This document shows positions 1 to 49,687 of a stretch of 49,687 nucleotides of DNA, piece by piece. Within the stretch, counting starts at the first letter, position 1. Each line of letters opens with the position of its first letter. Under the pieces are notes generated by a model. That model was not told the DNA's origin. It ran no database searches and saw only the letters and a list, made by a program, of their open reading frames with translations. The stretch comes from a virus. The position numbers and the translations under genes are program-made. The stretch covers positions 1-49,687 of IMG/VR virus record IMGVR_UViG_3300030103_001972; one strand, written 5' to 3'.

Positions 1-23
1 AGGGGGAGATACACTATACCCCT
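1..23 (+). other. Weak hairpin at the left window edge
   Basis: AGGGG at 1-5 can pair with CCCCT at 19-23 around a 13-base loop, followed by an A/T-rich stretch without a clear T-run. It could be the end of a terminator for a gene outside the window or a leader structure. Apart from this hairpin and the motif at 65-84, nothing else is evident in the first 105 bases. Confidence 0.25.
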
Positions 24-64
24 ATATTTATAATATATAAAAAAAGTAAATATATAAAGTACCA

Positions 65-84
65 TGTAATTATCTAGTTATAGG
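65..84 (+). promoter_or_regulatory. Candidate phage promoter motif, copy 1
   Basis: TGTAATTATCTAGTTATAGG lies 22 bases upstream of the first gene. It is the first of five intergenic copies of a TGTAAY-(A/T)-rich motif, the others starting at 5421, 17408, 29659 and 39799. All sit just upstream of a plus-strand gene. This copy matches the others mainly in its first 9 bases. The promoter role is inferred from position and recurrence only. Confidence 0.4.
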
Positions 85-105
85 AAAATTTACAAAAATC
101 ATACA

Positions 106-492
106 ATGTCAGTAACACTAACACCAACACTAAGTCTATCAAGCACAACTACAACAGGAGACCCGTTGAGCTTTTCTGTAACTAAAGCTTTAACATTAGG
201 AGTTAACGACGTTAGACTAAGCAAGAAGTATGTTGTTAACGATCATAGCGGTAGTGACGCGCCTAAAATATTCAACCATTCAACTATGGGCAAAAGCTAC
301 GTGTATGTAAAAAATACACATGGCACTAGAACAGTACATTTAGGAGCAACGGTTACTACGCAAGCAGCTGCAGCAGAAATGATATTAGCGCCAGGAGAGT
401 TTGCTTTCTTTCCTTGGGCAGGAGTAAGAGATCTATTTGCCATAGCAGATGCAGATGGCGGCGAAGTAGAAGTAATGATTTTTGAAGCATAA
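106..492 (+). CDS. Small virion-type protein, paralogue of the next gene
   Basis: A 128-residue protein of unknown function. Its start (TPTLSLSS, then DPLS) and a late motif (APGEFAFF) match the following gene (KPTLSLSS, DPLSMAV, HPGEFAYF), so the two are tandem paralogues. The composition is Ser/Thr/Ala/Gly-rich with predicted beta strands and no signal peptide or membrane segment. This suits a capsid decoration or tail-associated subunit, but no catalytic motif or recognised domain is visible. The start has an A-rich upstream (ACAAAAATCATACA) and no Shine-Dalgarno, as for most genes here. Only 13 bases separate it from its paralogue. Confidence 0.75.
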   Translation: MSVTLTPTLSLSSTTTTGDPLSFSVTKALTLGVNDVRLSKKYVVNDHSGSDAPKIFNHSTMGKSYVYVKNTHGTRTVHLGATVTTQAAAAEMILAPGEFAFFPWAGVRDLFAIADADGGEVEVMIFEA

Positions 493-505
493 TAAAATAT
501 AAACA

Positions 506-955
506 ATGGCAACACTAAAACCAACATTATCACTATCAAGCACTGATGCTCACTCAGATCCACTTAGCATGGCTGTTACCGCATCGTCAATAGTAAGTGC
601 ACCATCAACTGGTATATCAGTTATCTCAACAGATGATAACCCATTAGGAGCAGGAGCTGGCGTACTAGTAGAAGAAGATCCGTTAGTTGATACTTATGTT
701 TATATAAAACATACTGGTAAAAAGAATACAGCTCCACTAACTGATGCAGCAGCTGGTGACAAAGTAATAGTAACCAACGTTGACGGAACGGCAACTGGTA
801 TTAAATTAACACTTCACCCTGGAGAGTTTGCATACTTTTGTTTAGCAGCAGGTACAGGTGGTAGTGGTATCGCAGGCACACAAGGTGGGCTTAAAATAGC
901 AAAAGTATCTGGTAATGACGTTATGGTTGAATACGGATGCTGGCGTAAAACATAA
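506..955 (+). CDS. Small virion-type protein, paralogue of the previous gene
   Basis: A 149-residue protein of unknown function. It shares the N-terminal PTLSLSS...DPLS block and the C-terminal PGEFAYF block with the upstream gene, and has a longer Gly/Asp/Thr-rich centre. The beta-rich, small-residue composition resembles surface subunits of phage particles. It ends in YGCWRKT, unlike its paralogue, so the two have diverged at the C terminus. No enzyme motif, signal peptide or membrane segment is present. A short palindrome follows the stop codon. Confidence 0.75.
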   Translation: MATLKPTLSLSSTDAHSDPLSMAVTASSIVSAPSTGISVISTDDNPLGAGAGVLVEEDPLVDTYVYIKHTGKKNTAPLTDAAAGDKVIVTNVDGTATGIKLTLHPGEFAYFCLAAGTGGSGIAGTQGGLKIAKVSGNDVMVEYGCWRKT

Positions 956-971
956 TAAGGAAAATCCTTAT
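955..971 (+). other. Short perfect hairpin after the paralogue pair
   Basis: ATAAGGA at 955-961 pairs with TCCTTAT at 965-971 around an AAA loop, beginning at the last base of the upstream stop codon. No T-run follows, so it is a weak terminator at best. It could be a processing or mRNA-stability hairpin. Confidence 0.3.
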
Positions 972-996
972 ACCTAATTAATTAAAACCAAATAAC

Positions 997-1290
997 ATGA
1001 CATACATATACTATAAAAGTAGTACATATACTACAGAACCTAAAATTTCAGAAAAACAATTAGATGAGTGGAAACACTTAGCTGAAAAGAAAAACTGGAG
1101 AATAACACAACTACCTAACGGTTATTATCAAACAGAGGTTAATAAACCCGAAGATAAAGACCAATGGGTTGACATAACAAGAAGAGAAACAATGGAAGGT
1201 GCTGAAGCTGCTATTGATGGAAGTGTTGATCACTTTACTAAAAAGCTAGAATATATTAAAGGACCTAAAGTTGTAAAAACTTTTAACTAA
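997..1290 (+). CDS. Hypothetical protein, 97 aa
   Basis: A soluble, charged 97-residue protein I do not recognise. It starts MTYIYYKSSTYT and has a helix around EKQLDEWKHLAEKKNWRI, then a short strand-rich segment (ITQLPNGYYQTEV), and a Lys-rich end. Signal peptide, membrane segment and catalytic signature are all absent. It follows the paralogue pair after 41 bases and is 5 bases from the next gene, so it is probably co-transcribed with the MAFK-type genes downstream. Confidence 0.65.
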   Translation: MTYIYYKSSTYTTEPKISEKQLDEWKHLAEKKNWRITQLPNGYYQTEVNKPEDKDQWVDITRRETMEGAEAAIDGSVDHFTKKLEYIKGPKVVKTFN

Positions 1291-1295
1291 ACAAT

Positions 1296-1652
1296 ATGGC
1301 ATTTAAATTAGGAAGCAGCAATAAAAAACCAATACACTTAGGTGGGATTAAGGTTGTACCAACACCTTTAGAAAAAGGCACTGTAGCTGAAGCTAGAAAT
1401 GACGGTACTATTGCTGTTGATCCTAAAGTAAAACCAGGTAGCAAACTTATGCGCAGAGTAATTAAGCACGAAATGAAGCATATGAAAGATATGGCTGAAG
1501 GCCGCGCTGATTACGGAGACAACTGGTTAATGTGGGAAGATAAAATATATATTAGAAAAAACGGTAACATTGAAGGACCTAATGGCAAATGGCCTGAAGG
1601 AGATGCTCATCATCCGTGGGAAGCAGAAGCAATAGCTGCAGAAAAACAATAA
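1296..1652 (+). CDS. Putative small zinc metallopeptidase with MAFK start
   Basis: A 118-residue protein with a HEMKH motif (H58, E59, H62), the HExxH signature of zinc metallopeptidases, in a predicted helix (VIKHEMKHMKDMA). E109 or E111 in the C-terminal WEAEA segment could be the third metal ligand, as in gluzincins; this is inference. The N terminus reads MAFKLGS, the start shared by several otherwise unrelated proteins in this genome. It might act in virion maturation or entry. It is short for a free-standing protease, and the motif alone does not prove activity. Confidence 0.6.
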   Translation: MAFKLGSSNKKPIHLGGIKVVPTPLEKGTVAEARNDGTIAVDPKVKPGSKLMRRVIKHEMKHMKDMAEGRADYGDNWLMWEDKIYIRKNGNIEGPNGKWPEGDAHHPWEAEAIAAEKQ

Positions 1653-1669
1653 CAAATAAATAAAAGAAC

Positions 1670-2770
1670 ATGGCTTTTAAAATGAACAGAAATAAGTTCT
1701 CTTTTGGTGAGGGAACTGGAAGTGCTAAACCTATGAATTATGGTGGCGCAAAAAATATGAATCACGACAGTGCAAAGAACATGAGCTACGGTGGAGCAAA
1801 GAATATGAATTACAGCCCAAACGATAAAAGCCATCACGGCAGCGCAAAAGACATGTCAACTGAACCACTAAAATTTAGAAGTTATGTAGCTAGAAAGCTT
1901 GTTGAAGGTAGTGTTAAAGCTTCAAAAAGTATTAAAAATCTTTATAACAAAGCAGCAAAACAATTTAGTAAAACTAAACCTAAAACTAATACTAAGGCTA
2001 ATACTAAGACTAGTACTAAAACCACTACTAATAAAAACGATGTTACTAAATTTGAACAAAAACTACCAGCAAATAACAAAAATAATCCTAATTTTACTAA
2101 TCCAAAAGGCGGGCCAAAAACTGGTAATAAAAATATTAAACTAGACGCTAAAAATATAAAAAAGCCTACTAAGTCAAAAAGTACTGTATCAAAAACAATA
2201 AACACAATTGGTAACCTATCACTTGTTGGAGCTGGTGTAAATGAAGGAATTAAATTGTTTAAAAATAAATCTAAAGACACAGTAGAAGATACTACTAAAA
2301 CTAACGGATCAGGCGGTGGTAAAGGCGGCGGTAAAGGCGGTAGTAAAGGCGGTGGTAAAAATGATAAAAAAACTACTACTACTACTACCACTGATACTAA
2401 ACCAGGTAAAGTAACTACATCTAAAATAACTAGAGGTAGAGATACCGTAACTAAAAGAAAAGAAGAGGGTGTTAGCGAAAGTGTTAGATTAGATAGAAAA
2501 AGAAAAATAGGTGGTGATAAACAAATAGATCAGACTATAAATCTTCAAACTGGAAAGTCTAAAGAAAGAAAAACTAAAACAAACAAAGCTAAAGAAAGGT
2601 TCTACGATGAAAAGGGAACAATGACTAGAAAGACTAAAGATAAAAGAGGTAAACAAAAAATTACTACCTATGAAGATGGTAAGATTACTAAAACTAAAGT
2701 TAATAAAAGAACTGGTAAAGTTAAAGTTAAAACTAGAAGACGAGGCCAGATCTTTGCTAAAAAATCATAA
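1670..2770 (+). CDS. Basic Lys/Thr-rich MAFK protein with AK(N)M repeats
   Basis: A 366-residue, strongly basic, low-complexity protein. It begins MAFKMNRNK and carries about five copies of a short repeat (SAKPMNY, GGAKNMNH, DSAKNMSY, GGAKNMNY, GSAKDM) within residues 18-62. Long Lys/Thr/Asn runs follow, then a Gly-Lys segment (GGGKGGGKGG-like, around 215-230) and a Lys/Arg-rich C terminus. One short hydrophobic stretch (NTIGNLSLVGAGV) is seen near 180. It is probably disordered and may bind nucleic acid, as a packaged DNA-condensing or ejected protein; that is inference. The next gene shares both the MAFK start and the repeat. Confidence 0.7.
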   Translation: MAFKMNRNKFSFGEGTGSAKPMNYGGAKNMNHDSAKNMSYGGAKNMNYSPNDKSHHGSAKDMSTEPLKFRSYVARKLVEGSVKASKSIKNLYNKAAKQFSKTKPKTNTKANTKTSTKTTTNKNDVTKFEQKLPANNKNNPNFTNPKGGPKTGNKNIKLDAKNIKKPTKSKSTVSKTINTIGNLSLVGAGVNEGIKLFKNKSKDTVEDTTKTNGSGGGKGGGKGGSKGGGKNDKKTTTTTTTDTKPGKVTTSKITRGRDTVTKRKEEGVSESVRLDRKRKIGGDKQIDQTINLQTGKSKERKTKTNKAKERFYDEKGTMTRKTKDKRGKQKITTYEDGKITKTKVNKRTGKVKVKTRRRGQIFAKKS

Positions 2771-2772
2771 AC

Positions 2773-3540
2773 ATGGCATTTAAAATGAAAGCAGGGTCAG
2801 ACGGCCCAATGAGAAAAAACTTCCCGCACGTATTTAAAAAAGATCACGGTGGTGCTAAGAACATGAACTACAGCGCTAAGAAAATGAATTACAGCGCTAA
2901 GAAAAAAATAGATGAGTTCGGGGAGTATATAGACGATGCTGGCTCTCCTGTTCAAGACCCAGCTAACGCTCCTTCTCCTAGAAATAAATCTAAGTTAAGA
3001 CAAAAAATAGATGCTGGTAGAGTTAGAAGAAAAACTAGAAAAGCTCAAAAGCTAAAAGACAAAGCTGCTAACCTTAGAGAAAATGCTGCTAATGATCCAA
3101 GAAGTAGAAAAAGAGCTGATAGATTAGAAAGAAGAGCTACTAATAAAGAGAAAAGAGCTAATTTAAAACAATCACAAGCTAAAAATATAACTGAAGGAAA
3201 AGATAAAATGGCTAACGTTACTGATGACAGAACTACAATGCAAGCTTTAAGAGGTGGTAAGAACGTAACATTTGGTGATGAAGGTAGAAAAGGTGATAAG
3301 GTCAAGACAGACGCTGTAATAGGTGATGTTGCTCCTGAAAACAAAGCTCCAAAAGAAGAGCCTAAAAAATCTGTAGTTAACGATGAAATGTCATTTAGTG
3401 AAGCTTATAGAGCTCAAAGAAACGCTAATAAGAAAGCTGGTATAGCTCATTACGGAGATAAAGCTGGAAACTTTACTTGGAGAGGTAAGACATACAACAC
3501 TGAGTCAAGATCAGAAAAAGCCAAAAGAACAGGAAAGTAG
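2773..3540 (+). CDS. Basic MAFK protein with AK(N)M repeats
   Basis: A 255-residue basic protein starting MAFKMKAGSDG, two bases after the previous gene. Residues 28-45 contain GGAKNMNYSAKKMNYSAKK, the same repeat unit as in the upstream protein. The middle (about 75-145) is an Arg/Lys/Ala-rich helical stretch likely to form a coiled coil, and the C terminus is charged. There is no enzyme motif. Shared start and repeats suggest that the two neighbours have related roles, perhaps as DNA-associated virion components. It lies 48 bases upstream of groEL. Confidence 0.7.
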   Translation: MAFKMKAGSDGPMRKNFPHVFKKDHGGAKNMNYSAKKMNYSAKKKIDEFGEYIDDAGSPVQDPANAPSPRNKSKLRQKIDAGRVRRKTRKAQKLKDKAANLRENAANDPRSRKRADRLERRATNKEKRANLKQSQAKNITEGKDKMANVTDDRTTMQALRGGKNVTFGDEGRKGDKVKTDAVIGDVAPENKAPKEEPKKSVVNDEMSFSEAYRAQRNANKKAGIAHYGDKAGNFTWRGKTYNTESRSEKAKRTGK

Positions 3541-3588
3541 TAGAGCTTTAAATCTACACAAGTTAAATTAAATTAAATTAAATACATT

Positions 3589-5157
3589 ATGGAATACAAT
3601 TTACCAAGTGAGTTGGTAAAAAACTTAGACTTCGGTGATGACGCTAAGAAAAGAGTTATTGCCGGAGTTAACAAGTTAGCCCAAGCCGTTAAATCTACAT
3701 TAGGTGCTTCAGGTAAGTGCGTTGTATATGAAGATGGTCGTGGCAAGCCGGTCATAACAAAAGACGGTGTAACCGTTGCGGAAAGCGTAGTCTTATATGA
3801 TCCGGTCGAGAACATGGGCGCAACTCTAATTAAAGAAGCTGCTAGAAATACAGTTAACGAAGCTGGTGACGGCACAACAACTGCTACAGTGCTAGCTGAA
3901 GCAATAATCAAACAAATAGACGCTGCGACCGCAGAAGGTCTAACAATCAGAGAAATAAAAGATGGGGTTAACAAAACGCTAGAAGATGTTATTGCTTATT
4001 TAAATAATAAAGCAATAGATGTTGAAGGTAGTATGTTAGAGTCTGTTAGTGCTATATCATGCAACAACGATAAAGAGCTAGGTGCTATAATAGCAAAAGC
4101 TTATTTTACAGTTGGAAAAAGCGGCGTAGTATTAATGGAAGAAAGCGAATCAGATGAAACGTATGTTGACATCGTAGATGGCGTTAAAGTAGAGTGTGGG
4201 CTTACGTCTCCTCACTTTGTTACTAATACGGAAAAACATACATGTGAACTAGATAATCCGTATGTTTTTATTTGTTCTTCTGAAATACCCAATGTACGTA
4301 AGGTACAAAGTATACTTGAGTACGTTATTAAGAACAACCGATCTTTACTCATAGTAGCTCCAGTAGCACAGCAAGTAAAGTCGGCGCTAATGATGAATAA
4401 AGTTAAAGGTAATATTAAGGTAAACATTATTGATTTACCAGGCTTTGGTCCTACTAAAAAAGATACTACAGACGATCTAGCTATATTAACTGGAGCTACA
4501 GTTATGAATGAAGAACTTGGCGATGATTTAGATTTAATGAAGCCTGAGTATTTAGGTGAAGCTGAGTTTGCCGTAACAGATGACAAGCACACGGTGCTAA
4601 CACTTGAAGGTATGACTGAAGGTATTGAAGGTAGAATAGATGAGCTAAATAAACATCTGCTTGAAGAAAAAAATGATTTTATTAAAAAGAAACTAGAAGC
4701 TAGATTAGCCATGTTATCAGGTAGTGTAGGTATAGTTAAAGTTGGAGCAAACTCTAAGGTTGAGCTTAAAGAAAAGAAAGACAGAGTTGAAGATGCTATA
4801 TATGCTACTAAGGCAGCATTGCAAGAAGGTATTGTGCCCGGTGGTGGCGTAGCTCTATTAAACGCTAGTCAAGAAATAGAAACTAAAAGATGTGGTAAAG
4901 TATTACTTAACGCGCTATCGTCACCATTTAAAACTATACTTGACAACGCTGGTTTAGAACAAGTAGCGCCAAGACCTATTAAAGGTATAGGTGTAGATGT
5001 AGTAACTAGCAAAGAAGTTAATATGGTTGAGTCTGGCATTATTGATCCAGTACTTGTGACTAAGTCTGCACTTAAAAACGCTGTAAGTGTAGCACTAACT
5101 ATTATGTCAGCGGATTGTGTAATATCAAATGTACGTATACCAAATGCAAGCAGTTAA
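3589..5157 (+). CDS. groEL: Phage-encoded chaperonin GroEL
   Basis: A 522-residue chaperonin, ATP-driven folding cage subunit. ATPase residues are intact: KDG with D59 (E. coli D52), GDGTTTATVLA with D94 (D87), and RVEDAIYAT with D402 (the catalytic D398). GIVPGGGVALL is also present, and the apical domain is complete from LTSPHF through PGFG. Differences from bacterial GroEL are a shorter stretch in the C-terminal equatorial domain after residue 420, HF where YF is usual in the substrate/GroES-binding surface, and no Gly-Gly-Met tail (it ends PNASS). It overlaps groES, forming a two-gene unit. Divergence and flanking phage genes argue against host contamination. It likely folds capsid or tail proteins. 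Confidence 0.96.
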   Translation: MEYNLPSELVKNLDFGDDAKKRVIAGVNKLAQAVKSTLGASGKCVVYEDGRGKPVITKDGVTVAESVVLYDPVENMGATLIKEAARNTVNEAGDGTTTATVLAEAIIKQIDAATAEGLTIREIKDGVNKTLEDVIAYLNNKAIDVEGSMLESVSAISCNNDKELGAIIAKAYFTVGKSGVVLMEESESDETYVDIVDGVKVECGLTSPHFVTNTEKHTCELDNPYVFICSSEIPNVRKVQSILEYVIKNNRSLLIVAPVAQQVKSALMMNKVKGNIKVNIIDLPGFGPTKKDTTDDLAILTGATVMNEELGDDLDLMKPEYLGEAEFAVTDDKHTVLTLEGMTEGIEGRIDELNKHLLEEKNDFIKKKLEARLAMLSGSVGIVKVGANSKVELKEKKDRVEDAIYATKAALQEGIVPGGGVALLNASQEIETKRCGKVLLNALSSPFKTILDNAGLEQVAPRPIKGIGVDVVTSKEVNMVESGIIDPVLVTKSALKNAVSVALTIMSADCVISNVRIPNASS

Positions 5158-5401
5158 CGATTATGTAATAGTTGATATAATAAAAGAAGGGCCAAAGAAA
5201 GTTGGTGGTCTTATATTAACTGAACAAACAGATGAAACGAACAGGTACAAAAAAGCTAATGTTATTTCTACAGGTAATGACGTCCCTGTTGTTAATAAAG
5301 GCGATGTTGTATACTACGATGCAGTTGCTGGACACGATATAGCTTACAACGACATTGTATATAGAGTTATACGCGCTAGAGATATAGTTATAGTAGAATA
5401 A
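5144..5401 (+). CDS. groES: Phage-encoded co-chaperonin GroES
   Basis: An 85-residue co-chaperonin that would cap the GroEL cage. The N terminus (MQAVNDYVIVDII) matches the first GroES strand, and the mobile loop that contacts GroEL is present (KKVGGLILTEQ; the hydrophobic tripeptide is LIL). The C-terminal strands (KGDVVYYD, then RDIVIVE) complete the barrel. An in-frame ATG at 5129 would add MYVYQ, but the 5144 start gives the usual GroES N terminus and length. It overlaps the end of groEL by 14 bases, so translation is probably coupled. The order EL-ES is the reverse of the usual bacterial operon. Confidence 0.92.
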   Translation: MQAVNDYVIVDIIKEGPKKVGGLILTEQTDETNRYKKANVISTGNDVPVVNKGDVVYYDAVAGHDIAYNDIVYRVIRARDIVIVE

Positions 5402-5433
5402 TTACTATTTATTAAAAACGTGTAATTACTATT
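5399..5433 (+). repeat. Direct repeat TAATTACTATT downstream of groES
   Basis: TAATTACTATT occurs at 5399-5409 and again at 5423-5433, 24 bases apart. The second copy lies inside the candidate promoter motif starting at 5421, so the pair could be an operator or a duplicated promoter core. The rest of the 113-base gap (5402-5514) is A/T-rich with no small gene or RNA that I can see. Confidence 0.4.
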
Positions 5434-5440
5434 AAAGTAG
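5421..5440 (+). promoter_or_regulatory. Candidate phage promoter motif, copy 2
   Basis: TGTAATTACTATTAAAGTAG lies in the gap after the chaperonin genes, 75 bases upstream of the next start. It shares TGTAATTA and a later AGTA with the copies at 17408 and 29659. It would start a transcript through the small genes, holin, terminase and capsid to the terminator at 16442. The role is inferred. Confidence 0.4.
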
Positions 5441-5514
5441 ATTATACATAAACTATAAACCAAAACCTAAACCAAATAATCATAAATTAATTATAAACTT
5501 AAAAAAAACAAGAT

Positions 5515-5820
5515 ATGTTATTAGATAATGAAAAAATGTTAATTTTTAAAAATGCTGATGATGATACCGCTATGTTACCGCTTTCTAGGTTGAAAGAAAT
5601 AAACGGTGGCACTGGATCAATAGTATTAACTTTTGATGCTGAAGCTGACGTAGATGTAATCACGTTAGCTTGTGGGGCAGATGAATTTGAAGCTTGTAAA
5701 AAACTTATAAGATTCATAAACTCAACTAGAATAGTTAACAATAGTGGTGCTTTAGTTATAGCAGATGATATAGCTGGGGTATACTGTGATCCTGAATTTA
5801 CAGGTGTAACAATAGCTTAA
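5515..5820 (+). CDS. Small acidic protein, first of a paralogous pair
   Basis: A 101-residue acidic protein of unknown function. Residues 8-20 (MLIFKNADDDTAM) align with the start of the next protein (FLFFQNADNDCNV), and both continue with a PL(S/T)(R/K)LK motif, an FD(A/V) strand and a helix before an (A/V)(I/D)(N/D) strand turn. The two are therefore tandem duplicates. An internal ATG at 5536 would give a start more like the paralogue, so the true start is uncertain. No membrane segment, signal or enzyme motif is present. It is probably a small structural or accessory virion protein. Confidence 0.7.
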   Translation: MLLDNEKMLIFKNADDDTAMLPLSRLKEINGGTGSIVLTFDAEADVDVITLACGADEFEACKKLIRFINSTRIVNNSGALVIADDIAGVYCDPEFTGVTIA

Positions 5821-5846
5821 TTACTAACTTTTAAAAATATAACAAA

Positions 5847-6155
5847 ATGAACAAATTTTTATTTTTCCAAAACGCAGATAACGACTGTAATGTTTACCCC
5901 TTAACTAAACTAAAATCAGTTGAAGGCGAAGACGATGCTTTAAAATTTACCTTTGACGTTGCAGGAGGCGTTGACACTATTTCTGTACTTTTAGAAGACG
6001 ACTCTGATGAATTAGTAGCAATGAGAGAAGTTGCTGAAGCAATTAACGCTCATCCGCACGGCGATGGTGTTATAGTAGTAGGAGACGATGCTAACACTAA
6101 GTTTGCTATGACTGCTTTTAAAAAAGACGGTAACGCTGTTGGTGCAGCAGGGTAA
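5847..6155 (+). CDS. Small acidic protein, second of a paralogous pair
   Basis: A 102-residue acidic protein related to the previous gene through the (I/F)F(K/Q)NAD(D/N)D start, the PLTKLK segment and a following FTFDV strand. It is Asp/Ala/Gly-rich with alternating short strands and one helix, and its function is not recognisable. The end (AFKKDGNAVGAAG) is flexible. The stop codon lies 3 bases before the winged-helix gene, so the two are probably translated from one message. Confidence 0.7.
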   Translation: MNKFLFFQNADNDCNVYPLTKLKSVEGEDDALKFTFDVAGGVDTISVLLEDDSDELVAMREVAEAINAHPHGDGVIVVGDDANTKFAMTAFKKDGNAVGAAG

Positions 6156-6158
6156 TAG

Positions 6159-6599
6159 ATGCGATTAACTAGTCACGATTTACGTGATTTACAAATCCTT
6201 AAGTATTACAGGCTCGTTAGAAAATGGGCCTGTAAAACTTACGGGTTAACAGACGCTGATCTTGAATTACTAATTTACTTAGATTGCAAGGGGCGTTTTA
6301 CAAGAAATGAATTTATCGACGGTACCTATACAATGAGTTGGGATAAAAACCGTTGGGAAAAATTAAGGAGGAATGGTTGGATAGAAACGTGGAGACACAG
6401 AAATAGAACAACCATCAAATACTCAGTATTCAAAACCTCCTTTAAGTGCTCACACTTGATAAGTAGAATATATCGTATACTTTTAGGGGAAGAGGATATA
6501 CCTACTTCAGAATCAAATGTGTTTTTTAATAACAAATCATACACCGATAAGGTAATGAATAAGTCTATCGATGATATGATAAAAGATAATAAACGATGA
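6159..6599 (+). CDS. Winged-helix DNA-binding protein, MarR-like
   Basis: A 146-residue basic protein. Residues about 28-90 have the layout of a winged helix: LTDADLELLIYLDCKGRFTR (helices 1-2), TMSWDKNRWEKLRRNGWI (recognition helix) and ETWRHRNRTTIKYSVF (wing). Aromatic and basic residues on the third helix would contact DNA. This architecture resembles MarR-type regulators, and proteins of this kind are common in marine phage genomes; the exact family is my inference. Candidate targets are the TGTAAY motifs. It overlaps the holin gene by four bases (ATGA). Confidence 0.6.
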   Translation: MRLTSHDLRDLQILKYYRLVRKWACKTYGLTDADLELLIYLDCKGRFTRNEFIDGTYTMSWDKNRWEKLRRNGWIETWRHRNRTTIKYSVFKTSFKCSHLISRIYRILLGEEDIPTSESNVFFNNKSYTDKVMNKSIDDMIKDNKR

Positions 6600-7018
6600 T
6601 AGGAAAATTTATAGGTGGCTTATTCGGCAAAGTAGTAGAAAATGCAGAAGGAATACTTGATAAAGTTATTACAACAGACAAAGAAAGAGATGAAGCGAAA
6701 CTCGCTCTTAGACGGCTATTACTTGACGCCGAAACAGAAGCTTTTAAACAAGAGGTCGAGGATAGAAAAAGCGCTCGTGATATGTACAAAGACGATGCGC
6801 TCATTCAAAAAATCCTTGCGACATTATTTACAGCAGCATACTTTGGATTAAGTTTCATGATGTTTAAGTTTTTCGTAATGAGAGATCTTGAACTAGGTGA
6901 GTTTGAAATAAGTTTTATTTCTACTATATTTGGAGCCATGAGTGCTAAAGTTAATACGGTAGTCGATTTTTTCTTCGGCGGATCGTCAAAGAAAAATGAA
7001 CAAACAAATAAAAAATAA
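6596..7018 (+). CDS. Holin-like membrane protein of the 3TM type
   Basis: A 140-residue protein with an amphipathic N-terminal helix (IGKFIGGLFGKVV), a charged helical stretch (residues 28-68, KERDEAKLALRRLLLDAE), a membrane segment at about 71-95 (IQKILATLFTAAYFGLSFMMF) and a second at about 104-127. It ends in VDFFFGGSSKK and a Lys/Asn tail. This layout matches the GTA/phage 3TM holin family, where a DDAL(I/V)QK-type segment precedes the hydrophobic block and the tail contains FGSS. It would open the inner membrane at lysis. The candidate lysin lies far away, at about 42.5 kb. Confidence 0.7.
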   Translation: MIGKFIGGLFGKVVENAEGILDKVITTDKERDEAKLALRRLLLDAETEAFKQEVEDRKSARDMYKDDALIQKILATLFTAAYFGLSFMMFKFFVMRDLELGEFEISFISTIFGAMSAKVNTVVDFFFGGSSKKNEQTNKK

Positions 7019-7023
7019 ATAAA

Positions 7024-7812
7024 ATGAGAAAATTTTTTAATGTAAAAGTTAAACCTAGAATAGTATACAATATTAACGATTTTGCCGCTGATGATGTATT
7101 ATTTGATTTTACACCTTTTGATGTTCCAAAGGGTGCTGTTGAATTAGTTAGCGGGCAAATGATGGTTAGAGTAAAATCTAATTTAAGTCAGAATGTAGGA
7201 GTTAATGATACTAATGAGTTAATATTCTGTAAAGATTTACCTGGAGGTGTTGCTCCTGGAAGTATAGGAACTCCACACGCTACGGCGGGTGGCACTGGAT
7301 ATTACCATAATCTATTAGGATCGATTCACATGTCGGGTGATCCGCTTGACGCGCTTGATTTCGTAGGTATAATATCAGCTGCAGGGGGCTTTAGTGGAGA
7401 CGGTCTACCGTTAGTTTTACAAGGAGAGCCAGACTCTGGCACAAACGTAGGATACGATAGATTATACGTTGCTGGTATACATAAAGTGGGTAGCCAACCT
7501 CAAGCATATAACTTTTACTCAGGTATACTTGTAGACGGAGCTTTTAATGCTGACGGCTCAGTTTCATCTATAAATGTTGATAACGGAGCGGGAGCTAGCG
7601 CTGGAGCGGGATTAAAACTTGATAAAGGAGATGTTCTTGAAACATCAACAGGACAAGTGCTAGGTACTGTAAAGTCTATATCTATGACTAACACTGACGA
7701 CACAATAACGTTTGAAGAACCAATAACATTAGATGGTGGACCTACTATAGCTGACAATACTATCCTTCATAATCCTCATCCAATTATGCTACAGTTTGGG
7801 TTTGAAATATAA
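7024..7812 (+). CDS. Virion-type protein ending in FGFEI
   Basis: A 262-residue beta-rich, Gly/Asp/Ser-rich protein typical of phage capsid or tail appendage subunits. No enzyme motif is evident. Features include a basic start (MRKFFNVKVKPRIVYN), Gly-rich loops (about 75-95 and 110-135) and a strand-rich C-terminal half (LKLDKGDVLET, ILHNPHPIMLQFGFEI). The last five residues, FGFEI, and the DNA around them recur at the end of the 59-residue protein at 39833. The gene sits between the holin and the packaging genes. A role as head or tail decoration is inferred from composition and context. Confidence 0.65.
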   Translation: MRKFFNVKVKPRIVYNINDFAADDVLFDFTPFDVPKGAVELVSGQMMVRVKSNLSQNVGVNDTNELIFCKDLPGGVAPGSIGTPHATAGGTGYYHNLLGSIHMSGDPLDALDFVGIISAAGGFSGDGLPLVLQGEPDSGTNVGYDRLYVAGIHKVGSQPQAYNFYSGILVDGAFNADGSVSSINVDNGAGASAGAGLKLDKGDVLETSTGQVLGTVKSISMTNTDDTITFEEPITLDGGPTIADNTILHNPHPIMLQFGFEI

Positions 7813-7841
7813 AAAATATAAATTAAATAAAATTAAATACA

Positions 7842-8114
7842 ATGGCAAAAAAAGAAAAAGTCGTTGACCTTAAACCAAAGGTTGACAAAATATCAAAAGA
7901 ACATTTAGATAGTTTACAAAAAGTAGTTAATACTATAAATGGCATACAGTTTAATATAGGTAAAATAGAAACTCAAAAACATCATTTGTTACATAACCTT
8001 GATGAAGCTCAGAAAGGTATAAAGACGATGCAGGACATGCTAGTAAAAGAATATGGCACTTATGACGTTAACTTAGAGGACGGAACTATTAACTGGCCTA
8101 AAGATGAAAAGTAA
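7842..8114 (+). CDS. Small coiled-coil protein
   Basis: A 90-residue protein, mainly one long helix with heptad-like hydrophobics (residues about 18-72, ending near MQDMLVKEYG) and a short end (YDVNLEDGTINW). The start MAKKEKVVDLKP is basic. This long helical layout is frequent among small phage proteins of unknown function and resembles prefoldin-like helical hairpins only loosely. It overlaps the next gene by 11 bases, indicating coupled translation. It may oligomerise or bind a partner; no more specific role can be supported. Confidence 0.65.
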   Translation: MAKKEKVVDLKPKVDKISKEHLDSLQKVVNTINGIQFNIGKIETQKHHLLHNLDEAQKGIKTMQDMLVKEYGTYDVNLEDGTINWPKDEK

Positions 8115-8328
8115 TATAATTAGAAAAATTACTATAGGTAAAGACTATAAAAATGATTCAATGCACTACGCCGTAGATCAAGAGGTTTACGGCGGGCATA
8201 CAATTTGTGATATAATTGAAGAAGAAGACAAGTATTCTATTTATATTAGAAAAGACAAAGTAGTTATACCTTGGAAGGATTTTAATAAAAATATGGCCAT
8301 ATCAGTTGAGTACAACTTAGAATACTAA
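8104..8328 (+). CDS. Hypothetical protein, 74 aa
   Basis: A 74-residue protein predicted to be a small beta fold (NIIRKITIGKDYKN, YAVDQEVYGGHTICDIIEE, YSIYIRKDKVVIPWKDF). It overlaps the genes on both sides (11 bases upstream, one base downstream), so it belongs to a tightly packed unit leading to the terminase. No motif is recognised. The pattern of strands and short turns could be an accessory packaging or head protein, but this is not shown by sequence. Confidence 0.6.
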   Translation: MKSNIIRKITIGKDYKNDSMHYAVDQEVYGGHTICDIIEEEDKYSIYIRKDKVVIPWKDFNKNMAISVEYNLEY

Positions 8329-8906
8329 TGAATGCTTATAAAGATTATATTATCGAGCCTGTTGGCGATAGGTATAATAACAGTGTACGAGTTAATGACA
8401 AAGAATTAATACTTAATACAGAAGTATTTAATCATCAGTATATAAATAGGTTAGCAAGAGTTATCGCTACTCCACTATTATTTCAGTCACCTTTAAAAGT
8501 AGGTGATGAAGTAATAGTACATCATAATATATTTAGAAGATGGCATGATGTTAAAGGTAGAGAAAGAAACAGTAGGTCTTACTGGAAAGAAAATAAATAT
8601 ATAGCATCAGAAGATCAAATATATTTATACAATAATAAAGCTATGCCTGGTTATAGTTTTGTTAAGCCTATAAAATCAAATAGTAAACTAGATACTAATA
8701 TAGAGCAACCTTTAATTGGTATAGTAAAGTATACTGACGGTAAATTTAAAACTAACACATTGGTTGGGTTTACACCTAATAGCGAATACGAGTTTGTTAT
8801 AAATGAAGAAAGATTATATAGGGTTATGAATAAGTTTATTACAATTAAATATGAATATCAAGGAAACGAAGAAGAATATAATCCAAGCTGGGCAAAAAGC
8901 AGTTGA
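8328..8906 (+). CDS. GroES-like beta-barrel candidate
   Basis: A 192-residue protein whose first 120 residues have the order of a co-chaperonin barrel: an opening strand (YKDYIIEPVGDR), a loop (ELILNTEVFNHQYINR) where GroES has its mobile loop, ARVIATPL, KVGDEVIVHHNIFR (compare the GroES KVGD.V.F segment) and a closing segment (IASEDQIYLYNN; compare SESDILAIV). This is a fold-level resemblance judged by eye. T4 gp31 is a known phage GroES analogue with low sequence identity. The remaining C-terminal part is of unknown type. It could be a second partner for the phage or host GroEL. Confidence 0.4.
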   Translation: MNAYKDYIIEPVGDRYNNSVRVNDKELILNTEVFNHQYINRLARVIATPLLFQSPLKVGDEVIVHHNIFRRWHDVKGRERNSRSYWKENKYIASEDQIYLYNNKAMPGYSFVKPIKSNSKLDTNIEQPLIGIVKYTDGKFKTNTLVGFTPNSEYEFVINEERLYRVMNKFITIKYEYQGNEEEYNPSWAKSS

Positions 8907-9123
8907 AGAGCTAATTAAAGTTGCTAAAGAACCTATAGTTGACAGTGACGATGACATATCAGCTGATAGATTAAAAAACGCAGCTGCTACAAAAAAGCTA
9001 GCTATATTTGATGCTTTTGAAATACTTAACCGCATAAATGAAGAAAAAAATATGCTTGAAGGTAAAGTAGAAGAAAATAAAGAAGTTAAGTTTAAAGGTT
9101 TTGCAGAAGGTAGATCTAAATGA
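8851..9123 (+). CDS. Small helical protein before terL, possible small terminase
   Basis: A 90-residue, mostly helical charged protein (residues about 1-27, then SADRLKNAAATKKLAIFDAF, then a Glu/Lys-rich helix). It overlaps the previous gene by 56 bases and the large terminase by four (ATGA). Its position immediately before terL, small size and helical make-up suggest a terminase small subunit, which recognises phage DNA and loads the packaging motor. No helix-turn-helix is clearly visible, so the assignment rests on context. Confidence 0.5.
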   Translation: MNIKETKKNIIQAGQKAVEELIKVAKEPIVDSDDDISADRLKNAAATKKLAIFDAFEILNRINEEKNMLEGKVEENKEVKFKGFAEGRSK

Positions 9124-11357
9124 AATACGAACAAAGCTTATATAAAATAGTAGAACCAATAAGGTTAAATACTATTAAAAGATTAAACAAAGGTAAGAAG
9201 TGGAAGTATGGTTATAATAAAGAAAATGACGTAGTTGTTATATCTAAAACCGGTATAGTTGGTGATATTATAGAAATACAAGGTTTACAAATAGCCTTAC
9301 CTAAACAGCCTAAAGAAGTATATAGCTGTAGTAAAGTAAAGTTAGAACAAAAGTGGAAACAGTTTCCAGCTAATGCAGCTTTTAAAAAAATTAAAACAGT
9401 ATTTGATTGGCAGGTATATCCTGACGATTTTAAAGAAGAGCATTATAGTTATATAGACGAAGAGTTTAAAAGAAGAGAAGAAGGTTTTTGGTTTATGAAT
9501 AATGGTAAGCCAACTTATATAACAGGAACACACTATATGTATTTACAATGGAGTAAAATAGATGTAGGTGCACCAGATTATAGAGAAGCTAATAGATTAT
9601 TCTTTATATTCTGGGAAGCTTGTAAAGCAGATAATAGAAGTTATGGAATGTGTTATTTAAAAAATAGACGTTCTGGTTTTTCTTTTATGAGTTCAGCTGA
9701 AACTGTTAATTTAGCTACATTAGCTAGTGATAGTAGATTTGGTATATTATCTAAAACTGGTGCTGATGCAAAGAAAATGTTTACGGACAAAGTAGTACCT
9801 ATTAGTTTAAATTATCCTTTCTTCTTCAAGCCAATACAGGACGGTATGGACCGACCAAAGTCCGAACTTGCTTACAGGGTGCCAGCAAAAAAGTTTACTC
9901 GTAAAAAAATACGTGAACGTGAAGAAATGGATGACGTTGAAGGTCTTGACACAACGATAGACTGGAAGAATACAGGTGATAATAGTTATGATGGTGAAAA
10001 GTTAAACTTACTAGTTCATGATGAAAGTGGTAAGTGGGAAAGGCCTGATAATATAAAGAATAACTGGAGAGTTACAAAAACTTGTTTGCGATTAGGTAGT
10101 AGAGTTGTTGGTAAGTGTATGATGGGTAGTACTAGTAATTCACTAGAAAAAGGTGGTGATAATTTTAAAGATTTATATAATAACTCTGATGTGACAAAGC
10201 GTAACCGTAACGGCCAAACAAAATCAGGTTTGTATTCTTTATTTATACCAATGGAATGGAACTATGAAGGATTTATAGATGAGTATGGTCAACCTGTATT
10301 TAACACGCCTGATAAACCTTCTATTGATCCACAAGGTGTTGAAATAGATTTTGGCGTAATAGACCATTGGGAAAATGAGGCTGAGGGCTTAAAAGATGAT
10401 CAAGATGCTTTAAACGAATTTTATCGCCAATTTCCTAGAACTGAAGAGCACGCATTTAGAGATGAAACTAGAAACAGTTTATTTAACCTTATAAAAATAT
10501 ACGAACAGATAGATTATAATGAAGGTAACAAAAACTCTTCAGTGTTAACGACTGGTAATTTTCAATGGGCCAATGGCAAGAAAGATACATTGGTTACTTT
10601 TAATCCAGATCCAAACGGTAGGTTTAAAATTAGTTGGGTACCAAATATAAAATTACAAAATAACGTTATATTAAAAAATGGCGTACGATATCCAGGTAAC
10701 GAGCACATGGGAGCGTTTGGTTGTGACTCATATGATATATCTGGAACGGTAGATAAAAGAGGATCTAAAGGTGCTTTGCACGGATTAACTAAGTTTTCAA
10801 TGGAAGACGCTCCAGCAAATACTTTTTTTCTTGAATATATAGCAAGGCCACAAACAGCTGAAATATTTTTTGAAGACGTTTTAATGGCATTAGTATTTTA
10901 TGGTATGCCAATATTAGCAGAGAATAATAAGCCAAGGTTATTATATTATTTAAGACGTAGAGGTTATAGAGCTTTTAGTATGAACAGGCCAGATAAAATA
11001 TGGAACAAACTATCAACAACTGAAAAAGAAGTAGGTGGTATGCCAAACTCAAGTGAAGATATAAAGCAAGCTCACGCGGCTGCTATTGAAATGTACATCA
11101 ATGACCATGTTGGTTTATTGCAAGACGGTACTTATGGCAATATGTATTTTAACGAAACTTTAAACGATTGGTCAAAGTTTAACATAAACAGAAGAACAAA
11201 GCATGATGCTTCTATAAGTACTGGGCTAGCCATAATGGCTTGCAACAGACATTTATACAGACCAAACCCAGAAACTAAAAAACAAAAACTAAACCTTAGT
11301 ATATCAAAGTATAATAATAGAGGATTTTCATCTAAGATAATTAAAAATAAAATATGA
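9120..11357 (+). CDS. terL: Terminase large subunit
   Basis: A 745-residue DNA packaging motor, ATPase plus nuclease. The ATPase half has a variant Walker A (KNRRSGFSF, residues 181-189), Walker B with the catalytic acid (LLVHDES, D301-E302) and a coupling motif (MMGSTSNS). The nuclease half shows an RNase H-type first acid (GAFGCDSYD, D536) and a late acid (RTKHDASISTG, D696). Length and the RRSGFSF variant resemble terminases of crAss-like and marine podoviruses. It overlaps the portal gene by four bases and the preceding small gene by four. Confidence 0.93.
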   Translation: MKYEQSLYKIVEPIRLNTIKRLNKGKKWKYGYNKENDVVVISKTGIVGDIIEIQGLQIALPKQPKEVYSCSKVKLEQKWKQFPANAAFKKIKTVFDWQVYPDDFKEEHYSYIDEEFKRREEGFWFMNNGKPTYITGTHYMYLQWSKIDVGAPDYREANRLFFIFWEACKADNRSYGMCYLKNRRSGFSFMSSAETVNLATLASDSRFGILSKTGADAKKMFTDKVVPISLNYPFFFKPIQDGMDRPKSELAYRVPAKKFTRKKIREREEMDDVEGLDTTIDWKNTGDNSYDGEKLNLLVHDESGKWERPDNIKNNWRVTKTCLRLGSRVVGKCMMGSTSNSLEKGGDNFKDLYNNSDVTKRNRNGQTKSGLYSLFIPMEWNYEGFIDEYGQPVFNTPDKPSIDPQGVEIDFGVIDHWENEAEGLKDDQDALNEFYRQFPRTEEHAFRDETRNSLFNLIKIYEQIDYNEGNKNSSVLTTGNFQWANGKKDTLVTFNPDPNGRFKISWVPNIKLQNNVILKNGVRYPGNEHMGAFGCDSYDISGTVDKRGSKGALHGLTKFSMEDAPANTFFLEYIARPQTAEIFFEDVLMALVFYGMPILAENNKPRLLYYLRRRGYRAFSMNRPDKIWNKLSTTEKEVGGMPNSSEDIKQAHAAAIEMYINDHVGLLQDGTYGNMYFNETLNDWSKFNINRRTKHDASISTGLAIMACNRHLYRPNPETKKQKLNLSISKYNNRGFSSKIIKNKI

Positions 11358-13732
11358 GATCAGAACATTCTATACATTTTCCATCGCAAGCAGTTAGTGA
11401 CTTAGAAAAGTTAAGTGAAGATTATGGTTTAAAAGTAGCTAGAGCAATAAAACATGAGTGGTTTTCTGGAGTAACTTCAAAATATAATACGCAGAAAAAT
11501 AACTTTCACACTCTTAGATTATACTCTAGAGGTGAACAACCTGTGCAAAAATACAAAGACGAATTATCTATTAATGGTGATCTGTCTTATTTAAATTTAG
11601 ACTGGAAGCCTGTGCCTATAGTGCCAAAGTTTGTAGATATTGTTGTTAATGGTATGGCTGAAAGAAATTATCAAATAAATTGTTTTTCGCAAGACGAGTA
11701 TGGTGTTAGTAAACGTACTGAGTATATGGAGTCTATGCTAAGAGATATAAGAGCTAAAGAGTTTGATGCTATAGTTCAACAGCAGTATGATATAGATATG
11801 AAAGAAAATAATGCTGAAGAACTTCCTGACACAGAAGAAGAATTAAAACTTCATATGCAGTTAAATTATAAACAAGGCGTTGAGCTAGCAGAAGAGCAAG
11901 CACTAAATGTTTTATTTGAAAATAGTAATTACGATTTAGTTAGAAGAAGATGTTTATATGATTTAGCTACATTAGGTATTGGTGCAACAAAAACTTCATT
12001 TAACTTTAGCAATGGAGCTAGCGCTGAGTATGTAGATCCAGCTGACTTAGTTTATTCTCATACAGAATCTCCATATTTTGAAGATATTTATTATGTTGGA
12101 GAAGTAAAAGAAATACCTATAAATGAACTTGTAAAACAATTCCCTAATTTATCTGAAGAAGATATAAAGAAAATAGCAGATAAATATACTAGACCTATAG
12201 ATTACGTAACTAACAGAGATAAAAATAAAGTTCAAGTTTTATATTTTAATTATAAAACTCATATGAACAACGTTTACAAGTTAAAGAAAGTTGGTAGTGG
12301 TGCTGAAAAAATTATAGAAAAAGACGATTCATTTAACCCTCCTGTAGAAAGTATGGACGGTAATTTTGAAAAGCTAGAAAGAGTTATTGAAACACTTTAT
12401 GAAGGAGTTTATATTATAGGTTCTGATAAAATAATTAAGTGGAGAATGATGGATAATATGATGCGAACTGATTCTAATTTTAACAAAGTTAAAATGAATT
12501 ACCAAATTGTAGCACCAAGAATGTATCAAGGTAAAATAGAATCTTTAGTTAGTAGAATAACTAGCTTTGCTGACATGATACAATTAACACATCTTAAGCT
12601 ACAACAAGTTATGTCTCGTATGGTACCAGATGGCGTTTACTTAGATGCCGATGGTTTAGCTGAAATAGATTTAGGTAATGGAACGAACTATAATCCACAA
12701 GAAGCTTTAAACATGTTCTTTCAAACTGGTAGCGTTATAGGTAGAAGTTTTACTGGAGATGGTGATATGAATCCTGGTAAAGTTCCAATACAGCAAATAA
12801 ACAATGGAGTAAACAGTGGTAAGTTGCAAAGCTTAATAACTACTTATAACTACTATTTACAAATGATACGTGACGTAACAGGTTTAAACGAAGCAAGAGA
12901 TGCTAGTACCCCAGCTAGAGATGCTTTAGTTGGCGTTCAAAAATTAGCAGCAGCAAATTCAAATACAGCAACTAGACATATACTACAGGCAATGCTATTT
13001 TTAACCGCTGAGGTTGCTGAATGTTTATCGCTGCGAGTTTCAGATATATTAGAATACTCTCCCACAAAAGAAGCTTTTGTTAGATCTTTAGGCGCTCACA
13101 ATGTTGCAACTTTAGATGAAATGAAAAACTTATATCTTCACGACTTTGGTATATTTATAGAGTTAATGCCTGACGATGAAGAAAAGCAAATGCTAGAAAA
13201 TAATATACAAGTATCTTTACAGCAAGGCTCTATAGACTTAGACGATGCTATAGATTTACGTAATGTTAGGAGCGTTAAGTTAGCTAATCAACTACTAAAA
13301 GTAAAAAGAAAAAAGAAGCAAGAAAGAGATCAGCAAATGCAACAACAAAATATACAAGCTCAATCTCAAGCTAACCAACAAGCACAGCAAGCAGCGGCTC
13401 AAGCTGAAATGCAAAAGAATCAAGCTAAAGCTCAGTCTGATGTTCAAGTAGAACAAGCAAGGTCTCAGTTTAAAACTCAGTACTTGCAAGCAGAGGTAGA
13501 AGCTAAAAAACAACTTATGTCTTATGAATTCGAACTACAGTCCAAGCTTGAAGTCATGAAGCAAAAAGTTAATAACGAGATAGAAAGTACTAGAGAGGAT
13601 AGAAGAGACAATAGAGTAAATATGCAAGCATCTCATCAAAAAGAAATGATAGACCAAAGAAGTGGGGCTAATTCACTTAAAAATTTTGAGTCGTCAGGTA
13701 ATGATACTATAACAGGGAGTGCAGGTATGTAA
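11354..13732 (+). CDS. Portal protein
   Basis: A 792-residue protein at the expected place between terL and the head genes. The portal would form the dodecameric ring through which DNA enters and leaves. It has a helical N terminus, a long central body, and a segment typical of phage portals near residues 510-545 (VTGLNEARDASTPARDALVG), followed by helical stem and crown parts. From about 650 to 745 it is a long Gln/Ala-rich helix (QQMQQQNIQAQSQANQQ), and the tail (GNDTITGSAGM) is flexible. It overlaps terL by four bases. No internal protease is seen in the reading frame. Confidence 0.88.
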   Translation: MRSEHSIHFPSQAVSDLEKLSEDYGLKVARAIKHEWFSGVTSKYNTQKNNFHTLRLYSRGEQPVQKYKDELSINGDLSYLNLDWKPVPIVPKFVDIVVNGMAERNYQINCFSQDEYGVSKRTEYMESMLRDIRAKEFDAIVQQQYDIDMKENNAEELPDTEEELKLHMQLNYKQGVELAEEQALNVLFENSNYDLVRRRCLYDLATLGIGATKTSFNFSNGASAEYVDPADLVYSHTESPYFEDIYYVGEVKEIPINELVKQFPNLSEEDIKKIADKYTRPIDYVTNRDKNKVQVLYFNYKTHMNNVYKLKKVGSGAEKIIEKDDSFNPPVESMDGNFEKLERVIETLYEGVYIIGSDKIIKWRMMDNMMRTDSNFNKVKMNYQIVAPRMYQGKIESLVSRITSFADMIQLTHLKLQQVMSRMVPDGVYLDADGLAEIDLGNGTNYNPQEALNMFFQTGSVIGRSFTGDGDMNPGKVPIQQINNGVNSGKLQSLITTYNYYLQMIRDVTGLNEARDASTPARDALVGVQKLAAANSNTATRHILQAMLFLTAEVAECLSLRVSDILEYSPTKEAFVRSLGAHNVATLDEMKNLYLHDFGIFIELMPDDEEKQMLENNIQVSLQQGSIDLDDAIDLRNVRSVKLANQLLKVKRKKKQERDQQMQQQNIQAQSQANQQAQQAAAQAEMQKNQAKAQSDVQVEQARSQFKTQYLQAEVEAKKQLMSYEFELQSKLEVMKQKVNNEIESTREDRRDNRVNMQASHQKEMIDQRSGANSLKNFESSGNDTITGSAGM

Positions 13733-13765
13733 TTCCTTATTTTTAATATTTTATAAAATTTTATT

Positions 13766-14926
13766 ATGACAGAAGAAAATAAAGAAGTTATTGAAGAAGT
13801 AACTGAAGAAAACAATGAACAACCAATAGAAGAAACTATTGAACAAGTCATTGACGAAACTAAGTTTCAAAGCGCTGGAGATGACAGCGTTATTAAAGTA
13901 GACTTAGACGCACCGCTTCCTAAAAAAGAAGAGGAAGTTGTAGAAGAACAAAAAGAAAACGTAGAAGAAGTTGTAGAAGAAGTAACTGAACAACCAGTAA
14001 TGGAAGAAGTTACTAATGAAGAAACAGTTGAAGAAGTAGCAGAAACAGTTGAAGAGGCTGTTGAAGAAGCAGAAACTACTGGAAATCCTTTACCAGAAAA
14101 AATACAAAAAGTTATAGACTTTATGGAAGAAACTGGTGGAGACTTACAAGACTACGTAAATTTAAATAGAGATCTATCAAAGTTAGATGACTCAGATGTG
14201 TTAGATGAATACTATAGAAACACTAAGTCACACTTATCTGCAGAGGAAAGAAACTTTTTACTAGAAGATAGATTTGGTATAGATGAAGAGGTTGATGACG
14301 AAAAGACTATACGAAAAAAGAAAATAGCCCTGAAAGAGCAAGTTGCCGAGGCTAAAGCCCACTTAGACAGGCAAAAGTCTAAATACTATGAAGATATTAA
14401 AGCTGGTGTTAAGCTAAGTGCTGAGCAACAAGAGGCGATTAATTTCTATCATAAATACAACGAAGATCAAGAAAGTCAGAAAAAATTATCTGAGAAAAGC
14501 AAGAGAACATTTTTAAATAAAACTGATAGTTTCTTTGGGCAAAATTTCAAAGGTTTTGAATATAATGTCGGAGACAAAAAGTATAGGTTTAACGTTAAAG
14601 ATGTCAACAGCGTAAAGAAAACTCAAAGTGATATTAATAATTTTGTCAACAAGTTTGTTGGCGAAGATAAAACAACTATTAACGACGCCGCGGGTTATCA
14701 TAAATCTTTATTTACAGCTATGAACGCTGATGCTATAGCAAAACATTTTTACGAACAAGGTAAGGCTGATGCTATAAAAGGGCAAGTAGCTAAAGATAAA
14801 AACATAAACTTAGAACCACGAAAAACGCATGGAGAAGTTCAAGCTGGTGGGATAAAAGTTAAAGTTCTTGGACAATCTGCTTCTGAAATTAAAAATAGAT
14901 CTTTTAAAATTAGAAAGAAAAATTAA
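13766..14926 (+). CDS. Scaffold-like head assembly protein
   Basis: A 386-residue protein between portal and capsid. The first 110 residues are extremely Glu/Val-rich (EEVTEENNEQPIEETIEQ type), the middle is helical and charged (about 180-255), and the C terminus is basic (RSFKIRKKN). An acidic coiled N-terminal part and a short basic C terminus that can bind capsid subunits are usual for scaffolding proteins of tailed phages, and the gene position fits. A segment at about 325-360 (AIAKHFYEQGKADAIKGQ) is probably a conserved helix. Assignment by context and composition; no protease motif is seen. Confidence 0.65.
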   Translation: MTEENKEVIEEVTEENNEQPIEETIEQVIDETKFQSAGDDSVIKVDLDAPLPKKEEEVVEEQKENVEEVVEEVTEQPVMEEVTNEETVEEVAETVEEAVEEAETTGNPLPEKIQKVIDFMEETGGDLQDYVNLNRDLSKLDDSDVLDEYYRNTKSHLSAEERNFLLEDRFGIDEEVDDEKTIRKKKIALKEQVAEAKAHLDRQKSKYYEDIKAGVKLSAEQQEAINFYHKYNEDQESQKKLSEKSKRTFLNKTDSFFGQNFKGFEYNVGDKKYRFNVKDVNSVKKTQSDINNFVNKFVGEDKTTINDAAGYHKSLFTAMNADAIAKHFYEQGKADAIKGQVAKDKNINLEPRKTHGEVQAGGIKVKVLGQSASEIKNRSFKIRKKN

Positions 14927-14944
14927 CTTTAAAAATTTATAATT

Positions 14945-16429
14945 ATGGCAATTTCAAATCCTGGAAATCTATTAAACGCTGTACCAGGACCTATACAACA
15001 GGTTTCTACAGGGAATTATATAGATTTATCCTCCAGTCAAAATGCTGGTTGGGGACAACAATATGTACCAGACTTGATGGAAAAAGAAGCTGAAGTTTTC
15101 GGACCACGAACTATTTCAGGTTTTTTAGCTCAAGTTGGTGCAGAAGAGTCTATGACTGCCGACCAAGTAGTTTGGTCTGAGCAAGGTAGATTACACTTAA
15201 CGTACACATGTACTATTAAAACTGCAGCTTCAAACTTGGTAACAATTACAGATCACATTGATACTAACGCTGCATACGTTTCTGGATCGCATGGTATTAG
15301 AAAAGGTGATACAGTTATTATAGCAAACCCAGTTGTTAATTCAACTATTAGAGGTTACGTTTCAGCAATTGATGTTGGCGCTGATGTTAATGATATTACT
15401 GTACTTCCTTACAATACTAACGATTTAGCTGATGCAGATGCTGGAACAATGGCTGATGGTAATGCTGGTTGTGTTATTATGGTTTATGGTTCTGAGTACA
15501 AAAAAGGTGATGACTATACTGGTAGCGCTAAGCACACAGCTAACGAGCCAGTATTTAAGACTTATACTAATAAGCCTATCATACTAAAAGATTACTACGA
15601 AGTATCTGGATCAGACGCTTCAAGAATCGGTTGGGTTGAGATAGCTACTGAAGCTGGACAAAGCGGTTACTTATGGTACTTAAAAGCTGAGTCTGATACA
15701 AGAGCTAGATTCAATGATTACTTAGAGATGTCAATGTTAGAAGGAGTCAAAGCTGAAAGCACTTCTACTGTTGATAACACTATATACGGAGGTGCTGAGC
15801 CTACTGGTACTCAAGGTTTATTTGCAGCTATTGAGTCTAGAGGTAACATTACTACTGGTGTAACTGGTGTTAACGCTGCTACTGATTTAGCAGAGTTTGA
15901 TGCTATACTAGCTGAGTTTGACAAGCAAGGTGCTATTGAAGAATACATGATGTTTGTTAACAGATCAACTAGCTTAGCTATCGATGACATGCTTGCTTCA
16001 ATGAATAAAATGGGAGCTGGCGGTACTTCATATGGTGTATTTGAAAACGATGCAGACATGGCTTTAAATTTAGGTTTCTCAGGTTTCCGAAGAGGTTCTT
16101 ATGACTTCTACAAATCTGACTTTAGATACTTAAATGACAAAGGCACTAGAGGATCAATTAACGACGCTGATACTGTAAACGCTATTCGTGGTGTTATGAT
16201 ACCAGCTGGTGTTACTACTGTTTATGACCAACAAATGGGTAAAAACATGAAGAGACCTTTCTTGCACGTTAGATATAGAGCTTCTCAAACTGATGACCGA
16301 AGAATGAAAACTTGGGTTACTGGTTCAGTAGGTGCTGCTACATCTGCATTAGATGCAATGCAATTACATATGTTATCAGAAAGATGTTTAATCACTCAAG
16401 GTGCAAACAACTTTATGTTAATGAAGTAA
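14945..16429 (+). CDS. Major capsid protein
   Basis: A 494-residue protein following portal and scaffold-like genes. The start (MAISNPGNLLNAVPGPIQQV) and the region DLMEKEAEVFGPRT...VWSEQGRLHL are of the type seen in capsid proteins of many marine podovirus-like phages. A strand-rich insertion (about 90-175) carries Gly/Asp loops, and the second half has the long helix and A-domain strands expected of an HK97-like fold, ending LMLSERCLITQGANNFMLMK. No cleavage site or prohead protease was found. A strong terminator follows, consistent with a highly expressed gene ending a transcript. Confidence 0.88.
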   Translation: MAISNPGNLLNAVPGPIQQVSTGNYIDLSSSQNAGWGQQYVPDLMEKEAEVFGPRTISGFLAQVGAEESMTADQVVWSEQGRLHLTYTCTIKTAASNLVTITDHIDTNAAYVSGSHGIRKGDTVIIANPVVNSTIRGYVSAIDVGADVNDITVLPYNTNDLADADAGTMADGNAGCVIMVYGSEYKKGDDYTGSAKHTANEPVFKTYTNKPIILKDYYEVSGSDASRIGWVEIATEAGQSGYLWYLKAESDTRARFNDYLEMSMLEGVKAESTSTVDNTIYGGAEPTGTQGLFAAIESRGNITTGVTGVNAATDLAEFDAILAEFDKQGAIEEYMMFVNRSTSLAIDDMLASMNKMGAGGTSYGVFENDADMALNLGFSGFRRGSYDFYKSDFRYLNDKGTRGSINDADTVNAIRGVMIPAGVTTVYDQQMGKNMKRPFLHVRYRASQTDDRRMKTWVTGSVGAATSALDAMQLHMLSERCLITQGANNFMLMK

Positions 16430-16441
16430 GACTATTTATTT

Positions 16442-16476
16442 ATAAGGGCGGTCTAGTATCGCCCTTATATTTTTTT
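16442..16476 (+). terminator. Intrinsic terminator after the capsid gene
   Basis: ATAAGGGCG (16442-16450) pairs perfectly with CGCCCTTAT (16460-16468) around a 9-base loop, and a T-rich tract (ATTTTTTT, 16469-16476) follows 13 bases after the capsid stop codon. This is a textbook rho-independent terminator on the plus strand, set between the capsid gene and the next gene. Confidence 0.88.
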
Positions 16477-16496
16477 AATTTTTATTATATTATATT

Positions 16497-17330
16497 ATGG
16501 CAAAGAAAAAAGAAACAACTAAGGTTGAAGAGCCTGTAGTTGAAGAAACAGTGGTTGTAAAAGAACAACCTAAGGTTGAAGCTCCTAAAATAAAAGCTAA
16601 ACCAAAAGACACATGGGAAGTAAAAGATAGAATTTATTATTTAAAAGGTAGTAAAAAACCTTTAAGTAGAACAGTTAGATCTTCTAATATATATTGGTTT
16701 GATAATGAAAAGGGTTATGAAAGAGAGTTGAAATACTGCGAGAATCAAAGAACGGTTTTTGTTGATGAAATGAAAGGTGATCAAAGATTAGCTCATATAG
16801 TTTTTAGAGGCGGAACGCTTATGGTTCCTAAAGAAAAAACAGTATTGCAAAAGCTTTTATCAATATATCACCCAATGTTAAATAAAGTATATACTGAGTA
16901 CAAACCTATTAAATTAGCTGAAATTCAAATAGATCAACTTGAAATGGAAGCTGATGCGATATTAATGGCTAGAGAAATAGATATTGATTTAGCTGAAGCT
17001 ATCATGAGAGTAGAGAAAGGATCTGAAGTATCTAAGATGAGTTCTAAAGAACTTAAAAGAGATTTGTTACTATTCGCTAGAAACAATCCTAGTTTGTTCT
17101 TAGAGTTAGCGGCTGATGACAATGTACAGCTTAGAAACTTTGGTATTAAAGCTGTTGAAGCTGGAATAATAAGATTATCATCAGATCAAAGACATTTTAC
17201 TTGGGTATCTAATGATAGAAAGATAATGACAATTCCTTTTGACGAGCATCCGTACTCTGCGTTAGCAGCTTGGTTTAAGACCGACGAAGGTATGGAGATA
17301 TATACGAATATAGAAAAAAGATTATCATAA
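16497..17330 (+). CDS. Hypothetical head-region protein, 277 aa
   Basis: A soluble 277-residue protein. The first 45 residues are Lys/Glu/Val/Pro-rich and probably disordered (KVEEPVVEETVVVKEQPKV). Next comes a compact domain (KDTWEVKDRIYYLKG...LSRTVRSSNIYWFD), then a helical region (about 135-215) and a small C-terminal domain (ADDNVQLRNFGIKAVEAGII...SDQRHFTWVSNDRKIM) that looks winged-helix-like. It lies between two terminators, so it may have its own transcript. Function unknown; placement after the capsid suggests a head completion or head-associated role. Confidence 0.7.
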   Translation: MAKKKETTKVEEPVVEETVVVKEQPKVEAPKIKAKPKDTWEVKDRIYYLKGSKKPLSRTVRSSNIYWFDNEKGYERELKYCENQRTVFVDEMKGDQRLAHIVFRGGTLMVPKEKTVLQKLLSIYHPMLNKVYTEYKPIKLAEIQIDQLEMEADAILMAREIDIDLAEAIMRVEKGSEVSKMSSKELKRDLLLFARNNPSLFLELAADDNVQLRNFGIKAVEAGIIRLSSDQRHFTWVSNDRKIMTIPFDEHPYSALAAWFKTDEGMEIYTNIEKRLS

Positions 17331-17350
17331 TATCTTTTTACTTAATATTA

Positions 17351-17382
17351 ATAGCCACTCATTACGGGTGGCTATTTTTATT
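17351..17382 (+). terminator. Intrinsic terminator
   Basis: ATAGCCAC (17351-17358) pairs with GTGGCTAT (17368-17375), extendable inward by TC/GG pairs around an ATTAC loop, followed by TTTTATTT. It lies 20 bases after the stop of the 277-residue gene and 25 bases before the candidate promoter motif at 17408. Confidence 0.85.
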
Positions 17383-17407
17383 TAGGTGCTAACCTTTCAC
17401 TTTATTA

Positions 17408-17427
17408 TGTAACTATAATATAGTATA
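17408..17427 (+). promoter_or_regulatory. Candidate phage promoter motif, copy 3
   Basis: TGTAACTATAATATAGTATA lies between a terminator and the next small gene, whose ATG is at 17440. Over the first 18 bases it differs from the copy at 29659 at one position. The terminator-then-motif arrangement supports a promoter. The sequence includes TATAAT, so a sigma70-like -10 is an alternative reading. Confidence 0.55.
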
Positions 17428-17439
17428 AAATATAATGTT

Positions 17440-17601
17440 ATGAGTAAATCAAAAGGTTTAGGAGATACTGTAGAAAAATTTACCACGGCGACAGGAATTA
17501 AAAGTTTAACTAAGCTAGCTATGAAGGCTACAGGGTTTAAAGATTGCGGATGTGATAAGCGTAAAAAATGGCTTAATAAACAGTTTCCCTATTATAAATA
17601 A
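17440..17601 (+). CDS. Small Cys-motif protein, 53 aa
   Basis: ATG at 17440 opens a 53-residue basic protein. Its N-terminal half (KGLGDTVEKFTTATGIKSLT) is helical, and the C-terminal half carries CGC (DCGCDKRKKWLNKQFPYYK). It has two Cys separated by one residue, so metal binding would need dimerisation or extra ligands. Short proteins of the form GxGDTxxKxTxxTGI...DCGCxKR are, from memory, common in marine phage tail regions. It sits 12 bases after the promoter motif and 6 bases before the connector-type gene. Function unknown. Confidence 0.65.
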   Translation: MSKSKGLGDTVEKFTTATGIKSLTKLAMKATGFKDCGCDKRKKWLNKQFPYYK

Positions 17602-17607
17602 AAAATT

Positions 17608-18363
17608 ATGGCAGTAGTAATAGATAATGTATATCAAAAGGTTTTAGCAATATGTAATAAAGAGCAGAGAGGTTATGTAACCCCTCAAGAGTTTAACTTG
17701 TTTGCTGATAAAGCTCAAAATGAAATATTTAGTAATTATTTTCACTCTATAAAAACAGCTGAAATTAAACCTAAAAATCAAATGTTATACTCTGACGAAG
17801 TAGAACTAGCCGAAAAAAAATTACATCCATTTTACACTACATCAATTGTAAACACATCTAATTCCTCTTTAGCTATACCTACAAATATATATGACTTGGT
17901 AAGTATACAGGCAGTAAGTTCTGCTAGAGGCAGTCTTAATAAATTAACTCAATTAAATAAAAGTGAAGTAGAGTATACAGAAAATAATCCTTTAACTAAG
18001 GCATCTTTAAATAGATCTGTTTTTGTTAGAGAGACATTTAGCAACGTAACTTTATTTCCAGCTCCGTCTACAGCAACTTATAATGTTGATACTTCCAATC
18101 CGCTTGATGGCGTACTAGATGCAGAAAGCTTTAGGGTTAATTTTTACAGAGCACCTATCACTCCTAATTGGGCTTACGTTGTAACTGGAGAAAAAGCCTT
18201 ATGGAACTCAAGCGCTTCTACTAATTTTGAGCTACATGAAAGCGAAGAAGAAAATCTAGTATCAAGAATATTAATGCTAGCTGGTGTTTCTATACAAAAA
18301 CCAGATATACAACAAGCTGGTGTAACAGATATTAACATGGCAAGACAACAACAAAATAGCTAA
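17608..18363 (+). CDS. Probable head-tail connector protein 1
   Basis: A 251-residue protein placed after the capsid region and before the muzzle-like gene. The N-terminal 50 residues are helical (VYQKVLAICNKEQRGYVTPQEFNLFADKAQNEIF), a strand-rich middle includes SLAIPTNIYDLVSIQAV, and the C-terminal helix follows LHESEEENLVSRILMLAGV. A helix, strand body, helix layout of this size is usual for adaptor or ring proteins attached to the portal in podoviruses. This is inference from position and size; no family was matched directly. Confidence 0.6.
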   Translation: MAVVIDNVYQKVLAICNKEQRGYVTPQEFNLFADKAQNEIFSNYFHSIKTAEIKPKNQMLYSDEVELAEKKLHPFYTTSIVNTSNSSLAIPTNIYDLVSIQAVSSARGSLNKLTQLNKSEVEYTENNPLTKASLNRSVFVRETFSNVTLFPAPSTATYNVDTSNPLDGVLDAESFRVNFYRAPITPNWAYVVTGEKALWNSSASTNFELHESEEENLVSRILMLAGVSIQKPDIQQAGVTDINMARQQQNS

Positions 18364-18365
18364 AT

Positions 18366-19667
18366 ATGGGACTATTATCGCAAACTCAAAATCAATATTA
18401 TAATTCTAATAACTCTGGTAACTACGGAGATTATCAATTTACAACATTAGAAAATATTATAAACGCGTTTATGTTTATATATGTTGGTGAAGGTAAAATT
18501 ATAAGTAAAATAAATAGAACAGATGTACAGTTTCACGCTATGCGAGCTGTGCAAGAATTATCTTATGATGTACTAAAGTCTTTTAAATCTCAAGAGCTAG
18601 AGGTTCCTAATACATTGTCTATGGTGCTCCCTCAGGACTATGTTAATTATGTAAAGCTAGCTAGAGTAGGTAGTGACGGTTTAGAATATCCATTATACCC
18701 AGCTAGAACAACATCTGATCCGTTTGCTATAACACAAAACGCAGACGGCACTTATGATTTTGGTCAACAAAAAAGAGTTGTAACAGTTACGTTCTCAGGT
18801 GTGACAGGTAACTTTAGCACATTAAGTGGCGAGTATTTAACTTTAGGCTATAAAACAGCTCAAGCAACGCAGGGCTTTGTTAGTTTTAGGTTTCACTCTA
18901 GTGATTATAACACTTATGATAATCCTACGGGTGAAGGTCCTGTATTTGGTATTGACACTGAAAATACAGATACAGAAACTACTGCCGCTACTAAGTTAAT
19001 GAATGCTATAAACGATTTTGGTCAACACACTGTTGTTCAAAGTGGAGGTGTTTTAACTATAACTTATAACGAGGATATGCCTAATATATCCTCAGTAAAT
19101 TCAACAGAAAACACTTATCAGTCTAATGGTGTTCAATCTACAAGTAACTTTGATTTAGACTTAATTAATGCTGGCACAGCTGCTGGTGATAATATAGTTG
19201 AGCAAGTTCCAAGTAATACATCTGAAAATTTTGAAGATCAAACTCCAGCTAACTACCAAATGTATGATATAAATTATACAACTGATGTAGAAATATCTAC
19301 GCAAGGAAGAAGATATGGATTAGAACCTGAAAACGCTCAAATAAACGGTAGTTATTTTATTGACAATTTAAGAGGGCTTATAAAGTTTAGCTCATCTTTA
19401 GCTGGCGAAACAGTAACTCTTCACTACGTTAGTGATGGCTTGGGTACTGATTCAGAGATGGTGGTGCATAAATTTTGTGAAGAAGCTTGTTATAAGCACA
19501 TAGCGTACGGTGTATTATCTACAAGATCTAACATACCAGAATACTTAGTTCAAAGATATAAAAAAGAAAGATTTGCTGAAACTAGAAAAGCAAAAATTAG
19601 ATTATCAAATATAAAACTAGAAGAATTTACGCAGGTCCTAAGAGGCATGAGTAAACAAATAAAATAA
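18366..19667 (+). CDS. Probable head-tail connector protein 2
   Basis: A 433-residue protein. The N-terminal helical part (residues 25-75, INAFMFIYVGEGKIISKINR...HAMRAVQELSYDVLKSF) and the C-terminal helical part (about 360-430, HKFCEEACYKHIAYGVLSTR...KERFAETRKAKIRLSN) appear to form one connector domain. Between them is a large strand-rich insertion (about 130-290, Gly/Thr/Asn-rich), probably an Ig-like domain facing outward. Phage adaptor or stopper proteins often have such decorations. Placed directly before the muzzle-like gene with a four-base gap. Confidence 0.6.
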   Translation: MGLLSQTQNQYYNSNNSGNYGDYQFTTLENIINAFMFIYVGEGKIISKINRTDVQFHAMRAVQELSYDVLKSFKSQELEVPNTLSMVLPQDYVNYVKLARVGSDGLEYPLYPARTTSDPFAITQNADGTYDFGQQKRVVTVTFSGVTGNFSTLSGEYLTLGYKTAQATQGFVSFRFHSSDYNTYDNPTGEGPVFGIDTENTDTETTAATKLMNAINDFGQHTVVQSGGVLTITYNEDMPNISSVNSTENTYQSNGVQSTSNFDLDLINAGTAAGDNIVEQVPSNTSENFEDQTPANYQMYDINYTTDVEISTQGRRYGLEPENAQINGSYFIDNLRGLIKFSSSLAGETVTLHYVSDGLGTDSEMVVHKFCEEACYKHIAYGVLSTRSNIPEYLVQRYKKERFAETRKAKIRLSNIKLEEFTQVLRGMSKQIK

Positions 19668-19671
19668 AATT

Positions 19672-22600
19672 ATGGGAGAAATTAAGCATAGTTTTACGGC
19701 TGGTAGAATGAACAAAGACAACGATGAAAGACTCGTTCAAAATGGTGAATATAGAGATGCTAGCAACGTACAAATAAGAACTACAGATGGCGGAGGTGAC
19801 GGTGTTGGAGAGGCTGGTACTGTCCAAAACTTACAGGGTAATATATCTACAGGTTTTGCTACCGGTAATATATTAAGTTCTAAGTTTGCTGACACAAGCT
19901 TTACTTGCGTTGGTTCTATTCCTTACGAAAAAATAGATAGTATATATTTCTTTTTTACATCAGGCGGTTACAATCTTCAGCAAATTCAAAGCACTACAAC
20001 AGAAATATTTGCAATAGATACTATAGTAGAGCACAATGCTAGAACAGACGAAACTACACCAGTCGTTGTTGATCACTGGGCTTATATAACTCCGCTAGTG
20101 GTAAATTCTACTGACATGGTTTTTACTAATCCTAATACTCCAGCTAACAATACTGATATTATTTCTATAAATACTAACGGCACTACATTTGCTAGTAATG
20201 TTAGAGAAAACATGGTTATTAGTTTTTATAATCCTAATAATCTATTAGACTCTCCTTCCGTAAAAATTAAAAAAATAGCTGGCGACGTTATACACTTTTA
20301 CGATTCTATAAATTTAGCTGACTGGTCTAATTATACTAAGGTTGTATGTAGACATGATAGGATGCTTCAATTTAAATCTGATAACTTAATAAATTCTATA
20401 AACGTAATAGATAATTTACTTTTTTGGACTGATAATGTAAACGAACCTAAGAAAATAAACATTGATAGATGCAAGAAAGGGACGAGCGCTACCGGAGATC
20501 AACACACGCAGTTGTTTATAGATTTTGCAAATGGCGATACTGTGTTAGCTTCATCAGCTGAAAGTGAAAGTTACGTTAACAACGATTTACTACTTGAGCA
20601 TATAACGGTTATAAGAAAAGCCCCCAAGACCCCTCCAACCGTCCATGTGCAAGCATTTAATGTAGACGAAAAAGATTTTGAACTTACAGATTACTTAATA
20701 TCTGATAATGTTGGTTGGATAACAGATGGGCAACCTACGGAAGGCCAGATATTCAACATTGGTTATAATGGTGGGGCTGAAGCTGGATTAGCGTCGCCAC
20801 CTTTAGAAGAAACTTCTTTCACTGTAGGCGACACCTTGGTAGTAGAGCAAATAAATGAAGACATTGGTTTTGTGCCTGTAAAATTTAAAGTTGAGTTTTT
20901 AGGCTATTGTGCTATAGGTAGCAATACAATAGTAGACGAGCCTACGTCTAAAATAAAAGTAAAAATACTAACGCTGCCAGATTCTGAAATAACAAATGAA
21001 TTTACTGACTGGAAGTTTAGTCTGCACTCACAAGATCTTGATCCTAAATTTGAGTTAAAGTTTGTTAGGTTTGGTTATAGATATAAATATACAGATGGCG
21101 AATACTCTGCTTTTTCTCCTTTTTCTGAAATAGCTTTCGACCCTGGCGCTTTTGACTATGATCCAGTAAAAGGATATAATTTAGGTATGGTAAACACTAT
21201 ACATAAATTAATAATAAAAGATTTTATACCTTATTATACTGACAAGCCAGTAGACATAACTGAAGTAGATATATTATATAAACCCACTGACTCAGCTAAT
21301 GTTTACGTAGTTAAAACTATAAGAAAAAATGTAGATGGTGAGTGGATTTTATTTACACCCCCAACAAATGGGACTAATCAGTTTTTATCCACACAGCCTT
21401 CTTTAGAAACTGGAGCGCTGGAAATTAAAAGTGAAATGATACACAAGGTTGTACCTAGTAATCAATTACTAAGAACTTTTGATAATGTCCCTAGAAAAGC
21501 TTTAGCTCAAGAAATAACTGGTAGTAGAATACTATATGGTCACTTTACGCAAGGTTTCGATATAGACCCTATAAGCTTGACTCAAAGTATTGTTAGCGAG
21601 CAGGTGTTTACGCAGCCTAAAAGATCTGTAAAAACAATAAGAGATTACACTGTAGGTATGGTGTTAGGTGATAGGTACGGCAGAGAAACGCCTGTTGTTG
21701 TTTCTAATAAATTTACAGATGTGTCTACAGATACTGATGATCTGTACCAAGCAGAAACAAACATTGTTAACGTTCCAAAAGAGTTGTGCGAGTTTTCTAA
21801 CAAACTTTTAGTTCAACAACAATGGAATTTACCAGGGATCCCTGCGTCTACACCAGATGGCATGCCTTGGTTAGATTATGTTAAATACTACGTTAAAGAA
21901 ACTAGTAATGAATACTATAATTTAGTTTTAGACAGGTGGTATTTTGCTAGAGAAGAAAATAATATATGGCTTTCGTTTCCTTCAGCTGATAGAAACAAAG
22001 TTGATCTTGAAACGTATCTGTATCTTAAAAAAGAACATGGATCAGGCGAAGCTGTGCTTGAAAGAGCTAGGTATAAAATAATAGATATAGTAAATGAAGC
22101 ACCTGACTTTATAAAAACAGATCATCGTATAATGGGTATGGCTGAGATCACAACACCAGGTGACTCACCACCAAACGCGTATGTTATGTCTGGTGGCGGT
22201 GATGCAAACACGGGTGACCCTAATTTATTAACGGATTTAAGTATTCACGAGGTGCAAATTAAGGAAGGTAATTTTGATAACTTCTTAGATGCTTATGGTG
22301 AAAACATGAGAGGTACGCTGTTGGCTAGGATTGTAGGTAGAACTGAAAACGCGCAGGGTATCGTAATGGAACAGTTAACCTCAGGTGATTTTAAAAAAGT
22401 AACACATCACTATATGTCTGATTATGGTAATGGCCAAGCTGTTATCGCTTTTAAAAAATCATTTGGTGATTCTGCTAATATGCGCGATAGGTTTAATGCG
22501 CTTGGTTACACTATAGCTGATGGCACGCATGATCTTAAATACTACATGGAATTTAAAGAAGAGGTTGTAGAAAATAGACCAGAGTTTGATGGTAGATTTT

Positions 22601-25600
22601 TTGTATTAGTAGAAAAAGATTTTACGATAGAACAAAAAGTAGCAGCGCTAACAACGGCTAGCACTAACTATATTGAAGTTGATACTTTTACAATATCATA
22701 CGTAGACAGTCAACAATTTAATCCAGCACAGTCTGGACCTTATTCTTATTTAGGAAGTGGTAATGATGCTTATGCTAGTAATGGTGGCGTTTATAATGGA
22801 ATCGATGTTGGTGATGTTACAGTAACTGATGATACTGGTAATCCAAATGAATGGTGGGGTTGGGGTAGGTTTAGGAATGACGCTCAAGTCTTTTATAATA
22901 ATGAGTTTTCTGAAACTATTAATGTAGGTCAAGATAGTTCTCTTGCTCATTTGTTTGCAATGGGGTGTGGAAGCTTTATGTTTGTAGATACTCTTGGTAC
23001 TGGTGGTGGTACAGTTGGTCAGTTTGGTAGCAACGGATATTTAGGTAGAACTTGTAACTTTGCTGAAATTACGTTGACGTACTGGCAACAATTTAGATAT
23101 TGGCACACGGGTGATGATAGCGAGAACTATGGAAATACAAACGACTTGGGTATCGCTAATACAACTTTAGTATTTTTAGACGGAGCTAGAGCGCATAGAT
23201 TTGATTTAGAGGAATTTGGACCTAGCATGGGCTCTTTAAGCGAAGGTGATTTAAATGGCGTACAATTTCAAAATGGAGGTTCTTCAAGTGACTTTGCTGT
23301 CAACGATAAAAGAGATTATCCGACTGTGGCACCTAGTATATACAACTACAAGCCAACAGCATTAGACGCTGGTAACGCTTCTATTGGTATGGGTAGAATG
23401 ATCATAAGTCAACAGTGGCCGGGTAATAATCCTCCAGGAATGCAATTTCAACTAGAAGGCGGTTCTGTATGGACACACTTTTCTACGCCTGGTACTAGAT
23501 TTAAGTTTGTTGATGATAACACCGACACATCAGATTCTGATTTTCCAGATGGCAAGCCTTATATATATGAAGTTATAGATAGAGATGTCGCTGACCCAAG
23601 TATACAGTTAGCTCCGCAAAGGCATAGGCATGTAAAGAATTATGCTGTAATAGGACCGAGTGGAGTGTTAACTGGAGAGTTTTCTGGATTCCCAGTTTGG
23701 AAAAGCGCTACTATACATGCTACAAAAACAATTTTCAATAACTCAGGAAGTTTGATGGTTGGCTCTGATGGCAGTAGTTCAAGTTTTGGTGGGCAAAATA
23801 ATCTAAGGGCTGACGCGAGTGGTAACATACTACCTGATTGCTGGTCTGGCCTTAATCCCCTTGTTTGTTTTCCAAATGCTGCTGATGATGGCACTACGAT
23901 TGTTAATATAGGTGTTTATAAAAATGTTGATAGTGATGATTTAAGCAATGAATCACACAGACAGTTGAGGAACTGCAAAGACTGTGAGTCTAGTGGCGGC
24001 GCTTCTGGTGGATATTTTGGAAGTGCTCCTTCATCACAGTTTTGTGAAAGAAGTAGTCTTAGATTTGAGTTTAGAAGATTAGATGAAAATGGAGAATTAA
24101 CTAACACCGGCGTTATACCAGAAGAGTTTGATCCAAGAGGTTGGGCAAAGCACGATGGGACAGCTGGAGGAATAAAAATAGCTATATTACAAAAAACAAT
24201 TAGTGCGGATGGTTCAGAACCTATAGAAATAGAATCTGATAGAGCCGTGTGGGAAACTGAACCTAAAGAAGACGTAGGGTTAGACTTATATTATGAGGCG
24301 TCTCACGCATTGCCGGTTAGACTATCTATGGGTAATACTCTTGCTTTTGCTCCATTAAAATCTGTAATAACATCTGAATATAATACTGTATCAGGAAATA
24401 ATGTTGACAACTTGTTAACAAATATGGATGGCGATAATTTTGAAAAAGTTATTGTTGGAGGCGTAGAATACACAGAAAACAAGTCGTTAATAAAACCTAT
24501 TTCTGTAGACGGTGATGGTAACGAAGCCCTTATGAATCAAATAGGTATTGGTGATAATATAATGTTTACGCATACTAGTGGCCTGCAAACTAAAAGTAAA
24601 GTTCTAGGATATTACTCCGCTCCAACGAGTAACAATTACACACTGCTTCCTACTACTAGCTTTACAGCAACTATAACTTTAGACCCTGGTACTATAACAG
24701 GCGTAGAAACTCAAGGTACCGTAACAATATCTAACTATCAAGCTGGCTTTAGTGAAAGTGATTTAGTAACAGGTGCTCATATTCAAGCAGCGCCTGGCAA
24801 TACTGGGCCTAATGTTCCAGGTAATGTTTTTATTAAATACTTTCCAGGTGTTAATATACAACTATCTAATACTATAGGCTGGTTGGTTACTGAAAATGAT
24901 GATGGTACTTTTGATTTTAGTAACAACACAATAGATGTAATTATAACTTTACCAGGAGATTATTTATGGATAGACTCAGATGTTTGGAAATACCCTGTTA
25001 AACTTGGTTGGCATAATTGTTATTCATTTGGTAACGGTGTAGAATCAGATAGAATAAGAGATGATTTTAATGCCCCTACTATAGACAATGGAGTGATTGT
25101 ATCTACTACCGTAGACCAAGTTAAAGAAGAAAATAGATCTAGTAGTTTAATATTTTCAGGATTATATAACTCAACATCATCTGTTAATGATCTTAACGAG
25201 TTTAATATGGGTGAAAAAATTATTAAAGATTTAAACCCAGAATACGGATCTATACAAGCTTTAAAAACTAGAGACTCAGATGTTGTAGCTTTTTGTGAAG
25301 ATAGAATATTAAAAGTATTGGCTAACAAAGATGCTGTTTTTTCAGCTGATAACGATCCTAGATTAGTTGCTACTGATAGAGTGTTAGGTCAAGTTTCTAC
25401 ATTTAGAGGTGATTACGGTATATCAAAAAATCCAGAATCTTTAGCTAGCGATCAATATAGATTATATTTTACTGACACTCAAAGGGGCGCTGTACTAAGA
25501 TTATCTATGGACGGATTAACTCCTATATCTAACGTTGGCATGAAGACTTGGTTTAGAGAAAACTTAAATCCAAATAGTAGGCTTCTAGGAACATTCGATA

Positions 25601-26283
25601 AAGTAAATGGAGAATATAACTTAACATTAACACCCGCTACAAGCAATGGGCCTACGGTTTCTTTTAATGAAGCATCAAAAGGCTGGGTTAGCTTTAAGTC
25701 TTTTTCTCCAGACGAAGGCCAGTCTGTTTCCGGAAAATATGTTACCGTAAAACACGGAACATTGTACACCCATTACTTCGATACTTTTGATAGTACCGGT
25801 GAAGTTAATAACAGAAATTTATTTTATGGCGCAGAGACTTTGGAAAATAGTGCTCACTCAACTTTAACAGTTATGTTTAATGACGCACCTGGAACGGTTA
25901 AGTCTTTTAAAGCTATAAACTATGAAGGCTCTCAAGCTAGAATAGATCAGTATATTTCTGTTAGTGATTCTAGTTATCAAAATGATTATTATAATATATT
26001 TGAAGACAAACATGGCTGGTGGGTTAGTTCAATAGAAACTGATTTAGAAAAAGGTGAGGTTCAATGGTTTGTAGATAAAGAAAACAAATGGTTCAACAAA
26101 ATATGTGGCACGGAAGGAAATGTTGACACTAGTCAATTTACAGTTCAAGGTTTAGGGTTTGCGTCTTCTGTAGTTATACCAGATACAGATTCAGGTGATG
26201 GTAGCGATGATAGCGGAGGAGACGATCCAATACAAGTTGACCCACAACCTGTGACGTTTAAAATTAAAAACAACGATGATTAA
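19672..26283 (+). CDS. Giant muzzle/stabilisation-type tail protein, 2203 aa
   Basis: A 2203-residue beta-rich protein. The first 60 residues (HSFTAGRMNKDNDERLVQNG...EYRDASNVQI...GTVQN) match the opening of tail stabilisation or muzzle proteins in P22 gp10/T7 gp12-like and crAss-like systems. A C-terminal segment (about 1835-1960, EYGSIQALKTRDSDVVAFCE...LYFTDTQRGAVLRLS) reads like matching propeller blades. Between them lie over a thousand residues of strand-rich domains, including a Cys-rich patch (NCKDCESSGGASGG) near 1430. It probably forms the tail nozzle with outward receptor-binding or hydrolytic domains. No catalytic triad was identified. Confidence 0.72.
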   Translation: MGEIKHSFTAGRMNKDNDERLVQNGEYRDASNVQIRTTDGGGDGVGEAGTVQNLQGNISTGFATGNILSSKFADTSFTCVGSIPYEKIDSIYFFFTSGGYNLQQIQSTTTEIFAIDTIVEHNARTDETTPVVVDHWAYITPLVVNSTDMVFTNPNTPANNTDIISINTNGTTFASNVRENMVISFYNPNNLLDSPSVKIKKIAGDVIHFYDSINLADWSNYTKVVCRHDRMLQFKSDNLINSINVIDNLLFWTDNVNEPKKINIDRCKKGTSATGDQHTQLFIDFANGDTVLASSAESESYVNNDLLLEHITVIRKAPKTPPTVHVQAFNVDEKDFELTDYLISDNVGWITDGQPTEGQIFNIGYNGGAEAGLASPPLEETSFTVGDTLVVEQINEDIGFVPVKFKVEFLGYCAIGSNTIVDEPTSKIKVKILTLPDSEITNEFTDWKFSLHSQDLDPKFELKFVRFGYRYKYTDGEYSAFSPFSEIAFDPGAFDYDPVKGYNLGMVNTIHKLIIKDFIPYYTDKPVDITEVDILYKPTDSANVYVVKTIRKNVDGEWILFTPPTNGTNQFLSTQPSLETGALEIKSEMIHKVVPSNQLLRTFDNVPRKALAQEITGSRILYGHFTQGFDIDPISLTQSIVSEQVFTQPKRSVKTIRDYTVGMVLGDRYGRETPVVVSNKFTDVSTDTDDLYQAETNIVNVPKELCEFSNKLLVQQQWNLPGIPASTPDGMPWLDYVKYYVKETSNEYYNLVLDRWYFAREENNIWLSFPSADRNKVDLETYLYLKKEHGSGEAVLERARYKIIDIVNEAPDFIKTDHRIMGMAEITTPGDSPPNAYVMSGGGDANTGDPNLLTDLSIHEVQIKEGNFDNFLDAYGENMRGTLLARIVGRTENAQGIVMEQLTSGDFKKVTHHYMSDYGNGQAVIAFKKSFGDSANMRDRFNALGYTIADGTHDLKYYMEFKEEVVENRPEFDGRFFVLVEKDFTIEQKVAALTTASTNYIEVDTFTISYVDSQQFNPAQSGPYSYLGSGNDAYASNGGVYNGIDVGDVTVTDDTGNPNEWWGWGRFRNDAQVFYNNEFSETINVGQDSSLAHLFAMGCGSFMFVDTLGTGGGTVGQFGSNGYLGRTCNFAEITLTYWQQFRYWHTGDDSENYGNTNDLGIANTTLVFLDGARAHRFDLEEFGPSMGSLSEGDLNGVQFQNGGSSSDFAVNDKRDYPTVAPSIYNYKPTALDAGNASIGMGRMIISQQWPGNNPPGMQFQLEGGSVWTHFSTPGTRFKFVDDNTDTSDSDFPDGKPYIYEVIDRDVADPSIQLAPQRHRHVKNYAVIGPSGVLTGEFSGFPVWKSATIHATKTIFNNSGSLMVGSDGSSSSFGGQNNLRADASGNILPDCWSGLNPLVCFPNAADDGTTIVNIGVYKNVDSDDLSNESHRQLRNCKDCESSGGASGGYFGSAPSSQFCERSSLRFEFRRLDENGELTNTGVIPEEFDPRGWAKHDGTAGGIKIAILQKTISADGSEPIEIESDRAVWETEPKEDVGLDLYYEASHALPVRLSMGNTLAFAPLKSVITSEYNTVSGNNVDNLLTNMDGDNFEKVIVGGVEYTENKSLIKPISVDGDGNEALMNQIGIGDNIMFTHTSGLQTKSKVLGYYSAPTSNNYTLLPTTSFTATITLDPGTITGVETQGTVTISNYQAGFSESDLVTGAHIQAAPGNTGPNVPGNVFIKYFPGVNIQLSNTIGWLVTENDDGTFDFSNNTIDVIITLPGDYLWIDSDVWKYPVKLGWHNCYSFGNGVESDRIRDDFNAPTIDNGVIVSTTVDQVKEENRSSSLIFSGLYNSTSSVNDLNEFNMGEKIIKDLNPEYGSIQALKTRDSDVVAFCEDRILKVLANKDAVFSADNDPRLVATDRVLGQVSTFRGDYGISKNPESLASDQYRLYFTDTQRGAVLRLSMDGLTPISNVGMKTWFRENLNPNSRLLGTFDKVNGEYNLTLTPATSNGPTVSFNEASKGWVSFKSFSPDEGQSVSGKYVTVKHGTLYTHYFDTFDSTGEVNNRNLFYGAETLENSAHSTLTVMFNDAPGTVKSFKAINYEGSQARIDQYISVSDSSYQNDYYNIFEDKHGWWVSSIETDLEKGEVQWFVDKENKWFNKICGTEGNVDTSQFTVQGLGFASSVVIPDTDSGDGSDDSGGDDPIQVDPQPVTFKIKNNDD

Positions 26284-26285
26284 TT

Positions 26286-27824
26286 ATGTCTACTGCTACT
26301 TTAACTAACTGCACAGCAACACAATATTCAGCACAAGAATTTGCTGGAGATAGTGTTTCAGCTGGAAACCTAGAGCTACAATCACCTCCAGCTGGCGCAA
26401 CACTTACTGTTCCGTTCAATCAATTTTATTATTTAACTATAGAGGCTTCGCCTGGTTATAGAATAAATACATCAATGGTTTCACTTGGAATTAATAACGA
26501 TGGTATGATTCAAAATAATGATAGTATTAACGGCGTTGTAATTTATAATGGTATATCAGAATCAGACACTAGTCAATTTCCTAGCGACTTAGATCAAATA
26601 AGAATATATGATTCAGAACCTAATACCGTTACATGTAATAATAAGGTTATAGTAGAACTAAAATTATCTGCTGACTTTGTAATGCCAAACTACGATTATA
26701 CTGTTAATCTTGATTTAAATGCAACGGCTTTACCTTGTGAGCCTATAGTACCTAACCCAGATAATAACGGTATTGATGATGATGGTATCTGGGACGGTTC
26801 AGCGTACGCTTGGTATACTTCGTTTGAGCTAATACCAATAACAGCTCCATTAATGACTGCACCTTATTTCACTATGTATGCGGCAAAATATTACGAAGAA
26901 GAAACTTACGTCGTTTCACCGTACAATGGAACTCAAGTTGCGTTTGAAAATTGGAATAATGGACTTGATAGCATTCTTCCACCACTACCTGATTATGATG
27001 TTAACGGTAGCTATGCTGAATTATTTGATAGTAATTATAACGATGGCTCTTTAAATAGTTACTCACCTACAGCTTATACGCGTGTTTCGTGGAATGGTAA
27101 TTCTGCTGTACTTTTTGATCCAGATTTTAATCCTAATATATTCACTGGCACCGAGGCTCAAATGTTATTTGGTACGGTTGTAGCACTTTTTAGCGGTAGT
27201 AACACTGATTTTTCAAATACCGATATAGATGATTATACAAATTCTAGTAGTGACGCGACTCACCCTAATAATTCATCTACTGTTTTATTTACCAGTCGAA
27301 ATGATACAAAGCTAAAATACATATGGCGAGGAGACACAAGTAATACGTCGGCAATAGACAACCCAGTACTTACGCCTGGCGATGGAATTATACCTCCAGC
27401 GCTTTGTTGGTATATATCTTTAGGTAGTAGTGTTAATCATCAATTAATAGCTGACCCTTCTTTTATAAAAGTAGTTAGAATATTAACAACAATAAATCAG
27501 GCAGATTTTTGGCAATATGGTGGCCCTCTTAACTTTTACGACATGCCTAGTGCACCAGATTTTGTACAAAATGGTCAATCTATATTATCTAATGATGGTG
27601 CTACAGTTATTGCTAATAATAGCTATTTAGACATAACACCTAGCAACATAGAGCTAACACAAATAGATACTACTACCGTAAAAATTAAAATTCCATTTAG
27701 GAATATATCGATACCATGGCAGCAAGCACCGCCGCAAGAACCACCTTATACTAGTTTACCTTTTCCAGATACGTCTAGATTTACAACTAAAATATTTATA
27801 TCAGTAATTCCAGTAGAAGTTTAA
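26286..27824 (+). CDS. Tail-associated beta-rich protein, 512 aa
   Basis: A 512-residue Asn/Ser/Thr/Asp-rich protein with many predicted strands, two bases downstream of the muzzle gene. The N-terminal 150 residues resemble a beta-sandwich (TLTVPFNQFYYLTIEASPGY...KVIVELKLSADFVMPNYDYT). An Asp-rich loop (NPDNNGIDDDGIWDG) near 160 could bind calcium. The rest contains aromatic-rich strands (NNGLDSILPPLPDYDVNG). No hydrolase motif is evident. It most likely is a tail appendage or spike component; function not established from sequence. Confidence 0.65.
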   Translation: MSTATLTNCTATQYSAQEFAGDSVSAGNLELQSPPAGATLTVPFNQFYYLTIEASPGYRINTSMVSLGINNDGMIQNNDSINGVVIYNGISESDTSQFPSDLDQIRIYDSEPNTVTCNNKVIVELKLSADFVMPNYDYTVNLDLNATALPCEPIVPNPDNNGIDDDGIWDGSAYAWYTSFELIPITAPLMTAPYFTMYAAKYYEEETYVVSPYNGTQVAFENWNNGLDSILPPLPDYDVNGSYAELFDSNYNDGSLNSYSPTAYTRVSWNGNSAVLFDPDFNPNIFTGTEAQMLFGTVVALFSGSNTDFSNTDIDDYTNSSSDATHPNNSSTVLFTSRNDTKLKYIWRGDTSNTSAIDNPVLTPGDGIIPPALCWYISLGSSVNHQLIADPSFIKVVRILTTINQADFWQYGGPLNFYDMPSAPDFVQNGQSILSNDGATVIANNSYLDITPSNIELTQIDTTTVKIKIPFRNISIPWQQAPPQEPPYTSLPFPDTSRFTTKIFISVIPVEV

Positions 27825-27828
27825 TAAT

Positions 27829-29274
27829 ATGATAAGTAATACAAATTTATATTTAAATATACAAGCTAATTCATTTGGATCTAATTTAGGTTTTACAGCA
27901 ATACCCGTTGCTCAAAAGTTTAAAGTTCCAGGTATTGATAAAGCTAGAAAAAGCACTAATTCTTTTTTAAACAGTGTAGACTCTGAAGGCTTTGTTACAA
28001 AGTCTTTTACTCCTAACATTAGTGTTATTTCAAGGACTAACCCAGACACAACTCAAGAGGTTAGTAGCTTAACAATAGATGCTATAGTTCCTTATAAAAA
28101 AAGAGTTAAAATAGCTACAGTATCACTAGGTGCTAAAGCTGGTTTTTCTTTAATAAACGAACCATTTATAACTTATGATAGTACACCTATAGCTGGGCTA
28201 AGTTTATATTTAGAAAAAGGATCTTCAAAAACAAATTTTGATTTGTTTTGCGAGCTAGAAGACGAGGTTAGAACTGAAGGAGTACCAACATTTGAAATTA
28301 GTTATATCGTAACAAACAACGTTCCAGCTAAAACAGCTAGAATAAATAAGGTTGTTACAGGTGGAGATTTAACTTCCTTTGGTTCTACTAGAACTATAAA
28401 GATAATAGGAACTCCTAATACTCCTTTTAGCATATCTATATTAAACTCTGAAAATAATAGCTCTATATTAACAGCCTCTAATTCAACAACAGTATTACCT
28501 GTTGGTAGAAAACAGTGCTTAACTGCTTTAACTGGCAAATCAGGTATATATAAATTTAAACAATTTTTTCCTGGAGCACCATCAAAAAGATTAACAACTG
28601 TAAATGGAAACTTTACTAACGAAAAAAAAGTAATATTTACTAACTTAACAGACGTATTAGTAGGAGATGAATTAAGAATTTTAACTGAGTTTGGCCAAGC
28701 AAATAATCCCGGCAAATCTATAAAAGTTGTTGAGCTTAACCCAGATGGTGACAATGCTAATGAGTGTTTACTATCTGATGCTATAACAGCGGCAAGTGGT
28801 CGTAAGGCTTCTTTTAATAGAAATATCTCGTACGATATACATTTAAGTACAACAGCTGAACTAGCAGACACTTTTGCAAAAGGATATCCTAGCGTAGTAA
28901 TGAACCAAAGCTCTATACCAAGATTAGAGTTTACTGTTTTTACAACAAATAATTTATTTCAAATAAATAGTGTCGCCCCTACGGGTAGCGGTAATAGTGA
29001 AACAAACTACTTGTCTGGCCAAAAATTTAGATCAAGCTTTAAAAGATATACATATGTAATAACAAAGACAAACGGCGCTAATATAACTCAAAATAATAAT
29101 AACTTTCTTGCGGCTGTAGTTAATAGCGTTAGTGGCGGAGCTGTGTGTTACGCAGATTTTAAATCAACAGGATCTGGTTCTAATACATATACATTGACAA
29201 TTGATTTTTATGTAAGAGAGTTTGGTCCTATAGATAGCGTAAAAAACTTTAATCTTGATAATATAATAACTTAA
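27829..29274 (+). CDS. Tail-associated beta-rich protein, 481 aa
   Basis: A 481-residue protein rich in Thr, Ser, Asn and Val with strand-rich predictions throughout. It lacks signal peptide and membrane segment. Repeated short sandwich-like segments occur, for example YKKRVKIATVSLGAKAGFS and TRTIKIIGTPNTPFSISIL. It is packed between two other tail-type genes with gaps of four bases or fewer, so a shared transcript and shared structure are likely. Specific function unknown. Confidence 0.65.
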   Translation: MISNTNLYLNIQANSFGSNLGFTAIPVAQKFKVPGIDKARKSTNSFLNSVDSEGFVTKSFTPNISVISRTNPDTTQEVSSLTIDAIVPYKKRVKIATVSLGAKAGFSLINEPFITYDSTPIAGLSLYLEKGSSKTNFDLFCELEDEVRTEGVPTFEISYIVTNNVPAKTARINKVVTGGDLTSFGSTRTIKIIGTPNTPFSISILNSENNSSILTASNSTTVLPVGRKQCLTALTGKSGIYKFKQFFPGAPSKRLTTVNGNFTNEKKVIFTNLTDVLVGDELRILTEFGQANNPGKSIKVVELNPDGDNANECLLSDAITAASGRKASFNRNISYDIHLSTTAELADTFAKGYPSVVMNQSSIPRLEFTVFTTNNLFQINSVAPTGSGNSETNYLSGQKFRSSFKRYTYVITKTNGANITQNNNNFLAAVVNSVSGGAVCYADFKSTGSGSNTYTLTIDFYVREFGPIDSVKNFNLDNIIT

Positions 29275-29275
29275 T

Positions 29276-29647
29276 ATGGAAACAGTAAACTTAACATTCC
29301 CAGCGCCATTTAATATGTCTTGTAAGGTAGGAGATCTTGTGTACTATGTTGATACAACTTCTAATTTCCAAGGCAGTGGTTTTATGGTTGGCGCTGACAA
29401 CTATCAACTTATAGGTGCTATAAATTCTATAATAACACTTAGCAGCGAGGTTATAATCAATGTTCAGTTAACCGGTCCTACGGCTAGCTTAGTATCTACA
29501 ACTGACTTTATATTCTTTGTTAAAAATAATTTAGTAGAAACAGGTTCTATAAAAGGGTATTTTTCTAAAGTTAAATATAGAAACAACTCTACTAAGCCAG
29601 CTGAAATGTTTCAAACAGCTTGTGAGATAGAAGAAAGTAGTAAATAA
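29276..29647 (+). CDS. Small tail-region protein, 123 aa
   Basis: A 123-residue strand-rich protein (VNLTFPAPFNMSCKVGDLVYYVD, YQLIGAINSIITLSSEVIINV, TDFIFFVKNNLVETGSIKGY). The pattern resembles a small SH3-like or OB-like barrel (VGDLVYYVD), only as a fold guess. It ends the tail operon just before a 40-base gap with promoter copy 4. Function unknown. Confidence 0.6.
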   Translation: METVNLTFPAPFNMSCKVGDLVYYVDTTSNFQGSGFMVGADNYQLIGAINSIITLSSEVIINVQLTGPTASLVSTTDFIFFVKNNLVETGSIKGYFSKVKYRNNSTKPAEMFQTACEIEESSK

Positions 29648-29658
29648 GTGTTAATAAA

Positions 29659-29678
29659 TGTAATTATAATATAGTAAA
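29659..29678 (+). promoter_or_regulatory. Candidate phage promoter motif, copy 4
   Basis: TGTAATTATAATATAGTAAA lies in the 40-base gap between tail and internal virion genes, 9 bases upstream of the next ATG. Over 18 bases it is nearly identical to the copy at 17408. The short distance to the ATG would give a very short leader if it is a promoter. Confidence 0.5.
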
Positions 29679-29687
29679 TTATTAAAT

Positions 29688-30587
29688 ATGGAAAACAACA
29701 ATAGCCCTAATAAGCAAATATCTTTACAAAACGCTCAGAATTTTATGAACTATCAAGTTCCTAGCTTCATGCAAAACAATACAGGTCAAGGTGGCGCGGG
29801 TGGATTTGGTCAGAATTTATTAGGTGGCGGTGGTGGTGGTAATGTAATGAGCAACTTAAGTCAAGCTCAAGGTAACATGAGGTACAACGTTCCTAATTTA
29901 GCTGGTGGCGACGGGGCCGCAGGTGGTGGCGGTATAGGGGGTTTCCTTGGTAAAGCGTCTAGTTTTTTAGGTAGCGCTGCTACGCCTATAGGTATAGGCT
30001 TGTCTATAGTCGGTAGCGTTATTGGTGCAAAATCTGCTAGAAAAGCTCAAAGAAAAGCGGAGAAACAAGCAAAAAAAGCAAAGAAGGCTTTAGATAGGCG
30101 AATGAAAGACTTCCAGTCTATGGACACTAGCAATCCGTATCTTAACATGGAAAACGTAATGGAAGATTTAACTATAGACCAAAGAGCGTCTCAGTTTCAA
30201 AAAGAACAATTTCAACAAAGCCAAGCTAATATATTAGACAATTTACGTGGAGCTGCTGGTGGTAGTGGTGTTGCTGCATTAGCGCAGACATTGGCTAGAG
30301 AAGGTCAATTAGCATCTCAACAGTCAGCTATTGATATAGGCAAACAAGAAAGAGCAAACCAAATGGCTGAAAGAAGTGAGACAGCTAGATTAAAAGGTTT
30401 AGAAATACAAGGCGAATACCAACAAAGACAAGACGAACAATATAAAACAGAGACACTTCTTGGTATGGCTCAACAACAGTATGCGGCTAAACAAGGCCAA
30501 GTAGAGCAAGCTAAACAAGCTAGAATGGATGCAATAACAGGTGGTATACAAAATGCAGCAGGCATGTTTGCTGGATTTGGTGGATAA
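29688..30587 (+). CDS. Internal virion protein with hydrophobic Gly-rich core
   Basis: A 299-residue protein. It has a Gln/Asn/Gly-rich N terminus (to about 85), a hydrophobic glycine-rich segment near 95-125 (LGSAATPIGIGLSIVGSVIG), a basic helix (RKAQRKAEKQAKKAKKALDR) and a long Gln/Ala-rich helical C terminus. A small protein with one membrane-active stretch and a coiled coil, located after the tail genes, matches ejected internal virion proteins of T7 gp14 or P22 gp7 type. It would be released into the host envelope to help form a DNA channel. Assignment is by layout. Confidence 0.65.
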   Translation: MENNNSPNKQISLQNAQNFMNYQVPSFMQNNTGQGGAGGFGQNLLGGGGGGNVMSNLSQAQGNMRYNVPNLAGGDGAAGGGGIGGFLGKASSFLGSAATPIGIGLSIVGSVIGAKSARKAQRKAEKQAKKAKKALDRRMKDFQSMDTSNPYLNMENVMEDLTIDQRASQFQKEQFQQSQANILDNLRGAAGGSGVAALAQTLAREGQLASQQSAIDIGKQERANQMAERSETARLKGLEIQGEYQQRQDEQYKTETLLGMAQQQYAAKQGQVEQAKQARMDAITGGIQNAAGMFAGFGG

Positions 30588-30598
30588 AAAATAAAACT

Positions 30599-31903
30599 AT
30601 GAGTAAAAAAAGTCCTTTAAATATGAACATGAACCTCGTTAGAGGAGCGGCTCAAATAGCTAAAACCGAAGGTAGCGCTGATTTAGCTTTATCAAAAGGC
30701 GCTACTGAAACAGCTGCTTTTTTAGCACAAGGTATTGGCGCTGTTGTTCAAAAAAGAAACAAAGAGTTTAATGCAATAATGAAGCAGCAGTTAGGTAAAG
30801 AAGGTTTAACTGATGAAGAGTACAACAAATTGTACAAAAGGTTTCAAGAAAGAAGAGGAGCATACGTTTATTTAAATAAAAAAGAACGTATGGATTTTGA
30901 AAGAGACTTGTTAAAAGAAGCTGAAGAAAAAAAGAAAAACGACGCAGACAGAGAAGAAATAGCTGATCTTGTTTCTGACGAGGACAATGAAGTAGATACT
31001 GAACAAATAGATGACAGTACTATACAAGACATTGTTACGGGTAAAATAGAACCAACTAAAGATGATAAAGGTAGAGTTGGCTACGCACTTAGTAGTGATG
31101 CATTACAAGAGTTTGTTATCAAAGATGAAAACGGCAACAACAGATTAAAAAGTTACAGAGGGTCTTGGGAAGATGATAGATTTACTGTATCAGAAGATGG
31201 CACTACTAAAACAGATAAGTTTGGTAATACGTATAGTAATGATGAAGCTGGATTTAGAGACTTTCAAAGATCTGCTAAGTTATATTGGATAAGAAAAGCT
31301 AAAGAAACTGGAGATAAGTTACTAATGTATAACTCAACTAGTGGTAAAAGAGAGTACTTAACACCTGAAGAAGCTGAAGCGTTACTACAAGATGAGCAAA
31401 AATTTGTAACAGTAGATGAAATAAAAGATCATGTTAAGAGTAGGCAAAAGGATAATCAGTCATCTCAAAGTTTAAATACAAACATAATGAATGGAAGCCA
31501 AAAAGCTCAGAACTTAAAAACTGGTGATTCTTTAGATTTTGATAGAGAAGAGGCTAGAAGTAGATATAATAAGTTAATAGACCAAGCTCCAGACATGCAT
31601 AAGCTAGCAACTCAGGTAATGGTTGGTAGCACCTCATTTGAACAAGATCTTACAGAAAAATTAACAACAATGAAGTATGGAGATTTAGGCATTAGTGATG
31701 AAGTTGTTAATCAACTAGATCCTACTGATGATGGTCAAATATCTAGTAGCGATGCTTCAGTAATAGTAGACGGTATAATGCAAGACGAAAATATGTTAAG
31801 AGGTTATTTAACTGATTACTTTACTATATACGAAGAAAGAGAATTTAAAGCAAACATACCAACAGAATTAAAAGACCAAGCAAACGAAGATGAGTTTGCA
31901 TAA
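30599..31903 (+). CDS. Internal virion-type protein with a dockerin-like calcium loop
   Basis: A 434-residue charged helical protein. The first 130 residues are basic and helical, then a Glu/Asp-rich segment follows. Residues 374-385 (DPTDDGQISSSD) form an EF-hand or dockerin-type loop, with D374, T376, D378, G379, I381 and D385 in the expected places. A helix follows (ASVIVDGIM). The gene sits between an internal virion protein and the 2619-residue protein with short gaps, so it is likely another packaged, ejected component whose interaction may depend on calcium. Function inferred. Confidence 0.6.
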   Translation: MSKKSPLNMNMNLVRGAAQIAKTEGSADLALSKGATETAAFLAQGIGAVVQKRNKEFNAIMKQQLGKEGLTDEEYNKLYKRFQERRGAYVYLNKKERMDFERDLLKEAEEKKKNDADREEIADLVSDEDNEVDTEQIDDSTIQDIVTGKIEPTKDDKGRVGYALSSDALQEFVIKDENGNNRLKSYRGSWEDDRFTVSEDGTTKTDKFGNTYSNDEAGFRDFQRSAKLYWIRKAKETGDKLLMYNSTSGKREYLTPEEAEALLQDEQKFVTVDEIKDHVKSRQKDNQSSQSLNTNIMNGSQKAQNLKTGDSLDFDREEARSRYNKLIDQAPDMHKLATQVMVGSTSFEQDLTEKLTTMKYGDLGISDEVVNQLDPTDDGQISSSDASVIVDGIMQDENMLRGYLTDYFTIYEEREFKANIPTELKDQANEDEFA

Positions 31904-31935
31904 AATTATTATTAACGGGTAACTAACGTAACAGT

Positions 31936-34900
31936 ATGAAAAGATATCAATTAACAATTGATGGTGAAGTTATATTTAAAAATGTTTCACCACAAAAAGA
32001 AAAAGCATTTTTTGCTAAATACGGAAAATATAATCCGACTCTAGTTTCTCATGAGCCGGGAAAGTCGAAAGGGACGAGCCAGTCCCAAAACAATCAACAA
32101 CAAAATACGGATTCCAGTTCGGAAGATGGTTCTGCGGAATCATTAGAGGGTAACGCTTTTACAAGGTTTATACAAAAATCTAAAAAAGGTTTACAAGACG
32201 GTACTTATTTAAACTGGGATAAAGACGAGAGCGCTTTACAAAACTTAGTAGATATATCTGGTGAGTTTAGTTATGCTATGTATGATATAATAGCTAATCG
32301 TTTACCTGACGCTATAAGTGGTGGTATAGGTGATCAAAGTAAAGTTAGTGACAAAAAAGATTTAGCTAAACGCGGTGCCGATGTTGATGAAGAGGTGATA
32401 CAATCTATAGTAGATGATCACAATGAAAGAATAACAAAGCCACCGTCAGAGTCTATGAATAGGTTTATTAGCGAATATACTAGAGGCTCAGAGCAGTTTA
32501 AATCCAGAATGAAAAATTTAAATATCAACGCACCTGACTGGGCGGCTGATGCCTGGGGGTTTATACATGCTCAAGCAAAAGAGCCAGCTCAAGCAACTGA
32601 GCAATTAGTGAGATCTATGGGAGGGCAAGGTACTTATTTATTTGGAGATTTATTCAAAGAAGGCGATCCTTCTAATTTATTAGACACAGTAGCTTATGGT
32701 GGGGCTGCTGCTAAAATGGTAGCGCTTGGCCCAGGTAGTATTAGGAAAAAAATAATCAGCGTGCCAATGGCTTTTGTTGGTGGTTCTATATTTAGAATGA
32801 ACCAGCAAATGGAGATGGCTAACACATTTACAGAGCTGTTAACTGAAGAACTAGCTAAAGAAGGAAAAGAGTTTAATTTAGATAACATACAAGACTTTTT
32901 ATCTGATGATGAAAAGTTTGATGAGATTAGACATAAATCTTGGAAAAGAGGTACTACTATAGGTGGTATAGAAGCTTTAGGTATGGGGCTTAGTGGTAAA
33001 GTTTATAGCTCTATGAAAGGGGCTACAAGGCTAGCTAAGCTTAAAAGATTAGCTGCAACGGCTGGTACAGAAGCGGTTGTAGGCTCAACTGGTGAAGTGT
33101 TAGGTAGAGTAGCGGCAGATCAGGAAATGGACGTGTTAGATATCGGTTTTGAAGGAACGGCTGGCGCTGGCGGTGCTCCAATAAGTATAGCAACGCAAAT
33201 GTACTTACATAAAAAACCTAAGTATGTAGTTAAAGATTTAGATGGCAACGAGCATCAAGTTTCTAAACAAGACATGATAAACTTTATAGAAAAGCAGTCG
33301 CCATCTGAAATGATAAAAGCTGATATTGATATTCAAAATGATCCAGAGGTTTCTAAAATATATAACGAAAAGTATCAAAGAGGAAATATAGACTCTCAAT
33401 TAGACCCTACAATAGACGATGAAATCGATAGAAGTAGAGCGGTTGATTTAGAAATAAAAAAACAAGAGCTTGAAGGTAAAATACAAAATGAAAAATTAAC
33501 AAGTAATAAAGCTATATTTGAACAAGAGTTAGACAAAGTTCAGTCTGAGCTAAATCAAATAACAGCTAATTACTTAGAAGTCGGCCAAGAACAAGGTGCT
33601 CAAACTAGAATAGATCAAAGAGCACAAGACGCTAAATCACAAAGAGAAAGAGTTTTTAAAACTAACTTAGAGTTTGCTAAAAAACACAGCGCTATATATG
33701 GACTTAAAGTAGATGATACATTAAGTAGGCAAGAGTTTCTTGAAAGGTTTGGTGAAGAGGCTGCTAATGCAGATGGGTTTATAGACAATGAAACAGATAC
33801 AATATATGTAAACGTAGAAGTAGCGTCTGTAACTAGAGCTGTTAATGTAGGTAACCACGAGTTGTTACATGGTATATTAAGAAAAGCTATGAGAGATAAC
33901 CCTGGCGCTTTTAATAATATAGAACAAAAACTAGAATCAGCTATAGGCGAGCAATTTGAAGTAGTAAAACAAAGAGCTAGAGAAAATTACACTGAACAAG
34001 AATTAATAGAAAGTCCAGATGAGTGGCTAACATTAACATCAGATGCTATAGCTAATGGTCAAATAACTTATAACGAAAGTTCTTTTCAAAATTTAATAGA
34101 TATATTCCTACCTATCATTAGAAGATTTACTCCGTACAAACAAATAAATTTTGACAGCGGCCAAGCTATGTTTGAGTTTTTAAAAGAGTATAATAGAAGT
34201 ATACATAAAGGAACTTTAAGTAGTGGTATAGTTAGAGAGACTGGAGGTAAAGTAAAAACTACTGGTAGAAAAATGTCTAAGTCTTTAGGCCAAACACCTT
34301 TAGAGGCTATAAACGATCTTGTGCCAGACGATATAAAAACTCAAGCAGATTTTTATAGACTTTTAGATGATGCTAGTGTTGAAAATAGAATTTTTGATGG
34401 TAAAAATTTAGCACCTGTTATAGAGCGTTACATTAGAAGCAAGGCTACCTCGCCTCAAGAGTCTGCCAAAATGGTTAATAGAGTAAAAGACAAGTTAATA
34501 AACTTTAATCCTGAAGCAACAAGAGCTGACGGCTCTGTAATAGGGCCTAAAGGTTTTGGCGAGTTTTTATTTGCCAATACTAGGTTTGCTAAGTTAGATG
34601 CTAAGAAAGCGCTGTTTAAAGAAGGTCAAAAAAGAAATGTAACTACATCTATAGATGATGATACTTCTTATACACAAATACAAGATGACACAGCTAAAAA
34701 AGCTTTTGATTTAAATCAAAACGAACAGGTAGATACCGGTGGTATTGTTATTAAAACACAAAGAAAATTTCCTAATAAAGTTAAGCAAGACTTAAAAAAG
34801 AACATACAAGACACTCAGTACGAAAGAGGGGTTGATCAAAAGCCCTATGAGCAGGTTAAAAAAGACTTTATGTCTTATGATAAAATAGGCACTGGTACTA

Positions 34901-37900
34901 CTAGAAATCAAGTCGTACCAACTGGCGTTGTATACCCAGCATTTGAATCTATATCAGAAGGTGTTTATGGTGTTGATCCTAGAACAATAATAGCTCGTGG
35001 GCAAAACTTATCTTTGCAAGAGTCTAATGCCGCGCGTGCCCGTATAAAAGAAGACTTTGATAGCATAGGTGTTAAAGAATCTATATCAACAATATTTCCT
35101 TTGTTTCAATATAACACCGTGACAGGTAAGTCTGTAGGCATAAACAAATCTATACAAGACGCTTTCTACGATGCAGGCCCTGGTATAAGGGTACCTAACT
35201 TAAAAGGTAAAGCATTAAATTTAACTAAAATATCAGACAACGAAATAAAAGCTTTATTTGGAATAAACCCAGATAACACGCTAATGCCATATAAATCTAA
35301 GATGCCATGGGACGGCTTTATAAAAGGCTATATAACCCAAGCTTCCGCGGTTGCTATAAACCAAGAAGCGAGGCAAGTGGCTGGTAAGCCGCTAGCTAAA
35401 ATAGGTATTAGTAAACCTAAAATGGTATTTAGTAAATCGTTGAACTCACTTAACAATATGTTCAATGTTAAAGATAATTTTTATATTGAGCAGTCTGGTA
35501 AAGATCAGGTTTTAAAATTTTATGGATTAGATAAAACTTATAAAATAAAAAATGAAACTGATATAGATGTTTTTATAGAAGAAGTTTTAAAGAAACATAT
35601 ATTTAAACTTGGTCCAAAAGAAATGTGGTTTGGCCCAGGTAAAGGAACGGCATTTACTAGCACCAGTAAAATATACGGATTAGGTTCTTTAAAAGATAAA
35701 AACGGCAAAAGCATAAAAGACGCTAACGGTAATAGTATACAAAATCCATTGTGGATAAAAATACAAGAAAAAATCCAAGCGTTAAAAGATGACAACACGG
35801 TAGTGTATGGTAAAGATATACCAGGCGTTGATTCAAAAGATATATGGACTCTAAGAAGCAAGTACAACACTTTGTTTAAAAACCCAAATCAAATAAGAAA
35901 TAACAAAGCAGATATAGTAGACTTTAATAGAAAAGTAAAGCTTATACATGAAGCACTTTGGGATAGAATAAATACTTCAATAAGAAAAGATAAGCAAAGT
36001 GCTAGAGCTATAGCAACGTACTTAGGCATGGTTGCTAATGACAGAACACATTGGCATAAGCTTGGCGCTCAAGTGGTAGGCTTTTCTACAAAAATAAATA
36101 AATACAAAAATAAAAAAGGCGAAGTTCAAAATGCTAGATATGAACTAGAACACGCTATGCCTTCTACTAACGCTTACTTATATTTATTAGACGCCGCGCT
36201 TGACGACAGCGTAAATTTTAACGCTACTTACGATTTAATTATAGATAACTATAAACTTATAGCTCTAGACAAAGCTCAAGATACTAAGTTAACTGGTTCT
36301 ATAACAGAGTCTGGTTATAGCTTGCAGAAGCGTATGCCTGATAACTGGAGTGTTGTTGATGGCAAATTTTACCAAAGATATTTTAACGATATAGTAGCTA
36401 AGATAGATGGCGGTATAGATCCAGCTTCTATAGAAATGTTAGACGGTAGCACTATGGCCGAGACTTATAAAATAAGAGTTGATGGCACACCTAGTAATAG
36501 ATCTTATAGTAAATCAACTTTAGATTATTCTAATAACAATAGAGAAGCTATACTAAATAGAATAAAGCATAGTAAGTCTGGTTATGAAAGAGGTATGTCT
36601 ACGTTTGACTTTGACGATACACTTGGTTTTACTAAGTCAGGCGTTAGAGCCACAGTACCTAATTTAGATGATTTACCCAAGCCAAGTCGTAAAGTTATAT
36701 TCTTAGCTGGTGGTGCTGGTAGTGGTAAAGGTAATGTGATAAGACAGCTTGGCTTAGAAAAACAGGGATTTAAAATAGTAAACTCAGATATATCATTAGA
36801 GTGGTTAAAGAAAAACTCAGGCCTACCTGCTGATATGCGAGACCTAACTAAAGAACAAAGAAGTACGTTAGGTAAATTAGGCGCTGAGTCTAGAAAAATA
36901 GCTAGACGTAAAATGATGAAGTACCAAGGTAGCGCTAACGGTGTGGTTGTTGACGGCACTGGTGGTAGCGTAAAATCAATGACAAAGCTTGTAGATGAGT
37001 TTAAATCTAAAGGATATGATGTTAGTATGTTATTTGTAGATACTTCGTTAGACGTAGCCTTAGAGCGTAATAGAGCTAGAAAAGAAAGATCATTGTTAGA
37101 TAGTATAGTAAAACGTAATCACGAAGCTGTACAAAACAATAAGTCTGCATTTAAAGAAATGTTTGGCAAAAGATTTATGGAGGTTAATACAGATAAGTTA
37201 ACTCAACAAGATCCTATGCCAAACAAACTAATAAAACAAATGGACGACTTTGTTTATAGTTATGAAAAGCTTAGGCTAGACGCAGAAGAGTTTGCTACGC
37301 AAGGAGATGATATACTTAACAGAGGTGGTACGTTTGACTTTTCAGAATTTAACGACGTTGTTGATGGTACGCCTGGTCCTTTATTAGACAAAGCTAAACA
37401 ACGTGCGGCTAAATTTGGAACTAAAGATATGTTTGTTTTAACTGCTAGACCTCAAGCTTCTGCCAAAGCTATACATGAATTTTTAAAATCGCAAGGACTA
37501 AATATACCTATAGAAAATATAACTGGCTTAGCTGATAGTACTGGTAACGCTAAGGCGCAATGGATGTTAGGTAAGTTTGCAGAGGGTTATAATAACATGT
37601 ACTTTGTAGATGATGCTTTACAAAATGTTGAAGCTGTAAAAAAAGTACTAGACCAGTTAGATATTAAGTCAGACGTAGTTCAAGCTAAAAGAAAGTTTAG
37701 TAAGACAGCTAGCGAAAACTTTAATACTATATTAGAAGAGTCTCAAAATGTTAACAGGCAAAGAACGTACTCATATGCTGAAGCTAAAAGATCTGGCGCA
37801 AACAAGGGTTGGTTTAGAATATTTGTTCCACCATCAGCTGAAGATTTTAAAGGTTTATTATATAGATTTTTAGGTAAAGGTAGGCAGGGTGAAATGCATA

Positions 37901-39795
37901 TGAAGTATTTTAAAATAAAATTACTAGACCCATTTGCTAAAGGTATAAGATCTTGGAATATATATAAACAAGAAATGGTTAACGAATATAACCAATTAAA
38001 AAAAGATCACAAAGATGTTGTTGATATACTTTATGAAAACTTAGGAGACACAGGTTTTACTACTGACGCTGCGATAAGATTATACTTGTGGGATAAGGCT
38101 GGCTTTGATATACCAGGTATAGATAATACAACCAAACAAAGGTTAATAAACTTTGTTAAAGAAAATCCAGACGTTAGACAATTCGCTGATAACTTAGGCG
38201 CTATAACAAAAACAAAAGAAGGTTACGTTGCGCCTAGCGAAAATTGGTCTTTAGGCACTATAGCTAATGACTTAAACGATGTTGTTAACAAGGTTGGTAG
38301 AAAGCAATTTTTATCAGAGTACTTAGCTAATGTTGAGGCCATGTTTACTCCAGACAATATGAATAAAATAGAAGCTCTATACGGAACTAGCTTTAGAGAA
38401 GCTCTAGAAAACATATTATACCGTATGGAAAATGGTGGTAATAGAAGAATGAGTACTGATAGAAATGTTAACAGAATGTACAATTGGATAAACGGTTCTA
38501 TCGGTGCAATAATGTTTATAAATATTAGATCAGCGGTACTACAGACACTATCAACTGTTAATTTTATAAACTGGAATGATAATAATGTTTTTAAAGCAGC
38601 GGCCGCATTTGCTAATCAACCTCAATTTTGGGCTGACTTTGCAATGATATTTAATTCCGCGCAATTAAAACAAAGAAGAGCTGGCATACAAATAGATGTG
38701 TCAGCATCGGAATTATCAAGAGCGTTTGCTGATGGTAGAGGTACGCCACAATCAGTTATAAACTGGTTACTAGAAAAAGGTTTTACGCCCACGCAAATAG
38801 CAGATAGTTTTGCTATATCATTTGGTGGCGCTACTCTTTTTAGAAATAGATTTAATACTTACAAAAAGCAAGGGTTTACAGATACTCAAGCTCAAGAAAA
38901 AGCTATGGTAGATTTTCAAGAGATAGCTGAAGAAACTCAACAGTCATCAAGAGAAGATTTAATATCACAGCAGCAAGCTGGCCCTATGGGTAGGTTAATA
39001 CTAGCTTTTCAAAACGTTACAATGCAGTATACTCGTTTAACGAAAAAAGCTTTGGCTGATTTGTATTATGGTAGAGGTGATTTTAAAACCAACATATCTA
39101 AAATAGTTTATTATGGCGTTGCTCAAAATATAATATTCGCATCACTTCAGTCAGCGCTAGCATTTATACTTTGGGGTAATGATGAAGAAGAAATAAAAGA
39201 CAGAACAACAAGAACTTTAAATAGTGCGCTAGACTCTTTTCTTCGTGGTACTGGTATATATGGAGCTATAATATCAACGGTAAAAAATACTATACTACAA
39301 CATAAAAGACAAAAAGAAAAAAAGTGGGGAAGGGAAGATGGTAGAACTATATTAGAAATGGTTAACTTATCTCCACCTATAGGTAGTAAGCTTAGAAAAA
39401 TATACAACGCTATAAAAACAGAGCAGTACAATAAAGGCGTAAGTGAAGAACTTGGTCTTCGTATAGAAAATCCTAACCTACACAAATGGGCCAGTGTAAT
39501 AGAAGCGTTAACTAATATACCAACTGAAAGAGTTGTTAGAAAAGCAAACAATATAGAAGAAGCTTTAACAAGTAATCATTTACTATGGCAAAGAATATTG
39601 CTAGCTATGGGTTGGAGTACTTGGAGTTTAGGTATAAAAGATGAGGAGCTTACTAAAGCTAGAGGTGATGCTAAAGAAACTAAAAAAAGAGAAAAAAATA
39701 AAGGTAAAGTTAGGTGTAAAGCTATTAAAAAAAGTGGTGGTAGATGTAAGAACACTACTAAGAATAAAAGTGGTAGGTGTTATGCTCACCAATAA
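31936..39795 (+). CDS. Giant polyvalent internal virion protein: HExxH, HAD with P-loop kinase, membrane segments
   Basis: A 2619-residue protein, one reading frame. In order: a disordered Ser/Gln/Asn-rich stretch (40-75); an HExxH motif (NHELLHG, H641-H645); a long uncharacterised region; HAD motif I (FDFDDT, D1558, D1560); a P-loop kinase with Walker A (GGAGSGKG, K1598) and a VVVDGTG strand (D1673); HAD motif II (FVLTARP, T1836), a Lys (K1873) and motif IV (FVDDAL, D1892-D1893); hydrophobic stretches near 2184-2212 and 2393-2413; and a C-terminal C2594-C2604-C2615-H2618 set. This fits the large polyvalent protein type carried in virions and delivered to the host. Individual activities are inferred from motifs. 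Confidence 0.8.
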   Translation: MKRYQLTIDGEVIFKNVSPQKEKAFFAKYGKYNPTLVSHEPGKSKGTSQSQNNQQQNTDSSSEDGSAESLEGNAFTRFIQKSKKGLQDGTYLNWDKDESALQNLVDISGEFSYAMYDIIANRLPDAISGGIGDQSKVSDKKDLAKRGADVDEEVIQSIVDDHNERITKPPSESMNRFISEYTRGSEQFKSRMKNLNINAPDWAADAWGFIHAQAKEPAQATEQLVRSMGGQGTYLFGDLFKEGDPSNLLDTVAYGGAAAKMVALGPGSIRKKIISVPMAFVGGSIFRMNQQMEMANTFTELLTEELAKEGKEFNLDNIQDFLSDDEKFDEIRHKSWKRGTTIGGIEALGMGLSGKVYSSMKGATRLAKLKRLAATAGTEAVVGSTGEVLGRVAADQEMDVLDIGFEGTAGAGGAPISIATQMYLHKKPKYVVKDLDGNEHQVSKQDMINFIEKQSPSEMIKADIDIQNDPEVSKIYNEKYQRGNIDSQLDPTIDDEIDRSRAVDLEIKKQELEGKIQNEKLTSNKAIFEQELDKVQSELNQITANYLEVGQEQGAQTRIDQRAQDAKSQRERVFKTNLEFAKKHSAIYGLKVDDTLSRQEFLERFGEEAANADGFIDNETDTIYVNVEVASVTRAVNVGNHELLHGILRKAMRDNPGAFNNIEQKLESAIGEQFEVVKQRARENYTEQELIESPDEWLTLTSDAIANGQITYNESSFQNLIDIFLPIIRRFTPYKQINFDSGQAMFEFLKEYNRSIHKGTLSSGIVRETGGKVKTTGRKMSKSLGQTPLEAINDLVPDDIKTQADFYRLLDDASVENRIFDGKNLAPVIERYIRSKATSPQESAKMVNRVKDKLINFNPEATRADGSVIGPKGFGEFLFANTRFAKLDAKKALFKEGQKRNVTTSIDDDTSYTQIQDDTAKKAFDLNQNEQVDTGGIVIKTQRKFPNKVKQDLKKNIQDTQYERGVDQKPYEQVKKDFMSYDKIGTGTTRNQVVPTGVVYPAFESISEGVYGVDPRTIIARGQNLSLQESNAARARIKEDFDSIGVKESISTIFPLFQYNTVTGKSVGINKSIQDAFYDAGPGIRVPNLKGKALNLTKISDNEIKALFGINPDNTLMPYKSKMPWDGFIKGYITQASAVAINQEARQVAGKPLAKIGISKPKMVFSKSLNSLNNMFNVKDNFYIEQSGKDQVLKFYGLDKTYKIKNETDIDVFIEEVLKKHIFKLGPKEMWFGPGKGTAFTSTSKIYGLGSLKDKNGKSIKDANGNSIQNPLWIKIQEKIQALKDDNTVVYGKDIPGVDSKDIWTLRSKYNTLFKNPNQIRNNKADIVDFNRKVKLIHEALWDRINTSIRKDKQSARAIATYLGMVANDRTHWHKLGAQVVGFSTKINKYKNKKGEVQNARYELEHAMPSTNAYLYLLDAALDDSVNFNATYDLIIDNYKLIALDKAQDTKLTGSITESGYSLQKRMPDNWSVVDGKFYQRYFNDIVAKIDGGIDPASIEMLDGSTMAETYKIRVDGTPSNRSYSKSTLDYSNNNREAILNRIKHSKSGYERGMSTFDFDDTLGFTKSGVRATVPNLDDLPKPSRKVIFLAGGAGSGKGNVIRQLGLEKQGFKIVNSDISLEWLKKNSGLPADMRDLTKEQRSTLGKLGAESRKIARRKMMKYQGSANGVVVDGTGGSVKSMTKLVDEFKSKGYDVSMLFVDTSLDVALERNRARKERSLLDSIVKRNHEAVQNNKSAFKEMFGKRFMEVNTDKLTQQDPMPNKLIKQMDDFVYSYEKLRLDAEEFATQGDDILNRGGTFDFSEFNDVVDGTPGPLLDKAKQRAAKFGTKDMFVLTARPQASAKAIHEFLKSQGLNIPIENITGLADSTGNAKAQWMLGKFAEGYNNMYFVDDALQNVEAVKKVLDQLDIKSDVVQAKRKFSKTASENFNTILEESQNVNRQRTYSYAEAKRSGANKGWFRIFVPPSAEDFKGLLYRFLGKGRQGEMHMKYFKIKLLDPFAKGIRSWNIYKQEMVNEYNQLKKDHKDVVDILYENLGDTGFTTDAAIRLYLWDKAGFDIPGIDNTTKQRLINFVKENPDVRQFADNLGAITKTKEGYVAPSENWSLGTIANDLNDVVNKVGRKQFLSEYLANVEAMFTPDNMNKIEALYGTSFREALENILYRMENGGNRRMSTDRNVNRMYNWINGSIGAIMFINIRSAVLQTLSTVNFINWNDNNVFKAAAAFANQPQFWADFAMIFNSAQLKQRRAGIQIDVSASELSRAFADGRGTPQSVINWLLEKGFTPTQIADSFAISFGGATLFRNRFNTYKKQGFTDTQAQEKAMVDFQEIAEETQQSSREDLISQQQAGPMGRLILAFQNVTMQYTRLTKKALADLYYGRGDFKTNISKIVYYGVAQNIIFASLQSALAFILWGNDEEEIKDRTTRTLNSALDSFLRGTGIYGAIISTVKNTILQHKRQKEKKWGREDGRTILEMVNLSPPIGSKLRKIYNAIKTEQYNKGVSEELGLRIENPNLHKWASVIEALTNIPTERVVRKANNIEEALTSNHLLWQRILLAMGWSTWSLGIKDEELTKARGDAKETKKREKNKGKVRCKAIKKSGGRCKNTTKNKSGRCYAHQ

Positions 39796-39798
39796 ATG

Positions 39799-39818
39799 TG
39801 TAATAATAATAGTATAAC
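39799..39818 (+). promoter_or_regulatory. Candidate phage promoter motif, copy 5
   Basis: TGTAATAATAATAGTATAAC lies in the 37-base gap after the 2619-residue gene, 14 bases upstream of the next ATG. It keeps TGTAAT and ATAGTA but is shorter by three bases in the A/T block than the copies at 17408 and 29659. Confidence 0.4.
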
Positions 39819-39832
39819 AAAACAAAATAAAT

Positions 39833-40012
39833 ATGATTAATTGGATTAATTCCTGGAAAGCAGGTAACAAGAAAGAAATATATGAATTAACATTTAGATT
39901 AGGAACGTGGACTATGTTTGAATTAATGTTTTGCCCTTGTGCAAAGTGCGATAACAAAGGAACATGTCCTAGATTTAGATTTATGATTTTAAACTTTGGA
40001 TTTGAAATATAA
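39833..40012 (+). CDS. Small Cys-rich protein ending FGFEI, 59 aa
   Basis: ATG at 39833 opens a 59-residue protein with C34, C36, C39 and C45 (CPCAKCDNKGTC), a C-x-C-x2-C-x5-C set that could hold one zinc or iron ion. The N terminus is Trp-rich (MINWINSWKAGNKKEIYEL), and the end is ILNFGFEI. The last five residues match the end of the protein at 7024-7812, and the DNA there is also similar. It lies directly before the tail fibre. Function unknown; a small tail-tip or assembly factor is possible. Confidence 0.6.
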   Translation: MINWINSWKAGNKKEIYELTFRLGTWTMFELMFCPCAKCDNKGTCPRFRFMILNFGFEI

Positions 40013-40014
40013 AA

Positions 40015-41790
40015 ATGAAATGGATAGGTCAGCATATATGGGATTTTATATCTCGATTCCGAAATGATGTATACTTAGAAGATCTTACTGAGTCAGCTCA
40101 AGACCACGTTGTCGGTATTGATACCAACGGCAAGCTATACAAACAAGATGTTTCTACTGGTGACATAACTAGTGTTACAGCAGGAGATGCTTTGACTGGA
40201 GGCGGAACAAGTGGAGCGGTTACTATAAACCACGAAGATACATCATCTCAAGCTAGTGTTGATAACAGTGGTTCAACATTTATACAAGATGTAACGCTAG
40301 ACACATATGGTCACGTTACTGGACTAACTTCAGTAGCCGTACCAACTTTAAATCAAAACACAACAGGGCAAGCTGGTACTGTCGCTACTATAACTGGGTT
40401 AGCTCCTGATACAGCTACAACGCAGGCAACACAACCAAATATAACTACCATGACTGGTTTTTTAGGTGGTACTGCAAACGCTTTAATAACAGATGATGGT
40501 GATGGAACCGTAACATCAGAATCATCGCTTATTTATACTACTAGTTTTGGAACAGCATTAACTATGTCTAGTGTGCTACCAGTGATTAATATAAATAATA
40601 CTAATAATGATAGTGGAGGTGGTGCTTTACGTCTTCAAAATCTTAGAGGTTCAGGTGGTCATAATCCTCTTAGTATTAATGATAAACTAGGAACTATTCA
40701 ATTTAGTGGAGGCGATTCACTTGGAACCTTTACTAACTACGCTATGATTTATGGTGACGTTAGAAGCTCTACTAATACAGACGAAGCTGGTCGTTTATAT
40801 TTACAAGTAGCTACTAGTGACGGAACAACCACTGCTTTACAAAACGGTTTACTTTTAACTGGAGATCCTACTGGCAATAAAATAGATGTAGACTTAGGAA
40901 ATGGAGGAACATCCACTACAACAATAGCTGGAACATTAACAATGGGGACCACAGCGGCAATGACTAATGCTGGTTTATTATCTGTTGCAGCACAAACAAA
41001 TATAACATCGCTAGGAACTTTAACTAACTTACAAGTTGATGACGTTAATATAAATAGTAATATTATAGGAAATGTAGGAGGAGATCTGTCTGTATTATCA
41101 AGTGGAGATTTATTTTTAAGTGGCGCTACAAACGTTGTAGTTCAAGCGGGAAGGCTAGATATATCTGGTACTAGCGCTTCAGCTGGGCATGTAAATTTAT
41201 ACGAAGACACAGATAATGGAACGAACGCTATAAAGCTTATAGGGCCAACATCTTGTAGCGATCAAACAATAACACTACCTGATGCTACTGGAACTGTAGC
41301 TTTAACTGATACAGCTAGATCATTTATTAATTTAAGACAAGATGATTTATATATTCAGTTTATGTCACAACAAAATAGATGGTACGGGACAAGAGCTGGT
41401 ACAAGTATAGGTACAGGTAGCACATTAGATGGTGTTGGTATTAATAATAGAGTTGCTATACTTAATTCAGGATTCACGGCTACAAGAAACTGTACGCTAC
41501 ACAGAGTTCAAATAACATTTTACCCAAGTCAAACACATGATCTTGAATTTGAAATACTTAAAATACCTTTTGTTAATGATTCTACTTCCCTTATTACCGC
41601 AGCTAAAATGACACATACGGATTGTGATGGTAGTTATACAGCAAATAGAAATTACACTAAAACGTTTACAATAACAGGTGGTAATACATTAACAGCTGGA
41701 CAAGGTATTATTTTTGCTTTAAGAAGAACAACAGCGGGTAGTACTCCTTTTATTAATGGTATGTTAATAGGGGAAATAGAAATGACTTAA
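40015..41790 (+). CDS. Tail fibre protein
   Basis: A 591-residue protein of Gly/Thr/Ser/Asn-rich repeats, as in trimeric phage fibres. The N terminus (MKWIGQHIWDFISRFRND) probably attaches it to the tail. Then come fibre segments (DITSVTAGDALTGGGTSGAV, TAVALTDT-like, LPDATGTVALT) and a C-terminal globular domain (about 440-591, SFINLRQDDLYIQF...GMLIGEIEMT) for receptor contact. It has no visible S74 self-cleaving chaperone. Upstream lies only the small Cys protein and promoter copy 5; downstream are small tail-associated genes. Confidence 0.8.
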   Translation: MKWIGQHIWDFISRFRNDVYLEDLTESAQDHVVGIDTNGKLYKQDVSTGDITSVTAGDALTGGGTSGAVTINHEDTSSQASVDNSGSTFIQDVTLDTYGHVTGLTSVAVPTLNQNTTGQAGTVATITGLAPDTATTQATQPNITTMTGFLGGTANALITDDGDGTVTSESSLIYTTSFGTALTMSSVLPVININNTNNDSGGGALRLQNLRGSGGHNPLSINDKLGTIQFSGGDSLGTFTNYAMIYGDVRSSTNTDEAGRLYLQVATSDGTTTALQNGLLLTGDPTGNKIDVDLGNGGTSTTTIAGTLTMGTTAAMTNAGLLSVAAQTNITSLGTLTNLQVDDVNINSNIIGNVGGDLSVLSSGDLFLSGATNVVVQAGRLDISGTSASAGHVNLYEDTDNGTNAIKLIGPTSCSDQTITLPDATGTVALTDTARSFINLRQDDLYIQFMSQQNRWYGTRAGTSIGTGSTLDGVGINNRVAILNSGFTATRNCTLHRVQITFYPSQTHDLEFEILKIPFVNDSTSLITAAKMTHTDCDGSYTANRNYTKTFTITGGNTLTAGQGIIFALRRTTAGSTPFINGMLIGEIEMT

Positions 41791-41801
41791 AATAATTAAT
41801 T

Positions 41802-42158
41802 ATGGCATTAGCAGATAAAAAATATACAGAATTATATGGGTCAAGTAAAAAAACAGCTATAGAGGCTGTTCATGCAGAAGGCTTGCTATCGCATATGGCG
41901 GATAATCCAGAAGATGATCCTTTTTTATCATCTGTTTTAAAAGAAATAAAAGACTTACAAGAAGAGTTAGATAGTCTTAGAACAGAGATAGCTACTAATA
42001 AAGCTAAAAAGCCTATAGCAACTGGAGCTAATACAGTAGTATCATTTGGTGATATGGTTATAAGGCCAAAAGCTTCAAATATAGTAATGACTGTTACTTA
42101 CACTGATCCTTCTAACGGCAAAGTAACAACAAGAACAGCAAAACTAACATTAACGTAA
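41802..42158 (+). CDS. Small tail-associated protein with coiled coil
   Basis: A 118-residue protein. Residues about 40-68 (SVLKEIKDLQEELDSLRTEI) form a predicted coiled coil, followed by a small strand-rich domain ending MVIRPKASNIVMTVTYTD...TRTAKLTLT. The start (MALADKKYTELYGSSKKTAI) is helical. It overlaps the next gene by one base (TAATG). Location next to the fibre suggests a trimeric fibre accessory or tail-tip protein. No enzymatic motif. Confidence 0.6.
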   Translation: MALADKKYTELYGSSKKTAIEAVHAEGLLSHMADNPEDDPFLSSVLKEIKDLQEELDSLRTEIATNKAKKPIATGANTVVSFGDMVIRPKASNIVMTVTYTDPSNGKVTTRTAKLTLT

Positions 42159-42472
42159 TGGCAATATATAAAAACATAACTAGCGCTACAACAGAAGATC
42201 TTATTAAAAAAAATGCTGTTAAAGGTAATGTTAATTGCATAAACCTAACTAACTTTGGAGCTCAACCAGCTACCGTAAGTTTATTTACTGAAGACGCCGT
42301 TGCCGCTGAGACTACAAATATTGGCAATAACAAGTTTTTCTATATAAATACAATTATACCAAGCAACACAACTTTACAGTTAGATAAGAATCTTTCTTTT
42401 GACTCTAGAATTTATAACTTAAGGATAACAATAGTGGGGACTGCCCCTAAAATATCAGTATTAATAACATAA
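42158..42472 (+). CDS. Small tail-associated beta protein, 104 aa
   Basis: A 104-residue strand-rich protein (GNVNCINLTNFGAQPATVSLF, NKFFYINTIIPSNTTLQLDK, SFDSRIYNLRITIVG). The series of short hydrophobic strands separated by Asn/Thr turns gives a beta-sandwich of the type used in phage tail collars or decoration proteins; fold inference only. It starts within the stop of the previous gene and ends two bases before the lysin candidate. Confidence 0.6.
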   Translation: MAIYKNITSATTEDLIKKNAVKGNVNCINLTNFGAQPATVSLFTEDAVAAETTNIGNNKFFYINTIIPSNTTLQLDKNLSFDSRIYNLRITIVGTAPKISVLIT

Positions 42473-42473
42473 T

Positions 42474-43082
42474 ATGAAACTAAATAAAGAAATAATAGAA
42501 AAGGCCGTAAAAGAAAAAGGCTATAAATGGTTTGAAACAGGTGACTATAATATTAACATAGTCGGTGTAAGAAACTCAGACACTGGAAATGAAGTAACAA
42601 ATAAGTTTGATGATAAAATAACATTATCCTTCAAGTGCGATGGTCAATGGGAGTTTTATTGTTATGATTGCACTACAGACCCCGGCAGATATTGGGTGGA
42701 GAATATAATGAGAAAGGAAGGTGTGGCAGTCTTAAAGGAAGGGCAATATCCCGGTTCTCATAAAATTAGATTACACCAAGGTAGATACGAAGCGTTAGGG
42801 CAAAATGGTCCTGTTACAGTGTATAGAGATGCTAATAAAGATGATAAGTTTGATCTAAGTAATGACAATACACAAACGGGTTTGTACGGAATCAATATAC
42901 ATCGAGCTACTAAATGGGGTGGTAAAAAATCTAAGCAAGTAGATAAGTGGTCAGCTGGGTGTCAAGTAATAGCGGCTAATGATGATTGGCATGAATTTAT
43001 GGATATATGTAGAGTCGCTAAAGATAAGTGGGGTAATAGCTTTACTTATACGTTATTAGATAGTAAAGATTTAAAATTATAA
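42474..43082 (+). CDS. Candidate endolysin, L,D-transpeptidase-like
   Basis: A 202-residue soluble protein. The C-terminal half contains NIHRATKW (H143) and, 17 residues later, WSAGCQV (S160, G162, C163). This has the spacing and order of the YkuD L,D-transpeptidase signature H-x14-17-(S/T)-H-G-C, with Ala in place of the second His. A Cys-x7-Cys-x2-Cys set (C55, C63, C66) may bind metal in the N-terminal half. Peptidoglycan cleavage or crosslink editing is inferred. It carries no signal peptide, so a holin is needed for release; one is encoded at 6596-7018. Confidence 0.5.
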   Translation: MKLNKEIIEKAVKEKGYKWFETGDYNINIVGVRNSDTGNEVTNKFDDKITLSFKCDGQWEFYCYDCTTDPGRYWVENIMRKEGVAVLKEGQYPGSHKIRLHQGRYEALGQNGPVTVYRDANKDDKFDLSNDNTQTGLYGINIHRATKWGGKKSKQVDKWSAGCQVIAANDDWHEFMDICRVAKDKWGNSFTYTLLDSKDLKL

Positions 43083-43084
43083 TT

Positions 43085-43693
43085 ATGGCATTTAAAATGA
43101 AGGGTACTGGGGCTGGTCATGGCACAGGTTCTGGGCCAAGTCCAAATAAGCTAGACCCTGTTAAAAAACAGGCACTTAAAACTGGCGCTAAGTTAGTAGG
43201 TAAAAGATTACTTGGTGCTGCGTTGGGTCCTATTGGTTGGGCATGGACCGCTATGGACATTGCTAAAGCTGGTTACGATTATCACAAAAAAAATCAAGAA
43301 AAAAAGAACAAACAACAGCCTACTAAAACTGTAGATGAAAACGTAGAAAAAAATACTAACGTAGTAGATCAGCCCTCGATAGAAAGAGGTACAACTATAG
43401 GTGCTGTAGAAGCACAAACAGCGGGGCCTTCACAAGAAGTACAAACAACTAAACCTTCGCAAGAAACAAAAACAGCGCCTACTGAAAATGTTAAAAAGAA
43501 AAGCACTGTTAGTAAACCAAAAACTAGTACTAAAAGTTCTAGTGGTAAGCTTACTTACGCTCAAGCTAAAAAGAACGATCCTAATTTATCTAAATATATA
43601 GCTGAAAGAAAAAAATATAAAAAAGGATCGCCTGAATATAAAGTTGTACAAAACAAAATTAACGCAGCATACAGAGTTAAAAAAAGACACTAA
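43085..43693 (+). CDS. MAFK-type basic protein with a hydrophobic helix
   Basis: A 202-residue basic protein starting MAFKMKGTGAGHGTG. Residues about 34-62 form a hydrophobic, glycine-containing helix (GKRLLGAALGPIGWAWTAMD) with basic flanks, a possible membrane segment. The rest is Lys/Thr/Gln-rich and probably disordered, with a Lys/Tyr-rich helical C terminus (SKYIAERKKYKKGSPEYKVV). It shares the MAFKM start with genes at 1670 and 2773. An internal virion or membrane-active entry function is possible. It overlaps the next gene by one base. Confidence 0.6.
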   Translation: MAFKMKGTGAGHGTGSGPSPNKLDPVKKQALKTGAKLVGKRLLGAALGPIGWAWTAMDIAKAGYDYHKKNQEKKNKQQPTKTVDENVEKNTNVVDQPSIERGTTIGAVEAQTAGPSQEVQTTKPSQETKTAPTENVKKKSTVSKPKTSTKSSSGKLTYAQAKKNDPNLSKYIAERKKYKKGSPEYKVVQNKINAAYRVKKRH

Positions 43694-44736
43694 TGAAAAA
43701 ATTATTATTATTATTTCTGTTAGTTTGTACTGTAAGTACAGCACAGACAAAAGACTTCTTTAAATATTCTACTTTCTATACATCGATGTCTATGAATACG
43801 TCATTTGTTGAAAGAGAAGATTATAGAGCTGTAAATAAAGGTTATGAAGACATAACTAAAATTAATGCGTACGATTATAATTTAACGTTAGGTGTGCGCA
43901 AAATAGCAAGATTTAATTATGAAACAAAAAGACAGACATGGTATACAGGTACTGAAAGAAACACTGCAGATAACGTCACTATTGGCAATGCTAATGGCTG
44001 GGAGTATTTGTTTAATTATTCTTTTATACGTAGTCGTGGTGAAAAGTTTACTGAGCAAAATTTTTGGTTACGTTACCTCGGTGATTGGTTCGTTGCTAAA
44101 GCGCAGTATACAGACAATGAAAGGGTAAACTTAAAATATTCATCGTTAGATTATAGAATAAGATTTAATAAAGGTAACTGGGATTTTACTATTGGAACAA
44201 TATTTAGAGTGCACCCAGTATATGGAGTAAATCCTATAGAAGATTTTTGGGTGCCAGGCGAAAGTACATTTCAAGATTTAGCAGAAGACTTTGGTTACGT
44301 ACCTCAACCTTGGAATCAAGGTTTTTATATAGATCAAAACTGGTACGACGTTAGTGGTGGAGACTCGGTATTAGTAGCTACCTCTAATAATGAGTTCTTC
44401 AACCACTACTTCGGTGACGCAGTCGCGAGATACAATGAACGTGAACTTGATAAATTAGGTTTACAAAAAGAATTAAGTGCCGTACTAGGAGTTGCTTATT
44501 ATAAGTATACACCTAAATTTTGGCTACACACGTGGTATAATTTTTTACCATATCACTATGGGCTAGATGATTACTCGTATAAATATGAAGACAGCATGGC
44601 AGAGTGGGACGCTGGTATTATATTTGGAACTAAGATAACTAAAAGCTTAGGTTTATTTGTAGAAGGTATACACATGAGATATTGGGGTAAAGAAATATAC
44701 GAAGTAAAATTTGGGTTTAACTATTTAATATTTTAA
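43693..44736 (+). CDS. Outer-membrane beta-barrel protein
   Basis: A 347-residue exported protein. The signal peptide is MKKLLLLFLLVCTVSTA, with cleavage before Q18, the Ala-Gln pattern common in Bacteroidota. The mature part is rich in Tyr, Trp and Phe with alternating strands (YNLTLGVRKIARFNYE, LDYRIRFNKGNWDFTIGT, AGIIFGTKITKSLGLFVEGI) and ends in NYLIF, a terminal aromatic residue as recognised by the BAM machinery. This describes a beta-barrel of roughly 12-14 strands. A phage rarely encodes one; altering the host surface, for example blocking superinfection, is plausible. Its use as a virion protein is unlikely. Confidence 0.75.
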   Translation: MKKLLLLFLLVCTVSTAQTKDFFKYSTFYTSMSMNTSFVEREDYRAVNKGYEDITKINAYDYNLTLGVRKIARFNYETKRQTWYTGTERNTADNVTIGNANGWEYLFNYSFIRSRGEKFTEQNFWLRYLGDWFVAKAQYTDNERVNLKYSSLDYRIRFNKGNWDFTIGTIFRVHPVYGVNPIEDFWVPGESTFQDLAEDFGYVPQPWNQGFYIDQNWYDVSGGDSVLVATSNNEFFNHYFGDAVARYNERELDKLGLQKELSAVLGVAYYKYTPKFWLHTWYNFLPYHYGLDDYSYKYEDSMAEWDAGIIFGTKITKSLGLFVEGIHMRYWGKEIYEVKFGFNYLIF

Positions 44737-44739
44737 GAT

Positions 44740-44919
44740 ATGACATTTAAATTAAAAAAACTAAAAGACACTAAGCTTGGTAAGTTTTTTGGCGTAGGCC
44801 AAGGAGAAAAAAGAAAAGCTAATAGAGAGCGAAAAAGAGACACTCATAATAGACACGCTAGAAAGACAGAAGGAAGCAGACTTACACAATCGCTTAGAAG
44901 AAAATTTAATAAAAAATAA
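44740..44919 (+). CDS. Small very basic protein starting MTFKLKK
   Basis: ATG at 44740 opens a 59-residue protein made mostly of Lys, Arg, Thr and Asn (KRKANRERKRDTHNRHARKT). The start MTFKLKKLKD is a variant of the MAFK(M/L) signature of other genes here, and the DNA around the ATG is similar. The high positive charge suggests nucleic acid or membrane binding. It lies between two exported proteins in the envelope cassette. Confidence 0.6.
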   Translation: MTFKLKKLKDTKLGKFFGVGQGEKRKANRERKRDTHNRHARKTEGSRLTQSLRRKFNKK

Positions 44920-44923
44920 AATT

Positions 44924-45637
44924 ATGAAGAAATATATTATAATACTATTTGCGTTTATTAGCTCGTTCGCTAGTGCGCAAGAACTGGACTTTCAACAATT
45001 ATGCATTGAGTGTGCAGAGCAAAACGGTTTTTATTGCGGAGATGATCCAGCAAACTGGACACAGTATTCCCCTAACGGATGTGTGCCTAATGGTCCAGAT
45101 TTGTTTTATTTAAATGATGGTTGGTCAGATTGCGTTGACGGTGCTGATGAAGCAGAAGCCGAACCAACAACCATAGAAAGCTGTGGACCAATTGGGCCAC
45201 CACCATGTGATACTGTTTATGTAACAGAGTTTGAAACTATTTATGAAACAATATATGACACTATAACTAACACAGAGTATGTATATGAAATTATAGTTGA
45301 TACAGTAGAAGTAGAAGTATTTTTACCTGAATATATTTATATCACTGATACAGTAACAGTATATGAAGATATATTAGATACTTTATTTGTTGATGTTATT
45401 GAATACGTAGATGTATTAGTATATGATACTATTGTAGAAATAGAGTATGTAGAGTTTATAGAGTATATTACAGAGTATGTAGACTGCGATACTGGGCTAC
45501 CTTGTAGTTCTAATATAGATGAGCTTATAAATAAATCTAAGCAAAATAGTGTAATATATAATATTAACGGGCAGGCAATAAAAGAGCAAGAAGGATTATA
45601 TATTGAAGACGGTAAAATAAAACTTAAAATAAAATAA
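44924..45637 (+). CDS. Exported repeat protein with sorting-domain-like C terminus
   Basis: A 237-residue exported protein. The signal peptide MKKYIIILFAFISSFASA ends before Q19. A Cys-rich part (Cys at 27, 30, 38, 53, 70, 87, 95) is followed by residues 95-189 of Thr/Tyr/Ile/Val/Asp/Glu repeats (ETIYETIYDTI, EYVDVLVYDTI), likely an extended beta or fibrous region. After CSSNIDELINKSK, the end (VIYNINGQAIKEQEGLYIED) resembles the YNINGQ...GLYI segment of Bacteroidota C-terminal secretion or sorting domains. It may reach the cell surface by the host type IX system; that is inference. Confidence 0.7.
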   Translation: MKKYIIILFAFISSFASAQELDFQQLCIECAEQNGFYCGDDPANWTQYSPNGCVPNGPDLFYLNDGWSDCVDGADEAEAEPTTIESCGPIGPPPCDTVYVTEFETIYETIYDTITNTEYVYEIIVDTVEVEVFLPEYIYITDTVTVYEDILDTLFVDVIEYVDVLVYDTIVEIEYVEFIEYITEYVDCDTGLPCSSNIDELINKSKQNSVIYNINGQAIKEQEGLYIEDGKIKLKIK

Positions 45638-45639
45638 TT

Positions 45640-45798
45640 ATGTCAAAAGATAAAAGATACAGAGGTAAAACAACTCCTGGTTTAAAAATGTGTATGGATA
45701 ATATCAAAGGTGCTAGTTACAAAAAAGAAACTGCTACAGTTGATGACAAGCCGCCACACTTAAAAAGGTATGATGTTAAAACTAACAAAGCTAGGTAA
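45640..45798 (+). CDS. Small basic hypothetical protein, 52 aa
   Basis: ATG at 45640 gives a 52-residue basic protein (MSKDKRYRGKTTPGLKMCMD...KPPHLKRYDVKTNKAR). The stop TAA shares its last base with the ATG of the next gene (TAATG), so translation is probably coupled. No membrane segment, signal or enzyme motif is present. It starts two bases after the exported repeat protein. Confidence 0.6.
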   Translation: MSKDKRYRGKTTPGLKMCMDNIKGASYKKETATVDDKPPHLKRYDVKTNKAR

Positions 45799-46142
45799 TG
45801 TCAAAAGAACTTTCAGAAGAAAGCAAGTTTCAAATAAGTGTTAAAACATTAATCAGTATAGTAGTAGCTGTTGCCACTATTATATCTGCTTATTTTGGTT
45901 TAATGGCTAGTATTAATTCTAAGTTTGCAGAACTAGAAGGTAAAGTAGAAAAAGCTTTAGAGTTACCTAAACCAGGAACTGGCACTTATACAATAGACAT
46001 GGGTGATCCAGCGGCTAGCAATACATGGCCGCCAACTCGTATGGAGTTTAATATGAAAGATCAAATGGCTCGTAATAAAATTGATGCAGTAATAAAGGAA
46101 GTAGATGAAATGAAAGACGAAATAAAACTTTTAAGAAAATGA
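45798..46142 (+). CDS. Single-pass membrane protein with coiled coil
   Basis: A 114-residue protein. One membrane segment lies at about 17-38 (TLISIVVAVATIISAYFGLM) with a short charged N terminus, then a coiled coil (SKFAELEGKVEKALELPK), a Gly/Pro/Thr stretch and a second coiled coil at the C terminus (IDAVIKEVDEMKDEIKLLR). N-in/C-out orientation with the coils in the periplasm resembles an inner-membrane spanin (Rz-like), although no partner lipoprotein is seen. The gene overlaps the thioredoxin-like gene by four bases (ATGA), linking them functionally. Confidence 0.6.
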   Translation: MSKELSEESKFQISVKTLISIVVAVATIISAYFGLMASINSKFAELEGKVEKALELPKPGTGTYTIDMGDPAASNTWPPTRMEFNMKDQMARNKIDAVIKEVDEMKDEIKLLRK

Positions 46143-46534
46143 CATTAGATATATCTAACTTTATTTATGTATTCGTAATGCTGTTTATGTTTTGCATCGG
46201 TACATGTTCTGCTCAAGAGTTTGCTGACAATAGTAATTTTAAAAACAAAATAGCAAAAGATGTTGTTGCTGTAGAATTTTGGGCTGACTGGAACAAAATG
46301 AATCAGTTTAATGAATTAAATAAATTAAAAGGATGTAATGTATATCGCGTGGATATTATGTCATCTATGGACATACAAACAGATTATAATATTACAGCTG
46401 TACCAACAGTTATTATATTTGATAATGGTGTTGAGAAAGCTCGCTTCAATCCTAACGTAATGTTTAAATTAGAAGCAGATAAAAAAACAGTACAACACGT
46501 TGTTGATACTATAACACTAAATAAATTTCAATAA
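46139..46534 (+). CDS. Exported thioredoxin-fold protein lacking the CxxC active site
   Basis: A 131-residue protein. A signal peptide (MFCIGTCSA, cleavage before Q26) precedes a thioredoxin-like domain: VVAVEFWADW (46-51 correspond to the EFWA.W strand end), then KLKGCNVYRVDIMSS, DYNITAVPTVIIFDNG with the cis-Pro (P89). Thioredoxin has WCGPC at the active site; here it reads DWNKMNQF, so both catalytic Cys are missing. It cannot do thiol-disulfide chemistry in the usual way and is probably a binding module in the periplasm. It overlaps the membrane protein upstream by four bases. Confidence 0.7.
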   Translation: MTLDISNFIYVFVMLFMFCIGTCSAQEFADNSNFKNKIAKDVVAVEFWADWNKMNQFNELNKLKGCNVYRVDIMSSMDIQTDYNITAVPTVIIFDNGVEKARFNPNVMFKLEADKKTVQHVVDTITLNKFQ

Positions 46535-46536
46535 TT

Positions 46537-46884
46537 ATGGCGTTTAAATTAAAACATACCGGTAGAGCATTTCCTTTTAAAACACATAAAATGTATAAAG
46601 GAAATAAGACTGTTGTAGCTAATACTAAAAAAGAACACGAAGATCTTTCTGACAAAGGTTATGGCCACACGCCTCCACCTACTAAGCTAACAGACTTAAA
46701 CAATGATGGTGAGGTAACTAAAGCAGATCACCTTATAAAGTTAGGTAAGATAAACACAGATGGTAGTAAGACTTCTACTTATAAAAAAACTTTAAAGCCC
46801 TGTCAAAAGGCTGCGGCTAAAAAAAAGTTTGATGTATATCCTAGTGCATATGCTAACATGTGGGCTGCTAATCATAAATGTTAA
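46537..46884 (+). CDS. MAFK-type protein with dockerin-like calcium loop
   Basis: A 115-residue basic protein starting MAFKLKHTGRAFPFK. Residues 53-64 (DLNNDGEVTKAD) form a dockerin/EF-hand loop with D53, N55, D57, G58, V60 and D64 in place, followed by a short helix (HLIKLGKI). The end (CQKAAAKKKFDVYPSAYANM) contains YPSAYAN, a motif I have seen in other small phage proteins. It ends in HKC. Calcium-dependent docking to a partner is possible but unproven. Next gene starts three bases after the stop, with GTG. Confidence 0.6.
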   Translation: MAFKLKHTGRAFPFKTHKMYKGNKTVVANTKKEHEDLSDKGYGHTPPPTKLTDLNNDGEVTKADHLIKLGKINTDGSKTSTYKKTLKPCQKAAAKKKFDVYPSAYANMWAANHKC

Positions 46885-46887
46885 GTA

Positions 46888-47202
46888 GTGCCTTACAAAC
46901 AAAAAAGAAATCCAATACCTTTGACTGGATGCGGTAGACGTAGACCAGAAGAAATGACTAACCCTTTTAGAAAGGCTACTAGAAAGGTTTGTTTGCCTTA
47001 CAATAAGATTAAAAGTATGAGTAATGATGAAAAGAAAAAGGTAATTAACGCTAAAAAATCTGCAGCTAATAAAGGTAAGCAAGTTAGAGATAGTAAAAGT
47101 TGGATTAGAGATGGTAGTACTAGAAGTGATGGTTTAAAAGACTGGGTTAATCAAGACTGGAGACAAGTTGCTAATCCAGGTAAAAAATGCGGAGAAAAAT
47201 GA
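46888..47202 (+). CDS. Small basic protein, DUF5872-like segments
   Basis: A 104-residue basic protein with a GTG start. Segments include CLPYNKIKSMSNDEKKKVIN and, later, DWVNQDWRQVANPGKKCGEK. They recall the KCxP...SMSxxEKK block and the DWF...W(V/R)(D/Q)...CGxK block of the small DUF5872-type proteins of phages and giant viruses, but in reverse order. Cys at 15, 35 and 101 might bind metal. Function unknown. It overlaps the next gene by 4 bases if that gene starts at 47199. Confidence 0.5.
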   Translation: MPYKQKRNPIPLTGCGRRRPEEMTNPFRKATRKVCLPYNKIKSMSNDEKKKVINAKKSAANKGKQVRDSKSWIRDGSTRSDGLKDWVNQDWRQVANPGKKCGEK

Positions 47203-47498
47203 GTTACGATAATAGAAATGTAGACCCTTTAAAAATAACAGAGAAAGCTTATGAAAGACAAAATCGTAAGATGAGGTCTAAGCATAAGTCTGAAACCGGT
47301 AGAACTTTAGGTAATAGACATTTAACTGGAACTAGCCCGCGTAGAGTTAACTTTGCTTGTAGGTTTGCTGGTATGAAAGGTTCTATGAAAGATAAAAACG
47401 GTGAACCAACTAGATATGCTATGGCTTTAAAAAAGTGGGGATTTGGAAGTAGAGAAGCTGCTAGAAATTTTTGTAATAAAAACAAAAGTAAAAAATAA
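47199..47498 (+). CDS. Small basic protein, DUF6321-like
   Basis: A 99-residue basic protein. Start chosen at ATG 47199 (MSYDNRNVD), which overlaps the previous stop as ATGA; an earlier ATG at 47187 would add MRRK. Residues about 46-80 (RRVNFACRFAGMKGSMKDKN, then GEPTRYAMALKKW) match the RRxxFCARxxGMKGxMKD...ALxxW pattern of DUF6321-type phage proteins. The end is EAARNFCNKNKSKK. Function of that family is unknown; the charge suggests nucleic acid contact. It overlaps the next gene by one base. Confidence 0.55.
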   Translation: MSYDNRNVDPLKITEKAYERQNRKMRSKHKSETGRTLGNRHLTGTSPRRVNFACRFAGMKGSMKDKNGEPTRYAMALKKWGFGSREAARNFCNKNKSKK

Positions 47499-47773
47499 TG
47501 GCTATATACGGTTCGTTCTCATCACCGCAAAAGAAAACAATGGGCGAGTTTAAACACTCAGACGCACCTGATGCTAAAGGTAAGTTTAAAACGTTATCAG
47601 CTTCAGCGTTAGCCTCGTGGCTTATTAAAACTAGAAAAGGAAACTTGTCTAAAATAATAAGTAGTTTAAACCAACAGTACGTTTTTAACAGAGGTAAAAA
47701 TCCTAGCTATGCTCGTAAAATGAAAACAGTTATGAACATAGTTAGAAAACGTTTAGGTAAAAAAGATAAATAA
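47498..47773 (+). CDS. Small basic hypothetical protein, 91 aa
   Basis: A 91-residue basic helical protein (LSASALASWLIKTRKGNLSK, IISSLNQQYVFNRGKNPSYA, RKMKTVMNIVRKRLGK). A similar block, LA.WLIKTR...LNQQ.VFNR.KNPSYA, is familiar to me from marine phage genomes, where its function is unknown. It is the last plus-strand gene before a bidirectional terminator and starts one base inside the previous stop codon (AATGG). Confidence 0.6.
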   Translation: MAIYGSFSSPQKKTMGEFKHSDAPDAKGKFKTLSASALASWLIKTRKGNLSKIISSLNQQYVFNRGKNPSYARKMKTVMNIVRKRLGKKDK

Positions 47774-47775
47774 AA

Positions 47776-47799
47776 AAAAAGGGGCCGAAGCCCCTTTTT
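47776..47799. terminator. Bidirectional intrinsic terminator with tetraloop
   Basis: AAAAAGGGGC pairs with GCCCCTTTTT around a CGAA loop. Read on the minus strand the loop is UUCG closed by C-G, a very stable tetraloop, followed by nine T residues; on the plus strand a T5 follows. It separates convergent genes: small basic proteins from the left, histone-like/nrdJ from the right. Confidence 0.9.
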
Positions 47800-47802
47800 A
47801 TT

Positions 47803-47982
47803 TTAGCTATTCTTTATAGCTTGAATTGTTGTTCTCACATTTTGAGCAGCTTCTTTAATTGTCTGCATACTCTTTCTAGCCCTAGTTCCGGCTGATTTAT
47901 TTCCACCCATAAACTTTTCTATTTCTTCGTGAGCACTGTGCATTTCATCTTGCATGGCATCTAGTAATTCATTTAAATCCAT
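47803..47982 (-). CDS. Histone H1-like (Hc1-type) small protein
   Basis: A 59-residue protein. Its second half (KFMGGNKSAGTRARKSMQTI, then KEAAQNVRTTIQAIKNS) matches the block K(F/Y)...GN.SAGTR.RK.MQ..K..AQ..R...Q..K of the histone H1-like proteins of Bacteroidota, related to chlamydial Hc1. The first half is acidic and helical (MDLNELLDAMQDEMHSAHEE). It would bind and compact DNA, or alter host nucleoid structure. It lies 19 bases downstream of nrdJ on the same strand and ends at the bidirectional terminator, so the two are probably co-transcribed. Confidence 0.75.
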   Translation of the reverse strand: MDLNELLDAMQDEMHSAHEEIEKFMGGNKSAGTRARKSMQTIKEAAQNVRTTIQAIKNS

Positions 47983-48001
47983 ATTATAAAATTTTATTTA
48001 A

Positions 48002-49687
48002 TTAAACAACTTCACAGTTACCACCAGCGCAAGCAAGCTCACCTGATAGATCTGTGTTATCATCTGTCTCTGTTACTTTCGTTAAATCGACATCAGATAA
48101 TACTTTAGACATTTTATTGTATTCAGCTTCGTCAATGTCTTCAAACGGAGCTTGTGTATATGTACCACCGTCGTATGGTAATACTGATAACCCATTGTAA
48201 TAATCTCTATTACTCCACATCCACTCACCTGCTTTTTTCCACTCATCTTCTTTCAAAGATATTGTAGCTGATACATTGTGAGTATTACTACCACGTCTGT
48301 GACCAGGCTTAATCCACTCTTGAGCTACACGTTTAACTCTTTCAAGAGTATCAAACGGTGATTCAGTTCTAAGTATTGATTTAGCTGGAGCTTTTTGTGG
48401 TACAGATATTACCGCTGTATCGTGCGGTCTGAAGTATTCATCTTCAATTAATTCTGGATGTGACTTAGATAAATATTTATATATAGCCTCGTTTTTTCCT
48501 ACGCGCATCCTACGTACATAATAATCATTATGCCACGCATGAATACCCGAAGACGTTCCGAGGACCAGAGATGTCGTCCCTGCAGGTTTTACGGTTGTAC
48601 ATCTGGCTGAAGATTTAATCCCTAAGATCTTTGCTGCTCTTGCATTTTCTTTTGTTACGATATTTGCAGCTTCCTTCATATCCATTTGGAGCACAGCGGC
48701 ACTCCCTATCCCTGTCATTGACACACCTATAAGAGCGTCTTTCTCTGTTGTCTCTTTCCATATTTCTCTAAGATAATGGAAGTCGGTATATGCGGCTTGC
48801 AATGTTCCAATAAACGCTGCTGCCTTGACTCTGTTATTAAAATCAGCTTGATCTTCTATATCAGAGACGTTTACTTCGCATAGATTACAGAACTGAAAAG
48901 GCCTTAGTGCTATCTCACAACAAGGATTAGTTCCCCAGTCCTTATCATTGTTAAGATATATACCAGGCTCACCAGCTCCTGATAACTCAACCCTTTTCCA
49001 TAAGTCCATAAAGAACTCTTTAGTTACTTTATGCCTCATTAAAACAGCTGAGTTATTAGCTCTACCTCTTTGTGGGTTAGTTTCCCACCAATGTCCTGAT
49101 TTACAACCTATCATTTCGTTATCGCTAGCAGTAAACAAACTAATTAAAGCAGCTCGTCTAATACCACCAGCTAATACAGCATCAGCTATATGACATATGA
49201 TATCGTGTACTTCAAGAGAAGTTAAAGCGTCACCGTCTTCTTTTGATTGAAGTATACCTTCAACCTTGATTAAACATTCTTTTAATGGCTGTGGACCAGG
49301 TGCTTTACCACCTGATGTCACTAGCCTAGCACCCTTTGGTCTGATACAAGTATAATCAAAGTTTATCTTAGAAGCTTTTTTACCACCAAGGTAAGACTTA
49401 ATTAATACTTTAACAGCATCAGACCAACCTTCAATTGAATCACCTATAACAAACCTTTTAGACCTTTTCATATAAGGTTTAGTTATCACAGGCAAGTCTT
49501 TGATGTGATGCTGTTGAACCGAATAACCGACTCCACATCCTGAAAGTAATAGAAACATTATCTCGTTAAAAGCTTCAATATCATCTACAGGTAAGTATGA
49601 ACAGTTATACAACCTATTAGGACTTACTTGTATTGGTTTACCAGCAAATTGTAAACTACGCATTGATGGTAAAATCTTTTTATCAAA
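48002..49687 (-). CDS. nrdJ: Class II (adenosylcobalamin-dependent) ribonucleotide reductase, partial
   Basis: The 3' part of a B12-dependent ribonucleotide triphosphate reductase, making dNTPs. The frame stays open to the right edge; the first ATG in the window (49663) is internal (KKILPSMRSL). By comparison with the 739-residue Lactobacillus enzyme, roughly 175 residues are missing. Key residues are present: LYNCSY (C119), TNPCCE (N406, C408 thiyl radical, E410), QFCNLCE (C419), and the C-terminal CAGGNC pair that reduces the active site. It runs opposite to the structural genes, as expected for a metabolic/replication module. Activity would need host or imported cobalamin. Confidence 0.93.
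   Translation of the reverse strand, partial: FDKKILPSMRSLQFAGKPIQVSPNRLYNCSYLPVDDIEAFNEIMFLLLSGCGVGYSVQQHHIKDLPVITKPYMKRSKRFVIGDSIEGWSDAVKVLIKSYLGGKKASKINFDYTCIRPKGARLVTSGGKAPGPQPLKECLIKVEGILQSKEDGDALTSLEVHDIICHIADAVLAGGIRRAALISLFTASDNEMIGCKSGHWWETNPQRGRANNSAVLMRHKVTKEFFMDLWKRVELSGAGEPGIYLNNDKDWGTNPCCEIALRPFQFCNLCEVNVSDIEDQADFNNRVKAAAFIGTLQAAYTDFHYLREIWKETTEKDALIGVSMTGIGSAAVLQMDMKEAANIVTKENARAAKILGIKSSARCTTVKPAGTTSLVLGTSSGIHAWHNDYYVRRMRVGKNEAIYKYLSKSHPELIEDEYFRPHDTAVISVPQKAPAKSILRTESPFDTLERVKRVAQEWIKPGHRRGSNTHNVSATISLKEDEWKKAGEWMWSNRDYYNGLSVLPYDGGTYTQAPFEDIDEAEYNKMSKVLSDVDLTKVTETDDNTDLSGELACAGGNCEVV

Follow-up and report, generated by a model that had tools for sequence, protein, structure and literature searches.

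The 5'-kinase of C. thermocellum is one part of a larger Pnkp and is not known to be nested in a HAD domain. In jumbo phages, HAD domains of the PNK type are reported to be preceded, in most cases, by an N-terminal kinase in the same fusion protein (PMC7824862), and caps at the C1-cap site of HAD phosphatases tune substrate specificity (PMC7822558). Zeta-like kinases have been reported in the polyvalent proteins of phages and as fusions to MuF domains (PMC5512222); word searches of that text returned no mention of a HAD phosphatase, an insertion or an exchange site. Further, no published description of a kinase within a HAD flap, or of a nested, exchangeable arrangement of this type, was found in the open-licence literature. 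Here, a viral locus that appears to encode such an arrangement is compared with these systems.

The window analyzed is a whole virus record of 49,687 bases. The terminase has its closest match in an uncultured podovirus, followed by those of Flavobacterium and Cellulophaga phages, and the host is therefore probably a member of the Bacteroidetes; the phage is of a marine, podovirus-like type that probably infects these bacteria. The giant gene at 31936-39795 occupies the same place as giant genes labelled 'structural protein' in Flavobacterium elemo and Cellulophaga phages, and in elemo, phi38:1 and phi19:3 the structural block likewise ends in a giant gene that is annotated as structural. This synteny suggests that the encoded protein would be located in the virion, and gene order likewise points to its delivery with the DNA. 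Profiles of parts of the giant protein detected no sequence homology to the giant proteins of phi38:1, phi19:3 or elemo, nor was homology found to the annotated structural protein of any cultured phage; the sole homology recovered with these profiles was to the giant protein that uncultured ctfjg026 encodes. The phage phi18:1 was dropped as a check of the structural annotation because its record represents a different phage type.

Several other features of the window were observed. A GroEL gene (Cpn60, Pfam 3.7e-54) followed by a small GroES-looking open reading frame occupies 3589-5401, and chaperonin genes are also present in relatives (GroEL and chaperonin 10 in ctfjg026, GroES in the elemo phage). 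Five small-to-medium open reading frames (1296, 1670, 2773, 43085 and 46537), dispersed to either side of the structural block, start with the same peptide, MAFK(L/M), which could serve them as a common tag for targeting or packaging. A ribonucleotide reductase, of class II type by Pfam and possibly cut by the contig end, lies on the opposite strand at the end of the window (48002-49663). Within the giant protein, a metallopeptidase-type HExxH motif (HELLH, residue 641, 33856-33870) is present, as in polyvalent proteins, and the Cys-rich C-terminus (CKAIKKSGGRCKNTTKNKSGRC..H; 39715-39792) resembles a small zinc-binding tail with weak matches to DUF5763 and HGGxSTG. The giant gene and its parts are as follows.

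31936..39795, plus strand: giant polyvalent-type protein of 2619 aa, toward the end of the structural block (open frame; gene position)
36586..36678, plus strand: N-terminal part of the HAD domain, residues 1551-1581, with the motif I strand and the first flap strand 1570-1575 (model strands E3-8 and E20-25; joined directly to the C-terminal part where relatives have no insert)
36607..36621, plus strand: HAD motif I, DFDDT, D1558/D1560/T1562 (invariant in 90 homologues)
36691..37257, plus strand: P-loop kinase insert, residues 1586-1774 (Pfam AAA_33/Zeta_toxin; Foldseek)
36709..36732, plus strand: Walker A motif GGAGSGKG, K1598 (K in 57/57 kinases)
36787..36789, plus strand: D1618, counterpart of the T4 Pnkp catalytic base D35 (alignment, 57/57)
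36952..36960, plus strand: D1673-G-T1675 strand-end motif, the T4 S84-D85-T86 region (57/57)
37066..37080, plus strand: lid arginines R1711 and R1715, T4 R122 and R126 (57/57)
37261..37683, plus strand: C-terminal part of the HAD domain, residues 1776-1916, with the second flap strand and motifs II-IV (model strands E226-231 to E361-366; alignment)
37333..37350, plus strand: conserved block FDFSEF, residues 1800-1805 (found alongside motif I in relatives without the insert)
37435..37449, plus strand: HAD motif II, VLTAR, T1836 (invariant)
37552..37554, plus strand: HAD motif III, K1873 (invariant)
37609..37614, plus strand: HAD motif IV, D1892-D1893 of FVDD (invariant)

A preliminary description of this DNA had placed HAD motif I (FDFDDT, D1558/D1560) before the Walker A motif (GGAGSGKG, K1598) and T1836, K1873 and D1892-D1893 after it, and the translation of 31936-39795 confirms each of these numbers. 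It had read the arrangement as a single phosphatase domain split by a kinase of the zeta-toxin/PNK type, a reading upheld by a confident structural model and by kinase-free relatives with the same motif I at 78-81 aa. A first fragment search of viral contigs recovered a total of 49 loci, in 40 of which motifs I and II are separated by a kinase; the remaining 9 encode a kinase-free, uninterrupted HAD domain with one motif I. In the kinase-free homologues, no distinct motif I lies next to motif II; the same single motif I precedes motif II by the distance given above. This distance is 78-81 aa in 101 loci, 278-284 in 84 (278 in the window) and 215 in one. The kinase-bearing arrangement was identified in 80 unique metagenomic regions and is therefore no assembly artefact. 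A chance co-occurrence or artefact, with motif I not belonging to the downstream half of the HAD domain, has nothing in its favor other than the 278-residue spacing; it is ruled out by the insert-free relatives, the 80 unique kinase-bearing regions, the invariant residues and the confident model, which leave it a negligible probability. Taken on architecture and recurrence, it is close to certain that these sequences represent a HAD domain split by an inserted kinase.

The AlphaFold2 model, built from a 90-row alignment, has a mean pLDDT of 91.1 and a pTM of 0.80. Motif I is not predicted to fall outside the HAD core (pLDDT of its block ~94), and the modeled kinase is bracketed by strands 1570-1575 and 1776-1781, as by the two flap strands of a HAD domain. 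The order of secondary structure elements, the confidence of the model and the insert-free relatives together suggest that the two HAD halves pack against each other.

Alignment of 90 diverse homologues (57 with the kinase and 33 without) revealed that positions 1558, 1560, 1562, 1836, 1873, 1892 and 1893 (D8, D10, T12, T286, K323, D342 and D343) are all invariant. The features that define the HAD superfamily are present, namely DxD in motif I, T/S in motif II, K in motif III and DD in motif IV on a Rossmannoid core, with secondary structure in the expected order in the model. The FDFSEF block (1800-1805) was considered as the true motif I and rejected, as it has no second Asp and motif I is also present in insert-free relatives. 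At the level of families, an insert-free relative matched the HAD-type family DUF2608 (23.3 bits versus a cut-off of 22.6), and 6 and 3 of the 90 aligned members matched Hydrolase and HAD, respectively, at E <= 0.01; the HAD part of the window itself scores under the Pfam cut-offs. Among 41 members of the HAD alignment, 27 matched PHROG 415 ('polynucleotide kinase'), the best of them at 1.5e-9, and an insert-free HAD used as a query against PDB sequences returned no HAD. In comparisons with the seven relatives closest to the window, dN/dS was 0.04-0.10 for the HAD domain and 0.11-0.21 for the kinase, and both are under purifying selection. A search for this HAD domain in cultured phages found nothing, and a search of a genome collection returned no more than 14 loci, each on a MAG contig that seems to be phage DNA placed in the bin of another genome.

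Over residues about 1583-1738, the insert matches the Pfam families AAA_33 (1.7e-10; 41.8 bits, cut-off 27) and Zeta_toxin (1.6e-8, above the cut-off). Counterparts of T4 Pnkp K15, D35, R122 and R126 are encoded in 57/57 kinases, with S, G or T at the position of S16, such that a Walker A Lys, an Asp base and a lid Arg, as expected of a PNK-type kinase, are found in every one. Judged by their residues, both active sites are intact and conserved, and the protein is likely an active bifunctional enzyme. R38 is not retained, being replaced by Leu in 53/57 and Ile in 4/57 kinases and by Phe, Tyr or Ile in other phage relatives. In T4, R38 is the contact to the polynucleotide substrate that is required for polynucleotide kinase activity. 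The pattern of residues suggests a PNK-like kinase with a substrate pocket of its own.

Kinase relatives were also observed outside of the HAD context. Proteins of ~220 aa that consist of the kinase on its own are encoded by marine myoviruses of Pelagibacter (HTVC008M) and Methylophilales (the Melnitz phages), as at L051:2953-3615 and L052:2950-3618, where the annotation is merely hypothetical protein; the Melnitz gene is near a baseplate gene. A further relative is embedded in AUZ94865 of Agrobacterium phage Atu_ph07, a protein of 778 aa.

Two more specific functions may be weighed against these data. The first is that the kinase acts as a zeta toxin does, phosphorylating a sugar nucleotide such as UDP-GlcNAc and thereby weakening the cell wall at entry. 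The Zeta_toxin match above the cut-off, the zeta toxin among the Foldseek matches (5.8e-7), the name UDP-N-acetylglucosamine kinase carried by the public protein nearest in sequence (83% identity in the aligned part) and the zeta-like kinases reported in polyvalent proteins and in fusions to MuF domains (PMC5512222) all accord with such a role. However, polynucleotide kinases rather than zeta toxins match best by both profile and fold: T4 Pnkp was ranked first by Foldseek (9.2e-8), followed by Pnkp1, a bacterial Pnkp kinase and then zeta toxin, the C. thermocellum Pnkp kinase gave a TM of up to 0.72 by target length, and the same kinase was the best profile match among solved sequences, at a weak E of 0.006. 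With the public name probably automatic, a zeta-type function is considered improbable.

The second is strict end-healing by a polynucleotide kinase/3'-phosphatase of the T4 Pnkp type, a narrower form of the bifunctional end-healing or nucleotide-modifying role that the preliminary description had suggested. In its favor are the retained T4 Pnkp catalytic residues, the top Foldseek matches, the PHROG labels of both the kinase and the HAD parts and an RNA ligase in some relatives. Against it, Leu or Ile occupies the R38 position in 57/57 kinases and the HAD domain resembles the T4 phosphatase in sequence at motif I only. Moreover, no RNA ligase (PF09414) was found in the window or in most of the 17 records searched; it scored over the cut-off in 3 of the 17, possibly fragments themselves, and has no clear tie to the kinase state. 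A search with PF09511 (T4 RNA ligase family) had silent controls and carries no weight. Strict end-healing is thus a rather doubtful description of the pair, if a better one than the zeta-type function.

The flap that receives the kinase also receives other domains. Among a total of 415 unique related regions, the insert is absent or almost so in 311 (distance to the start of the C-terminal model of 23-26 in the insert-free class), a kinase in 80, an ART-PolyVal-like domain in 11, a second ART-like type in 2 (L365 and L431) and another domain in 2 (L254 and L371), with short inserts in the others. This exchange pattern is a new finding beyond the split HAD domain. The insertion point is downstream of a VLYTMP-type strand and upstream of a KLNAEEFA block, and it was L111, a locus with odd motif spacing, that led to the further insert types. 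ART-PolyVal (PF18760) is the best Pfam family for 4/4 representative ART-like inserts, all below the cut-off (E 1e-4 to 0.046). For the L325 form, the model has a pLDDT of 89.3 and a pTM of 0.72, and its Foldseek list contains mainly KptA, PARP/tankyrase and HAD structures, none significant (best E 0.056). The second ART-like type is named from a YYHGTS motif only, without Pfam support. A search for the ART-like insert in cultured phages found nothing. The ART-PolyVal-like inserts are those of L325, L111, L324, L326-L332 (near 6001-6950) and L272 (8567-9517), and in some of them the expected His or Tyr is missing on visual inspection, such that their putative activity is uncertain. The other inserted domain (L254:252-1232, L371:5998-6963) resembles by eye a C-terminal segment of Atu_ph07 AUZ94865.

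On supported branches of a HAD-core tree from which inserts were left out (a quick tree with SH-aLRT support only and with recombination outside its model), at least five changes are required for the kinase label and at least five for the ART label, and the site therefore looks like an exchange socket. The kinase of L023 is 77% identical to that of the window, while its HAD domain is 67% identical to that of the window and up to 85% identical to kinase-free HAD domains; this locus looks chimeric. As an evolutionary pattern, exchange at the flap loop is well supported by these comparisons. A stronger version, in which the flap is a dedicated plug-in socket where kinase, ART-like and other modules are swapped at one exact point, each as a catalytically active cap that yields interchangeable two-enzyme effectors, is tentative and in our estimation falls slightly short of even odds. 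The same pattern could arise without coupling, if the flap is a tolerant loop for any useful effector module and the kinase and HAD act independently, with the HAD pocket unserved by the kinase. Unrelated modules at one point that is mostly empty, the repeated changes of both labels and the stand-alone kinases of HTVC008M and Melnitz phages would all fit independence. Invariance of the HAD catalytic residues with or without the kinase argues against it, as does the expectation that an insert at a site where caps tune HAD specificity (PMC7822558) should affect access to the HAD pocket, and uncoupled modules are regarded as unlikely on balance.

The reading favored here, with a probability of roughly 0.6 as a whole, is that the HAD flap of a giant late-gene protein holds a kinase of the PNK/zeta type, the protein being a polyvalent effector with a kinase/phosphatase pair. 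As the comparisons show, the flap hairpin (C1-cap site) of a HAD-fold phosphatase has taken in a whole P-loop kinase, which may be seated over the HAD pocket at the usual place of a cap. As such an effector, the giant protein would travel in or together with the virion, and the pair may target nucleic-acid ends or nucleotides at an early stage of infection, one example being the repair or modification of RNA cut by host defences. A nucleic-acid end or nucleotide is a plausible substrate. The kinase is absent from most HAD relatives, and the two activities are therefore not obligately coupled. Caps decide substrate choice in HAD phosphatases, and here that role would fall to an entire, conserved second enzyme of opposite chemistry, which adds phosphate where the HAD removes it. 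If correct, the kinase cap and its ART-like replacement at the same point would represent a clear example of modular enzyme nesting in nature and would offer a way to study what phages bring into the cell early in infection. Two questions are thereby made testable: whether the enzyme at the cap site and the HAD share a substrate, and which host defence the exchange of modules tracks.

Compared with known systems, the nearest public sequences come from uncultured marine viruses: A0A218MLT5 and A0A7S9STY3 match parts of the fragment at 83% and 67% identity. These two proteins carry general or automatic names only, and no description of their nested architecture was found in the accessible literature. 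The zeta toxin family (PF06414) is matched by the kinase above the cut-off, with fold and profile matches closer to polynucleotide kinases. The closest solved kinase by profile and by fold is the 5'-kinase domain of C. thermocellum Pnkp (4gp7, 4jst, 4mde), at about 15% identity. Like T4 Pnkp (PseT), its best Foldseek match, the window protein combines in one chain a P-loop kinase with the K15/D35/R122/R126 set and a HAD phosphatase. The two differ in that the T4 domains are in tandem with the kinase first, whereas the window kinase is nested in the HAD flap, as the preliminary description had recognized, does not keep R38 and is paired with a HAD similar to that of T4 only at motif I. With the polyvalent proteins of phages (Iyer et al. 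2017, PMC5512222), the window protein shares the form of a giant, multidomain late-gene product with HExxH in the chain, ART-PolyVal-like modules in relatives and several effector domains in one giant chain, here the HAD, the kinase and the HExxH motif.
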